DNA of 45,223 bases from a candidate division WOR-3 bacterium (GTDB lineage: Bacteria; Hydrothermota; Hydrothermia; Hydrothermales; JAJRUZ01): positions 1 to 45,223 of the forward strand of contig JBDRZP010000018.1 in assembly GCA_039804025.1 (NCBI GenBank), written 5' to 3'. The position numbers and the translations under genes are program-made. The notes beneath the pieces were generated by a model. The model was given only the letters and a program-made list of their open reading frames with translations, did no database searches and was not told where the DNA came from. This document shows positions 1 through 45,223 of this stretch, piece after piece (the first letter of the stretch is position 1; every line of letters begins with the position of its first letter).

Positions 1-2715
1 CTCCTTTAAAGTAGGATTTGGAATATAAAAGGAGGGTTTAAATGTTATCTGTGGATAAAGTGAGATTTTACCAGTAAATGTTAATTGGACTGGATCTGTC
101 CATTCATCATTAATTCTTCTTGAGCCCCATAACTCACTTACACCTTGTGAATGTTCCTCCACCCATACAGCCCACTCCCCCCTCAAGATAATAGGGTCAA
201 AAGAAGCACGAGAAGTACGGAGGTTGATAGGACGAAAAGGTTCCCATATTTCCGAATTTTTATATCTCTGTCTCCACCATATTTTATGGATTCCGTCCTG
301 GTCTTTTTCCTGCCAGATTGCATGGACATAGTCATTGAATATTTCAATTTGTGGTGCAGTAGCAGAAAGAGTATCATCCTTTGAAATAAATCCTCTCTTA
401 AGCCACTCTCCATTTTTATATTCATACCAGAAGATCTCTGAATGTGTTTCACCCGGAACAGGTCTATCCCACAATAACTGAACATCATTTTCACCCCAAT
501 TAGCAGCAATTGAAGGGGACATAGGAACAGGAATAGCAATCCTTTCCCCCTCAATTATAACTGTATCAACAGGAACTGGCGGAGATTGATGAGGTGGTAA
601 TGGTATCAAAAAGGAAACTCTATGATTGTCCACTTCCCAAAATGTAAAGTCAGATCCATCTAACCGGGAGAATTTCCCAACTAATAAGACCTTCACTGCT
701 TCTAAGCGAGGATAAGGTAAAATATTAATATCTCTGTATGCAGACCAAGTAATCCACCAATTTGTTCCATCAAATGAGATAGAAGGGGGTCCGAAAGTGC
801 GATAATTTGTGTTTTGTGTTGAAAAAAGAATTACAGGTGGTTGCCAGGCTTCGTATTCACTATATGACATTTTCAAGTATTCATACATTGAGTCTTTATC
901 AACCCACACTACAACTATCCTCGGTGCCCGGAATATCATTGCTGGGTATTTTCCTGAACTAAGAGAAATAGGTTTTCTCCAATTCTCAGCATCGTATGAG
1001 GATGTGAAATACACTTTTTTATCCATCCCTGTATATCCAAGTCCAATTCTGGGATAAAAAGAGGGTGTGAAGTATCCACGAAGTAAACGTTTTGCATTAT
1101 TAAAGGCAGTTGAGCCATAAAATGGCTGACCAAGAAAGGGAATAAAATTCACTCTTCCCTTAGCTGAATTTTCTTCATTGTCGTAAATTTTGGCATCAAT
1201 AACAGAGGAGTCAGTTGCTCCCCAGTCATTGTAAAGAGCAGATATTTCAAATGGGGAATTATTGTAAACATTATAAGAACCATTCTCTTTTATTGTGTTA
1301 TTTCCCGGATCATCACATGTACCAAGGTCAACTCTGCCACCAAAAGCAAGATTGATATAGATTCCGTGATTTGAATTATTCATAATTCTACAAGAACGAA
1401 TAATTGAGGGTGGACGCTCAATATAAATACCATTTTTATTATTTTTTATTTCTGTATTTAATATCCACACTGGCCGGGTAACGGGAAGAACAGAGTAAAT
1501 ATAAATCCCGTCGCTCAAATTTTCTGTAATCTTGCAGGACCGAATAGTTGGACAGGACTGGCTAATATAAATACCTGCCTTCATATTTTTTCTTATTTCG
1601 GTATTCAAGATAGAAATATTTGAATTAGCTAAATTAATTGTTCCCGAAGCGCCTCTCCCACCATATTCTACAACGCAGTTATTAAGTCGGCTTATTGAGT
1701 CTGCTCCATAAAAATAAATCTCTTTCCAGTCTCCTGGCTGGGGATTAGACCTATGTGAAGTGAAAATAATTTTTTGGGAAGAGGTTCCATTTGCAATAAG
1801 CTTGCCATAAACAGTAAAACTTCCATTTTGCATAAATTCAAATTTAACACCAGGCTCAATTCTTAAGAGCACCCCAGGAGGCACAGAAAGACTATAAACT
1901 ACATATGGGACTCCATAATTCCCCCATGTTCCATTTCTTCTTATTGGATTATTTCCGTATCTATTTACATAAATAGCATTTGTATCATTGCCATAAGCAA
2001 TAAGATTAAGTTTAGGGTAAAGATCTAAAACATTTTGGGGAGTTATGCTATAAATTGGGTATCCCCTGTTATTTGCTATTGTCCATGTTACTGTAGTTGC
2101 TGAACGTGATGGCAAAATTATACCATAATGGAGTTCCGAGTTAGATATTCCATGACCTGAATTATTTGTAATATTGACATCAGAAACAAAGAGTGAGCAA
2201 GCTTCTGTATAAATACCTGAACTGGGACTATATTTTATTGTTGTATTTGAAATATATACATTACAATGACCATAACCCCTTATAGAAACTGCTGCTGCAC
2301 CATACCAGTCAGGTGGTTTTCCTCCATACTCTATAACACAGTTATAAAGTTTTACCTTCATTGAGTGTCCCGGTTCTTCAACAATGTTAATCCCCAACCA
2401 GTCTCCTGGTTGCGGGGGAGAATAATTTGAAGTGAAAATAGCTCCATTTGCATAAAGATTGCCGTAAACAGTAAATTCGAGCGGGTAATAATTATTATAT
2501 TTATTAAATTTCACAATAGTACCAGGGTGTATAGTAAGTGTTTCACCAGGGGGAACCCATATATTGCTGGTGTCTACAATATATTCTCCTGACCATCCAC
2601 CCCCACAATATGAGTGGCCATCATTATCATAATGAGCACCATGTACAACAACCCCATAGAGTTTAAAAAATGAACCTATAAAAAGGGACAAAATTAAAGA
2701 CTTTAATTTTTTCAT
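1..2715 (-). CDS. Large secreted right-handed beta-helix protein, 3' end cut by window edge
   Basis: An open frame runs from ATG at 2715 to the window edge (905 codons, no stop seen). It begins with a basic, hydrophobic signal peptide (MKKLKSLILSLFIGSFF). Two similar beta-helix units follow, each with a 'VPPG...PG' lead-in, a 'TVYGxLxANG' strand and 'PQPGDW'; then come many short rungs of the type 'NNxxGIYI', as in pectate-lyase-like parallel beta-helices. The last ~400 residues change character: Trp-rich strands such as FDGTNWWITWS, VHAIWQEKDG and GEWAVWVEEHS look like a sialidase-like beta-propeller. This architecture is common among cell-surface proteins of the FCB group. Nothing shows an enzyme active site. 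The gene starts only about 45 bp after the 23S gene on the same strand, so it may be transcribed by read-through from the rRNA promoter. Confidence 0.8.
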   Translation of the reverse strand, partial: MKKLKSLILSLFIGSFFKLYGVVVHGAHYDNDGHSYCGGGWSGEYIVDTSNIWVPPGETLTIHPGTIVKFNKYNNYYPLEFTVYGNLYANGAIFTSNYSPPQPGDWLGINIVEEPGHSMKVKLYNCVIEYGGKPPDWYGAAAVSIRGYGHCNVYISNTTIKYSPSSGIYTEACSLFVSDVNITNNSGHGISNSELHYGIILPSRSATTVTWTIANNRGYPIYSITPQNVLDLYPKLNLIAYGNDTNAIYVNRYGNNPIRRNGTWGNYGVPYVVYSLSVPPGVLLRIEPGVKFEFMQNGSFTVYGKLIANGTSSQKIIFTSHRSNPQPGDWKEIYFYGADSISRLNNCVVEYGGRGASGTINLANSNISILNTEIRKNMKAGIYISQSCPTIRSCKITENLSDGIYIYSVLPVTRPVWILNTEIKNNKNGIYIERPPSIIRSCRIMNNSNHGIYINLAFGGRVDLGTCDDPGNNTIKENGSYNVYNNSPFEISALYNDWGATDSSVIDAKIYDNEENSAKGRVNFIPFLGQPFYGSTAFNNAKRLLRGYFTPSFYPRIGLGYTGMDKKVYFTSSYDAENWRKPISLSSGKYPAMIFRAPRIVVVWVDKDSMYEYLKMSYSEYEAWQPPVILFSTQNTNYRTFGPPSISFDGTNWWITWSAYRDINILPYPRLEAVKVLLVGKFSRLDGSDFTFWEVDNHRVSFLIPLPPHQSPPVPVDTVIIEGERIAIPVPMSPSIAANWGENDVQLLWDRPVPGETHSEIFWYEYKNGEWLKRGFISKDDTLSATAPQIEIFNDYVHAIWQEKDQDGIHKIWWRQRYKNSEIWEPFRPINLRTSRASFDPIILRGEWAVWVEEHSQGVSELWGSRRINDEWTDPVQLTFTGKISLYPQITFKPSFYIPNPTLKE

Positions 2716-2761
2716 TTTAAATTCTCTTAGGTTATCAATTTTTTAGTAATAAAGGGAAGGG

Positions 2762-5793
<3,032 letters not shown>

Positions 5794-5801
<8 letters not shown>

Positions 5802-5810
5802 ACCCTTCCC
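5794..5810 (-). other. 23S processing stem, 5' arm (partner 2754-2770)
   Basis: The 17 bases at 5794-5810 are the exact reverse complement of 2754-2770, so the ends of the 23S precursor can form a perfect 17-bp helix joining leader and trailer. Such stems are the usual RNase III processing sites around 23S rRNA. The stem fixes the gene ends and shows that the gene is matured as an independent unit. Confidence 0.85.
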
Positions 5811-5864
5811 AACCTAATTTTCAAATACCGTGTAAAATATCATCCCCAAAAATGGGGTATTATA

Positions 5865-5893
5865 ATTATACAATTTTTTATTCTATTTGTCAA
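5865..5893 (-). promoter_or_regulatory. Consensus sigma70-type promoter of the 23S gene
   Basis: The minus strand has TTGACA (5893-5888), a 17-bp spacer and TATAAT (5870-5865), a perfect match to both hexamers. The -35 box lies just past the polA stop codon. A short CCCCA/TGGGG hairpin (5844-5857) lies near the expected start point. The promoter lies about 65 bp upstream of the mature 5' end, which explains how a 23S gene without a linked 16S is expressed. Confidence 0.85.
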
Positions 5894-5896
5894 GCA

Positions 5897-8386
5897 TCAA
5901 TCCCTCTTCGCATCAAACCAGTTTCTACCTACCCCCACCTTTACCTCAAGTGGCACTCTTAAATTATAAACTTTTTCCATACAATTTTTCAACACAATCA
6001 AAAAATCATCTACTTTTTCCTCCTTAACCTCAAAAATTAGCTCATCATGTAGCTGTAAAACAAGTTTTATATCTTTTGAATTTTTAATTACTTCTTTATA
6101 TATGTTTATCATGGCAAGTTTTATGATATCTGCAGCTGAACCCTGAACAGGAGTATTTACTGCCATTCTTTCACCCTGCTCCCTTACTTCCCTCTTTGAA
6201 TGAAATAATTCAAAAATCTTCCTCTTTCTTCCAAATATTGTCCTAACCTCCCCTTTTTCTGTTGCTTCTTTTATAGTATAATCAATCCATTCCTTAACTT
6301 TAGGATAGGCTCTAAAGTAATCCCTTATAATTTCTTCTGCTTCCTCATAAGAAATAGATAGTTCCTTTGACAAACCGTAAGGAGATAAACCATAAAAAAT
6401 ACCAAAATTAATAGTTTTTGCCTTTCTTCTGTCTTCTTCTGTAATTGAAACCTTACCCAAGATATTCTTGGCAGTTTCAGCATGAATATCTCTTCCTTTT
6501 ATAAACGCCTCTATCATATTTTCATCACCGGAAAGATGAGCAAGAATCCTGAGTTCTATCTGGGAATAATCAGCTACAACAATTTTAAAACCTTGAGGAG
6601 CAATAAATGCCCTCCTTATATTTCTTCCTATCTCTGATTTTATAGGTATTGTCTGAAGATTTGGATTTATGCAGGTTATTCTACCTGTCTGTGTTCCTAT
6701 CTGTTTAAAAAAGGCGTATATTCTACCTGTCTCAGGGTCTATAAGTGATTTCAAAGGTGTTATATAAGTTGATAAAATCTTAAATAATTCTCGATATTCA
6801 AGTATTTTTCTTGGAACAATATGTTCCTTTGCGAGTTCTTGTAAAACAGTTTGGTCTGTTGAATACCCTGTTTTTGTTCTCTTTTTTGGCTTTAATTTAA
6901 GTTTTTCAAACAGAATTTTTCTAAGCTTAAGAGGCGAATTTAAATTGAATCTTGTTCCACAGATACTGAATATTTCCTCCTGAATAAGCTTTAATTTTTT
7001 AAGAATATCAAACTCAAGATCTGTAAATATTTTTCTGTCAATTAAAACACCAGAAAGTTCCATCTCTGCAAGCACTCTTGTTAAAGGATTTTCAATTTTA
7101 AAATAAACCCCATCAAGTTCCTCCCTGAAAATCTCTTCCATTAACTTTGGAATTACTTTTTTTATTACATAAAGAATTTCAACTTCCCGCTTTGAAGATA
7201 AATCTGATAATCTTTTACCGAGAAATTCAAGAGTAATAGTTTCTTCGTCTGGCTCAGGTTTTTCAGGATATAAAAGCTGATAGATTATTATTGGATCATA
7301 AACCTTTGCCCTTACATCAATTCCTTTTTTTAAAGTTCTCTTATAAAACTTTTTTGCATCAGGAACAAAAATTTCTTTATTTTCATTAATTACAATATCC
7401 TTAAAATCTTCATCTTTTATTTTAAAAGCCTCTTCATAAAATCCCACTATATCACCATCTCTCAAATGCACTGCAATTGGGAACTTATTAACTTTTTCAT
7501 AATCTTCCTTTAATTTTATATCAGGTAAATATGTAGAAAATTTTTTCATCAGAGTTCTGAACTCAAACATTCGGAAAATTTCAAACAATTTTTCTAAATC
7601 TGGTTCCTTTATTCTAAGCTCTTCCATATCTAAGTATATAGGCACATCAAGTTCAAGCTTTATAAGTTTTTTATTTACCTCTATTATATCCCTATTATTT
7701 TTTATAATTTCTACAACATTTTTATCTGATATTTTTGAAGGTTCTTCTAAAATTTCTTCAAGAGAATATTTTTCAAGAATCTCTTTTGCCCTTTTTTCAC
7801 CTATTCCTGGAATACCAGGAATATTATCTATTGAATCCCCTATTAAGGTAAAATAATCTGAAAGTTTTTCCGGGGGAAGTCCATATTTCTCCTTAACCCT
7901 CTGAGGGTTATAAAGAATCTCTTCTTTTGGTCTTGTATCAAGAACCCAAATGTTTTCATTTACTATCTGCAAAATATCCTTATCCGAGGTCTGAATTAAT
8001 ACTTTAAAACCTTCTTTTTCTGCTTTTTTAGCAATAGTAGCTATAACATCATCTGCCTCATATCCTTCAATTTCAAAAATTTTTATTTTTAATGCTTTTC
8101 CAATCTCCTTTATCCATATTAAACTGAAGGTAAGTTCATCCGGTGCTTTTGGTCTTGTTGCTTTATATGCTGAATAAATTTCGTGCCTTTTTGTTTTTCC
8201 CTTTGCATCAAAAACAAGAGCAGCATGTGTAGGTTTATATTCTTCAAGAAGCCTTAAAAAAGAATTTGTAAAGGCAAAAATAGCAGAAGTATTCTCCCCC
8301 TTTGAATTTCTTAATGGATTTTTCTCAAAAGCAAAAAAGGCTCTGTAAGCAAGAGATGTTGCATCAACAAGTAAAAGCAAGGACAT
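5897..8386 (-). CDS. polA: DNA polymerase I (5' nuclease + polymerase; proofreading domain degenerate)
   Basis: The protein has 829 residues, close to Taq polymerase (832). The N-terminal ~290 residues are the 5'-3' nuclease ([14 protein letters not shown] at the start; [19 protein letters not shown], the helix-hairpin-helix). The middle ~140 residues sit where the 3'-5' exonuclease would be but lack its DxE motif, so proofreading is probably absent. The C-terminal part has all polymerase motifs: A (DYSQIELR), B ([14 protein letters not shown]) and C ([11 protein letters not shown]). It would fill gaps and remove RNA primers during replication and repair. It lies downstream of tRNA-Asp and the suf genes on the same strand. 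A TATAAT-like box lies only about 10 bp before the ATG and no ribosome binding site is seen, so the message may be leaderless. Confidence 0.97.
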
Positions 8387-8456
8387 TCTGGATAAATTAT
8401 ATTAAAAAATTATTGAATTTATCACTTTTAAAGGAAATTTAATAGAAAAAATTCAA

Positions 8457-8531
8457 CGGGGACGACGGGACTTGAACCCGCGGCCTCCGGCTCGACAGGC
8501 CGGCGTTCTAGCCAAGCTGAACTACGTCCCC
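8457..8531 (-). tRNA. tRNA-Asp (anticodon GTC)
   Basis: The minus strand folds as a full cloverleaf: acceptor GGGGACG/CGTCCCC, D arm GTTC/GAAC, anticodon stem CCGGC/GCCGG with loop CTGTCGA, and T arm GCGGG/CCCGT with loop TTCAAGT. The discriminator base is G, as in tRNA-Asp. No CCA is encoded. The flanks TCAAC and GTTGA extend the acceptor stem by five pairs, and a T-rich run follows the 3' side. Confidence 0.95.
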
Positions 8532-8550
8532 GTTGATAATAATTATATAT

Positions 8551-9666
8551 TTAAAAATAAACATTTTTCAATACTTTAATTACCCTTTCTTTAAAACTTT
8601 CTTCTGCACCATCTAAATTGGAAAGTAAATAAGATTCAACATACATCCTTACAGCTTCTTCCCTACTTAATCCCCTGGAAATCATATAAAAAAGTTTCTC
8701 CTCTGAAAGAGGACCCGAATTTACTGAATGAGTGCACCTTAAATCATTTGAAAGTATTTCAAGAGAAGGAACTGGAAGAAAACTTGCACTACTCGAAAGC
8801 AAAAGGGCATCACCCTCAACAAAAGCATTTATTTTCTTTAAATTTTCCTCAACCCTTGCAAGACCATAAAAACAAACAGTGGATTCGTCAAATAAAATAC
8901 CTCTTGAATATTCTTCACCACTTGTATAACTTTTCTTAAATATAAGGTCATTCCTTAAACTTAAAAAATTTTTCTTTTCCCCTACAAAAACATCCTTAAC
9001 AAGGGCTTTCGCACCTTCACCTTCAATAAAAATATACTTATCAACCTTTGAATAAGGATTTCTGAAATAGGCAGAGAATATTTCTGCCTCAGAATCCCTT
9101 CCCAGAAACAAGAATAAAGAATTGAAAAGGTAGGAAATATTAGAATTATGAAAATTATATAATTTTATCTTTGAAGCATCATCAAGAAGAAAAATAAAAA
9201 GATTATGTGAAAAAAAGTTTCCTTCATTTTCCTGATTAATTTTGAGTTCTAAATATGAGGAATTAAGTTTAAAAATATAAGTCTGAAAACTGTAAGTAGA
9301 ATCTAAAGGAGAAACTGAACTTAAATCGAAATTTTTTTCACTATTATTTAATTCAAGAAAAAAACCTCCTGTGGGAAAAATAAAATGAGTGGCAATAAGT
9401 CTATCCTTTTTAACTTCAAAAACTTTTAAAAATAGATCATAAGCAATTTTATTATCAAGAAAATCGGGAAATAGAAGAATACCATCTAAATCTGATAATT
9501 CGTCTCTTATAAGAATATCTTCTTTTACCTTTAAATAATCTTCAAAAGGGATATTCCTTAAATCTGTATACCTCTCACTTGGAAGAGGAAGATCCTTTAA
9601 ACTACTGAAGACCTCTTCCCTTTTCTTTAAATATTCTTGGTTTTTAATTTTTATTTCTGTTAACAT
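8551..9666 (-). CDS. sufD: Fe-S cluster assembly protein SufD
   Basis: The protein has 371 residues. Its C-terminal half carries the SufB/SufD beta-helix core, ending with LRCTHSVNSGPLSEEK and a helical tail typical of SufD; the His corresponds to the conserved SufD histidine at the SufB interface. The N-terminal part is divergent. SufD pairs with SufB to form the scaffold on which Fe-S clusters are built with sulfur from a desulfurase. It is the last gene of sufB-sufC-sufD and starts 30 bp after sufC. No cysteine desulfurase (sufS), sufU or sufE follows; they must be encoded elsewhere. Confidence 0.88.
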   Translation of the reverse strand: MLTEIKIKNQEYLKKREEVFSSLKDLPLPSERYTDLRNIPFEDYLKVKEDILIRDELSDLDGILLFPDFLDNKIAYDLFLKVFEVKKDRLIATHFIFPTGGFFLELNNSEKNFDLSSVSPLDSTYSFQTYIFKLNSSYLELKINQENEGNFFSHNLFIFLLDDASKIKLYNFHNSNISYLFNSLFLFLGRDSEAEIFSAYFRNPYSKVDKYIFIEGEGAKALVKDVFVGEKKNFLSLRNDLIFKKSYTSGEEYSRGILFDESTVCFYGLARVEENLKKINAFVEGDALLLSSSASFLPVPSLEILSNDLRCTHSVNSGPLSEEKLFYMISRGLSREEAVRMYVESYLLSNLDGAEESFKERVIKVLKNVYF

Positions 9667-9696
9667 AGAATTTACCTTATTTTAGAATTTTAAATT

Positions 9697-10461
9697 TTAA
9701 ATATTAGAATTCTCAAAAACTTTGTATCCAGTTTTCTCAACCTCCTGAACAAGCTCAAATCCACCTTCTTTTACAATTTTCCCATTTACCATTACATAAA
9801 CCCTATCAGGTTTTACATAATTTAAAATCCTCTGATAATGTGTAATAAGCAAAGCACCAAAATCAGGAGACCTCATTAACTCAATAGCCTTTGCTACAAT
9901 ACGAATTGAATCAATATCAAGACCTGAATCTACCTCATCAAGTATTGCAAATTCAGGTTTTAAAAGAAGCATCTGTAAAACCTCAGCCCTCTTTTTTTCA
10001 CCTCCTGAAAAACCAACATTCAAATCCCTTTCAGCAAAATTATCATCAAAACCAAGAAGTTCCAGTTTCTTTTTTAATTCCTTTTTATATTCCAGAAAAT
10101 TCCTTGGGTAAGACTCCCCATTTTTCTTTTTCTCTTTAAGAGCAAGAATACTTCTCCATACGAAATGCTGAAAAGTTATTCCCTTTATTTCATAAGGATA
10201 CTGAAATCCAAGAAAAAGGCCAAGCGAAGCCCTTTCATCAGCTTTAAGTTCTAAAATATTTTTACCCTTAAAAATTATTTCTCCTTTTGTAACCTTATAT
10301 TTTGGATGACCCATAAGAACAAAACCAAGGGTTGTCTTACCAGAACCATTTGGTCCCATTATCGCATGAATTTTTCCCTTTTCAAGAAAAAGATTTAAAC
10401 CTTTTAAAATTTCTTTATCTTCAACAGATACATGAAGATCTTTTATTAAAATACCTTCCAT
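9697..10461 (-). CDS. sufC: Fe-S cluster assembly ATPase SufC
   Basis: This 254-residue ABC-type ATPase has all motifs: Walker A GPNGSGKTT (~36-44), a Q-loop, the signature FSGGEKKRAEV and Walker B AILDEVDSGLDID. The extra 'DSGLDID' is typical of SufC. It would drive conformational change of the SufBCD complex in the cytoplasm. It starts 12 bp after sufB, so the two are surely co-transcribed. Confidence 0.97.
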   Translation of the reverse strand: MEGILIKDLHVSVEDKEILKGLNLFLEKGKIHAIMGPNGSGKTTLGFVLMGHPKYKVTKGEIIFKGKNILELKADERASLGLFLGFQYPYEIKGITFQHFVWRSILALKEKKKNGESYPRNFLEYKKELKKKLELLGFDDNFAERDLNVGFSGGEKKRAEVLQMLLLKPEFAILDEVDSGLDIDSIRIVAKAIELMRSPDFGALLITHYQRILNYVKPDRVYVMVNGKIVKEGGFELVQEVEKTGYKVFENSNI

Positions 10462-10473
10462 TTCTGCCTCCTT

Positions 10474-11877
10474 TTAACCAATTGAACCTTCCATTTCAAG
10501 TTGAATCAATCTATTTAATTCAACTGCATACTCCATGGGTAACTCTTTTGTAAGGGGTTCAATAAATCCAAGAACAATTAGGGCAAGGGCTTCTGACTCA
10601 GGAATACCCCTTGAAGTTAAATAAAAAATCTCTTCCTCAGATATTCTACCAATACTTGCCTCATGACCTAAATCAACCTCTTCCTCCTTAATCTCCATAT
10701 AAGGATAAGTATCAGACCTTGATTTTTCATCAAGAATCAGAGCATCACAATTTACATTTGACCTTACTCCTTTTGCTCCTTTTATAATTCTTACAAGCCC
10801 CCTATAGGTTGTCCTTCCACCATCCTTGCTTACACTTTTTGAAATAATCCTGCTTGAAGTATAAGGTGCAAGATGAATTGCCTTTGCTCCTGTATCCTGG
10901 TGCTGACCTTTCCCTGCATATGCTACTGAAATTATTTCAGCCCTTGCTCCTTTTTCCTTCATTATAACACAGGGATACTTCATTGTAACCCTTGAACCCA
11001 TATTACCATCAACCCATTCTACAACTGCATCCTGATAGGCAACTGCTCTTTTCGTAACAAGATTGTAAATATTGTTAGCCCAGTTTTGAATGGTTGTATA
11101 CCTAACTCTTGAACCCTTTTTTGCTATAATTTCAACAACTGCAGCATGTAATGAATAGGAAGAATACATAGGTGCAGTACAGCCTTCAATATAATGAACA
11201 AAGGAACCTTCATCAGCAATAATGAGAGTCCTTTCAAATTGGCCCATACTCGCAGCATTAATCCTAAAATATGCCTGCAAAGGAAATTCAACATGAACAC
11301 CAGGTGGAACATAAATAAAACTTCCACCACTCCACACTGCTGAATTTAAAGCAGCAAACTTATTATCAGTTGGAGGAACAACTTTACCAAAATACTCTTT
11401 AAAAAATTCAGGATACTTCTTTAGTGCAGTATCTGTATCAAGAAAAATAACACCTCTTTTTTCAAGATCTTTTCTTATGTTATGATAAACAACTTCAGAA
11501 TCATACTGTGCTCCAACTCCTGCAAGAAACTTTCTCTCTGCCTCAGGAATTCCAAGTTTTTCAAAGGTATTCTTTATGTATTCAGGAACATCCTCCCAGG
11601 AAGTCCCCTTTTTATCAGTGGGCCTCACATAGTAAGATATTTCATCAAAGTTAATATCTTTTATATCTGCACCCCATAAGGGCATTGGCTTTTTTAAAAA
11701 AATTTCAAGGGATCTTAACCTGAATTCTCTCATCCAATCAGGCTCACCTTTAATAGAACTTATCTCCTCAACAACTTTCCTGGTTAATCCCTTGGGTGCA
11801 GTATAAAGATAATTAACTTCATCTCTAAAATCATACTTTTTTAAATCTATAGTTAAAACATCTTTTAAATTTTCCAT
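10474..11877 (-). CDS. sufB: Fe-S cluster assembly scaffold SufB
   Basis: The 467-residue length matches SufB. Recognisable stretches include [47 protein letters not shown] and [20 protein letters not shown], whose Cys is the usual sulfur-accepting position, then [18 protein letters not shown]. It is the scaffold subunit of the SUF system. The ATG at 11877 is preceded by a strong AAGGAGG site. It heads the sufBCD operon and has its own promoter in the gap after the upstream TPR gene. Confidence 0.97.
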
Positions 11878-11901
11878 TTTGTTTCCTCCTTGTATAAGTA
11901 A

Positions 11902-11930
11902 AATATACAGTTAAATTTAAAATTATTCAA
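11902..11930 (-). promoter_or_regulatory. Promoter of sufBCD
   Basis: The minus strand has TTGAAT (11930-11925), a 17-bp spacer and TATATT (11907-11902), followed by AAGGAGG and the sufB ATG. The -35 box begins immediately downstream of the stop codon of the TPR gene. I see no obvious IscR- or SufR-type operator. Confidence 0.6.
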
Positions 11931-11933
11931 GAT

Positions 11934-13016
11934 TTAAACCTTTTCAAAATTCTTTGCTAAAACTGCTAAGGAACGAAAGTAAAAAGGATATTTTTTATCA
12001 TTAATAACTTCTATATATTTTTCCGCCTTTTTAAAATTTTTGAATTCTATCAGAGTAAGAATCTTTAAAAGAAGATATAAACCCTTTTCCTCATAACTTG
12101 AATTTTCAAGTTCTTTTTCGGCTAAATCATAAAGTTTTTCTGCTTCATTTTTATCCCCGTAAAATCCCTTTATGTAAGCAAGCCATGAAAGAGCAAGACC
12201 TCTTAAAGTTTTCTCCTCAAAAGGTAAGTAATTTAAAATTCTCCTTGACCTTCTTTCCACTTTTTTAAATTCCTCCGCATCCACTGAAAGTGGATTTGAA
12301 AGTTTTAATCTTACTTCTATGGAAAGTCTGGGGGCTCTTAAATTTAAAAGGGTTTCCTCAAGAATTTTTTCAAGTTCTATTGTTTCATCTTTCTTTCCTT
12401 CTTCAAACAAAAGAAGTGCCTTTTCAAATAAAACATAAGCATAAAGAAGTTTTGACCTTTCTGTGTATTCTCTAAATAAAATTTTAAGCATATCATTTGC
12501 TCTTGTCCATTCACCCCTTATCCTTGCAATCTTTGCTCTCCATAATGTTGCCCATCCTTCCTCTTCAATTAAACTCGTCCCCCTGAAACTGATCTCACTT
12601 TCTGTAAAATGTCTCTCAGCCCTATCATAATCACCTTCTATAAACAATATTCTACCAAGAGAAAAATTGATCTTCCCCTTTTCCTCATCTGTTAAACCTT
12701 TCTGGTTTAATATTTCATTCAATATTTTCTTTGCCTTTTCAAACTGACCCTTTTCCCTGTATAACCTTGCCTTAAGCCTTTTAATAGAATTCAAAATTGA
12801 AACACTACCATCCCTCTCTATTATTTTTTCACACTCTTTAAGAATTTTTTCTGCTTTACTATAGTCCTTCAAATCAAGAAGAACACTTATATAATCAGGA
12901 TAAATCTCAATATATTCACCTTTTGTAAGTTCAATAATTTTCTCCAGTATATCTTTTGTCTCCCTCAAAAGACCCTTTTTGTAAGCCTTTTTTGCCTCTT
13001 TTATGAGTCCTTCCAT
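11934..13016 (-). CDS. Tetratricopeptide-repeat protein
   Basis: The protein has 360 residues, is almost wholly helical, and contains several TPR-like units such as LKDYSKAEKILKECEKII, KGQFEKAKKILNEIL and EGDYDRAERHFTESE. There is no signal peptide or membrane segment, so it is probably a cytoplasmic protein-binding scaffold. It overlaps the end of miaA by 16 bp and is the last gene of a mutL-miaA-TPR run, so it is translated with them. No specific partner can be named from the sequence. Confidence 0.75.
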   Translation of the reverse strand: MEGLIKEAKKAYKKGLLRETKDILEKIIELTKGEYIEIYPDYISVLLDLKDYSKAEKILKECEKIIERDGSVSILNSIKRLKARLYREKGQFEKAKKILNEILNQKGLTDEEKGKINFSLGRILFIEGDYDRAERHFTESEISFRGTSLIEEEGWATLWRAKIARIRGEWTRANDMLKILFREYTERSKLLYAYVLFEKALLLFEEGKKDETIELEKILEETLLNLRAPRLSIEVRLKLSNPLSVDAEEFKKVERRSRRILNYLPFEEKTLRGLALSWLAYIKGFYGDKNEAEKLYDLAEKELENSSYEEKGLYLLLKILTLIEFKNFKKAEKYIEVINDKKYPFYFRSLAVLAKNFEKV

Positions 13017-13957
13017 ATTTCCTCCTTTAAAATTTTTTTAATTTTCTCTTTAACATCATCCATTTTTTCATCTTCCATTTTATAAAAAAAAGGTTTAATA
13101 TTAAGATAATTTTTAAAAAAATTCAACTGTCTCTTTGTATATTCATAGGTCCTCTTCTTTGCAAGATTCACCGCCTCTTTAATATCCTTTATCTCTCCCA
13201 TTTTATATAATATAAGTTCCTTATATCCATGTGCGTCAAGTGATTTATACCTTAAATCATACCCTCTATTTAATAAATTCTCAACCTCTTCCAAAAAACC
13301 CTTTTCCATCATTTCATCAAACCTCTTATTAATCCGCTCCCTCCTTTTTTCCCTTTCCCAGTATATGGCAAAATAATATGGAACTATTTTCTTATCACCT
13401 TTTCTTTTATATAACTCCGATGGCTTTTCCCCTGTAAGTTCATAAATCTCTATTGCCCTTTCAATTCTCACCCTATCATTTGGATGTATTTTTAAAGCCC
13501 TTTCCGGATCAATTTTTTTTAACAATTCATAAAGCTTTAATGTTTCTTCCTTTTTTAACTTTTCCCTCAATTCAGAAGGAACAGGTGGTAAGGAAATAAA
13601 ATTTTCAAAAAGAGCCTTTAAATAAAGTGTAGAACCTCCCACAACAAAAAATCTTTCCCCTCTTTCATGAAGCTCAACAATTATTTTTTCTGCATCCCTT
13701 GCATAATCCCCTGCACTGTAATATTCGTCAGGATACTTTATATCAATCATAAAGTATTCCACCTCCTTTCTCATATCCTCTATGGGTTTTGCTGTTCCTA
13801 TATCCATTAATTTATAAACTTTTTTTGAATCACAAAGAATTATTTTTACTCCAAGTTCTTTTGCTAATTCAAAAGCCAATTTATTTTTTCCTGAACCAGT
13901 ATGTCCTATTAATGCAAAAACCTTTATTTTATCTTCCAAATTTTCTATCAAGTTCAT
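13001..13957 (-). CDS. miaA: tRNA dimethylallyltransferase MiaA
   Basis: This 318-residue enzyme transfers an isopentenyl group from DMAPP to A37 of tRNAs reading UNN codons. Family marks are the P-loop GHTGSGKN (~18-25), DSKKVYKLMDIGTAKP with the catalytic Asp, FVVGGSTLYLKAL, and NDRVRIERAIEIYELTG. The residue after the P-loop Lys is Asn where MiaA normally has Ser or Thr, a metal ligand. The gene overlaps mutL by 29 bp and the TPR gene by 16 bp, so the three form one translationally coupled unit. A miaA-mutL neighbourhood is common in bacteria. Confidence 0.95.
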   Translation of the reverse strand: MNLIENLEDKIKVFALIGHTGSGKNKLAFELAKELGVKIILCDSKKVYKLMDIGTAKPIEDMRKEVEYFMIDIKYPDEYYSAGDYARDAEKIIVELHERGERFFVVGGSTLYLKALFENFISLPPVPSELREKLKKEETLKLYELLKKIDPERALKIHPNDRVRIERAIEIYELTGEKPSELYKRKGDKKIVPYYFAIYWEREKRRERINKRFDEMMEKGFLEEVENLLNRGYDLRYKSLDAHGYKELILYKMGEIKDIKEAVNLAKKRTYEYTKRQLNFFKNYLNIKPFFYKMEDEKMDDVKEKIKKILKEEIWKDS

Positions 13958-15563
13958 CCTTAGTAATTTGGATCATGACAGGTCTACCATGTGGACAGAA
14001 AAAGGGATCATCAAGAGAAAAAAGTTCTATTAAAATATTTGTCATTTCTTCCTTTCTTAAAACATCACCCTTTTTTATTGCACTCTTACAGCTAATCTCT
14101 TTATAAACATTCAAGGGGTCAAGCTTTTTTTCCTTTTTTATTGAATTAATTATTTCTATAAAATTTTCCTTTGAAAACTTTTTTATAAAATCGGGCAAAC
14201 CCTCAATCTGAATCTCCGTAGCTCTAATTTCTCTTATTTCAAAACCAATATTTTCTAAAATAGGCTTTATTTCCTTATAAGTAGAAAACTCAGTAGGGGA
14301 AAGCTTCAAAAGAATTGGAAAGGCTATATAATTTGTTTTAAATTTTCTTGAACTTAATATCCTTTCATAAATAATTTTCTCATGGGCTGTATGCTGATCT
14401 ATTATTAGTAAACCTTTTTCAAACTTTACAACTATATAAGTGTTTTCAAATTGCCATATATCCTCATAAATTAAAGGCTCTTTCTTATCTTCTCTTTTTT
14501 GCATTTCACCAAATTCAAGCTGTTTAACATCTTCCTTAAATTTATCCCCACCTAATTTTATAAGAAGTTCTATTTTTTTATCACCTGTACTTTTTTCCTT
14601 AACAGTGCCCCTTACTATATTTACAATCCTGAAAGGAAAACCAAGTTTGGGTGAAAACTTAACCTGTAACTTCTGAGGATGAATATTAAAATCAACTTCC
14701 TCAGGGTTTATAAAAAGAAAAAGAAATACATCAGGTGATTTAAACCTATCTGTATAAATATTAGAAAAAGCTCTTATAAAAGAATTGTCATAAAAAGGTC
14801 TTCTGTTAACAAAAAAAAATCTTTGAGGAGATTCCTTTAAAAATTCTGGTTTTGATAAAAACAAAGTAAAGGAAAAATTCTTTTTACTTTCTTCAATCTC
14901 AACCAACTCCTTCAAAAAATCCTCACCAAAAATTGAAGAGATTCTTTCTTTAAAACTATTAACAGAGGGTAAATTAAATATTATTTCCCTTTCATCTTTT
15001 AAAAGAAATTCCACTTCAGGATTTGAAAGAGCATACTTCATTACAACCTCTATAATTTTTTTTAATTCCTGACTCCCAGTTTTTAAAAATTTTCTTCTTG
15101 CAGGAACAGAATAAAAAAGTTCCCTCACCGTGACAGTTGTACCCTTTGGATGAGCACAGGGTTTTAAATATTTCTTCTCTCCACCATCTATAAAAATTTC
15201 ATTCCCCTCAAAATTTGAATTAATGGAACTTTTAATAATAACCCTTGAAACTTTTGAAATGGCAAAAAGTGCCTCCCCTCTAAATCCATAAGTTGTTATT
15301 CTTTTTAAATCCTCTGGCTTTTCTATCTTACTTGATGTAAAAGGTAAAAAACAGAGAGAAAGATCCTCTTCATCCATTCCCTCTCCATCATCCTTTACCT
15401 CTATCAACCTTTTTCCCCCATCCTCAACAAAAATCTCAATTTTTTTAGCACCTGCATCAAGGGAATTTTCAATCAATTCTTTCACAACTGAGGATGGATC
15501 CTCTATTACTTCACCTGCTCTTATTTTATAAATTAATTCTTTTTCTAATCTCCTTATTTTCAT
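13929..15563 (-). CDS. mutL: DNA mismatch repair protein MutL (endonuclease type)
   Basis: The protein has 544 residues. The N-terminal GHKL ATPase shows ELIENSLDAGA, DDGEGM and TYGFRGEAL; FVNRRPF lies in the transducer region. A linker leads to a C-terminal dimerisation/endonuclease domain with IIDQHTAHEKIIYE (close to DQHAx2Ex4E), CKSAIKKGD and CPHGRP. These metal-site motifs mark the nicking type of MutL found in organisms without MutH. It would act downstream of MutS, which is not in this window. The start ATG lies 47 bp after the stop of the upstream exported-protein gene. Confidence 0.95.
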   Translation of the reverse strand: MKIRRLEKELIYKIRAGEVIEDPSSVVKELIENSLDAGAKKIEIFVEDGGKRLIEVKDDGEGMDEEDLSLCFLPFTSSKIEKPEDLKRITTYGFRGEALFAISKVSRVIIKSSINSNFEGNEIFIDGGEKKYLKPCAHPKGTTVTVRELFYSVPARRKFLKTGSQELKKIIEVVMKYALSNPEVEFLLKDEREIIFNLPSVNSFKERISSIFGEDFLKELVEIEESKKNFSFTLFLSKPEFLKESPQRFFFVNRRPFYDNSFIRAFSNIYTDRFKSPDVFLFLFINPEEVDFNIHPQKLQVKFSPKLGFPFRIVNIVRGTVKEKSTGDKKIELLIKLGGDKFKEDVKQLEFGEMQKREDKKEPLIYEDIWQFENTYIVVKFEKGLLIIDQHTAHEKIIYERILSSRKFKTNYIAFPILLKLSPTEFSTYKEIKPILENIGFEIREIRATEIQIEGLPDFIKKFSKENFIEIINSIKKEKKLDPLNVYKEISCKSAIKKGDVLRKEEMTNILIELFSLDDPFFCPHGRPVMIQITKDELDRKFGR

Positions 15564-15610
15564 AATTTTTAAGATTTTATTTTTTTAAATTTTAAAACAC
15601 TTTAAATCTT

Positions 15611-16456
15611 TTACCTTCTAAAAATTCTCGGATTTATGGTTATACCAAACCCAAATCTTGGAGAAAATCTCGGAGAACCACCTAAAAAGTGCTCAAGTTT
15701 TGTTAAAGCAAAATTTACAGAAAGAAAAGGACTTACATACCTTCCTCCAACATTAAAATCCCTTCCATCAAAATCAACTAATATGTGGAAATTTTTACTA
15801 ATAATATAATATGCACCCCAAAAAACACCAAAAGTAATATCATGCTTTGTCTTACCACCGGTTAAAATATCAAAATTAAAATACTTTGAACGAGAACCAT
15901 AACCAACAAATCTCCCCCTACCAAGACCAACTGTACCAACTATTTTATAGGTAAAATGTTTTGAAAAAACAAGAAACAAAGAAAAGTTTTCTAAATTTCT
16001 CCTGTAATCTCCTTCCTTCCAATCCTCCCAGTAATAGGAATTATCATCATTATATCCACCTTCAGGTGGATTTGAGCCAGTTGAACTTATATATTTTCTG
16101 TATGTAATATCATAAATACCCACTGCCACAGCTGGTGTAACCCCTATCTCAGGCATTATCCTGTAAATTAAATCAAGAGCATAATCACTTAAGGTATAAA
16201 CTTTTAAAGTAAAAAAGAAATTTCCTAAAGACATCGTTCCATACATATCAAAATCAAAAGGCTTTGATGGATCATAATCCTTGATTTCATAACCTGACTT
16301 AATCTCCTTTCTTAATCCGAAATGCGCATAAAGAGAAAACTCAGAATAAGAGGGTGTAGAAGGCAAAATAGCTGTTGGAATATCAATCTGAGAAAAGGAA
16401 TTCTGAAACTCCCCGTATATTAAAGCCCAGACCAAAAATAAAGTTAACTTTTTCAT
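15611..16456 (-). CDS. Exported, probably outer-membrane beta-barrel protein of unknown function
   Basis: The protein has 281 residues with an N-terminal signal peptide (MKKLTLFLVWALIYGEFQNSFS). The rest alternates aromatic and polar residues (FNFDILTGG, DITFGVFWGAYYI, NFHILVDFDGRDFNVGGRY), as in amphipathic barrel strands, and ends PRFGFGITINPRIFRR. I do not recognise a specific family. It has a consensus promoter and a leader holding a GGTTCAAATCC motif. Together with mutL and miaA it lies in a minus-strand run, and may be the first gene of that operon. Confidence 0.6.
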   Translation of the reverse strand: MKKLTLFLVWALIYGEFQNSFSQIDIPTAILPSTPSYSEFSLYAHFGLRKEIKSGYEIKDYDPSKPFDFDMYGTMSLGNFFFTLKVYTLSDYALDLIYRIMPEIGVTPAVAVGIYDITYRKYISSTGSNPPEGGYNDDNSYYWEDWKEGDYRRNLENFSLFLVFSKHFTYKIVGTVGLGRGRFVGYGSRSKYFNFDILTGGKTKHDITFGVFWGAYYIISKNFHILVDFDGRDFNVGGRYVSPFLSVNFALTKLEHFLGGSPRFSPRFGFGITINPRIFRR

Positions 16457-16492
16457 TTTACTTTTTTTAAAATAAGGATTTGAACCTTTTTT

Positions 16493-16521
16493 ATTATAAA
16501 ATAATTTTTTTTACTTGTCAA
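16493..16521 (-). promoter_or_regulatory. Consensus promoter of the barrel-like exported gene
   Basis: The minus strand has TTGACA (16521-16516), a 17-bp spacer and TATAAT (16498-16493), identical in layout to the 23S promoter. The start point would lie just before the leader motif GGTTCAAATCC (16486-16476), which is shared with other exported-protein genes in the window. Confidence 0.75.
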
Positions 16522-16525
16522 GTAT

Positions 16526-16531
16526 TATAAT
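16526..16531 (+). promoter_or_regulatory. Possible -10 box of a leaderless metF-metE operon
   Basis: TATAAT ends only 7 bp before the ATG at 16539, so transcription would begin at or next to the start codon. There is no clear -35 hexamer 17 bp upstream and only a weak purine stretch (AAGG) touching the ATG. It suggests a leaderless message. Confidence 0.35.
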
Positions 16532-16538
16532 AATAAGG

Positions 16539-17411
16539 ATGAAAGAAAAAATAATTTTTGAGGTTATCCCGCCTCCCTTTGATTGGAATGAAGAAAAAAT
16601 TCTAAATTTTTCTGAAAGAATTAAAAAAATAATGAAAGAAAACAGAATAAAGTTTTTAAATATTCCTGAAGTGGTAGATGAAAAAACAAGAGAAAAAGAA
16701 AGAAGTGTTCCCTATAAAGAAAAAATTGATAATTTAGAATTTTCAGAATATCTCAAAAACAATTTTAATTTTGAACCAATTATAAATAAAATTTGTGTCA
16801 GGATAAGCAAAAAGGAATTTGAAGAATGGGTTAAAAAGGTATATGAAAAAGGAATAAGATACATTGTTTTAGTTGGTGGAGAATCAAGTAAAATAAAATA
16901 CCCTGGATATTCGGTTATAGAAGCCGCTAAATTCATTAAAAAGAATTATCCTGATATAAAACTTGGAGGAATAACAATATTTACAAGAAACAGGGAACCT
17001 TACCGAATTCTTGAAAAAATGAAAGCAGGTATAGAATTTTTTGTATCTCAAATTATCTTTGAAACAAGCAATATGAAACAGGTTTTAATACATTTATGGA
17101 GACTCACTAAACTTGAAAATATAAAATTCCCTGATATATACATTTCCTTTGCCCCAGCAAAAAAAATAAAGGATATAGAATTTATGAAATGGCTGGGAGT
17201 AGAATTTCCTACTGCAATAAATTTTTACATAACTGAAAATGAAAGAAAAGTTGAATCAAGGACTTTTGAAGTTATTGAGAGAATGCTTGATGAGATATTT
17301 GATTTTTCTAAAAAAGAGAGGTTAAACTTGGGTTTTAATGTGGAACATGTTATGTACTCAAATCTTGAACTTTCCGAAAATATAATAAAAAAAATTAAAG
17401 AGAGAATATGA
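16539..17411 (+). CDS. Methylenetetrahydrofolate reductase-like (MetF family) protein
   Basis: The ATG at 16539 gives 290 residues and is preferred to an upstream TTG at 16515, because the family begins near 'KIIFEVIPPP'. The fold is a TIM barrel like MetF: 'FEVIPP' at strand 1, KFLNIPEV, RYIVLVGGESSK, YPGYSVIEAAKFIKKNYPDIKLGGI, then FFVSQIIFE (as in MetF 'FiiTQ..fd') and FAPAKKIKD. It would reduce methylene-tetrahydrofolate, or another pterin, to the methyl form. The next gene overlaps it by 4 bp (ATGA), and the three genes together make a methyl-transfer unit for methionine synthesis. It is divergent from usual MetF, so the cofactor is uncertain. Confidence 0.75.
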   Translation: MKEKIIFEVIPPPFDWNEEKILNFSERIKKIMKENRIKFLNIPEVVDEKTREKERSVPYKEKIDNLEFSEYLKNNFNFEPIINKICVRISKKEFEEWVKKVYEKGIRYIVLVGGESSKIKYPGYSVIEAAKFIKKNYPDIKLGGITIFTRNREPYRILEKMKAGIEFFVSQIIFETSNMKQVLIHLWRLTKLENIKFPDIYISFAPAKKIKDIEFMKWLGVEFPTAINFYITENERKVESRTFEVIERMLDEIFDFSKKERLNLGFNVEHVMYSNLELSENIIKKIKERI

Positions 17412-18328
17412 AAATAATATTACATGGAAATTACCCAAGAAGTGAAAAACTCGTTGAAGCTACAAGAGACTTTGAAAGAGGAAGAATTAAGGAAGAAGAA
17501 TTAAAAAAATTTTTTAAAGAAGATATTTTAAATTTAATTAAACTTCAAAAGAACTGGGATTACATATTTACAGGTCAATTTTATTTTCAGGACTTATTAA
17601 GACCATTTTCTGAACTTGTTTATGAGGTTGAAATTGATGGGCTCAAAAGATTTTATGAAACAAATTTCTTTATGAGAAAACTCATCTTTAAAAAATTTGA
17701 AATAAAAGAAAATAAAAAATTTTTTGAACACTACCTTTTATGTGATGGCCTTTTTAATAAAAAAGAAAATCTTACATTTACCTTTCCCTTTTTATTTTTT
17801 TTCCAAGAATTTTCTGAAAATATCAAATTAAAAGAAATAGGAGAATTACTTTTAAAGGTAATAAAAGAATTAAATGAATGGGGAAATAAACTTTTAATTT
17901 TTTATGAACCCACCTTTGGCTTTAAAAATATAAATGAAGAAGAAAAAGAAATTTCTTTATGGTTTTTAAAAGAATTAAAAAAATTTAAAAATTTAAAATT
18001 TGCTTTACATAGTTTTTTCTTTGATGTAAGTAATGATTTGGATTTTATTTTTTCCTTGGATTTTGACGGATACGGATTTGATTTTTATAATAACTCAAGA
18101 GATTTTATTTTGAAAAACTTTCCGGAAAATAAATTACTTCTTGCAGGAATAATAAATACAGATTCTACACTAATAGAAAAAGAAGAATTTATTGAAGAAT
18201 TTATTGAAAAATCAATCAATTATGTAAAAGAAGAAAATATTTATGTAACCACAAACTGGTCCCCTGAATTTCTTCCAAGAGAGATTATGGATAAAAAAAT
18301 AAAAAATTTAATTAAAGGAGAAAATTAA
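17408..18328 (+). CDS. MetE N-terminal-domain-like protein (split cobalamin-independent methionine synthase)
   Basis: The protein has 306 residues. It opens with GNYPRSEKLVEATRDFERG, which resembles the start of MetE (GxPRigx...l....yw.G.i), and continues with GQFYFQDLLRPF and LIFYEPTFGF, in the manner of the MetE N-terminal barrel. The zinc ligands of the catalytic half are absent, as expected for the N-terminal half. It overlaps the MetF-like gene by 4 bp and directly abuts the catalytic MetE gene. In full-length MetE the N-terminal domain evolved from the C-terminal one and helps hold the polyglutamyl folate; here it is a separate chain that probably pairs with the next protein. Confidence 0.65.
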   Translation: MKIILHGNYPRSEKLVEATRDFERGRIKEEELKKFFKEDILNLIKLQKNWDYIFTGQFYFQDLLRPFSELVYEVEIDGLKRFYETNFFMRKLIFKKFEIKENKKFFEHYLLCDGLFNKKENLTFTFPFLFFFQEFSENIKLKEIGELLLKVIKELNEWGNKLLIFYEPTFGFKNINEEEKEISLWFLKELKKFKNLKFALHSFFFDVSNDLDFIFSLDFDGYGFDFYNNSRDFILKNFPENKLLLAGIINTDSTLIEKEEFIEEFIEKSINYVKEENIYVTTNWSPEFLPREIMDKKIKNLIKGEN

Positions 18329-19483
18329 ATGAAAATTTTAACTCATGAGATTGGTTCCCTTGCTAAACCCTCTTTCAGAGTTAAAGCCTTCAGAAAAATA
18401 AAACTTACAGATTCTGATATAGAAGAAGCAGAAAAATGGGGACATTTTCTTGAAATTGATGAAAGGAAAGAGTTAATCGATATTCTTTCAAAGAGAGAAA
18501 ACTTTACAGAAGAGGAAAAAGAAAAAATACTCCACTTTTCTTCCCTTTATGCTATAAGACTTCTTGAAAAGGCAGGGCTTGACCTTGTTTATGATGGAGA
18601 GCAACATAGAGTCGAAATGTATGAGTATCCCGTAAAACACATAAGAGGATTTGAATTTAAAGGTCATGTTAGAAGTTTTGATAACAAATATTACAGGAAA
18701 GCTTCCTGTGTCTCAATCCCTACTTTAGTATCTCCCTATCATGATGAAGAATTTGAAAGAATAAAAAATTTAGCAAAAAAACCTGTAAAAATACCTGTAA
18801 CAGGAGCATATACAATAGTGGACTGGTCTTATGATGAGTACTTTTTAAGAAATATAAAACCAGGTGAAGGTGATATAAGAGAAAAAAGAAAAAAAGCAAG
18901 AAAGGACTTTTTACTCTCAATTGCAAAAAATTGTATTTATCCTGTTTTAAAATCCCTTTACGAAAAAGGAGCAAAATACTTACAGATAGATGAACCTGCA
19001 GCAACTACAAAAAGGGATGAGATAGATCTTTTTGTATTAACAATGAAGGAAAGCATAGGTGATTTAAAAGGAAAAGTATTTTTTGGAACCCACATATGTT
19101 TTTCAGATTACTCTCTTTTATTTCCAAAAATTTTAGAACTTGAAGGAATACTTAATGAAGTTCATTTTGAATATGCAAACAGAGATACAAGGGAAATAGG
19201 TATTAATCCTGAAAAAAGAAAGGGTTATGAAATACTTAAAGAATTTAAAAATACAAAATTTATAGTTGGACTCGGAACAATTGATGTTCATACTGATTTT
19301 GTTGAACCACCTGAACTCATAAGGGATAGAATTTTATATGCTCTTGATATTATAAAGGACCCTGATAGAATATATGTGGCACCTGATTGCGGATTGAGAA
19401 CAAGATCGTGGGATATAGCCTTTAAAAAACTCAGGAATATGGTGGAAGGAAAATACCTTGCTGAAAAAGAAGCAAGAATTTAA
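18329..19483 (+). CDS. Methionine synthase catalytic (MetE C-terminal-type) protein
   Basis: The protein has 384 residues, matching the MetE catalytic barrel alone. All four zinc ligands are present: H255 and C257 (GTHICFSDY), E281 (HFEYANRD) and C354 (APDCGLRTR). LQIDEPAA (~218-225) and GLGTIDVHTDFVEPPE (~314-329) are also family marks. It moves a methyl group to homocysteine. A good site (AAAGGAGAAAATTA) precedes the ATG, which directly follows the stop of the N-domain gene. Core MetE proteins lacking the N-domain can use methyl-corrinoid proteins; the adjacent N-domain and MetF-like genes argue instead for a methyl-pterin donor. That choice is inference. Confidence 0.88.
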   Translation: MKILTHEIGSLAKPSFRVKAFRKIKLTDSDIEEAEKWGHFLEIDERKELIDILSKRENFTEEEKEKILHFSSLYAIRLLEKAGLDLVYDGEQHRVEMYEYPVKHIRGFEFKGHVRSFDNKYYRKASCVSIPTLVSPYHDEEFERIKNLAKKPVKIPVTGAYTIVDWSYDEYFLRNIKPGEGDIREKRKKARKDFLLSIAKNCIYPVLKSLYEKGAKYLQIDEPAATTKRDEIDLFVLTMKESIGDLKGKVFFGTHICFSDYSLLFPKILELEGILNEVHFEYANRDTREIGINPEKRKGYEILKEFKNTKFIVGLGTIDVHTDFVEPPELIRDRILYALDIIKDPDRIYVAPDCGLRTRSWDIAFKKLRNMVEGKYLAEKEARI

Positions 19484-19492
19484 CTTAAAAAG

Positions 19493-20289
19493 ATGGACAT
19501 TTTTAAAATTTATAATATTTTAAAAAAAATAGAGGAAATAAACCCGAGGTTTGTCATTGAAAATATTTTTGAAGAAAAATTTGAAAAATTAATTACATTA
19601 AAGGAAATAGATAAAAAAAAATCAGAAAAGCTTTAAAAATCATTGAATTAATTAAAAAAGGCGAAAGACCTGAGTATATTTTCAAAAAATGCTTATTTTT
19701 AGATGAAGAATTTTATATAGAAAAAAAGGTTTTAATTCCAAGAGAAGAAACATCTCTTTTAGTCAATTATTTAAAGGAGCTTAAAGAAAAAAAATTAAAA
19801 CCTGAAATCATTATTGATTTTGGAACAGGAACAGGAATTTTGGCAATATGGGCAAAAAGAATATTCCCTTTTTCCTGCGTTTTAGCAGTTGATTTTTTAA
19901 AAAAAGCTTGTAGATGTGCCAAAATAAATAGTAGAAAGAAAAAGGCAAAAATAAAAGTAATAAGAACAAAAAGTTTTAAAATTTTCAAGAAAGAAAAAAT
20001 TGATTTAATAATTTCAAACCCACCTTATCTTTCAGAAGAGGAATATAAAAAATATGGACCATTTAAAGGTGAATCAAAAAAATCTCTATTAGGCGGGAAA
20101 AAGGGATATGAAGTTTTTTTAAAATGGTTAAAAGAAGCCTTTGAAGTTTTAAAAAGGGGAGGCATTTTTATAAGTGAAATTTCAGAATTCTGGGACAAGG
20201 ATATTCTTTCAGGTTTTAAAAAATATTTAATAGATGAAAGAAAAGATTTTTTTAATAAAAATAGGATTTGGATTTTTAAGAAGTTTTAA
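19493..20289 (+). CDS. prmC: Release-factor glutamine methyltransferase PrmC, frameshifted at an A9 run
   Basis: Read as two pieces, this is a 265-residue PrmC/HemK. Frame one starts at ATG 19493 and stops at 19636. After nine A (19613-19621) a one-base shift restores the family: GERPEYIF, VLIPREETSLLV, IDFGTGTGILA (SAM site) and IISNPPYLSEEEY (catalytic NPPY). It would methylate the GGQ glutamine of release factors RF1 and RF2. One added A, by transcriptional slippage, or a -1 ribosomal shift would give the full protein; an assembly error in the homopolymer is equally possible. The start lies 10 bp after the metE gene, so it belongs to the same operon. Confidence 0.8.
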
Positions 20290-20303
20290 ATTATTATTTT
20301 TAA

Positions 20304-20936
20304 ATGCACCTTATATCACCATCAAGGATATACCTTTATGTTAGTTGTCCAAGGTGCTTTTATTTGGAGGTAAAAAAAGGAATAAAAAGACCAGTTGAAT
20401 TTTTCCCGAGGATTCCTTCCCTTCTTGATAAAATTTTTAAAGAAATTGCTGAAGAATTTAAAGAAAAAGATCTCCCTTATTATTTTAAGAGATTTGGATT
20501 AAAGGGAAAACTCAAAAAAATAAAACTTGAAGATAAAAAAATAGAAAATACGGATTTAATCTTAAGGGGAATACCTGATGAGATCATTGAAAATGAAGAA
20601 AAAAAAATTTTACCTCTTGATTACAAAACTTCTTCAAAATTTCCTGATAAACTTCCAATTCCTGTCCAAATTCAACTTGATAGTTATTCTTTGCTTATTA
20701 GATTAAACAATTTTGAAACTGATGAAAAGGCTTTCGTTTTTTATTTTGTCCCCTATTATTCAAGGAATGAAAAGAGGATAAGATGGGATACAAAACTTTA
20801 TGAATATTCAGTAAATTTAAAAAGGTTAAAGAAATTTATAATTGAAATTGATAAAATCTTAAAAGAAGAGAAATTGCCCGGACCTTCCAAAAGTTGCCAC
20901 TTCTGCAAATATGTTGAAGATGTTAAGAATCTATAA
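20304..20936 (+). CDS. PD-(D/E)XK nuclease-family protein with four cysteines
   Basis: The protein has 210 residues. The nuclease core is LRGIPDEI (first Asp), then LPLDYKTSS (D/ExK) and VQIQLDSYSLLI (the helix with conserved Gln and Tyr). CPRC near the N-terminus and CHFC near the C-terminus could hold an Fe-S cluster, as in Cas4/AddB-type nucleases. The small size and both cysteine pairs resemble Cas4-like RecB nucleases, but no cas gene is near. It follows prmC by 14 bp on the same strand and converges with the next gene. The likely role is DNA end processing; the partner is unknown. Confidence 0.65.
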   Translation: MHLISPSRIYLYVSCPRCFYLEVKKGIKRPVEFFPRIPSLLDKIFKEIAEEFKEKDLPYYFKRFGLKGKLKKIKLEDKKIENTDLILRGIPDEIIENEEKKILPLDYKTSSKFPDKLPIPVQIQLDSYSLLIRLNNFETDEKAFVFYFVPYYSRNEKRIRWDTKLYEYSVNLKRLKKFIIEIDKILKEEKLPGPSKSCHFCKYVEDVKNL

Positions 20937-20941
20937 AAAAT

Positions 20942-21313
20942 TTAAAATTTTTTCTCTATTAAAAAAATGAATTTTTCTTCCTTTATATTAATTCCCATCA
21001 AACTTGTATCCCTTTCAAATTTATAAAGGTGTGCTGAAACATATGCATCTAATATGTTAAAAGCCCATAGGGAAAAGGAAAGAATGAAATTATAGGAAAA
21101 CCTATATAGAGCATCCTGGTTTTTCTCAACGTAAGGGTAGTCTTTTATTAATTCTCTTATAAGGAAAACTTCACCTCCGAAGAAAACCAAACCCTTTATA
21201 TAATTTCCTGTATAAATCTGACCGAGACCAGGTAAAAAAGCGCTCATCCATGCTGCTTTTACTGGATTTTTATTCTCTGTTAAGATTAAAAATAAAAATA
21301 AAAATTTTATCAA
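20942..21313 (-). CDS. DUF5683-like small membrane protein
   Basis: The protein has 123 residues with a cleavable-looking N-terminus. A conserved stretch, AAWMSAFLPGLGQIYTGNYIKG, matches the 'PGxGQxYxGxxxKG' hallmark of DUF5683/TM2-like membrane proteins. Two hydrophobic segments follow. It is the last gene of a seven-gene minus-strand operon and overlaps truA by 4 bp. The function of the family is unknown. Confidence 0.6.
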   Translation of the reverse strand: MIKFLFLFLILTENKNPVKAAWMSAFLPGLGQIYTGNYIKGLVFFGGEVFLIRELIKDYPYVEKNQDALYRFSYNFILSFSLWAFNILDAYVSAHLYKFERDTSLMGINIKEEKFIFLIEKKF

Positions 21314-22041
21314 TAAAAAACCTCCATTAAAAATAACCCTTGTGGGGGTGCTATAATTAAAGTGTCAGGAACATTTTCAAGGACTCTCTTATAACCATCA
21401 AGATCATTCCTTGAAGCAAAATATACCATCTGACCAACAAGACTTCTAACAAGTTTATTTAAAAATCTCTTTGCATAAAAATATAAAAAAATTTTTTTAC
21501 CTTTTCTTTCTGCATAACACTTTTCAATTTTCAAAAAACCGTTTCCCTCAGGTAAGGGAGAAAAGGGAGAAAAATCCCTTTCCATCTCTGTTAGTTTAGT
21601 CATTTTATAGAATAAATTATAATTCAATTTAAAATTAATTTCCCAGGCATATAGCCTTTCAAGAGGGGACCTTTCAAGGAGAATTGTGTATCTATAGAGT
21701 TTTGCTTTTGCGGATCTTCTTGCATGAAATTTATTACTCACAATTTCAATTTCTTTTACATAGACATCTCTTGGTAAAATTGCATTCATAGCTTTTCTTA
21801 ATTTTTCCCTGTCACCCTCAAATCTTTCATAAAATATTTTTTTAGGTGCATCAAAGTGAGCTACTTGACCCAAAGCATGAACTCCCCTATCTGTTCTTGA
21901 AGCCCCCTGAATTAAACCTTTTGCACAGATAAGTTTTTTTGTCACATCATCAAGAACACCCTGAACTGTTCTAAAACCTTTTTGAACTTGCCAACCGTAA
22001 AAATTTGTTCCATCATACTCCAATTTAATTTTAAACCTCAT
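21310..22041 (-). CDS. truA: tRNA pseudouridine(38-40) synthase TruA
   Basis: The protein has 243 residues. The N-terminus KLEYDGTNFYGWQVQ and the catalytic motif GASRTDRGVHALGQ (Asp51) are diagnostic, as are RSLVGQMVYF and the C-terminal APPQGLFL. It converts uridines 38-40 of the anticodon arm to pseudouridine. It overlaps tatC and the DUF5683-like gene by 4 bp each. Confidence 0.96.
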   Translation of the reverse strand: MRFKIKLEYDGTNFYGWQVQKGFRTVQGVLDDVTKKLICAKGLIQGASRTDRGVHALGQVAHFDAPKKIFYERFEGDREKLRKAMNAILPRDVYVKEIEIVSNKFHARRSAKAKLYRYTILLERSPLERLYAWEINFKLNYNLFYKMTKLTEMERDFSPFSPLPEGNGFLKIEKCYAERKGKKIFLYFYAKRFLNKLVRSLVGQMVYFASRNDLDGYKRVLENVPDTLIIAPPQGLFLMEVFY

Positions 22042-22724
22042 TTTTTTAATTTTTTTGCAAAAAATATAGAAAGTTCAAAAAGTAAAACAATAGGTATTGC
22101 TAAAATACTCATTGTTATAAAATCAGTTGAAGGTGTAACAAGAGCTGCAAGAATAAAAATTAAAACAATAACTTCCCTTCTTTTCGATTTTAATAATTTA
22201 TAATCGAGAACATTAAGTTTAACAAGGATTAAAATTAGGATTGGTAATTCAAAAAGTAGACCTGTGAAAATTGTAACATATAAAAGGAAATTCACAATAT
22301 CTGAAATATGCATAAGTGGTAACATTACATTTCCTGCAAAGGAAAGAAGAACTTTGATACCAAGAGGATAAATAACAAATATTGAAAAGAAGAAACCCGC
22401 ATAGAAAAGGAAGGGAGATAAAATTATAAAGGGTTTAATGTTTTTAATTTCATTTTCATAAAGACCTGGTTTAATAAATGCCCATAATTCATAAATCAAA
22501 AATGGTATAGTAAAGAATATTCCCGATAAAAGAGAAACCTTCAATCTTACAATAAAGGCTTCCTGTGGAGAAAAAAAGTAAATTTCTCCGATTGGTTTTT
22601 TTATAAAATCTATAATTTTCAAAGAGAAAGTAAAGGATATTAAGGTAAAGATAAATAAATAAATTATAACTCTTATGATTCTTATTCTTAATTCTTCAAG
22701 ATGCTCAATGAGAGATTCATCCAT
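22038..22724 (-). CDS. tatC: Twin-arginine translocase subunit TatC
   Basis: The protein has 228 residues with about six membrane segments. Family marks are the N-terminal HLEELRIRIIR, SPQEAFIVRLKVSLLSG (Tat substrate-binding surface), FIKPGLYENE and ALVTPSTDF. It forms the receptor of the Tat pathway, which exports folded proteins across the inner membrane. It overlaps truA by 4 bp and lies just after the DUF4159 gene. No tatA or tatB is in this window. Confidence 0.95.
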   Translation of the reverse strand: MDESLIEHLEELRIRIIRVIIYLFIFTLISFTFSLKIIDFIKKPIGEIYFFSPQEAFIVRLKVSLLSGIFFTIPFLIYELWAFIKPGLYENEIKNIKPFIILSPFLFYAGFFFSIFVIYPLGIKVLLSFAGNVMLPLMHISDIVNFLLYVTIFTGLLFELPILILILVKLNVLDYKLLKSKRREVIVLIFILAALVTPSTDFITMSILAIPIVLLFELSIFFAKKLKK

Positions 22725-22725
22725 A

Positions 22726-23343
22726 TCAGTAAGTTATTGCATAAAGAAAAATGTTAATACCCATTTTGATTGCCTCTTCCCTTATTTCAGGTGGATCTCC
22801 ATAAACATCTGTCCATCCGTCTGATATGTTTGAGTTATAAGTATAAAAGAGACATAATCTATCACCTATAAAAATTCCATAACCCTTTGGTGGACCTTCA
22901 TAATGCTCGTGAATTTTTGGAAGACCTTTTTCAAATTTATAAAAAATGTTATAAATAGGATGGTCAAAGGGAACCTCTTTAAGTTCTTTTTCAGGGAAAA
23001 TTTTTTTAATTTCTCCTCTTATATATTTATCCATTCCATAATCATCATCAATATAAAGAAATCCACCTGATTCAAGGTATTCCCTTAAATTTTTAGCATC
23101 AGTTTCTGAAAGTTCTACTTTTCCATGACCTGTCATAAAAAGGAGAGGATAATTCCTTATTCTTCTATCACCAACATCAAGAACTACTTCTTGCTCTATC
23201 ATATTTATTCCAGTTCTTTTTTCAATTTCCTTTGAAAGATTAGGAATAATTTCTGGGTCATTATACCAGTCTCCTCCCCCTTCATATTTAAGCCTTACGA
23301 TCTGGAGTTCAAGTATTGAAAATAAAATTAGAAAAAGGAACAT
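22726..23343 (-). CDS. DUF4159 domain protein
   Basis: The protein has 205 residues with a hydrophobic N-terminus that looks like a signal peptide. The sequence matches DUF4159: IVRLKYEGGGDWYNDPE, LLFMTGHGKVELSE, LREYLESGGFLYIDDDYG and a C-terminal GINIFLYAIT. The fold is thought to be like a class I glutamine amidotransferase, as in ThuA, and the family is common in gliding and FCB bacteria. It overlaps the HAD gene by 16 bp and sits 1 bp from tatC, which hints at an envelope role. Confidence 0.82.
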   Translation of the reverse strand: MFLFLILFSILELQIVRLKYEGGGDWYNDPEIIPNLSKEIEKRTGINMIEQEVVLDVGDRRIRNYPLLFMTGHGKVELSETDAKNLREYLESGGFLYIDDDYGMDKYIRGEIKKIFPEKELKEVPFDHPIYNIFYKFEKGLPKIHEHYEGPPKGYGIFIGDRLCLFYTYNSNISDGWTDVYGDPPEIREEAIKMGINIFLYAITY

Positions 23344-23855
23344 ATATATTCTACTGCATCCTTAAAATTTTTTGCTATAAAGCTCGGTTTCAAAGTCAAT
23401 GGATACCTTGTTTTTATATAAATTGTTATCATTCCCAGTTTATATCCAAATTCAATATCACTATCCTTATCACCTATCATAAATTTTTTTTCATACTCAA
23501 AAGGAAATTCCTTTTTCCATAATCTATAAAAATATAAACCCGGTTTCCTGCAAGAACACATTTCTATAGGTAAATGGGGGCAGAAGTAATATTTTAAAAT
23601 TTTAACCCTTTTTAAATATAAAAACTGATCAAGTCTTTCATTATTTCTTTTAACATCTATTACTTTATAGTAACCTTTATTTATTCCAGACTGATTTGAA
23701 AAAACAAAAAAGTGAAAATTTAATTTTTTTAATTTATGAAGACCTTCTATAACATAATCATTTAATTTTAACTTAAAGGGATCACCAAGAGTTCCATAGT
23801 CCCTATCTTCTATTAAAACCCCGTCTCTATCAAGAAAAAGCAAGTTTCTTTTCAC
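23328..23855 (-). CDS. HAD phosphatase, GmhB (heptose bisphosphate phosphatase)-like
   Basis: The protein has 175 residues. It has the DxD nucleophile motif (FLDRDGVLIED), FSNQSGINKGYY, CPHLPIEMCSCRKP (a Cys/His zinc loop typical of GmhB) and MIGDKDSDIEFG (the acidic metal motif). GmhB removes the C7 phosphate of D-glycero-manno-heptose 1,7-bisphosphate for LPS core or S-layer heptose. A histidinol-phosphatase role is possible, because the families are close. It overlaps rdgB by 4 bp. Confidence 0.8.
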   Translation of the reverse strand: MKRNLLFLDRDGVLIEDRDYGTLGDPFKLKLNDYVIEGLHKLKKLNFHFFVFSNQSGINKGYYKVIDVKRNNERLDQFLYLKRVKILKYYFCPHLPIEMCSCRKPGLYFYRLWKKEFPFEYEKKFMIGDKDSDIEFGYKLGMITIYIKTRYPLTLKPSFIAKNFKDAVEYICSFF

Positions 23856-24439
23856 AAAATTTTTAAAAGAAATTCTTTTAACTCTTTAAGAGCTTTTCCC
23901 CTGTGAGAAATTTCATTCTTTTTTTCTAAACTTAATTCAGCAAAAGTTCTACCAAGGGGTGGATAAAGAAATAAAGGGTCATAACCAAAACCCGAAGCAC
24001 CCCTTTCTTCATAGGTAATAAAACCTTCCACTTCTCCTCTGAATTTGAAAAATTTTTCCTTATCAAGAAAAAAATAAATTACACATATAAATTTAGCTTT
24101 TCTTTTTTCAAAAGGAACACCTTCAAGTATTTTTAAAAGTAATTTTCTATTTTCTTCATCTGTACCTGAGTCTGAAAATCTTTTTGAATAAATTCCTGGA
24201 AGGTTATCAAGATAATAAACAATGAGGCCTGAATCTTCACCAATTGCTGGCATTCCTGAGATTAAATTTCCGTATTTTGCTTTAATAAAGGCGTTTTCAT
24301 CAAAACTTCTCCCCTTTTCCTTAAATCCCTTTTCTATCCCAAAATCCCTTAATGTTAATATTTCTATATTTAATTCTTTTAAAAATTCTAAATATTCTCT
24401 TCTTTTACCCTGATTTGAAGTAGAAAGGAGTATTTTCAA
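23852..24439 (-). CDS. rdgB: XTP/dITP pyrophosphatase (RdgB/HAM1)
   Basis: The protein has 195 residues. STSNQGKRREYLEFL at the start, SFDENAFIKAKYG, AIGEDSGLIV and ASGFGYDPLFLYPP, and the C-terminal EISHRGKALKEL are the usual RdgB motifs. It removes deaminated purine nucleotides before they enter DNA. It starts 5 bp after the SPOR lipoprotein gene and overlaps the HAD gene by 4 bp. Confidence 0.96.
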   Translation of the reverse strand: MKILLSTSNQGKRREYLEFLKELNIEILTLRDFGIEKGFKEKGRSFDENAFIKAKYGNLISGMPAIGEDSGLIVYYLDNLPGIYSKRFSDSGTDEENRKLLLKILEGVPFEKRKAKFICVIYFFLDKEKFFKFRGEVEGFITYEERGASGFGYDPLFLYPPLGRTFAELSLEKKNEISHRGKALKELKEFLLKIL

Positions 24440-24444
24440 AAAAT

Positions 24445-24999
24445 TTATCTCTTGGGCGCCACCTCTGTTTCTGCGATCCAGGCATCATAATAACCAAGAC
24501 TTCTTAACCTCATTTTCATTCTTTCAGCCTCTTCTCTTGAGATAAAATCACCCACTCTTACTTTATAATAAGGTGGAATATATTCAACATAAACCTTATA
24601 TTCTCCTTTAAGTCTTGCCTCTGCCTCTTTTGCGAATTTTTCAGCTTTTTCTTTATTTCCTGGTTTTGAAGCATCAACAGCAAGAATCTGAACCCTGTAA
24701 CCAAAAACTTTTGAAGGTGAAGGCTGAGGCAGAGGAGTTTCCTTTTTTGGTGTAGGAGCAATCACAACCTCACCTTCTTCAACAGTTTCAGGTGCAGGGG
24801 ATGGAGCAGGTGTTTCTTCTTCTGTGATAACCACTGTTTCTTCTCCTTTCTTTTCTTCTGGAGCAGGTTTCTTTTCTTCCTCTTCTCCAATAATTACAAT
24901 CTCACTTTCTGTCTCTGCAGGTTTTGCTGGCTGAGCAGCTTGAGGTGCACAGAAATAATATAGACTAATAAAGAGCAAGAAATAAATTAACTTCTTCAT
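24445..24999 (-). CDS. SPOR-domain lipoprotein
   Basis: The ATG at 24999 follows AAGGAGGAATT and is preferred to an upstream start at 25041. The protein has 184 residues: a lipoprotein signal with a Cys near residue 17 (YYFCAPQ), a low-complexity Pro/Glu/Ala linker, and a C-terminal SPOR domain (YRVQILAVDASKP, VYVEYIPPYYKVRVGDF, EEAERMKMRLRSLGY). SPOR domains bind peptidoglycan stripped of stem peptides, often at division sites. It heads the operon with rdgB, gmhB-like, DUF4159, tatC, truA and DUF5683-like. Confidence 0.85.
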   Translation of the reverse strand: MKKLIYFLLFISLYYFCAPQAAQPAKPAETESEIVIIGEEEEKKPAPEEKKGEETVVITEEETPAPSPAPETVEEGEVVIAPTPKKETPLPQPSPSKVFGYRVQILAVDASKPGNKEKAEKFAKEAEARLKGEYKVYVEYIPPYYKVRVGDFISREEAERMKMRLRSLGYYDAWIAETEVAPKR

Positions 25000-25047
25000 A
25001 TTTTTAAATAATTCCTCCTTTGCTTTAAGGATTTGAACCATCTTATT

Positions 25048-25076
25048 ATTATAAATTTAAAATAATAAAAATGCAA
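25048..25076 (-). promoter_or_regulatory. Probable promoter of the SPOR-rdgB-tatC-truA operon
   Basis: The minus strand has TATAAT (25053-25048). Seventeen bases upstream lies TTGCAT (25076-25071), a partial -35 that overlaps the start of the divergent gene. Downstream is GGTTCAAATCC (25039-25029), the leader motif shared with other exported-protein genes. Confidence 0.5.
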
Positions 25077-25817
25077 AAATATTTAATTTATTTTTTGATA
25101 GTTATAACATTAAATTCATCTCAAACAATTTATACAAAGGGGAAAAGTTTTACTGTTTATTTTCTAACTTCAGGAGGAGACTTTGAGGATTATGTAATTG
25201 GAGGAATTTCCTATCCTTACAGATTCAATGCTAAGGATTTATTATTAAGTTACAGTTTTGAGGGTTCACCCTTTGATTACAAAGTAACTCTTGGTTTTCA
25301 TGAATATAGAGACGAAATAATAAGTGTAAATGGATATCCTGAAGATAAGGTAATATGGAACAGAGTAAGAGGTTTTCATTTAAATATTTCAATGGCTCAA
25401 ACTTCAAAGGCATGGAGATCAGTATGTTATGGAATAGGTGGAACTTTCGGCTGGTTCAGGGATGAAGATTTAAAAAATGAAAAAGGAGTGCTTATTCCTG
25501 ATAAAAAGGAGGGTCCTGTTGCACTTCCTTCTATATGGGTTAGAAAGGGAGGAGAAAATATTTCTGTTTATTTGAGTTTAGTTTCTGATGGGATATTGCC
25601 TCTGAGTGCTACAATGGGAGCAGTAAAAACAGGAATATCAATTAAATTTTCAAAGAATGATTTTCATATAGGATTTCTAATTCCTACTTACAATCTTGAA
25701 TTTGACCCCTATTTTGTTTATCAAATTAATTTTGAACACATTTTTTTATCCCTTTATTTAAGAGCCAATATGTTAAGAAAAGGGGGAGGAATAGGTGTAA
25801 GTTTAGGTGTGAAATAA
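25071..25817 (+). CDS. Exported protein of unknown function, probably beta-rich
   Basis: The protein has 248 residues and a signal peptide (MQKYLIYFLIVITLNSSQT). The body alternates aromatic and polar residues (FDYKVTLGFHEYRDE, SVYLSLVSDGILPLSA, DPYFVYQINFEHIFLSLYLRAN) and ends GGGIGVSLGVK, consistent with an outer-membrane barrel or periplasmic beta protein. I do not recognise a family. It is divergent from the SPOR operon and has almost no 5' leader, so it may be leaderless. tRNA-Met follows on the same strand. Confidence 0.6.
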   Translation: MQKYLIYFLIVITLNSSQTIYTKGKSFTVYFLTSGGDFEDYVIGGISYPYRFNAKDLLLSYSFEGSPFDYKVTLGFHEYRDEIISVNGYPEDKVIWNRVRGFHLNISMAQTSKAWRSVCYGIGGTFGWFRDEDLKNEKGVLIPDKKEGPVALPSIWVRKGGENISVYLSLVSDGILPLSATMGAVKTGISIKFSKNDFHIGFLIPTYNLEFDPYFVYQINFEHIFLSLYLRANMLRKGGGIGVSLGVK

Positions 25818-25862
25818 AAAGTTTGAAGGGAAAGGTTTATATTCTTTATAATAAAAATTTAA

Positions 25863-25934
25863 GGCGGCGTAGCTCAGTGGCAGAGCAGGGGTTTCATAAG
25901 CCCTGTGTCGGCGGTTCGAATCCGCCCGCCGCCA
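25863..25934 (+). tRNA. tRNA-Met (anticodon CAT), probably elongator
   Basis: The cloverleaf is acceptor GGCGGCG/CGCCGCC, D arm GCTC/GAGC, anticodon stem GGGGT/GCCCT with loop TTCATAA, and T arm GGCGG/CCGCC with loop TTCGAAT. The perfect 1-72 pair (G-C) rules against initiator tRNA. A lysidine-modified tRNA-Ile with CAT cannot be fully excluded. Discriminator A; no CCA encoded. Confidence 0.9.
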
Positions 25935-25947
25935 CTTTTCCTTAAAA

Positions 25948-27156
25948 TTGTTCAAATTCGAATCAGCTACCTCTTTATCCCTTAAAACTGGCGGAATAAA
26001 TTTAATTCTCAAAAAAGCAAAAGGGGACCTTGTATGGGATAAAAATAATAAAAAATATTATGACTTTACATCCTTTTTTGGCGTTTCCCTCTTCGGACAC
26101 TTCAATCCCTTTATAATTAAAAAAGTTAAAGAATACTTTAAAATTAAACCTCACTCAATGGCGGATCTCTTTCCTTATGAAAAAAGAGAAAAATTATCAG
26201 AAGAAATTGTTAAATTTTTTAAAAACAAAGATTTGCTCTGCACCTTTGGAATATCAGGAACTGATGCTATTGAAATAGCAATTAAAACTGCCTTTTTATA
26301 TACTAAAAGAGAAAAAATAATTTCCTTCAAAAATTCATACCACGGTCTTTCAATGTTCAACCTCTCTATTACAAATATTTATCATTTTAAAAAACCCTTT
26401 GAAAAATTTTTAAAAAATTACTCAATAGAAATTAAATATCCTGAAAGAGAAGAGGATCTTGAAGATCTTGAAAGGAATTTAAAAAGTCTAAACCCAAAAG
26501 AAATAGCTGGAATTATTTTAGAACCGATACAGGGAAGAGGTGGAATAAAACTTCCCCCCAAAAATTTTATTAAAATTCTCTATGAATATGCTAAAGATAA
26601 TGATATTATATTAATAATTGATGAGGTTTTTACAGGTTTTGCAAGAACAGGTAAAGATTTCTGCTTTCAATATGAAATAGATTTCCCTGATATTTTGTGC
26701 CTCGGGAAAGCACTCGGAGGCGGATTCCCAATTTCTGCCTGTGTGGGGAAAAAAGAAATTATGAAAGTTTGGGAAATAAAAGGAGATCCCCTTTATGCAA
26801 CAACCTTTTTAACCCATCCTTTATCAATAATATCATCCCTTGCCTTTTTAGAACTTTATAAAAAAGAAAATCCTTTAAAAATAGTAAAGGAAAAGGAGAA
26901 AATTTTTAAAGAACTACTTAAAAAATTAGAAAATAAAAGGGAAATTAAGGAAATAAGGGGAAAAGGAATTTTATGGGGCATAGAATTTAAGGACGAAAAA
27001 CTATCTTTAAATTTATGGAAAAAATTAATAAAAAAAGGATTTTTAACCCTTCTTGAAGGTGAAAAACACAATGTTTTAACTTTTGTCCCTTCTTTATATT
27101 TTTCAGAAAAAAAACTAAAAAAAATTATAGATTTTTTAGATATTTCTCTCCATTAA
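25948..27156 (+). CDS. Class III PLP-dependent aminotransferase
   Basis: The protein has 402 residues. It has GISGTDAIEIAIKTA, SYHGLSM, EPIQGRGGI, IIDEVFTGFARTG (PLP-binding Asp) and CLGKALGGGFP with the Schiff-base Lys. These place it among acetylornithine, 4-aminobutyrate and related aminotransferases; the substrate cannot be told from sequence alone. The start is a TTG at 25948, only 14 bp after tRNA-Met, with no ribosome binding site; an alternative start is not seen. It converges with the ligase gene and overlaps it by 21 bp. Confidence 0.85.
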   Translation: MFKFESATSLSLKTGGINLILKKAKGDLVWDKNNKKYYDFTSFFGVSLFGHFNPFIIKKVKEYFKIKPHSMADLFPYEKREKLSEEIVKFFKNKDLLCTFGISGTDAIEIAIKTAFLYTKREKIISFKNSYHGLSMFNLSITNIYHFKKPFEKFLKNYSIEIKYPEREEDLEDLERNLKSLNPKEIAGIILEPIQGRGGIKLPPKNFIKILYEYAKDNDIILIIDEVFTGFARTGKDFCFQYEIDFPDILCLGKALGGGFPISACVGKKEIMKVWEIKGDPLYATTFLTHPLSIISSLAFLELYKKENPLKIVKEKEKIFKELLKKLENKREIKEIRGKGILWGIEFKDEKLSLNLWKKLIKKGFLTLLEGEKHNVLTFVPSLYFSEKKLKKIIDFLDISLH

Positions 27157-28659
27157 AAAAATTCTTCTTATCTCTTTTATATCTGCAATATCATGGGCAC
27201 TTTTATCAAATCTGAACCTTTTAACCCTTGCAAACCTTAAGGAAAATCCTGAATTATAAACCTTACTTTCAATTACCTCATCAAAGGCAACTTCAACTAC
27301 ATAAAAGGGTTTAACCTTAATCATCCATCCAAAATTTTTTTCTGTTAAAGGAGGAAGATTTTTAGTAAGGAAAATCAAATCTTCTTCTTTTAGACCTTTA
27401 AAAGTTTTACCAAGATCAAGAAAATTTTTTCTTTCCTCATCAAGACAGGAAAGATGAAGATTTGATAAAAATCCCTTTCTTTTACCATGACCCCATTCGG
27501 CACCTGTTATAACAAGGTCAAGAGTATAAAATTTTTTCCATTTAAACCAGTATTTTCCTCTTTTTCCATAGGTATAGGGGCTCACTGGATCCTTGATAAT
27601 TAAACCCTCATTCCCTTTTTCAATTGACTTTAAGAAAAAATTTTCTGCTTCATCCTTTTTATCAGTTATGATATAGGGCATTTTGATTTTTTCAGGAATT
27701 ATCTCCTCAAGAATTTTCTTTCTTTCCTTAAGGGGGTAATCAAGTAAAAACTCTCCATCCACATAAAGAATATCAAAAACAAAGGGAGAAATATTTTCAC
27801 TTTCAACATATTTTTTACCGAACTCCTTCATAAAATCCTGAAAAGGGATAGGGATTCCTTCCTCATTTAAAATAACTCCTTCAGCATCCAAAATAAAATC
27901 TCTTTTAAAGTTCTTAAAAAATTCTGTTAGATTTTTTAATTTAAATGTTATATCCTTTAAATTTCTTGAAAATATCTTTATTTTATCCTTTTCCTTATGA
28001 ATCTGGAGCCTTGCTCCATCAAGTTTGAATTCAAGTAAAAAATTTTTTCCCTTTTTGAAAAGTCTTAAAGGATCTTCTTCAATTTCTGCGAGCATAGGTG
28101 AAAGGGGCTCAAAAATTTTGGGTTTAAATTCTTTAAAAATTAAATTACCCTTTTCAAAAATTTCATAAACAAGTTCTAGGATATTTCCTCTTTTAAGTAA
28201 TTTTTCTCCTTCTTTAATATCAATTCCCTTTGCTTTTAAAAGAGCTTTAAAAATAATTTTTTCCTTTGCACCCTGCCTTACTTCTCCAATCAAATAATCA
28301 ACAAAAAATGCTCTTTCTTTTTCATTTAAGTTTTTGAAAAAATCTTTCAAAAGATAAAACCTTTGACTTAAAGAACCTTCCCCTTTAATAAAACTCAATT
28401 TTTTGATAAATTCCTCTATTTCCTTTAGTTCTATTTCCCTTACAGAAAAATCCTTTATTGAAGCTAAAACTTCCCTTAAGAGGGAGTAACCTACATTCAA
28501 TTTCCCATAAAGGGGGATTCCTGAGAGAAGGGAAAAAGAAATTTTAATTTCCTCTAAACTTAATTTTTTAAAAAAATCAGATAAAATAAATATTTTATCC
28601 TTTAAAGAACTTTTTTCCTTAACTTTTTCATAAATATGAATAATTTCTGAAAAATACAT
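27136..28659 (-). CDS. ATP-dependent DNA ligase, archaeal/replicative type
   Basis: The protein has 507 residues, the length of archaeal Lig1-type ligases. The order is an N-terminal DNA-binding helical domain (1-180, with GEVRQGAKEK), the adenylation domain with motif I EFKLDGARLQIHK (nucleotidyl Lys212), a glutamate motif (LDAEGVIL), and EGLIIKDPVSPYTYGKRG, then an OB-fold (FKWKK; WGHGKRKG). It seals DNA nicks using ATP. Most bacteria replicate with the NAD-dependent LigA; a full-length archaeal-type enzyme suggests transfer from archaea or a thermophile repair role. The context gives no partner such as Ku. Confidence 0.92.
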   Translation of the reverse strand: MYFSEIIHIYEKVKEKSSLKDKIFILSDFFKKLSLEEIKISFSLLSGIPLYGKLNVGYSLLREVLASIKDFSVREIELKEIEEFIKKLSFIKGEGSLSQRFYLLKDFFKNLNEKERAFFVDYLIGEVRQGAKEKIIFKALLKAKGIDIKEGEKLLKRGNILELVYEIFEKGNLIFKEFKPKIFEPLSPMLAEIEEDPLRLFKKGKNFLLEFKLDGARLQIHKEKDKIKIFSRNLKDITFKLKNLTEFFKNFKRDFILDAEGVILNEEGIPIPFQDFMKEFGKKYVESENISPFVFDILYVDGEFLLDYPLKERKKILEEIIPEKIKMPYIITDKKDEAENFFLKSIEKGNEGLIIKDPVSPYTYGKRGKYWFKWKKFYTLDLVITGAEWGHGKRKGFLSNLHLSCLDEERKNFLDLGKTFKGLKEEDLIFLTKNLPPLTEKNFGWMIKVKPFYVVEVAFDEVIESKVYNSGFSLRFARVKRFRFDKSAHDIADIKEIRRIFLMERNI

Positions 28660-28681
28660 AAAAAATTTTTATACTAAAAAC

Positions 28682-28730
28682 TTGAAATTTTCAAATTAAT
28701 ATTGTATAATTTAGTTGGTATTACCAACTA
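28682..28730 (+). promoter_or_regulatory. Promoter with palindromic operator for the P460/MarR genes
   Basis: TTGAAA (28682-28687), a 17-bp spacer and TATAAT (28705-28710) form a good promoter. Directly after the -10 box lies TAGTTGGTA-T-TACCAACTA (28712-28730), a perfect 9-bp inverted repeat around one base, of the size MarR-type dimers bind. Occupancy there would block transcription start. The MarR-like gene two positions downstream is the obvious candidate repressor. Confidence 0.7.
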
Positions 28731-28732
28731 TT

Positions 28733-28751
28733 TTAGGGTTCAATCCCCTAA
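28733..28751 (+). other. Leader hairpin with TTCAATC loop
   Basis: TTAGGG (28733-28738) and CCCTAA (28746-28751) can pair around a TTCAATC loop in the 5' leader of the cytochrome gene, upstream of its AGGAGGT site. It is one of four leaders in this window with a GGTTCAA-like core. Confidence 0.4.
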
Positions 28752-28771
28752 TATTAAAAGAGGAGGTTATA

Positions 28772-29251
28772 ATGAAGGATTTAATTTTAAAGGCTATGAT
28801 GAGCGCATCCTGTTTTATCCTCATCTCCTCAACAAAAACTTACTATCCTGAAAATTACAGAAACTGGTTCCATGTTAAAACTCTAATTCTTGAAGAAGGT
28901 CATCCACTATTTGAAGCCTTTGGAGGTATTCACCATGTATATGCAAATGAAAAGGCTTACAAAGCTCTCTTAAATAATGAAAAAGTTTTCCCTGAGGGTT
29001 CTGTATTTGTTTTTGACCTTCTTGAAGTGGTCAAGGAAAATAATTCAGTGGCAGAGGGAAAAAGGAAGGTTCTTGCCTATATGAAAAAGCATGGTAAAAA
29101 ATTATTTACAGAAACCGGCAACTGGGAATTTGCTGCCTTTGCAGAAGGAGACCCTTCAAAACAGATTGTTAAGGATGCTAAAAGGGAATGTTTCAGTTGT
29201 CACGCCTCTCAGAAGGAAAAAGATTATATTTTCAGTGATTGGAGAAAATAA
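28772..29251 (+). CDS. Cytochrome P460-like c-type heme protein (exported)
   Basis: The ATG at 28772 follows AGGAGGT closely and gives 159 residues; an earlier start in the leader is not credible. After a short hydrophobic N-terminus the body fits the cytochrome P460/c'-beta family (NWFHVKTLILEEGHP, FGGIHHVYANEKA, GSVFVFDLLEV, GNWEFAAF). One CXXCH heme site lies at C140, C143 and H144. Known relatives bind or oxidise hydroxylamine or NO, or act as NO carriers. The periplasm is the likely place. It shares a promoter with the MarR gene 25 bp downstream. Confidence 0.85.
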   Translation: MKDLILKAMMSASCFILISSTKTYYPENYRNWFHVKTLILEEGHPLFEAFGGIHHVYANEKAYKALLNNEKVFPEGSVFVFDLLEVVKENNSVAEGKRKVLAYMKKHGKKLFTETGNWEFAAFAEGDPSKQIVKDAKRECFSCHASQKEKDYIFSDWRK

Positions 29252-29275
29252 AAAATCCTTTCCTATAATTTCTCT

Positions 29276-29842
29276 TTGGAAAATTTAGATTTTAAAATCC
29301 TTTCCGGTCTTGAAAGAGTATCTGAAATTATGAAAGTTTTTTTAAGGAGGGAAAGTTCTAAATTTAAATTAAGTCCGACTCAGGTTCAAATCCTGCTTTC
29401 CCTCCTTTCTGAAGGGAATTTAAAAATAAAAAACCTGGAGAAAATTACTTCCCTTGATAAAACCACCCTTTCTAAGTCAATAAAAAATTTACAGAAAAAA
29501 AACTTTATTGAAAAAACTCAATCAGAATTAGACAGAAGAGAAAAAATCCTTAAGATTAAAGAGAATAAAAAAGAGAGCATAAAGAATTTCTCATTAAGCA
29601 TAAATCTATTCAAAAAAGTATTAAAAAATTTCTCTGAAAAAGAAAAAGAAATTATTTTAAAGTTTATTTTTGATTTTATAGATTACTCCATTGATATGGG
29701 TATTATAAGTTTACAGAAAATGTGTTCAAAATGTATCTATTTTAAAATTAAAAATAATAGATTTTACTGCAAATTTCTTAATAGGGAACTAAAAATAAGA
29801 GATTTAAAGATAAACTGTTCTGATTTTGTAAGTATTACATAA
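29276..29842 (+). CDS. MarR-family regulator with a C-terminal four-cysteine site
   Basis: The protein has 188 residues from a TTG start (an ATG at 29330 would cut the first helix). The winged helix is LSPTQVQILLSLLSEG, then SLDKTTLSKSIKNLQKKNFI and a wing with DRREK. The last 40 residues carry C150, C153, C165 and C181 (CSKC...YC...NCSDF), a pattern able to bind zinc or an Fe-S cluster and thus sense metal, oxygen or NO. It follows the cytochrome P460 gene by 24 bp, and a MarR-size palindrome sits on their shared promoter, so autoregulation is likely. Confidence 0.82.
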   Translation: MENLDFKILSGLERVSEIMKVFLRRESSKFKLSPTQVQILLSLLSEGNLKIKNLEKITSLDKTTLSKSIKNLQKKNFIEKTQSELDRREKILKIKENKKESIKNFSLSINLFKKVLKNFSEKEKEIILKFIFDFIDYSIDMGIISLQKMCSKCIYFKIKNNRFYCKFLNRELKIRDLKINCSDFVSIT

Positions 29843-29883
29843 AAAATTCGGGTTCAATTCCTTTTTAAAAAAAGAGGTAAAAA

Positions 29884-31080
29884 ATGAAATTTTTAAGATT
29901 TTTAATATCAATAGGGTTAACATCTTATCTTTATTCCCAGACTTTACAGGATGCTCTTGATAATTATGATCTCAATTTCATAACAGGAGGTAATGCAAAC
30001 TGGTTCTATCAAACAAACTATTATTATTACGATAATGATGCTGCACAGAGTGGTACCATTACCCATAATCAGTTAACCTTTCTAAAAACAACCATCCAAT
30101 CACCCTGTAGCTTAAAATTCTACTGGAGAGTTTCCTCAGAAGCAAACTATGATTTTTTAAGTTTTGTTAGAAAATATGCAGCCTCCCAACTATATGATAG
30201 AATTTCAGGAACAACCGGGGGCTGGATACAGAAAAAAATAGTGATATTAAGCCCTGGAACAGACACAATGGTATGGACATATTCCAAAGATGGTTCGGGT
30301 TCTTCAGGACAGGATGCTGGATGGGTTGATTATGTGAGATATTTTCCAATAAACAACAACTTAGTAACACTTCAGGAAGCACTCGATAACACAAACTTAA
30401 CCTTTTACAGTGATGGTAGTGCTCCCTGGATAGGAGAGACATGTTTCAGCTATGACGGTCAGGATGCTGCGATAAGTGGAAGAATACCCCATAACGGTTT
30501 CTCCCGTTTATATACAAATGTAGTAGGACCCTGTAGCTTAAAATTCTACTGGAGAGTTTCCTCAGAAGCAAACTATGACAGACTTTACTTTCTAAAAGAT
30601 GATACTTTAAAAGATTTTATTTCAGGAACAACTGGAGGCTGGGTATTAAAAAGATTCATAATCAATGCATCAGGGAATCACAGTATTAAATGGGTTTACT
30701 CAAAAGATGGTGCAAACTCAAATGGTTCGGACTGCGCCTGGGTTGATAAATTTGAATATTTCCCCATAGGAACTGAGATATCAGAAAAAATTGATACTGA
30801 AAAATCTTACTTTGCAATTTACAATAATTTGGGAGGAGATTTAAAAATTAGGTTCTATGTTTCAGAAGAAGATACTAAGGATAAAATTGAATTGAGTCTA
30901 TATAACATAACTGGAAGAAAAATGATTGATCTTTTATCAAGAAAGGAAATTAAACCAGGGGAATATATACTTAATTTCAATCTCTCAAAAGATAAAAATC
31001 TTTTAAAGAGAGGTTTTTACTTTTTGAAATTTACAACCTCTACAAAGAAATATACTAAGAAAATCTTAATTATGGAATAA
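29884..31080 (+). CDS. Secreted protein with two tandem beta-sandwich repeats and a T9SS-like C-terminal domain
   Basis: The protein has 398 residues. A signal peptide (FLISIGLTSYLYS) precedes two homologous units of ~130 residues (about 20-155 and 162-297). Both have 'LQxALDN', 'CSLKFYWRVSSEANYD', 'ISGTTGGW', 'WxYSKDG' and 'AWVD'. The last ~85 residues (IELSLYNITGRKMID, KPGEYILNFNL, GFYFLKFTTSTKKYTKKILI) look like the Por-secretion/T9SS type A sorting domain. It should be exported through the outer membrane and anchored or released. An AAAGAGG site precedes the ATG. The leader has GGGTTCAATTCC. Confidence 0.8.
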   Translation: MKFLRFLISIGLTSYLYSQTLQDALDNYDLNFITGGNANWFYQTNYYYYDNDAAQSGTITHNQLTFLKTTIQSPCSLKFYWRVSSEANYDFLSFVRKYAASQLYDRISGTTGGWIQKKIVILSPGTDTMVWTYSKDGSGSSGQDAGWVDYVRYFPINNNLVTLQEALDNTNLTFYSDGSAPWIGETCFSYDGQDAAISGRIPHNGFSRLYTNVVGPCSLKFYWRVSSEANYDRLYFLKDDTLKDFISGTTGGWVLKRFIINASGNHSIKWVYSKDGANSNGSDCAWVDKFEYFPIGTEISEKIDTEKSYFAIYNNLGGDLKIRFYVSEEDTKDKIELSLYNITGRKMIDLLSRKEIKPGEYILNFNLSKDKNLLKRGFYFLKFTTSTKKYTKKILIME

Positions 31081-31088
31081 ATTTTTAA

Positions 31089-31562
31089 GATGTAGAATAC
31101 CATAACAATATTGAATTTTTCTGGCTCAATAAGATTAAAAGGAGTGCCTCATACAAAATGTTCTTGTATAGTCCTCTTTAAATCTTTCAACTTTAAAAAG
31201 CATTCTTTGTTGCCTTGTCGCCACATTTTTCAAAAAATTTGATAATTAATTTCCCTCAATTTTTCCTCTCTATTATTATTTTTTAAACTTTTTTCTTTTT
31301 CATATTTTAATCTTAAAGTGAATTTTTGCGCACCCTAAAGGGTGCGGCTACCATAAAATTATAGAACCTTTGTTTTTTTGGAAAATTAAGGGTGAAGATA
31401 ATATGAGGCATAATAGAAACAATATTCTAAAAATGTTGTTACTTTATACCTTAAAAGGTGTGACTCCCCAGCAAAAGATTTTCAAAAAAATGGTAGGCGC
31501 AGGCTTTAGCCTGCGAATTTTTACCTTTTCCCATTATCTAATATCTCTTTAAAATTTTTCAT
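31089..31562. repeat. Long dispersed repeat with REP-like palindromes, copy 1
   Basis: This ~470-bp stretch contains no convincing gene. It shares long blocks with 32624-33412: GGCTCAATAAGATTAAAAG (31123), a hairpin CGCACCCTAAAGGGTGCG (31329-31346), a block near 31363-31460, a hairpin CGCAGGCTTTAGCCTGCG (31498-31515) and a tail ending in AAAATTTTTCAT (31551-31562). The two hairpins each have an 8-bp stem and 2-base loop and resemble REP-type elements. A short frame starting at ATG 31402 (MRHNRNNILKMLLLYTLKG) lies inside; I do not count it as a gene. Confidence 0.85.
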
Positions 31563-31595
31563 GCAATATTGAATTTTTTGCCAATATAAGAAAAT

Positions 31596-31952
31596 TTATT
31601 GTGGGTTAATTTTGCAGATGAAATTTGCGTCTACCTTGCTTTTTACTATATTAGCATCAGGCAAAAATATTTCCATCTTTTCAATATTTAATGTTTTAAC
31701 TTCTTCACCATTATCCCAATAATCAAAATTGATTGCACAGAATCCTGAATCATTCAGTATCCCCTCTTTTTCCAAAAATTTTCTATCAAATTTTTTATAA
31801 ATCCTCACAATAATTCTTGCTTGTGTTACCACACTATCCTCCCCATACCAGCAAGAAGTTGTATCACCACCTACAATCCTTTCATATTTAAAAGGATATT
31901 TCATAAAAATCTTTGCTGTATAATTTAAAAAAATAAATAATATCATTGCCAT
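31596..31952 (-). CDS. Hypothetical protein with N-terminal hydrophobic segment
   Basis: The protein has 118 residues. It starts with a hydrophobic stretch (MAMILFIFLNYTAKIF), then a beta-rich body with three cysteines (SCWYGEDS, GFCAINF, NFICKINPQ). I do not recognise it. Its ATG overlaps the stop of the upstream gene by one base (TAATG), so the two are translationally coupled. The pair is boxed in by copies of the long repeat and looks like accessory cargo. Confidence 0.55.
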   Translation of the reverse strand: MAMILFIFLNYTAKIFMKYPFKYERIVGGDTTSCWYGEDSVVTQARIIVRIYKKFDRKFLEKEGILNDSGFCAINFDYWDNGEEVKTLNIEKMEIFLPDANIVKSKVDANFICKINPQ

Positions 31953-32566
31953 TATTTACCCCCTATGCTAATTTTCACATTATAACCAATAACCCCACCT
32001 AAGGAAGGTGAAAATTCCGATAAACATCCCAGAAAAAATCCCTCAGCTAAACTTAATTCAGGATATTTCCACAGCAAATAGTAACTTATTGCACCAGGTA
32101 TGGATGAAATTGCTGTAGCAATTATAGAATTTTTAAGATTTCCTTTTTTCTCACACAATACTCCTATTCCATGAATTGTAAGCGGAACCAATATAGAATT
32201 CACCCCAATATAAAGTAACAATCCTTCAGGAAAAATATCAAAAGATTGACCTGGATTATAAAGAGAAGCCATAGCTAGAGCTCCATTAAACAAAGTAGGC
32301 CAAACAAGTGAAAATAAAAATTCTGTTGTATAAACTATTACATTAATTACATTAAATAAAAAACTGGAAGAGGCACTTTTTTCAGAATTTGAATAAATAT
32401 TTGAATAATAAATATTTGAATATTTTGAATATAAAGAAACATAATTTTGTTTCAGAAAAATAAATGAACTTTTGGAGGATTCAAATAAAAATCCAGATTC
32501 TGTATTATGTTCCAGCCCCACTAATATATTACTTTCACAAAAAACTAAAATTATTATTAATTTCAT
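31952..32566 (-). CDS. Hypothetical membrane protein
   Basis: The protein has 204 residues. After a signal-like start there is a Ser/Tyr-rich stretch (SLYSKYSNIYYSNIYS), then about four hydrophobic segments with Gly/Pro (LLLYIGVNSILVPLTIHGIG, SIIATAISSIPGAISYYLLW). AGGAG precedes the ATG, and a TATAAT lies about 30 bp upstream on the minus strand (32596-32591). I see no known family. It is the first gene of a two-gene unit between repeat copies. Confidence 0.55.
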   Translation of the reverse strand: MKLIIILVFCESNILVGLEHNTESGFLFESSKSSFIFLKQNYVSLYSKYSNIYYSNIYSNSEKSASSSFLFNVINVIVYTTEFLFSLVWPTLFNGALAMASLYNPGQSFDIFPEGLLLYIGVNSILVPLTIHGIGVLCEKKGNLKNSIIATAISSIPGAISYYLLWKYPELSLAEGFFLGCLSEFSPSLGGVIGYNVKISIGGK

Positions 32567-32623
32567 AATTTTAGCTCCTATTGTTTTTTAATTATACAGG
32601 GTAATGGAAAAAAAAACTCAAGT

Positions 32624-33412
32624 AGATGTAGAAAACCATAACATTTTAGACTGATAAGGATTATTAATATATGTTTTTAAAAAATAATCAAGGGGAGAAA
32701 AGTTATTTAAAGATTTATGAGGTTTATATTAAATTTTTTTGGCTCAATAAGATTAAAAGCGTGCCTGCTACAAAATGTTCTTGATTTTGCTTTTTCCGTA
32801 AATATACCGCAATCTTTTTAACTTCAAAAGCTTCTTTTGCTGCCTATTTTTCAAAAAATTTGATAGTAATCTCCCTTAATTTTTCTTCTCTATCATTTAT
32901 TTTTTAAACTTTTTTTCTTTTTCATATTTTAATCTTAAAGTGAATTTTTGCGCACCCTAAAGGGTGCGGCTACCATAAAATTATAGAACCTTTGTTTTTT
33001 TTGAAAAATTAAGGGTGAAGATAATATGAAGGATAATAGAAACAATATTCTAAAAAACTTGTTACTTTATACCTTAAAGGTGCGGCTCCCCATATGAAGA
33101 TTTTATAAAAGAATATAACGAAACCTAAAGGTTGCGGCTACAATAAAATTATGGTAATAAATGTTAAAAAATTGGTAGGCGCAGGCTTTAGCCTGCGGGA
33201 TATTACCATAAAATTATAGAACCTTTGTTTTTTGAAAATTAAGGGTGAAGATAATATGAGGGATAATAGAAACAATATTCTAAAAAACTTGTTACTTTAT
33301 ACCTTAAAAGGTGTAGCTTTCCATCTGAAGATTTTATAAAATTGGTAGGCGCAGGCTTTAGCCTGCGAATTTTTACCTTTCCCCATTATCTAATATCTCT
33401 TTAAAATTTTTC
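32624..33412. repeat. Long dispersed repeat, copy 2 with internal duplication
   Basis: This is the same repeat as at 31089-31562 but longer. It has the GGCTCAATAAGATTAAAAG block (32740), the CGCACCC hairpin (32951-32968), two copies of the middle block (about 32987-33080 and 33220-33312), two CGCAGGC hairpins (33180-33197, 33350-33367) and the same tail to about 33412. A degenerate third CGCACCC-type hairpin is near 33122-33136. No gene is supported here. Confidence 0.85.
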
Positions 33413-33547
33413 AATATCTGTAAGATTACAAGGAGTGTCTACTATAAAAAGTTCCTGATTTTTTTCCATAAATATACCTTAGCCCTTCTTAACTCCAAAA
33501 GCATCCTTTTTTGCCTTGCTACCTATTTTTCAAAAAATTTAATGACC
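33412..33547. repeat. Partial third copy (5' block only)
   Basis: The stretch repeats the beginning of the unit: AAGATTACAAGGAGTGTCTAC, then CATAAATATACC, AACTCCAAAAGCATCC and CCTATTTTTCAAAAAATTT match 32749-32863 in order. It stops just before the end of purC. It contains no gene. Confidence 0.7.
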
Positions 33548-33554
33548 TCAAACA

Positions 33555-34580
33555 TTAATTTTGGAATAAATTTTTAAGACTTCTCAAAATCTCATTTAAA
33601 CTCGGGGCTTTAAACCATTCCCTTCCTGTTATTTCATTTGCAAAAGCTCTATAAATATCTTCTATTACTTTTTTTAATTCCTTAGGTAAACTTGGAGGAA
33701 AAACTTTTACAAAATTTTTCCATTTTATACTATCAATTTTTTTCGCCTTCTCCACTTCTTCAAACCATTCCGTTTTTCTATAATAGATCCTTGCAATCTC
33801 TTTACTCACATGAATTCCCTCATAAGTAAATCTACATTCATCAAGTGTTCCTATTGCATCTACCACTATAATTTTTCTTTCTTCATTAAAACCAAACTCG
33901 AATTTCCCATCTTCATTAAAAAGATTTATTTTTTTAACTTCTTCTGAAATTAGGTTGTTTATAAAAAGTGTTTTCTCCTTTATTTCCTCCATTTCCCTGT
34001 CACTTAAACCTGCTATTTCCTTTGCTTCCTCAAAACCTATATATCTGTCAGTTTCCTCAAGTTTTGTTGAAAAATCAATAAAAGGCTTTTCTAACCTTTC
34101 TCCTGGCTCTGGCATTCTATTTAAACCAATATCTAAAGGTTTTAATTTCCCCTCTTTTAATCTTTTAAAAACTGATGAACCCTCTGGAAGTGAATTTCTG
34201 TAAATAACCTCAAGGGGAATCAAAAAGTTAAATCTCTCCTTTTTATAAATAGAATAATCATATTTTCCTTCTTTTATTTCAGGTTTTAAAACCCTTAAAA
34301 GTTTTATTTCCATTACATTTGAGGGTTTTTTTAAATCTTTCAGTTTTTTTACTTTCCCATCTTCTAAAAGCCCGAGATAATGGGTCTTTATACCAAGATT
34401 TTCAAGTTTTTCAAAAAAATAACTTGATACAATACATAAAGCCTTACCTTTATCCTCTATATGGTCAGGCATTTCCCCCCAGTCAAAAACAGAATACCTA
34501 TCTGAAAATATAAATCTACCTAATCCTGGTTCTCTTTCATATGGGGTTTTTATAACATAAAGGTCTTTTACACTACCCAA
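33555..34580 (-). CDS. purC: SAICAR synthetase PurC (long form)
   Basis: The protein has 341 residues, longer than the ~240 of E. coli PurC. Marks are FSDRYSVFDWGEMPD at the ATP site, a stretch with PLEVIYRNSLPEGSS (the conserved 'E.v.R....GS' motif), FIDFSTKLEETDRYI and IIVVDAIGTLDECRF (metal/substrate site). It joins aspartate to CAIR in purine synthesis. It overlaps purE by 8 bp, so purE-purC form an operon. Confidence 0.93.
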   Translation of the reverse strand: MGSVKDLYVIKTPYEREPGLGRFIFSDRYSVFDWGEMPDHIEDKGKALCIVSSYFFEKLENLGIKTHYLGLLEDGKVKKLKDLKKPSNVMEIKLLRVLKPEIKEGKYDYSIYKKERFNFLIPLEVIYRNSLPEGSSVFKRLKEGKLKPLDIGLNRMPEPGERLEKPFIDFSTKLEETDRYIGFEEAKEIAGLSDREMEEIKEKTLFINNLISEEVKKINLFNEDGKFEFGFNEERKIIVVDAIGTLDECRFTYEGIHVSKEIARIYYRKTEWFEEVEKAKKIDSIKWKNFVKVFPPSLPKELKKVIEDIYRAFANEITGREWFKAPSLNEILRSLKNLFQN

Positions 34581-35043
34581 TTTTTAACTCCTTGTCAGAA
34601 TTCTCAATTTCATTTTTAATTTTTTCCTGGTATTCTTTGATTTTTTTTTCAAGATTTTTATCCTTTAAAGCAAGTATCTTTAAAGCAGAAAGTGCAGCTC
34701 CTTCAGGCTCTAATACTGTAAGGGGTGCAACACCTGAAGGCATTCTCAAAGTGGAAAAAATGTCAAAGCCGCTGAATTTATCACTGTAAGGTGGACAGGC
34801 TATACAGGGTTTTGTTGTATTTGCATCAACGAAACCACTTAAAGCATTACTTCTCCCAGCAACGGTTATAAATACAGCATCCTCATTTTCATATTCTTTC
34901 AAAATTTCAAGGACTTTTAAAGGTGTTTTATGGGCAGAGGCAATCCTTAAAACACATTCCACTTCAAACTCTTTTAATTTTTCAGCGATCTTTTTTGAAT
35001 GTTCAAGGTCCTGCTTTGAACCCATAATTATAACCACTTTCAT
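34573..35043 (-). CDS. purE: AIR carboxylase PurE, class II type
   Basis: The protein has 156 residues. VIIMGSKQDLEHSKKIAEKL and IASAHKTPLKVLEIL are general PurE motifs. The active-site loop reads VAGRSNALSGFVDANT followed by IACPPYSD and STLRMPSGVAPLTVLEPEGAA, which matches class II PurE (Treponema denticola, animal PAICS) rather than the class I GAAHLPG type. Class II uses CO2 directly on AIR and needs no PurK. The ATG follows AAGGAG. purC is next and overlaps. Confidence 0.93.
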   Translation of the reverse strand: MKVVIIMGSKQDLEHSKKIAEKLKEFEVECVLRIASAHKTPLKVLEILKEYENEDAVFITVAGRSNALSGFVDANTTKPCIACPPYSDKFSGFDIFSTLRMPSGVAPLTVLEPEGAALSALKILALKDKNLEKKIKEYQEKIKNEIENSDKELKIG

Positions 35044-35065
35044 TTTTTCTCCTTTTTAAAAAATA

Positions 35066-35071
35066 ATTATA
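35066..35071 (-). promoter_or_regulatory. Extended -10 promoter of purEC
   Basis: The minus strand reads TGGTATAAT, an extended -10 box (35071-35066 is TATAAT), about 25 bp before the purE ATG, with AAGGAG between. No clear -35 box is visible. Confidence 0.5.
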
Positions 35072-35124
35072 CCAGAACTTGAGAAAAATCTTAAAATTCT
35101 TTTAATATTTAAGTCTAAATTTTA

Positions 35125-35631
35125 ATGAATAAACAATCTGTGATTATATTCAGAGGAATACCAAGATCAGGAAAAACAAGTTTAGCAAAAAAACTTTTTG
35201 AAAATTTAAAAGAAAAGGGATTTATATTACTTCAATATGACGAAATTTTTAAAATAAAAAAAGTATTTGAAAAGAAAAAAATGAGATTTTCAATATTTTA
35301 TAACATTACAAAGGAACTTATAAAAGAAGGATATTCCTTAATTCTTGACTACTCTTTTACCTCAAAAAAGGAAATATCAAAAGTAATTAAATTTCTTAAA
35401 AGGAGAAAAATAATTTTCAGGATTTATCTTTTAAACCCACCCTTTGAAATTATACTTGAAAGGGATAAAAATTTTTTAGAACCAAAAGGGAAAGAAAAGC
35501 TACTTAAATTTTATAATAGATTGATGAAAAACTTTGAACCCTACTCCCTTGTTTTAGATACTGGGAAATTGAAAGAGGATGAAACTTTAAATATTTTAAT
35601 GGAAGACCTTAAAAAAAATGATCTTATTTAA
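35125..35631 (+). CDS. P-loop kinase-like protein (AAA_33 type)
   Basis: The protein has 168 residues. Walker A is FRGIPRSGKTSLAKKL (~9-24); an LQYDEIFK segment and ILDYSFTSKKEI follow, as in small-molecule or nucleic-acid kinases of the zeta-toxin/polynucleotide-kinase class. RDKNFLEPKG is a likely lid. The substrate is unknown. The end overlaps the CDP-alcohol transferase by 14 bp, which suggests that the kinase makes the phospho-alcohol used by that enzyme. Confidence 0.65.
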   Translation: MNKQSVIIFRGIPRSGKTSLAKKLFENLKEKGFILLQYDEIFKIKKVFEKKKMRFSIFYNITKELIKEGYSLILDYSFTSKKEISKVIKFLKRRKIIFRIYLLNPPFEIILERDKNFLEPKGKEKLLKFYNRLMKNFEPYSLVLDTGKLKEDETLNILMEDLKKNDLI

Positions 35632-36253
35632 GGCTCACCCCGATTCAAAACCAAAGGATGGAATTGTATCAAAACACATAAACAGATACTTCTCTTCACT
35701 TTTTACAAAAATAATTATTAAAAAAAATATACATCCAAATAAGATAACTCTTATATTTTTAATACTCTTTTCTTTTTTTCTTATTTTATCAGGAATTTTA
35801 AGAAGTATTCTTTTAACAGGTTTTTTCTATCAATTAGCTTCAATTTGTGATGGAATTGATGGAGAAATTGCAAGAAAGAAAAATCTTACTTCTGAAGGTG
35901 GAGCACTTCTTGATACTGTAAGTGACTACATAGTTGATTCAATTGCAGCTTTTTCACTTGGGTATTCTCTTTCAAAATACAATTTTAATAATTTTTTAAT
36001 TTTATTTATTACATCCTTTACAATAATGACAAGACTTTTAACTCAGTTTATTGTAAAAAATACAAAAGGTTTTAGAAGGCATATTATAAGAGACACAAGG
36101 GATTTAATTGTTTTTATTATCTTTATCTTTTCAATTTTAACAGAAATTTTCAAAAATCCTTATATAATGTTTTATGGATTAATTTTTATCAATGTATGGA
36201 GATGGGATAACGGTATTTACAGATTATACTGTTTTATTAAAAAAAATTCTTAA
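35618..36253 (+). CDS. CDP-alcohol phosphatidyltransferase, inositol-phosphate (DIPP synthase-like) type
   Basis: The protein has 211 residues and about five or six membrane segments. The full CDP-alcohol motif is present: D78, D81-G82-x2-A85-R86, G95, D99 and D103. The N-terminal PKDGIVSKHINRYFS and the RRHIIRDTRDLIVF segment resemble the transferase domain of di-myo-inositol-phosphate phosphate synthase, which makes a heat solute in thermophiles. The usual partner, a CTP:inositol-1-phosphate cytidylyltransferase domain, is absent; a P-loop kinase precedes it instead. Phospholipid synthesis is the alternative. Confidence 0.75.
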   Translation: MILFKAHPDSKPKDGIVSKHINRYFSSLFTKIIIKKNIHPNKITLIFLILFSFFLILSGILRSILLTGFFYQLASICDGIDGEIARKKNLTSEGGALLDTVSDYIVDSIAAFSLGYSLSKYNFNNFLILFITSFTIMTRLLTQFIVKNTKGFRRHIIRDTRDLIVFIIFIFSILTEIFKNPYIMFYGLIFINVWRWDNGIYRLYCFIKKNS

Positions 36254-36717
36254 AGTCTTTTAACCCAGATTTCTTTTGACTCACCTACTCTATAAAAATC
36301 CTTAATCTCTGCCTCTTTTTTAAAACCCATTTTCTCATAAAACCTTCTTGCCCTCTTATGCTTTTCCTGTGTTTCAAGAACTATCATTCTTATTTTTCTT
36401 CTATTAACTTCATTTAAAAATTCTTGAAATAAAATCTCTGCTATCCCCTGACCGTAAAAATTAGGGTCAACCACAATCCATAAAAGCTCCATTACAGAAT
36501 CAGCAAGAAAATTCTCTGAAAAAAGAATAAATCCAAGTAAATTACCATTTTCAAAAATACCTATCCCCTCGTATTCTCCCCTTTCAATTCCATCAAAAAC
36601 ATATAAACAGGTCTTTTTGTCCTTTTCATTAAAATCAGGAGTTCTATTTAATATATCAATAAAAGAAGACCTTACCTCCTTTGAGAGTTTTGTTACTTTT
36701 AATTCAAGAGTTTTCAT
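36250..36717 (-). CDS. GNAT-family N-acetyltransferase
   Basis: The protein has 155 residues. It has the GNAT core: EGIGIFENGNLLGFIL (strands), LLWIVVDPNFYGQGIAEILFQEF (acetyl-CoA loop QGIA), MIVLETQEKHKRARRFYEKMGFKKEA (motif B). It is shorter than AblB, the beta-lysine acetyltransferase. It overlaps the ATP-grasp gene by 4 bp and is the last gene of the kamA cluster, so a product amine of that pathway is the likely substrate. Confidence 0.82.
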   Translation of the reverse strand: MKTLELKVTKLSKEVRSSFIDILNRTPDFNEKDKKTCLYVFDGIERGEYEGIGIFENGNLLGFILFSENFLADSVMELLWIVVDPNFYGQGIAEILFQEFLNEVNRRKIRMIVLETQEKHKRARRFYEKMGFKKEAEIKDFYRVGESKEIWVKRL

Positions 36718-37688
36718 AATTTTCTTCTCTCACAAGCTCTTTCTATCAATCTCTCTATAAAATGAGAATATGAAATTCCTCTAAATTCAAGGGCTTTATA
36801 AAAGCCAGAATCCCTTGAAATATCAGGATTGGGATTTGCTTCAATAAAAAAAATTTCGCCTTTAAAATCCATTCTTAAGTCTATCCTACCGTAATCCCTC
36901 ATTTCAAGTATATTAAAAATTTTTAAGGATATATTTTCAATCTCCTTTTCCTTTTTTTTATCAAGTTCAGCTGGGTAAATAACAGGTGTTAAAACATAAT
37001 CTTCGCTATTTTTATCCCATTTTGAACTATAGGTTAAAATTCTTGGTTCTGTTTTAAAGATTACTTCACCTATTCCTATTACCCTATCATCAAAAATTGA
37101 AACATTAAATTCTCTTCCATCAATATATTCTTCAGCAAAAAAAGGAACATTGTATTTTTCGAGTTCTCTAATCCTTCTTTTATAATCTTTTTCATTAAAA
37201 ATTACATTTTTCTTTTCAATAAAGAGGCTTGAATCACTTTTTCTTGGTTTTAAAATAAGAGGGAAAAAAATTTTATCCTCCTCACCTATTACAAAAAATT
37301 TAGGAGTTTTAATTCCATAATGGCTTACTAAAATTTTTGCTTTAACCTTATCAAGACATAAAGAAAAGGATTCAGGAGGGGAACCGGTATAAGGAATTTC
37401 AAGGGTTTCAAGAATACCTGCTACCCAGCTTTCACCTTCGGGTTTTCCTTCAAAATCTTCACACAAATTAATAACAACATCAAAACCTTTCTTTTTTAAA
37501 ATATCTATCCACTCAAGTTTTCTATCAACAGGTAATAAAAAAACTTCGCAGGAAAGGTTTAAAAGTGTATCTTTAACAAGATTAACCTCATCCATAACAG
37601 AAGCTCTATCAGGTAAATCTGATTCCTTGGGTTCGTTGTAAAGAATGCAGATTTTTTTATTTTTTAATTCCATATCTTTCAAAGGCAC
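36714..37688 (-). CDS. D-Ala-D-Ala-ligase-like ATP-grasp protein 2
   Basis: The protein has 324 residues. The N-terminal part has VINLCEDFEGKPEGESWVAG and LEIPYTGSPPESFSLCLDK, as in Ddl. The ATP-grasp part shows LILKPRKSDSS, FAEEYIDGREFNVSIFDD and RIDLRMDFKGEIFFIEANPNPDIS, holding the metal-binding Asp, Glu and Asn. It differs from true Ddl at the substrate end (NPNPDIS). It overlaps its upstream paralogue by 32 bp and GNAT by 4 bp. It probably forms an amide or peptide bond to an amino acid. Confidence 0.78.
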   Translation of the reverse strand: MPLKDMELKNKKICILYNEPKESDLPDRASVMDEVNLVKDTLLNLSCEVFLLPVDRKLEWIDILKKKGFDVVINLCEDFEGKPEGESWVAGILETLEIPYTGSPPESFSLCLDKVKAKILVSHYGIKTPKFFVIGEEDKIFFPLILKPRKSDSSLFIEKKNVIFNEKDYKRRIRELEKYNVPFFAEEYIDGREFNVSIFDDRVIGIGEVIFKTEPRILTYSSKWDKNSEDYVLTPVIYPAELDKKKEKEIENISLKIFNILEMRDYGRIDLRMDFKGEIFFIEANPNPDISRDSGFYKALEFRGISYSHFIERLIERACERRKL

Positions 37689-38649
37689 TCTCTAAAATCT
37701 TTTCTATGATTTCTCTATAACTTAAACCCATTTTATAAGCCATAATCGGAAAATCACTTGTTTCAGGGTTAAGACCAGGAAGTGGATTTATTTCAAGAAA
37801 ATAAGGGTTAAAATTTTCGTCAAACCTGAAATCAAATCTTGAAAAATCTTTTAAATCAAGGGCTTTAAAAAGTTTTAAAACATACCTTTTTATTTCCCTT
37901 TTCTTTTCTTCAGGTATTTCAGGTGGAACAATATATTCAACCTCCTCCTTATAATTTCTCTTAACTTCAAGGGAATAGAGAAAATCTTCTTCCTTTAATC
38001 TTTTTGGTCTTATCTCCATCAATCCAAAGAATTTAATTTTTTCATTTCCAATTATACCTACGGTTACTTCTTTTCCGGGCACAAATTTTTCAACAAGCAC
38101 AGGCTCTCTGTATTTTTCAAGAAGTTCTTTTGCTTTTTCTTTTAATTCATCGAGACTATTTACCTTTGAGGAAAGTCTTAATCCTATGCTTGAACCCTCA
38201 TTTTTTAATTTCAAAACACAGGGAAAATCTTTAAATTTAAAATTTTTAAGTTCCTTTAAACTTTTAATAACCTTAAAACTCGGTGTTCTCACACCAATGG
38301 ATTTAGCAAATCTCTTACATAACTCTTTATCTAAGGTAATACTTAAAGCAAGGGGGTCAGAACCTGAATAAGGGATATTGAGCATTTCACATACTGATGG
38401 AACATGTCCTTCCCTTGATCTTGTTCCAAACCCCTCAGCAATATTAAAGATAAAATCAACCTTTTCCTTTAAAATTTTCTCTATAAAATCTTTTCCACTA
38501 CCCAAAAGTATAGTTTCAAAACCAAAACTTTCTATCGTTTTTTTTAGAGAATTAACAGTTATTTCTGAATCAAACTCCTCAAATATATCCTCGGGCAAAT
38601 GAGGAGGCACTTCTTTAGGTTTTAAATCATAGGTTATTCCAATTTTCAT
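37657..38649 (-). CDS. D-Ala-D-Ala-ligase-like ATP-grasp protein 1
   Basis: The protein has 330 residues. Marks are FIFNIAEGFGTRSREGHVPS, LNIPYSGSDPLALSITLDK, LKLKNEGSSIGL (loop over substrate), VEKFVPGKEVTVGIIGN and FDFRFDENFNPYFLEINPLPGL. The metal ligands of the ATP-grasp fold are in place. It lies 46 bp after kamA and overlaps the second ligase by 32 bp. A true cell-wall D-Ala-D-Ala ligase would be single and near mur genes; a tandem pair beside kamA suggests a different amino-acid ligase. Confidence 0.78.
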   Translation of the reverse strand: MKIGITYDLKPKEVPPHLPEDIFEEFDSEITVNSLKKTIESFGFETILLGSGKDFIEKILKEKVDFIFNIAEGFGTRSREGHVPSVCEMLNIPYSGSDPLALSITLDKELCKRFAKSIGVRTPSFKVIKSLKELKNFKFKDFPCVLKLKNEGSSIGLRLSSKVNSLDELKEKAKELLEKYREPVLVEKFVPGKEVTVGIIGNEKIKFFGLMEIRPKRLKEEDFLYSLEVKRNYKEEVEYIVPPEIPEEKKREIKRYVLKLFKALDLKDFSRFDFRFDENFNPYFLEINPLPGLNPETSDFPIMAYKMGLSYREIIEKILESAFERYGIKK

Positions 38650-38695
38650 AGAAAAATTTTAATTTAATTTTTAAATAAATTAATTTTTAATTAAA

Positions 38696-40021
38696 CTATT
38701 TTCTGATTCTTCTTCTTTCCATTCGATAAGTTTTTTCAGGAATTAAGTATTCCTTTTCACCCTTTAAAAGACCAAAGATACCTTCTTTATTTATACCTTT
38801 TTGCCTTCCTTCTCTTTCAGAACCATTCCAGGTATAGGATATTATCATTCCTTCATAGTTTCTGAGAACAATCCTATCCTCTGACATTGAGATAACATAG
38901 TTTGGCATAACAGGAATTTTACCACCTCCATGGGGCGCATCAACAACATAAGTGGGAATAGCAAGTCCTGAAATATGCCCCCTTAAACCTTCAATTATCT
39001 CTATTCCCTTATAAACAGATGTTCTGAAGTGGGAAACTCCTTTTGTAGGGTCACAGTGGAATAAATAATAGGGTCTTACCTTTATCCTTAAAAGAGCTTT
39101 TAAAAGTTCTCTCATTGTCTCCACATTATCATTTATTCCCTTTAATAAAACAGACTGGTTATTAACAGGTATTCCACACTTTAATAAATTTAAAACTGCC
39201 TTTTTAGAAAGTTCGGTTATTTCCTTTGGATGGTTAAAGTGGGTATTCAACCATAGAAAATCATACTGGGATAAAAGATTTAATAGCTCTTGATCAAACA
39301 GTCTCATAGGAAGAGTCACAGGAACTCTTGAACCAAGTCTTACTACCTGGATAGAAGGAATAGTTTTTAGTCCGTCAAGTATAAATTTAAGTTTCAGAAT
39401 TGGCAGGGTTAGAGGATCTCCACCTGAAAGAATTATATCATTTATTTCAGGGTGTTCTCTTAAATAGTTCAAAACCTTATCAAATTCCTGATAAACTTTA
39501 ACAGTTCCGCCTTTACCGAGCAATCTTTTTCTTGTGCAGTGCCTGCAGTAAGTTGTGCAGAAATTTGTTGTAATAAGTAAAGCTCTATCAGGATATCTGT
39601 GAATTAAACCAGGGGCAGCTTCATCCTCCTCCTCTTCAAGAGGGTCTCTTACCCCTTTATAATCATGTAATTCATCAATACTTGGAATTGCCTGTTTCCT
39701 TATAGGGTCATCAGGATTTTCAGGATCAATAAGTGAAAGATAATAGGGAGAAATTAATATTGGAAATTTTCTCGCAACAAGTCTTATATCTCTCTTTTCT
39801 TTTTCAGTTAAAAAAGGAAAAGCTTCAAATAATTGTTCAGGAGTCCTAATTAAATTTCTTATTTGCCATTTATAGTCATAGAAAATTTCAGGTGGAACAT
39901 CTTGATAGAGGGGCAATTTTTGCCAGAAGTATTTTTCTTCCTTTTTGAGAAGGACAGGCGAGGGGGGAGGTTCATCCCCCCTTAAGGTATCCTTGTTTTT
40001 ATCTTCTTTTATTATTTCCAT
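38696..40021 (-). CDS. kamA: Lysine 2,3-aminomutase, radical SAM, PLP-dependent
   Basis: The protein has 441 residues. The radical SAM site is C155, C159 and C162 (TNFCTTYCRHC). D324 (FHCDPTKGVSHF) and D361 (YVVDAPHGGGKIPVMPNY) match the two Asp that bind the lysine amino group in the clostridial enzyme; in glutamate 2,3-aminomutases these are Lys and Asn. K368 is the PLP lysine. The product would be L-beta-lysine. It heads a four-gene unit with two ATP-grasp ligases and a GNAT. Confidence 0.92.
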   Translation of the reverse strand: MEIIKEDKNKDTLRGDEPPPSPVLLKKEEKYFWQKLPLYQDVPPEIFYDYKWQIRNLIRTPEQLFEAFPFLTEKEKRDIRLVARKFPILISPYYLSLIDPENPDDPIRKQAIPSIDELHDYKGVRDPLEEEEDEAAPGLIHRYPDRALLITTNFCTTYCRHCTRKRLLGKGGTVKVYQEFDKVLNYLREHPEINDIILSGGDPLTLPILKLKFILDGLKTIPSIQVVRLGSRVPVTLPMRLFDQELLNLLSQYDFLWLNTHFNHPKEITELSKKAVLNLLKCGIPVNNQSVLLKGINDNVETMRELLKALLRIKVRPYYLFHCDPTKGVSHFRTSVYKGIEIIEGLRGHISGLAIPTYVVDAPHGGGKIPVMPNYVISMSEDRIVLRNYEGMIISYTWNGSEREGRQKGINKEGIFGLLKGEKEYLIPEKTYRMERRRIRK

Positions 40022-40071
40022 TTTTTATCCCTTTAAAGTTTTATTTTACTTAACAAAATTTTCAGTTAATA

Positions 40072-40100
40072 ATAATAAATTAAAAAAAACAATTTGTCAA
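40072..40100 (-). promoter_or_regulatory. Promoter of the kamA cluster
   Basis: The minus strand has TTGACA (40100-40095), a 17-bp spacer and TATTAT (40077-40072). Just upstream, TGGAAAACTTTTTCA (40108-40122) is an imperfect palindrome with 7-bp arms between kamA and the divergent XRE-cupin gene, a possible operator for that regulator. Confidence 0.65.
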
Positions 40101-40142
40101 GAGTTTGTGGAAAACTTTTTCAAAAATAAATTAAAATTCAAT

Positions 40143-40703
40143 ATGTCCTTTGAAAGGGAAATAGGTGAAAAAATAAGAAAAATAAGAAAAAGTGAGGGTT
40201 TAACTTTAAAGGAACTTTCCCTGAGATCAGGTGTAACAAAGTCAGCCCTTTCCCAGATTGAGAGGGGTAAAATAACTCCCTCAATTTCAACTTTTAAATC
40301 AATTCTTGATGCCCTTGGTCTTTCCTTCTCTGAATTTTTTGAAAAAGAGGAAAAGGGAGTATTTTTTAAATTTGGAAAGTTTGATTATAAATTTATTGAG
40401 AAGGAAAATATAAATCTTACCCTTTTAACGCCTTTCGGGGGTAACAAATCCTTTGACATTTTAAAAGTTGAGATTCCTCCCTTTACATCAACAAGGGTAG
40501 AATCACCGCATCAAGGAGAAGAGGGTGGTTTTGTTCTAAAGGGAGCTGTTTATTTTCAGTTTGGAAAAAAGAAAATTAAAGTGGAAAGGGGTGAAAGTTA
40601 TTTTTTTTATCCTGATAAAATTCATTTTTTTGAAAACAGATCAAAAAACAAATCCGCTATCATAATACACATAGTTTCACCTCCGAATATTGACATATTT
40701 TAA
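40143..40703 (+). CDS. XRE-family regulator with C-terminal cupin domain
   Basis: The ATG at 40143 gives 186 residues; the frame extends further upstream but the protein begins naturally at MSFEREIGEKIRKIRKSEG. The HTH is LTLKELSLRSGVTKSALSQIERGK, and the cupin (about 100-178) has FTSTRVESPHQGEEGGFVLKG and VERGESYFFYPDKIHFFEN. XRE-cupin proteins commonly sense small metabolites and control their synthesis or use. It is divergent from kamA, with both starts within 125 bp, so it probably regulates the kamA cluster. Confidence 0.85.
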   Translation: MSFEREIGEKIRKIRKSEGLTLKELSLRSGVTKSALSQIERGKITPSISTFKSILDALGLSFSEFFEKEEKGVFFKFGKFDYKFIEKENINLTLLTPFGGNKSFDILKVEIPPFTSTRVESPHQGEEGGFVLKGAVYFQFGKKKIKVERGESYFFYPDKIHFFENRSKNKSAIIIHIVSPPNIDIF

Positions 40704-40712
40704 TACTCTTAT

Positions 40713-41948
40713 TTACCTTGTCAAAAACTTTGTTAAAAGATATTTTATTATGTAAAAAATTGCTCTTTTTGTTGGCATAATTTTTCCTATAAAAAATTTG
40801 GGAAGATAAAGGGCAAGAAAAAATCTGAAAATTGAAGAAAGAAAAAAGGAGACCTTAATTCCTATTTCTTCAATTTTAAAGCTTTTAACAAAAATTCCAC
40901 CGAGATTGTTTCCTATAAAACTTCCTATACCTCCTATTGTTAAAAAAACTACCTGGTATAGGGGATTTTTTATTAACATTAAATTTATATATGAATGGGC
41001 AAGGTTTATTCCTGCCCATCCAAAGGTGCTTAAAAAACCATCTAAATAAATAAAATACCACATCCAAGGGGGTCTTATAATCCAGATTATAGGAATTATT
41101 GTTATAAAAAAAAGATTTATCTTTAAAGTTGTTCTCGGTGAAATCTTATCAACAAATTTTCCCCAAAATGGTTGAAAGATAGCACTACCTAAACCCATTG
41201 ATACAGTCCATAGTGCTATCTCTAAATTTGTAAGTTTCATATACTTTACAGCATAGTATCCAAACATTGGGGCTGTTATGTTTATGAGAAGATTAAAAAT
41301 AAAAATATAAGTAATAAATTTAACAAATTCTCTATCCCTAATAATTTCATTTAAATATTCACCTACACTGAATTTTTCTTCTATTTTTATCTCCTCCTGA
41401 AAGAAATAAAGAATAAGAGAAACAACAGACAGGAAAAATAAAATAACAAAAAGAACTTTGAAACCTATTCTTTCAAAGAGTATACCCACTACAAAAAAAG
41501 AAAAGGATTGGGCAAGGGTTATAACTCCCAGCCTCATCCCGAGGTATTCCCCTCTTCCTGAATCAAGACCCTTTAAAATATTTGAGAACCAGAAACTCCA
41601 GGCAGTGGAAGATATGTTTAAAAATATTCCTGATAAAAGAATTATTAAAAAAAGAATTTTAACCTTCCAGAAAATCTCAAAAAAGAATAAAATCCATATT
41701 CCCCTTGAAATAAATCCTGTTAATCCTGCTATTGTCATCGGTCTTCTCAAAAGAAAAAGAAAAAATACAGAAATAAAGGAAAAAACAAATGAGATATTAA
41801 AAAGGGAACTCATAAAGGCAACATCATGGGCATAAGCTCCTATCTTAACAGCAAAGGCAGTTATATAAACTCCATTGGATATGCCTGCATGAATACCTGA
41901 AACAATTCCTTCAAAAAGGGAAATATTTAAATTTCTTTTTATATTCAT
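40713..41948 (-). CDS. MFS transporter
   Basis: The protein has 411 residues with about 12 hydrophobic segments and a central cytoplasmic loop. Features include RPMTIAGLTGFISRGI, GEYLGMRLGVITLAQSFSFF and GLGSAIFQPFWGKFVDKISPR, the latter like the MFS cytoplasmic-loop motif after helix 8. The substrate is unknown. It converges with the XRE-cupin gene (9 bp apart) and is divergent from the hemerythrin gene. Confidence 0.8.
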   Translation of the reverse strand: MNIKRNLNISLFEGIVSGIHAGISNGVYITAFAVKIGAYAHDVAFMSSLFNISFVFSFISVFFLFLLRRPMTIAGLTGFISRGIWILFFFEIFWKVKILFLIILLSGIFLNISSTAWSFWFSNILKGLDSGRGEYLGMRLGVITLAQSFSFFVVGILFERIGFKVLFVILFFLSVVSLILYFFQEEIKIEEKFSVGEYLNEIIRDREFVKFITYIFIFNLLINITAPMFGYYAVKYMKLTNLEIALWTVSMGLGSAIFQPFWGKFVDKISPRTTLKINLFFITIIPIIWIIRPPWMWYFIYLDGFLSTFGWAGINLAHSYINLMLIKNPLYQVVFLTIGGIGSFIGNNLGGIFVKSFKIEEIGIKVSFFLSSIFRFFLALYLPKFFIGKIMPTKRAIFYIIKYLLTKFLTR

Positions 41949-42022
41949 TAAAAAATATAAAAGTATAAATTTAATACAAAAAAATATTGAATTTCAAAGG
42001 AATAATTTCTTTTATTATATAC

Positions 42023-42051
42023 TTGAATTTTTTAATAGCATAAAGTATAAT
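42023..42051 (+). promoter_or_regulatory. Promoter of the hemerythrin gene
   Basis: TTGAAT (42023-42028), a 17-bp spacer and TATAAT (42046-42051). A short leader and AAAGGAGGT lead to the ATG at 42081. Confidence 0.75.
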
Positions 42052-42080
42052 AAGGAATCCTAACTTAAAGGAGGTAAAAA

Positions 42081-42611
42081 ATGAAACCAACAGATATTTT
42101 AAAAAATGAACACAGATTAATTGAAAGAATGCTTAATGTTCTTGAAAAGTTTTGTGAGAAAGCAAAAGAAAACGAATTTAATAAGGGTGATGCTGAAAAA
42201 ATGATTGATTTCTTTAAAAACTTTGCTGATAAATGTCATCATGGTAAGGAAGAGGATATGTTATTTCCTGAAATGGAAAGAGCTGGTATTCCGAGGGAAG
42301 GAGGTCCTATTGGTGTTATGCTTTTTGAACACATAGAGGGGAGAAACTTCATAAAGGGAATGGATTCTGCAATAAAAGAAAATAACTTTCAAAAATTTAA
42401 GGAAGATGCAATTTCTTATATAGGGCTTTTAAGGAATCATATTTTTAAAGAGGATAATATACTCTTTAATATGGCAGATATTCATATTGATAAAAAAACT
42501 CAGGAAGAACTTTTAGAAAAATTTGAAAAATTTGAAAAGGAAGTTATTGGAGAAGGGGTTCATGAAAAATATCATGAACTCATCCATGAAATGGAAAAAA
42601 ATTATAAATAG
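42081..42611 (+). CDS. Hemerythrin-domain protein
   Basis: The protein has 176 residues in a four-helix bundle with the di-iron ligands of the HHE class: EHRLIERM (~10-17), HHGKEEDMLFPEM, EHIEGRNF and RNHIFKEDNILF. It would bind O2 or NO, or store iron, in the cytoplasm; there is no signal peptide. Its AAAGGAGGT site is the strongest of its surroundings. It overlaps the YwiC-like gene by 26 bp, so they are expressed together. Confidence 0.92.
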   Translation: MKPTDILKNEHRLIERMLNVLEKFCEKAKENEFNKGDAEKMIDFFKNFADKCHHGKEEDMLFPEMERAGIPREGGPIGVMLFEHIEGRNFIKGMDSAIKENNFQKFKEDAISYIGLLRNHIFKEDNILFNMADIHIDKKTQEELLEKFEKFEKEVIGEGVHEKYHELIHEMEKNYK

Positions 42612-43416
42612 GACCTTTCCTAAAAAGCACGGAGCCTGGTCAATATTTTTTATCTCAATATTTACAGGAACCTTATGTTCAAAGAATTTTAAACTTTTAC
42701 CTTTTCTTTTACTTTTTCTTTCAAGTTTTTTTGCCTTTCTAATGCGGGAAAACATAAGCTTATTTTTAAAATTAAGAAAAGGGGATGAAAGAAGAAAGGA
42801 AATTTTTGAGATTTCTTTTATCTATTTAATAATAATTCTTTTAACCTTTTCGTTTCTTTTAATTATCTATAAATATTACTTATTAATTTTTATAGCTCTA
42901 CTTGCCCTACTCATTACCCTTATCAGTTTTTATTTTTCAATTAATCGTCAGGAATTGTCAGTGCCTTCTGAGATTTTTGGAATATTGGGGCTTAGTCTTC
43001 TTTTACCTTCTTTTTATTACATTTCAAAGGGAGTTATTGATAGAGATGGAATATTTCTTTTTATATTTACCTTTCTATTTTTTTCCGGGAGTGTTTTTCA
43101 TGTCAGGTATCTTGTTAGGAATAAAAACATATTATCAGAGAAATTTTCTGTAAGATTAAGGGTAGGGAAAGTTTCTCTTTTATATCATACTTTATTTCTT
43201 TTATTTTCCCTTTATTTTTCATATAGAGGTTTTCTTCCTTATTTAAGTTTTATTTCAGTGCTACCGACTTTTTTTAAATCATATTTTTTTGTTTTGAGAA
43301 AATTTGATAGGCCCCTTTCTTTAAAAAGAATAGGGATAACAGAACTTATATTATCAATAATTTTTGCCATTTTTATCGTTTTTGCTTATTTGAGAGATAA
43401 TAGGAAATTAATATAA
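42586..43416 (+). CDS. YwiC-like integral membrane protein
   Basis: I start it at ATG 42586 (276 residues, MKWKKIINRTFPKKHGAW); a longer frame from 42523 lies inside the hemerythrin gene. The opening PKKHGAWSIFFISIFTG is typical of YwiC, and about eight hydrophobic segments follow. In Bacillus, ywiC lies near fnr and nar genes, so a link to nitrate or NO respiration has been suggested but no function is established. The overlap with a hemerythrin gene fits an O2/NO theme. Confidence 0.75.
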   Translation: MKWKKIINRTFPKKHGAWSIFFISIFTGTLCSKNFKLLPFLLLFLSSFFAFLMRENISLFLKLRKGDERRKEIFEISFIYLIIILLTFSFLLIIYKYYLLIFIALLALLITLISFYFSINRQELSVPSEIFGILGLSLLLPSFYYISKGVIDRDGIFLFIFTFLFFSGSVFHVRYLVRNKNILSEKFSVRLRVGKVSLLYHTLFLLFSLYFSYRGFLPYLSFISVLPTFFKSYFFVLRKFDRPLSLKRIGITELILSIIFAIFIVFAYLRDNRKLI

Positions 43417-43550
43417 CTTTATACTTTTTTTAACCCGCACTTCCCTTTTCCCATTTTTTGTATTTTAAAGGATTTTGGTCTCTTTATTAAAGTAACATCG
43501 CCATAGCATTCTTTAAATTGTTTTCCACATTTTTTTCTTTTTTTAGATTT

Positions 43551-43745
43551 TTAAAATTTATCTCTATAAATACAAAGAATATCTTCAATTTCTATTGGGC
43601 TAAGGTCCTTAAGTTCTTTTGGTAATTCATTAATTTGTAATGCTTTTTTCCCTTTTGTATTAAGACCTAAATTTTTGGCTCCTTCTTTTGTGCCAGCATG
43701 CAGATATACTTTATCAGGGGAATAAGCATCATATTTTTCAAACAA
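43551..43745 (-). pseudogene. Short frame, probably a gene remnant
   Basis: There are 64 codons from a TTG; the frame is open only to about 43770, where a stop occurs inside the repeat tail. The protein (SPDKVYLHAGTKEGAKNLGL, NELPKELKDLSPIEIEDIL) is well composed and looks like the C-terminal end of a real protein, but I do not recognise the family. The 5' part is replaced by the repeat tail. Confidence 0.35.
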
Positions 43746-43978
43746 TTTTATATAATATCTCTTTAAAATTTTTCATAGTCCACATTCTTTTATTATATTC
43801 CTCTCTACCAGTCTGGATTCTTTCTTTTTTCTTGTGAAACACAAACCATGTATAGATCAATCACATTTTTTATAATTACATATATTATTTTACTATTATA
43901 TAATTCAATTTTGATAAAAATCAGTAAAAACTCTCTGTGAATACTCATGCTTTTTTATTCCTGAGATTTTTTATTTTC

Positions 43979-44134
43979 TTATATTTCCAAACCGTATCTA
44001 TATTCCTCTTCTCGCATCCCATTTCTTATATAGATAGTTTCAAAACCTTCCTTTTGTTTTTCTAAAATTTTCTTTAATTTTTCACTTAATTTTCTTTCTA
44101 TATTTGTCAAAAGATTTTCTTCGGATTTATTCAT
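43979..44134 (-). CDS. Short hypothetical protein
   Basis: A 51-residue frame starts at ATG 44134 (MNKSEENLLTNIERKLSEKL) and ends REEEYRYGLEI. It is charged and helical. A poor AAGG lies too far upstream. It may be a remnant of the accessory genes around it. Confidence 0.25.
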   Translation of the reverse strand: MNKSEENLLTNIERKLSEKLKKILEKQKEGFETIYIRNGMREEEYRYGLEI

Positions 44135-44223
44135 TTTTAATGTTTACTGCCTTAAAGGATATTAAAATTCAAAATTGAAATAATATATTTTATTTTTTTT
44201 ATATTAATTTTTGGTCCTCTTCT

Positions 44224-44337
44224 TTAAATTTTCTTTTTTATTCTTTTAATTGTTGCCCTTGAAACCTTGAAAGCATATGAAAGAACATCATAAGGAACAT
44301 TGTAAACTTCATTTAAATAAAAAATTGCTTTCTGGGT
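44224..44337 (-). pseudogene. HTH-containing gene fragment
   Basis: After a stop at 44338-44340 the minus strand reads QKAIFYLNEVYNVPYDVLSY followed by AFKVSRATIKRIKKKI and a stop. It has a helix-turn-helix look but no start codon, so it is the 3' end of a broken gene. Its exact family is not clear. Confidence 0.35.
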
Positions 44338-44345
44338 TTAAGTGT

Positions 44346-44786
44346 CTAATCTTCAACTTCTATTCCTAATTTTTGAAGAAATTTTTTTGCTTTTTCAAAA
44401 TCTACTTTTATTCCTTCTTTTGATGCTTCTAACCCTCTATAATAGCCCGCGATATGGATTTTTTTATATAAATTCTCAAATCTTCTTCTTAAATCCCCAT
44501 CTTTATGTAATAAATACTTATTTATACAATCTCTATATCCATCAGCACTTTGAGGAAGTTTTTCTTCGTCTATTTTCCCTGTCTTTAATAATGCATAATC
44601 AAGAGCCTTTAAAATAGAAAGCCATAAAGCCCCATAAGCTTCTTGAACATATTTTATTTCTTCATAATATTCTCCTTCATCATCCAAAGGAGATTTTTTT
44701 AATGTCTCTTCTGCATTTTTATACAACTTTATCGCCTCTTCTTTTATTTTCTCAATTTCTTCTGGATTTATTTTTAAATTTTCCAT
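44346..44786 (-). CDS. DUF5618-like helical protein
   Basis: From ATG 44786 there are 146 residues. The helical sequence has KLYKNAEETLKKS, EEIKYVQEAYGALWLSILKALDYAL and FENLYKKIHIAGYYRGL, which match the DUF5618 pattern (HEPN-like in appearance). The reading frame is open further upstream to 45047, where it encodes a phage-like domain, so the gene may be longer or fused. A HEPN-like fold would suggest a toxin or RNA-binding role, but I see no nucleotidyltransferase partner. Confidence 0.55.
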   Translation of the reverse strand: MENLKINPEEIEKIKEEAIKLYKNAEETLKKSPLDDEGEYYEEIKYVQEAYGALWLSILKALDYALLKTGKIDEEKLPQSADGYRDCINKYLLHKDGDLRRRFENLYKKIHIAGYYRGLEASKEGIKVDFEKAKKFLQKLGIEVED

Positions 44787-45047
44787 ACTTATATTATAAT
44801 CCTCTTCAATATTTTCTTGCAAATCCTCTACAAATCCTATAACTGCTTTTATTCCTTTTCCAAAATCTTTTATTCTAAATCTTTCAAAATTTTCTGCCGG
44901 GAGTTGTGGAAATCTATAATAATTTTTTGTCCTTTCATAAGTTCTATATTGAAAATCATGCTCTTTAAACCATCTCCTCGCCTCTTTTAAAGTCCATATG
45001 TTCCTATCAAAAAGAATTGATTGAATTTCTGAAGGGTTTTCTTGTGC
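44787..45047 (-). pseudogene. Phage-type C-terminal domain remnant, in frame with DUF5618
   Basis: In the same frame as DUF5618, from just after a stop at 45048-45050, the minus strand encodes ILFDRNIWTLKEARRWFKEH and YYRFPQLPAENFERFRIKDF followed by GKGIKAVIGF. I recognise this (W-T-x-x-x-A-x-x-W-x-x-x-H ... R-F/R-Q ... GIKAV) as a C-terminal module of phage proteins such as prohead protease or portal-like genes. There is no ATG, GTG or TTG before 44822, so it is a 5'-truncated fragment or an N-terminal part lost by rearrangement. Confidence 0.5.
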
Positions 45048-45168
45048 CTATAAAAGATTCATACATTTATCTATTTAAAGGGATCCCCTGCAATCTCATC
45101 GTCTCCATATTGTCTTGCCTTTTATAGGCTGTAAGGAGCCCATTAGAAAAAATTCCTTCTTTTAGTTA
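45048..45168. other. Spacer between gene remnants and CRISPR trailer
   Basis: The minus strand carries a short frame between stops, KARQYGDDEIAGDPFK (stop at 45071-45073). No start codon or wider gene is visible. It separates the phage-like remnant from the last CRISPR repeat. Confidence 0.4.
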
Positions 45169-45198
45169 TTTTCAATCCCTCATAGGTAGGCTCAAAAC
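45169..45198 (-). CRISPR. Terminal CRISPR repeat and first part of a spacer (array extends right)
   Basis: On the minus strand the 30 bases start GTTTTGAGCCTACCTATGAG and end in GGATTGAAAA. This agrees with the thermophile-type I-B/III repeat GTTTTTAGCCTACC...TTGAAAC, with the last base changed. The 25 bases to its right (45199-45223) would be a spacer. A degenerate 3' base fits the last repeat, at the trailer end; leader and cas genes would lie to the right. Only one repeat is visible, so the call rests on the consensus. Confidence 0.7.
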
Positions 45199-45223
45199 CC
45201 ACGATGTTGATATTGACCTTGTT

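Follow-up and report, generated by a model that had tools for sequence, protein, structure and literature searches.

A lysine 2,3-aminomutase gene cluster with two Ddl-fold ATP-grasp ligases and its predicted beta-lysine amide or peptide pathway

What would become of beta-lysine in a cell that encodes a lysine 2,3-aminomutase together with two paralogous ATP-grasp ligases and an acyltransferase? This question is raised by the window, i.e., the whole stretch of 45,223 nucleotides analysed here, which is contig C18 of the genome (G000; 2.12 Mb, 47 contigs) of a candidate division WOR-3 bacterium. As the original prediction had described, five genes lie together in it: those for KamA (38696-40021; 441 aa), the first of the unit, the Ddl-fold ATP-grasp ligases LIG1 (37657-38649; 330 aa) and LIG2 (36714-37688; 324 aa from a GTG start), and a GNAT acyltransferase (36250-36717; 155 aa) are tightly packed on the minus strand, and are faced by a divergent plus-strand gene (40146-40703; 185 aa) coding for an XRE-cupin regulator of PuuR-like architecture. 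KamA and LIG1 are separated by 46 bp, LIG1 and LIG2 overlap by up to 32 bp (the LIG2 reading frame opened by the GTG also contains an in-frame ATG at 37673), and LIG2 and GNAT overlap by 4 bp (ATGA), the latter two junctions being as in a translationally coupled operon. Judged from its relatives, which open with MSFEKE or MNFEKE, the regulator starts at the ATG at 40146 and not at the TTG at 39945 of the raw reading-frame list, for which they offer no backing. On the 3' side, the cassette is followed by purE/purC and, on the opposite strand, by a CDP-alcohol phosphotransferase gene. All five genes are kept in G001 and G002 from the same genus; hence, the neighbourhood is stable within the genus, and the dispersal of the genes among relatives that the original prediction had named as grounds against it is not seen.

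The aminomutase and the two ligases

Among the curated aminomutase models, the AblA model TIGR03820 scores window KamA highest, ahead of those for EpmB and the glutamate and arginine aminomutases, and its 468.8 bits fall under the curated AblA cut-off of 525.4, which marks KamA as a lysine 2,3-aminomutase (LAM) of the KamA family rather than a curated AblA equivalog. Alignment to the Clostridium subterminale LAM (2a5h; E=9.5e-129) bears out the earlier claim that the substrate residues are all present, with R134, D293, D330, and PLP-Lys337 kept. Across an alignment of 13 diverse operon KamAs, the radical SAM CxxxCxxC motif is found throughout, and R164, the lysine-binding D324 and D361 (equivalent to D293 and D330), and K368 are invariant. 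In the KamA tree, the window protein groups with the C. subterminale LAM and AblB-linked AblA, apart from which fall two KamA-like proteins from the same phylum. By family and residues, KamA is a predicted radical-SAM/PLP L-lysine 2,3-aminomutase. The KamA family also includes EpmB, the source of beta-lysine for elongation factor P in other bacteria, as reported in PMC2821294; an alternative would be that the locus attaches beta-lysine to a protein, for instance elongation factor P. We regard this as very improbable: the EpmB model TIGR03821 gives window KamA 236.3 bits (cut-off 369.3), a far poorer fit than that of the AblA model, the ligases are of the Ddl type and not of the EpmA/LysRS type, and a GNAT is not needed for the elongation factor P pathway.

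Both ligases are recovered by the Pfam model PF07478 (5.6e-38 for LIG1, 2.4e-27 for LIG2), and the closest folds to their structure models (pLDDT 93.6 and 91.2, respectively) are Ddl crystal structures, with a TM of about 0.8 in each case. The ATP- and Mg-binding residues K119, K163, E199, K239, R279, D281, E294, and N296 are at least 93% kept in both, placing LIG1 and LIG2 in the ATP-grasp superfamily with the Ddl fold. This shared fold and family is what would make them standard or additional D-Ala-D-Ala (or D-Ala-X) ligases for the cell wall, a reading to which we give hardly any weight in view of several lines of evidence. First, on the curated Ddl models NF002378 and TIGR01205 (cut-offs 243 and 245.65 bits), LIG1 attains 180.6 and 168.7 bits and LIG2 149.5 and 122.1 bits, i.e., below every cut-off. 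Second, LIG1, LIG2, and Ddl each occupy one side of a branch in the ligase tree (support 94, 97, and 100), which sets the two ligases apart from the Ddl encoded in their own genomes; the LIG2 clade carries an NPNPD motif, and the host's own Ddl, encoded elsewhere in its genome (L053:5511-6479), is placed among the Ddl proteins. Third, of the residues that we take to contact the substrates in E. coli DdlB (E15, H63, Y216, G276/S281), the set is not retained: the Ddl His85 aligned to His63 is replaced by Glu in 100% of LIG1 and LIG2, Tyr240 (DdlB Tyr216) by Trp in every LIG2 and by Trp (69%) or Arg (23%) in LIG1, and Gly276, which adjoins the carboxylate of the second substrate, by Asp in 85% of LIG2. 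The GGxS..E..VS..SG motif, invariant in Ddl, and the residues of the second-substrate loop are likewise lost. Finally, both families occur in archaea and co-occur with KamA (see below). As far as sequence tells, these observations support the view that LIG1 and LIG2 are not the cell's D-Ala-D-Ala ligase, the outcome that the original prediction had counted on, and the acidic residues of their pockets would suggest that they suit basic substrates.

A conserved unit and its history

To look for conserved neighbourhoods, as the original prediction had proposed, genome contigs were searched with a LIG2 profile, which detected at least 554 encoded relatives; the analysis was made on the best 80 of these loci. 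Among these 80, KamA is found in the fetched stretch in 74 and all four genes in 55, with LIG1-LIG2-GNAT-KamA in a row in 51 (median gaps -1, -23, and 20 bp), a clustering far beyond chance. The GNAT went undetected in 17 of the same 80, and LIG1, LIG2, and KamA are thus more constant than it across loci. The 80 loci include ones from Ignavibacteria, Dadabacteria, Syntrophaceae, Planctomycetota, and archaea. The gene order of the window recurs in two congeners, and the same or a permuted order is seen in other families, phyla, and archaea. In G004, of the same order as the window, the regulator, KamA, LIG1, and LIG2 are retained and the GNAT is missing; a frameshift divides its KamA, and the locus contains an inserted reading frame of 356 aa that belongs to no known family. 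The distantly related G048 and G057 of the window phylum have the order LIG1-LIG2-GNAT-KamA, and Dadabacteria share that of the window, viz., KamA-LIG1-LIG2-GNAT. In Syntrophaceae-type genomes, LIG1 comes first and KamA and LIG2 last, genes for a PAS histidine kinase, an NtrC-type regulator, and a receiver protein lying in that order between them, and no GNAT is found beside the cassette. The archaeal versions, present in 15 of 250 genomes sampled from one archaeal phylum, mostly show KamA-LIG1 convergent with LIG2 and have a GNAT of another, third type beside KamA or LIG2, a recurrence from which acylation seems to be part of the pathway.

Several neighbours were considered as further components and set aside: the Syntrophaceae two-component system beside LIG1 is lineage-specific, and the RecG-like gene (725 aa) upstream of the Ignavibacteria LIG1 and the rlmI/aspS-like genes downstream in Syntrophaceae appear, from the starts of their sequences, to be housekeeping genes. 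A giant reading frame of 24,479 codons around the ligase genes of G436 is a run of N.

Gene fusions couple the same components in pairs. An archaeal MAG of the Methanomethylophilaceae (L119) encodes KamA fused to LIG1 (770 aa) and LIG2 fused to a GNAT from a different Pfam subfamily (517 aa), and L225 has LIG2-GNAT as a single reading frame of 500 aa; from these fusions we infer an order of action running from KamA to LIG1 and from LIG2 to GNAT. The association also holds genome-wide. In a sample of 297 genomes of the phylum of G061, 49 have ligase matches at E<1e-85, and KamA is present in 47 of these 49 vs 131 of the other 248 (Fisher 7e-10, ignoring relatedness); in the window phylum, it is present in all 6 ligase-positive genomes vs 31 of the 141 others (2e-4, again ignoring relatedness). 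Where LIG1-LIG2 are unlinked from KamA, the latter is encoded elsewhere in the genome in 15 of 15 cases, and in the unlinked KamA loci that were read, a small MerR-like gene mostly lies directly upstream. The conserved neighbourhood, the fusions, and this co-occurrence agree with the four genes forming one functional unit, as had been claimed, and, taken with the LAM residues of KamA, they uphold beta-lysine as the likely building block.

The ligase and KamA trees agree in placing each of the three window proteins, LIG1, LIG2, and KamA, as sister to its Dadabacteria counterparts, and the cassette therefore moves as a unit. G048 and G057 fall apart from the window, their LIG1 and KamA lying with the Ignavibacteria-type cassettes. 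As a LIG2 of this kind (E<1e-100) is found in just 6 of 147 genomes of the window phylum, with KamA adjoining in all 6, the cassette was probably gained there by transfer more than once; most of the genomes are MAGs, and the E-values and cut-offs used give no measure of specificity.

The constancy of the ligases also bears on the alternative that KamA and GNAT do the job of AblA and AblB in a variant N-epsilon-acetyl-beta-lysine osmolyte pathway, the ligases being accessory or unrelated. The position of KamA in the LAM/AblA clade and the GNAT adjoining it in most loci are consistent with this. However, window GNAT (PF00583; 9.2e-16) is by curated cut-offs neither AblB nor RimI, AblB (TIGR03827) is absent from 19 of the 20 cassette genomes tested (G000 and 18 of 19 others), and it is LIG1, LIG2, and KamA, not GNAT, that are the most constant elements. 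Moreover, G586 and the genome of L119 carry both systems and a different KamA for each, which identifies them as two separate pathways. We therefore consider the osmolyte variant improbable, albeit less so than the cell-wall and elongation factor P readings. AblB occurs in 9 of the 297 genomes of the G061-phylum sample; a mutual exclusion of AblB and the ligase cassette is not borne out, with 1 genome having both (Fisher p=1.0).

Regulation and a link to polyamine genes

The XRE-cupin protein combines an HTH_3 (1.5e-16) with a Cupin_2 domain (3.7e-11) and is scored by the PuuR model at 85.5 bits, below the cut-off of 211. It is kept beside KamA within the genus and order of the window, and in three genomes from a different phylum (L256-L258) the gene immediately upstream of KamA encodes a homologue with 29-33% identity, in line with the predicted link between regulator and pathway. 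A sigma-70-type promoter at 40072-40100 on the minus strand (TTGACA-17-TATTAT; 11/12 matches) could serve KamA: promoter-like matches in the region are in total no higher than in shuffles, and the TTGACA of this one is conserved in 4/4 aligned genomes of the order. Spanning its -10 region and the transcript start is an imperfect inverted repeat at 40040-40079 (15-nt arms, 80% complementary, 10-nt spacer), whose GTTAAGTAAA arm is conserved in four genomes; the region being AT-rich, it is a weak candidate operator. No riboswitch was found at the cassettes examined.

A hint as to a partner of beta-lysine, or a purpose of the pathway, comes from the genomes in which LIG1-LIG2 are unlinked from KamA. 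In 13 of these 15, LIG1 lies directly downstream of a pyruvoyl-dependent arginine decarboxylase gene (the contigs of the other two end there), the decarboxylase mostly being accompanied by agmatinase and often by a deoxyhypusine/homospermidine-synthase-like gene; in L228, a further RimK-like ATP-grasp gene lies in between. Relatives of the window regulator also adjoin an arginine decarboxylase gene in L270 and L271. Together with the PuuR-like character of the regulator and the Asp of most LIG2 at the Ddl Gly276 position, these linkages could point to a special form of the pathway in which putrescine, agmatine, or (homo)spermidine is the acceptor to which one ligase attaches beta-lysine or an amino acid, yielding a polyamine-like cation. 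Glutathionylspermidine synthetase, itself an ATP-grasp enzyme, offers a parallel for polyamine conjugation. Yet the gene linkage is limited to one phylum, neither the window cassette nor those of Ignavibacteria have polyamine genes next to them, and no pyruvoyl-dependent arginine decarboxylase was detected in 5 of 23 cassette genomes, such that we hold the polyamine conjugate to be rather unlikely as it stands. The presence of the decarboxylase as a co-occurrence signal was discarded: 109 of 147 genomes of the window phylum have it, and hence mere presence says nothing, leaving the direct linkage in the one phylum.

A proposed pathway and its relation to known systems

Taken together, the above observations make it likely, in our view, that the cassette specifies a dedicated small-molecule pathway for a beta-lysine amide or peptide, acting in the order KamA, LIG1, LIG2, and GNAT, whose reactions, product, and regulation we infer to be as follows. 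KamA would convert L-lysine to L-beta-lysine, and LIG1 and LIG2, as ADP-forming enzymes with altered substrate pockets, would form amide bonds with it, LIG1 probably acting before LIG2. The GNAT would then acylate, most likely acetylate, an amine of the product, which would probably be an N-acyl beta-lysine amide or a short peptide. The partner or partners may be more beta-lysine, a different amino acid, or, in view of the arginine decarboxylase/agmatinase link, a polyamine. The XRE-cupin protein would probably act as a repressor of the operon and respond to a basic metabolite. More speculatively, the cassette might define a previously undescribed class of metabolite across bacteria and archaea, namely an N-acylated beta-lysine amide with a second amine (polyamine or basic amino acid) made by two sister ATP-grasp ligases and serving, under a dedicated regulator, to protect the cytoplasm or as a polyamine-like cation; this is a tentative suggestion that we would not yet favour. 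A role as a heat or salt solute, which had been raised at the outset, finds no support: the record titles of the hosts name not only hot springs but also freshwater lakes, fen soil, and groundwater, and therefore heat or salt is not their common denominator. The earlier interpretation as a whole is thus partly supported. In the open-access literature searched, no paper was found that describes a gene cluster pairing an aminomutase with ATP-grasp ligases. That the four-gene pathway occurs in anaerobes and archaea, many of them uncultivated and some cultivated (among them the named strain Stygiobacter electus), would imply a metabolite that has been missed.

Several known systems share parts of this organization. 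With AblA/AblB it has in common a KamA that would make beta-lysine and a GNAT encoded nearby, and differs in the two additional ligases, a GNAT other than AblB, and the usual absence of AblB, pointing to a fate of the KamA product other than the AblB osmolyte. The N-acetylglutaminylglutamine amide (NAGGN) pathway, to which the locus had been likened, likewise relies on a GNAT and an ATP-grasp ligase, which can even be fused in one protein. The LIG2-GNAT fusions, unlike those of NAGGN, involve a Ddl-type ligase; furthermore, no amidotransferase or asparagine-synthase-like gene lies beside the window cassette, there are two ligases, and the likely block is beta-lysine instead of glutamine, so that the comparison is an analogy only. 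PuuR, an XRE-cupin regulator of small-amine metabolism, has the same HTH_3 and Cupin_2 architecture as the window regulator, which differs in its sub-cut-off score and in that, by its position, it would control a biosynthetic KamA operon. Finally, LIG1 and LIG2 share with the Ddl/Van ligases their fold, ATP/Mg site, and, by prediction, ADP-forming amide chemistry, and are set apart from them by the loss of substrate-recognition residues, by their separate clades, and by their tandem occurrence in a KamA operon with a true Ddl elsewhere; they would represent two ancient families of Ddl-fold ligases, easily mistaken for D-Ala-D-Ala ligases in sequence searches.

Variant gene neighborhoods of the KamA and ligase components

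Those clusters in which LIG1 and LIG2 follow pyruvoyl arginine decarboxylase genes, with KamA encoded elsewhere in the genome, include several GNAT-less versions (loci L229 and L239-L246) that display a conserved SAM-methyltransferase-like ORF directly 3' of LIG2, which might stand in for the acylation step proposed for the GNAT. At another such locus, a RimK-like ATP-grasp gene (L228:6634-7557) is placed between the arginine decarboxylase and LIG1, and is possibly a third ligase. The KamA loci L259-L264 and L267-L268 come from genomes where LIG1-LIG2 are located apart from KamA, and here a small gene coding for a MerR-like HTH protein occurs immediately upstream of KamA.

The KamA/LIG1 region is altered in the same-order relative G004 (L047:10077-12491): the KamA coding sequence is broken up over two ORFs that do not share a reading frame, and a 356-aa ORF with no Pfam match is inserted between them and LIG1. 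The GNAT is absent from this cassette locus.

Solitary and fused relatives of LIG2

Lone LIG2-like genes are found in Ignavibacteria (L128:7890-8945 and L130:5221-6288), with no KamA nearby. Upstream of both lies the same divergent gene, whose ~277-aa product (CGPFALKYALVMLGI) shows likeness to C39-type cysteine peptidases. Further, ~11 genomes in the phylum of the window code for a ~645-aa fusion of a SAM methyltransferase to a Ddl-type ATP-grasp domain (e.g., L050:5473-7410 from genome G042; also L052, L054, and L145-L155), and these fusions form a separate clade close to LIG2 in the tree.

Additional features of the window

The window contains a complete 23S rRNA gene (2761-5801) and no 16S rRNA match within its 45,223 nt; the 23S gene may be an unlinked one. 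At the extreme contig end (45169-45198) lies a CRISPR direct repeat (RF01315 match). Finally, a 507-aa ORF (27136-28659), judging from its sequence, appears to code for an ATP-dependent DNA ligase-like protein of a type commoner in archaea.
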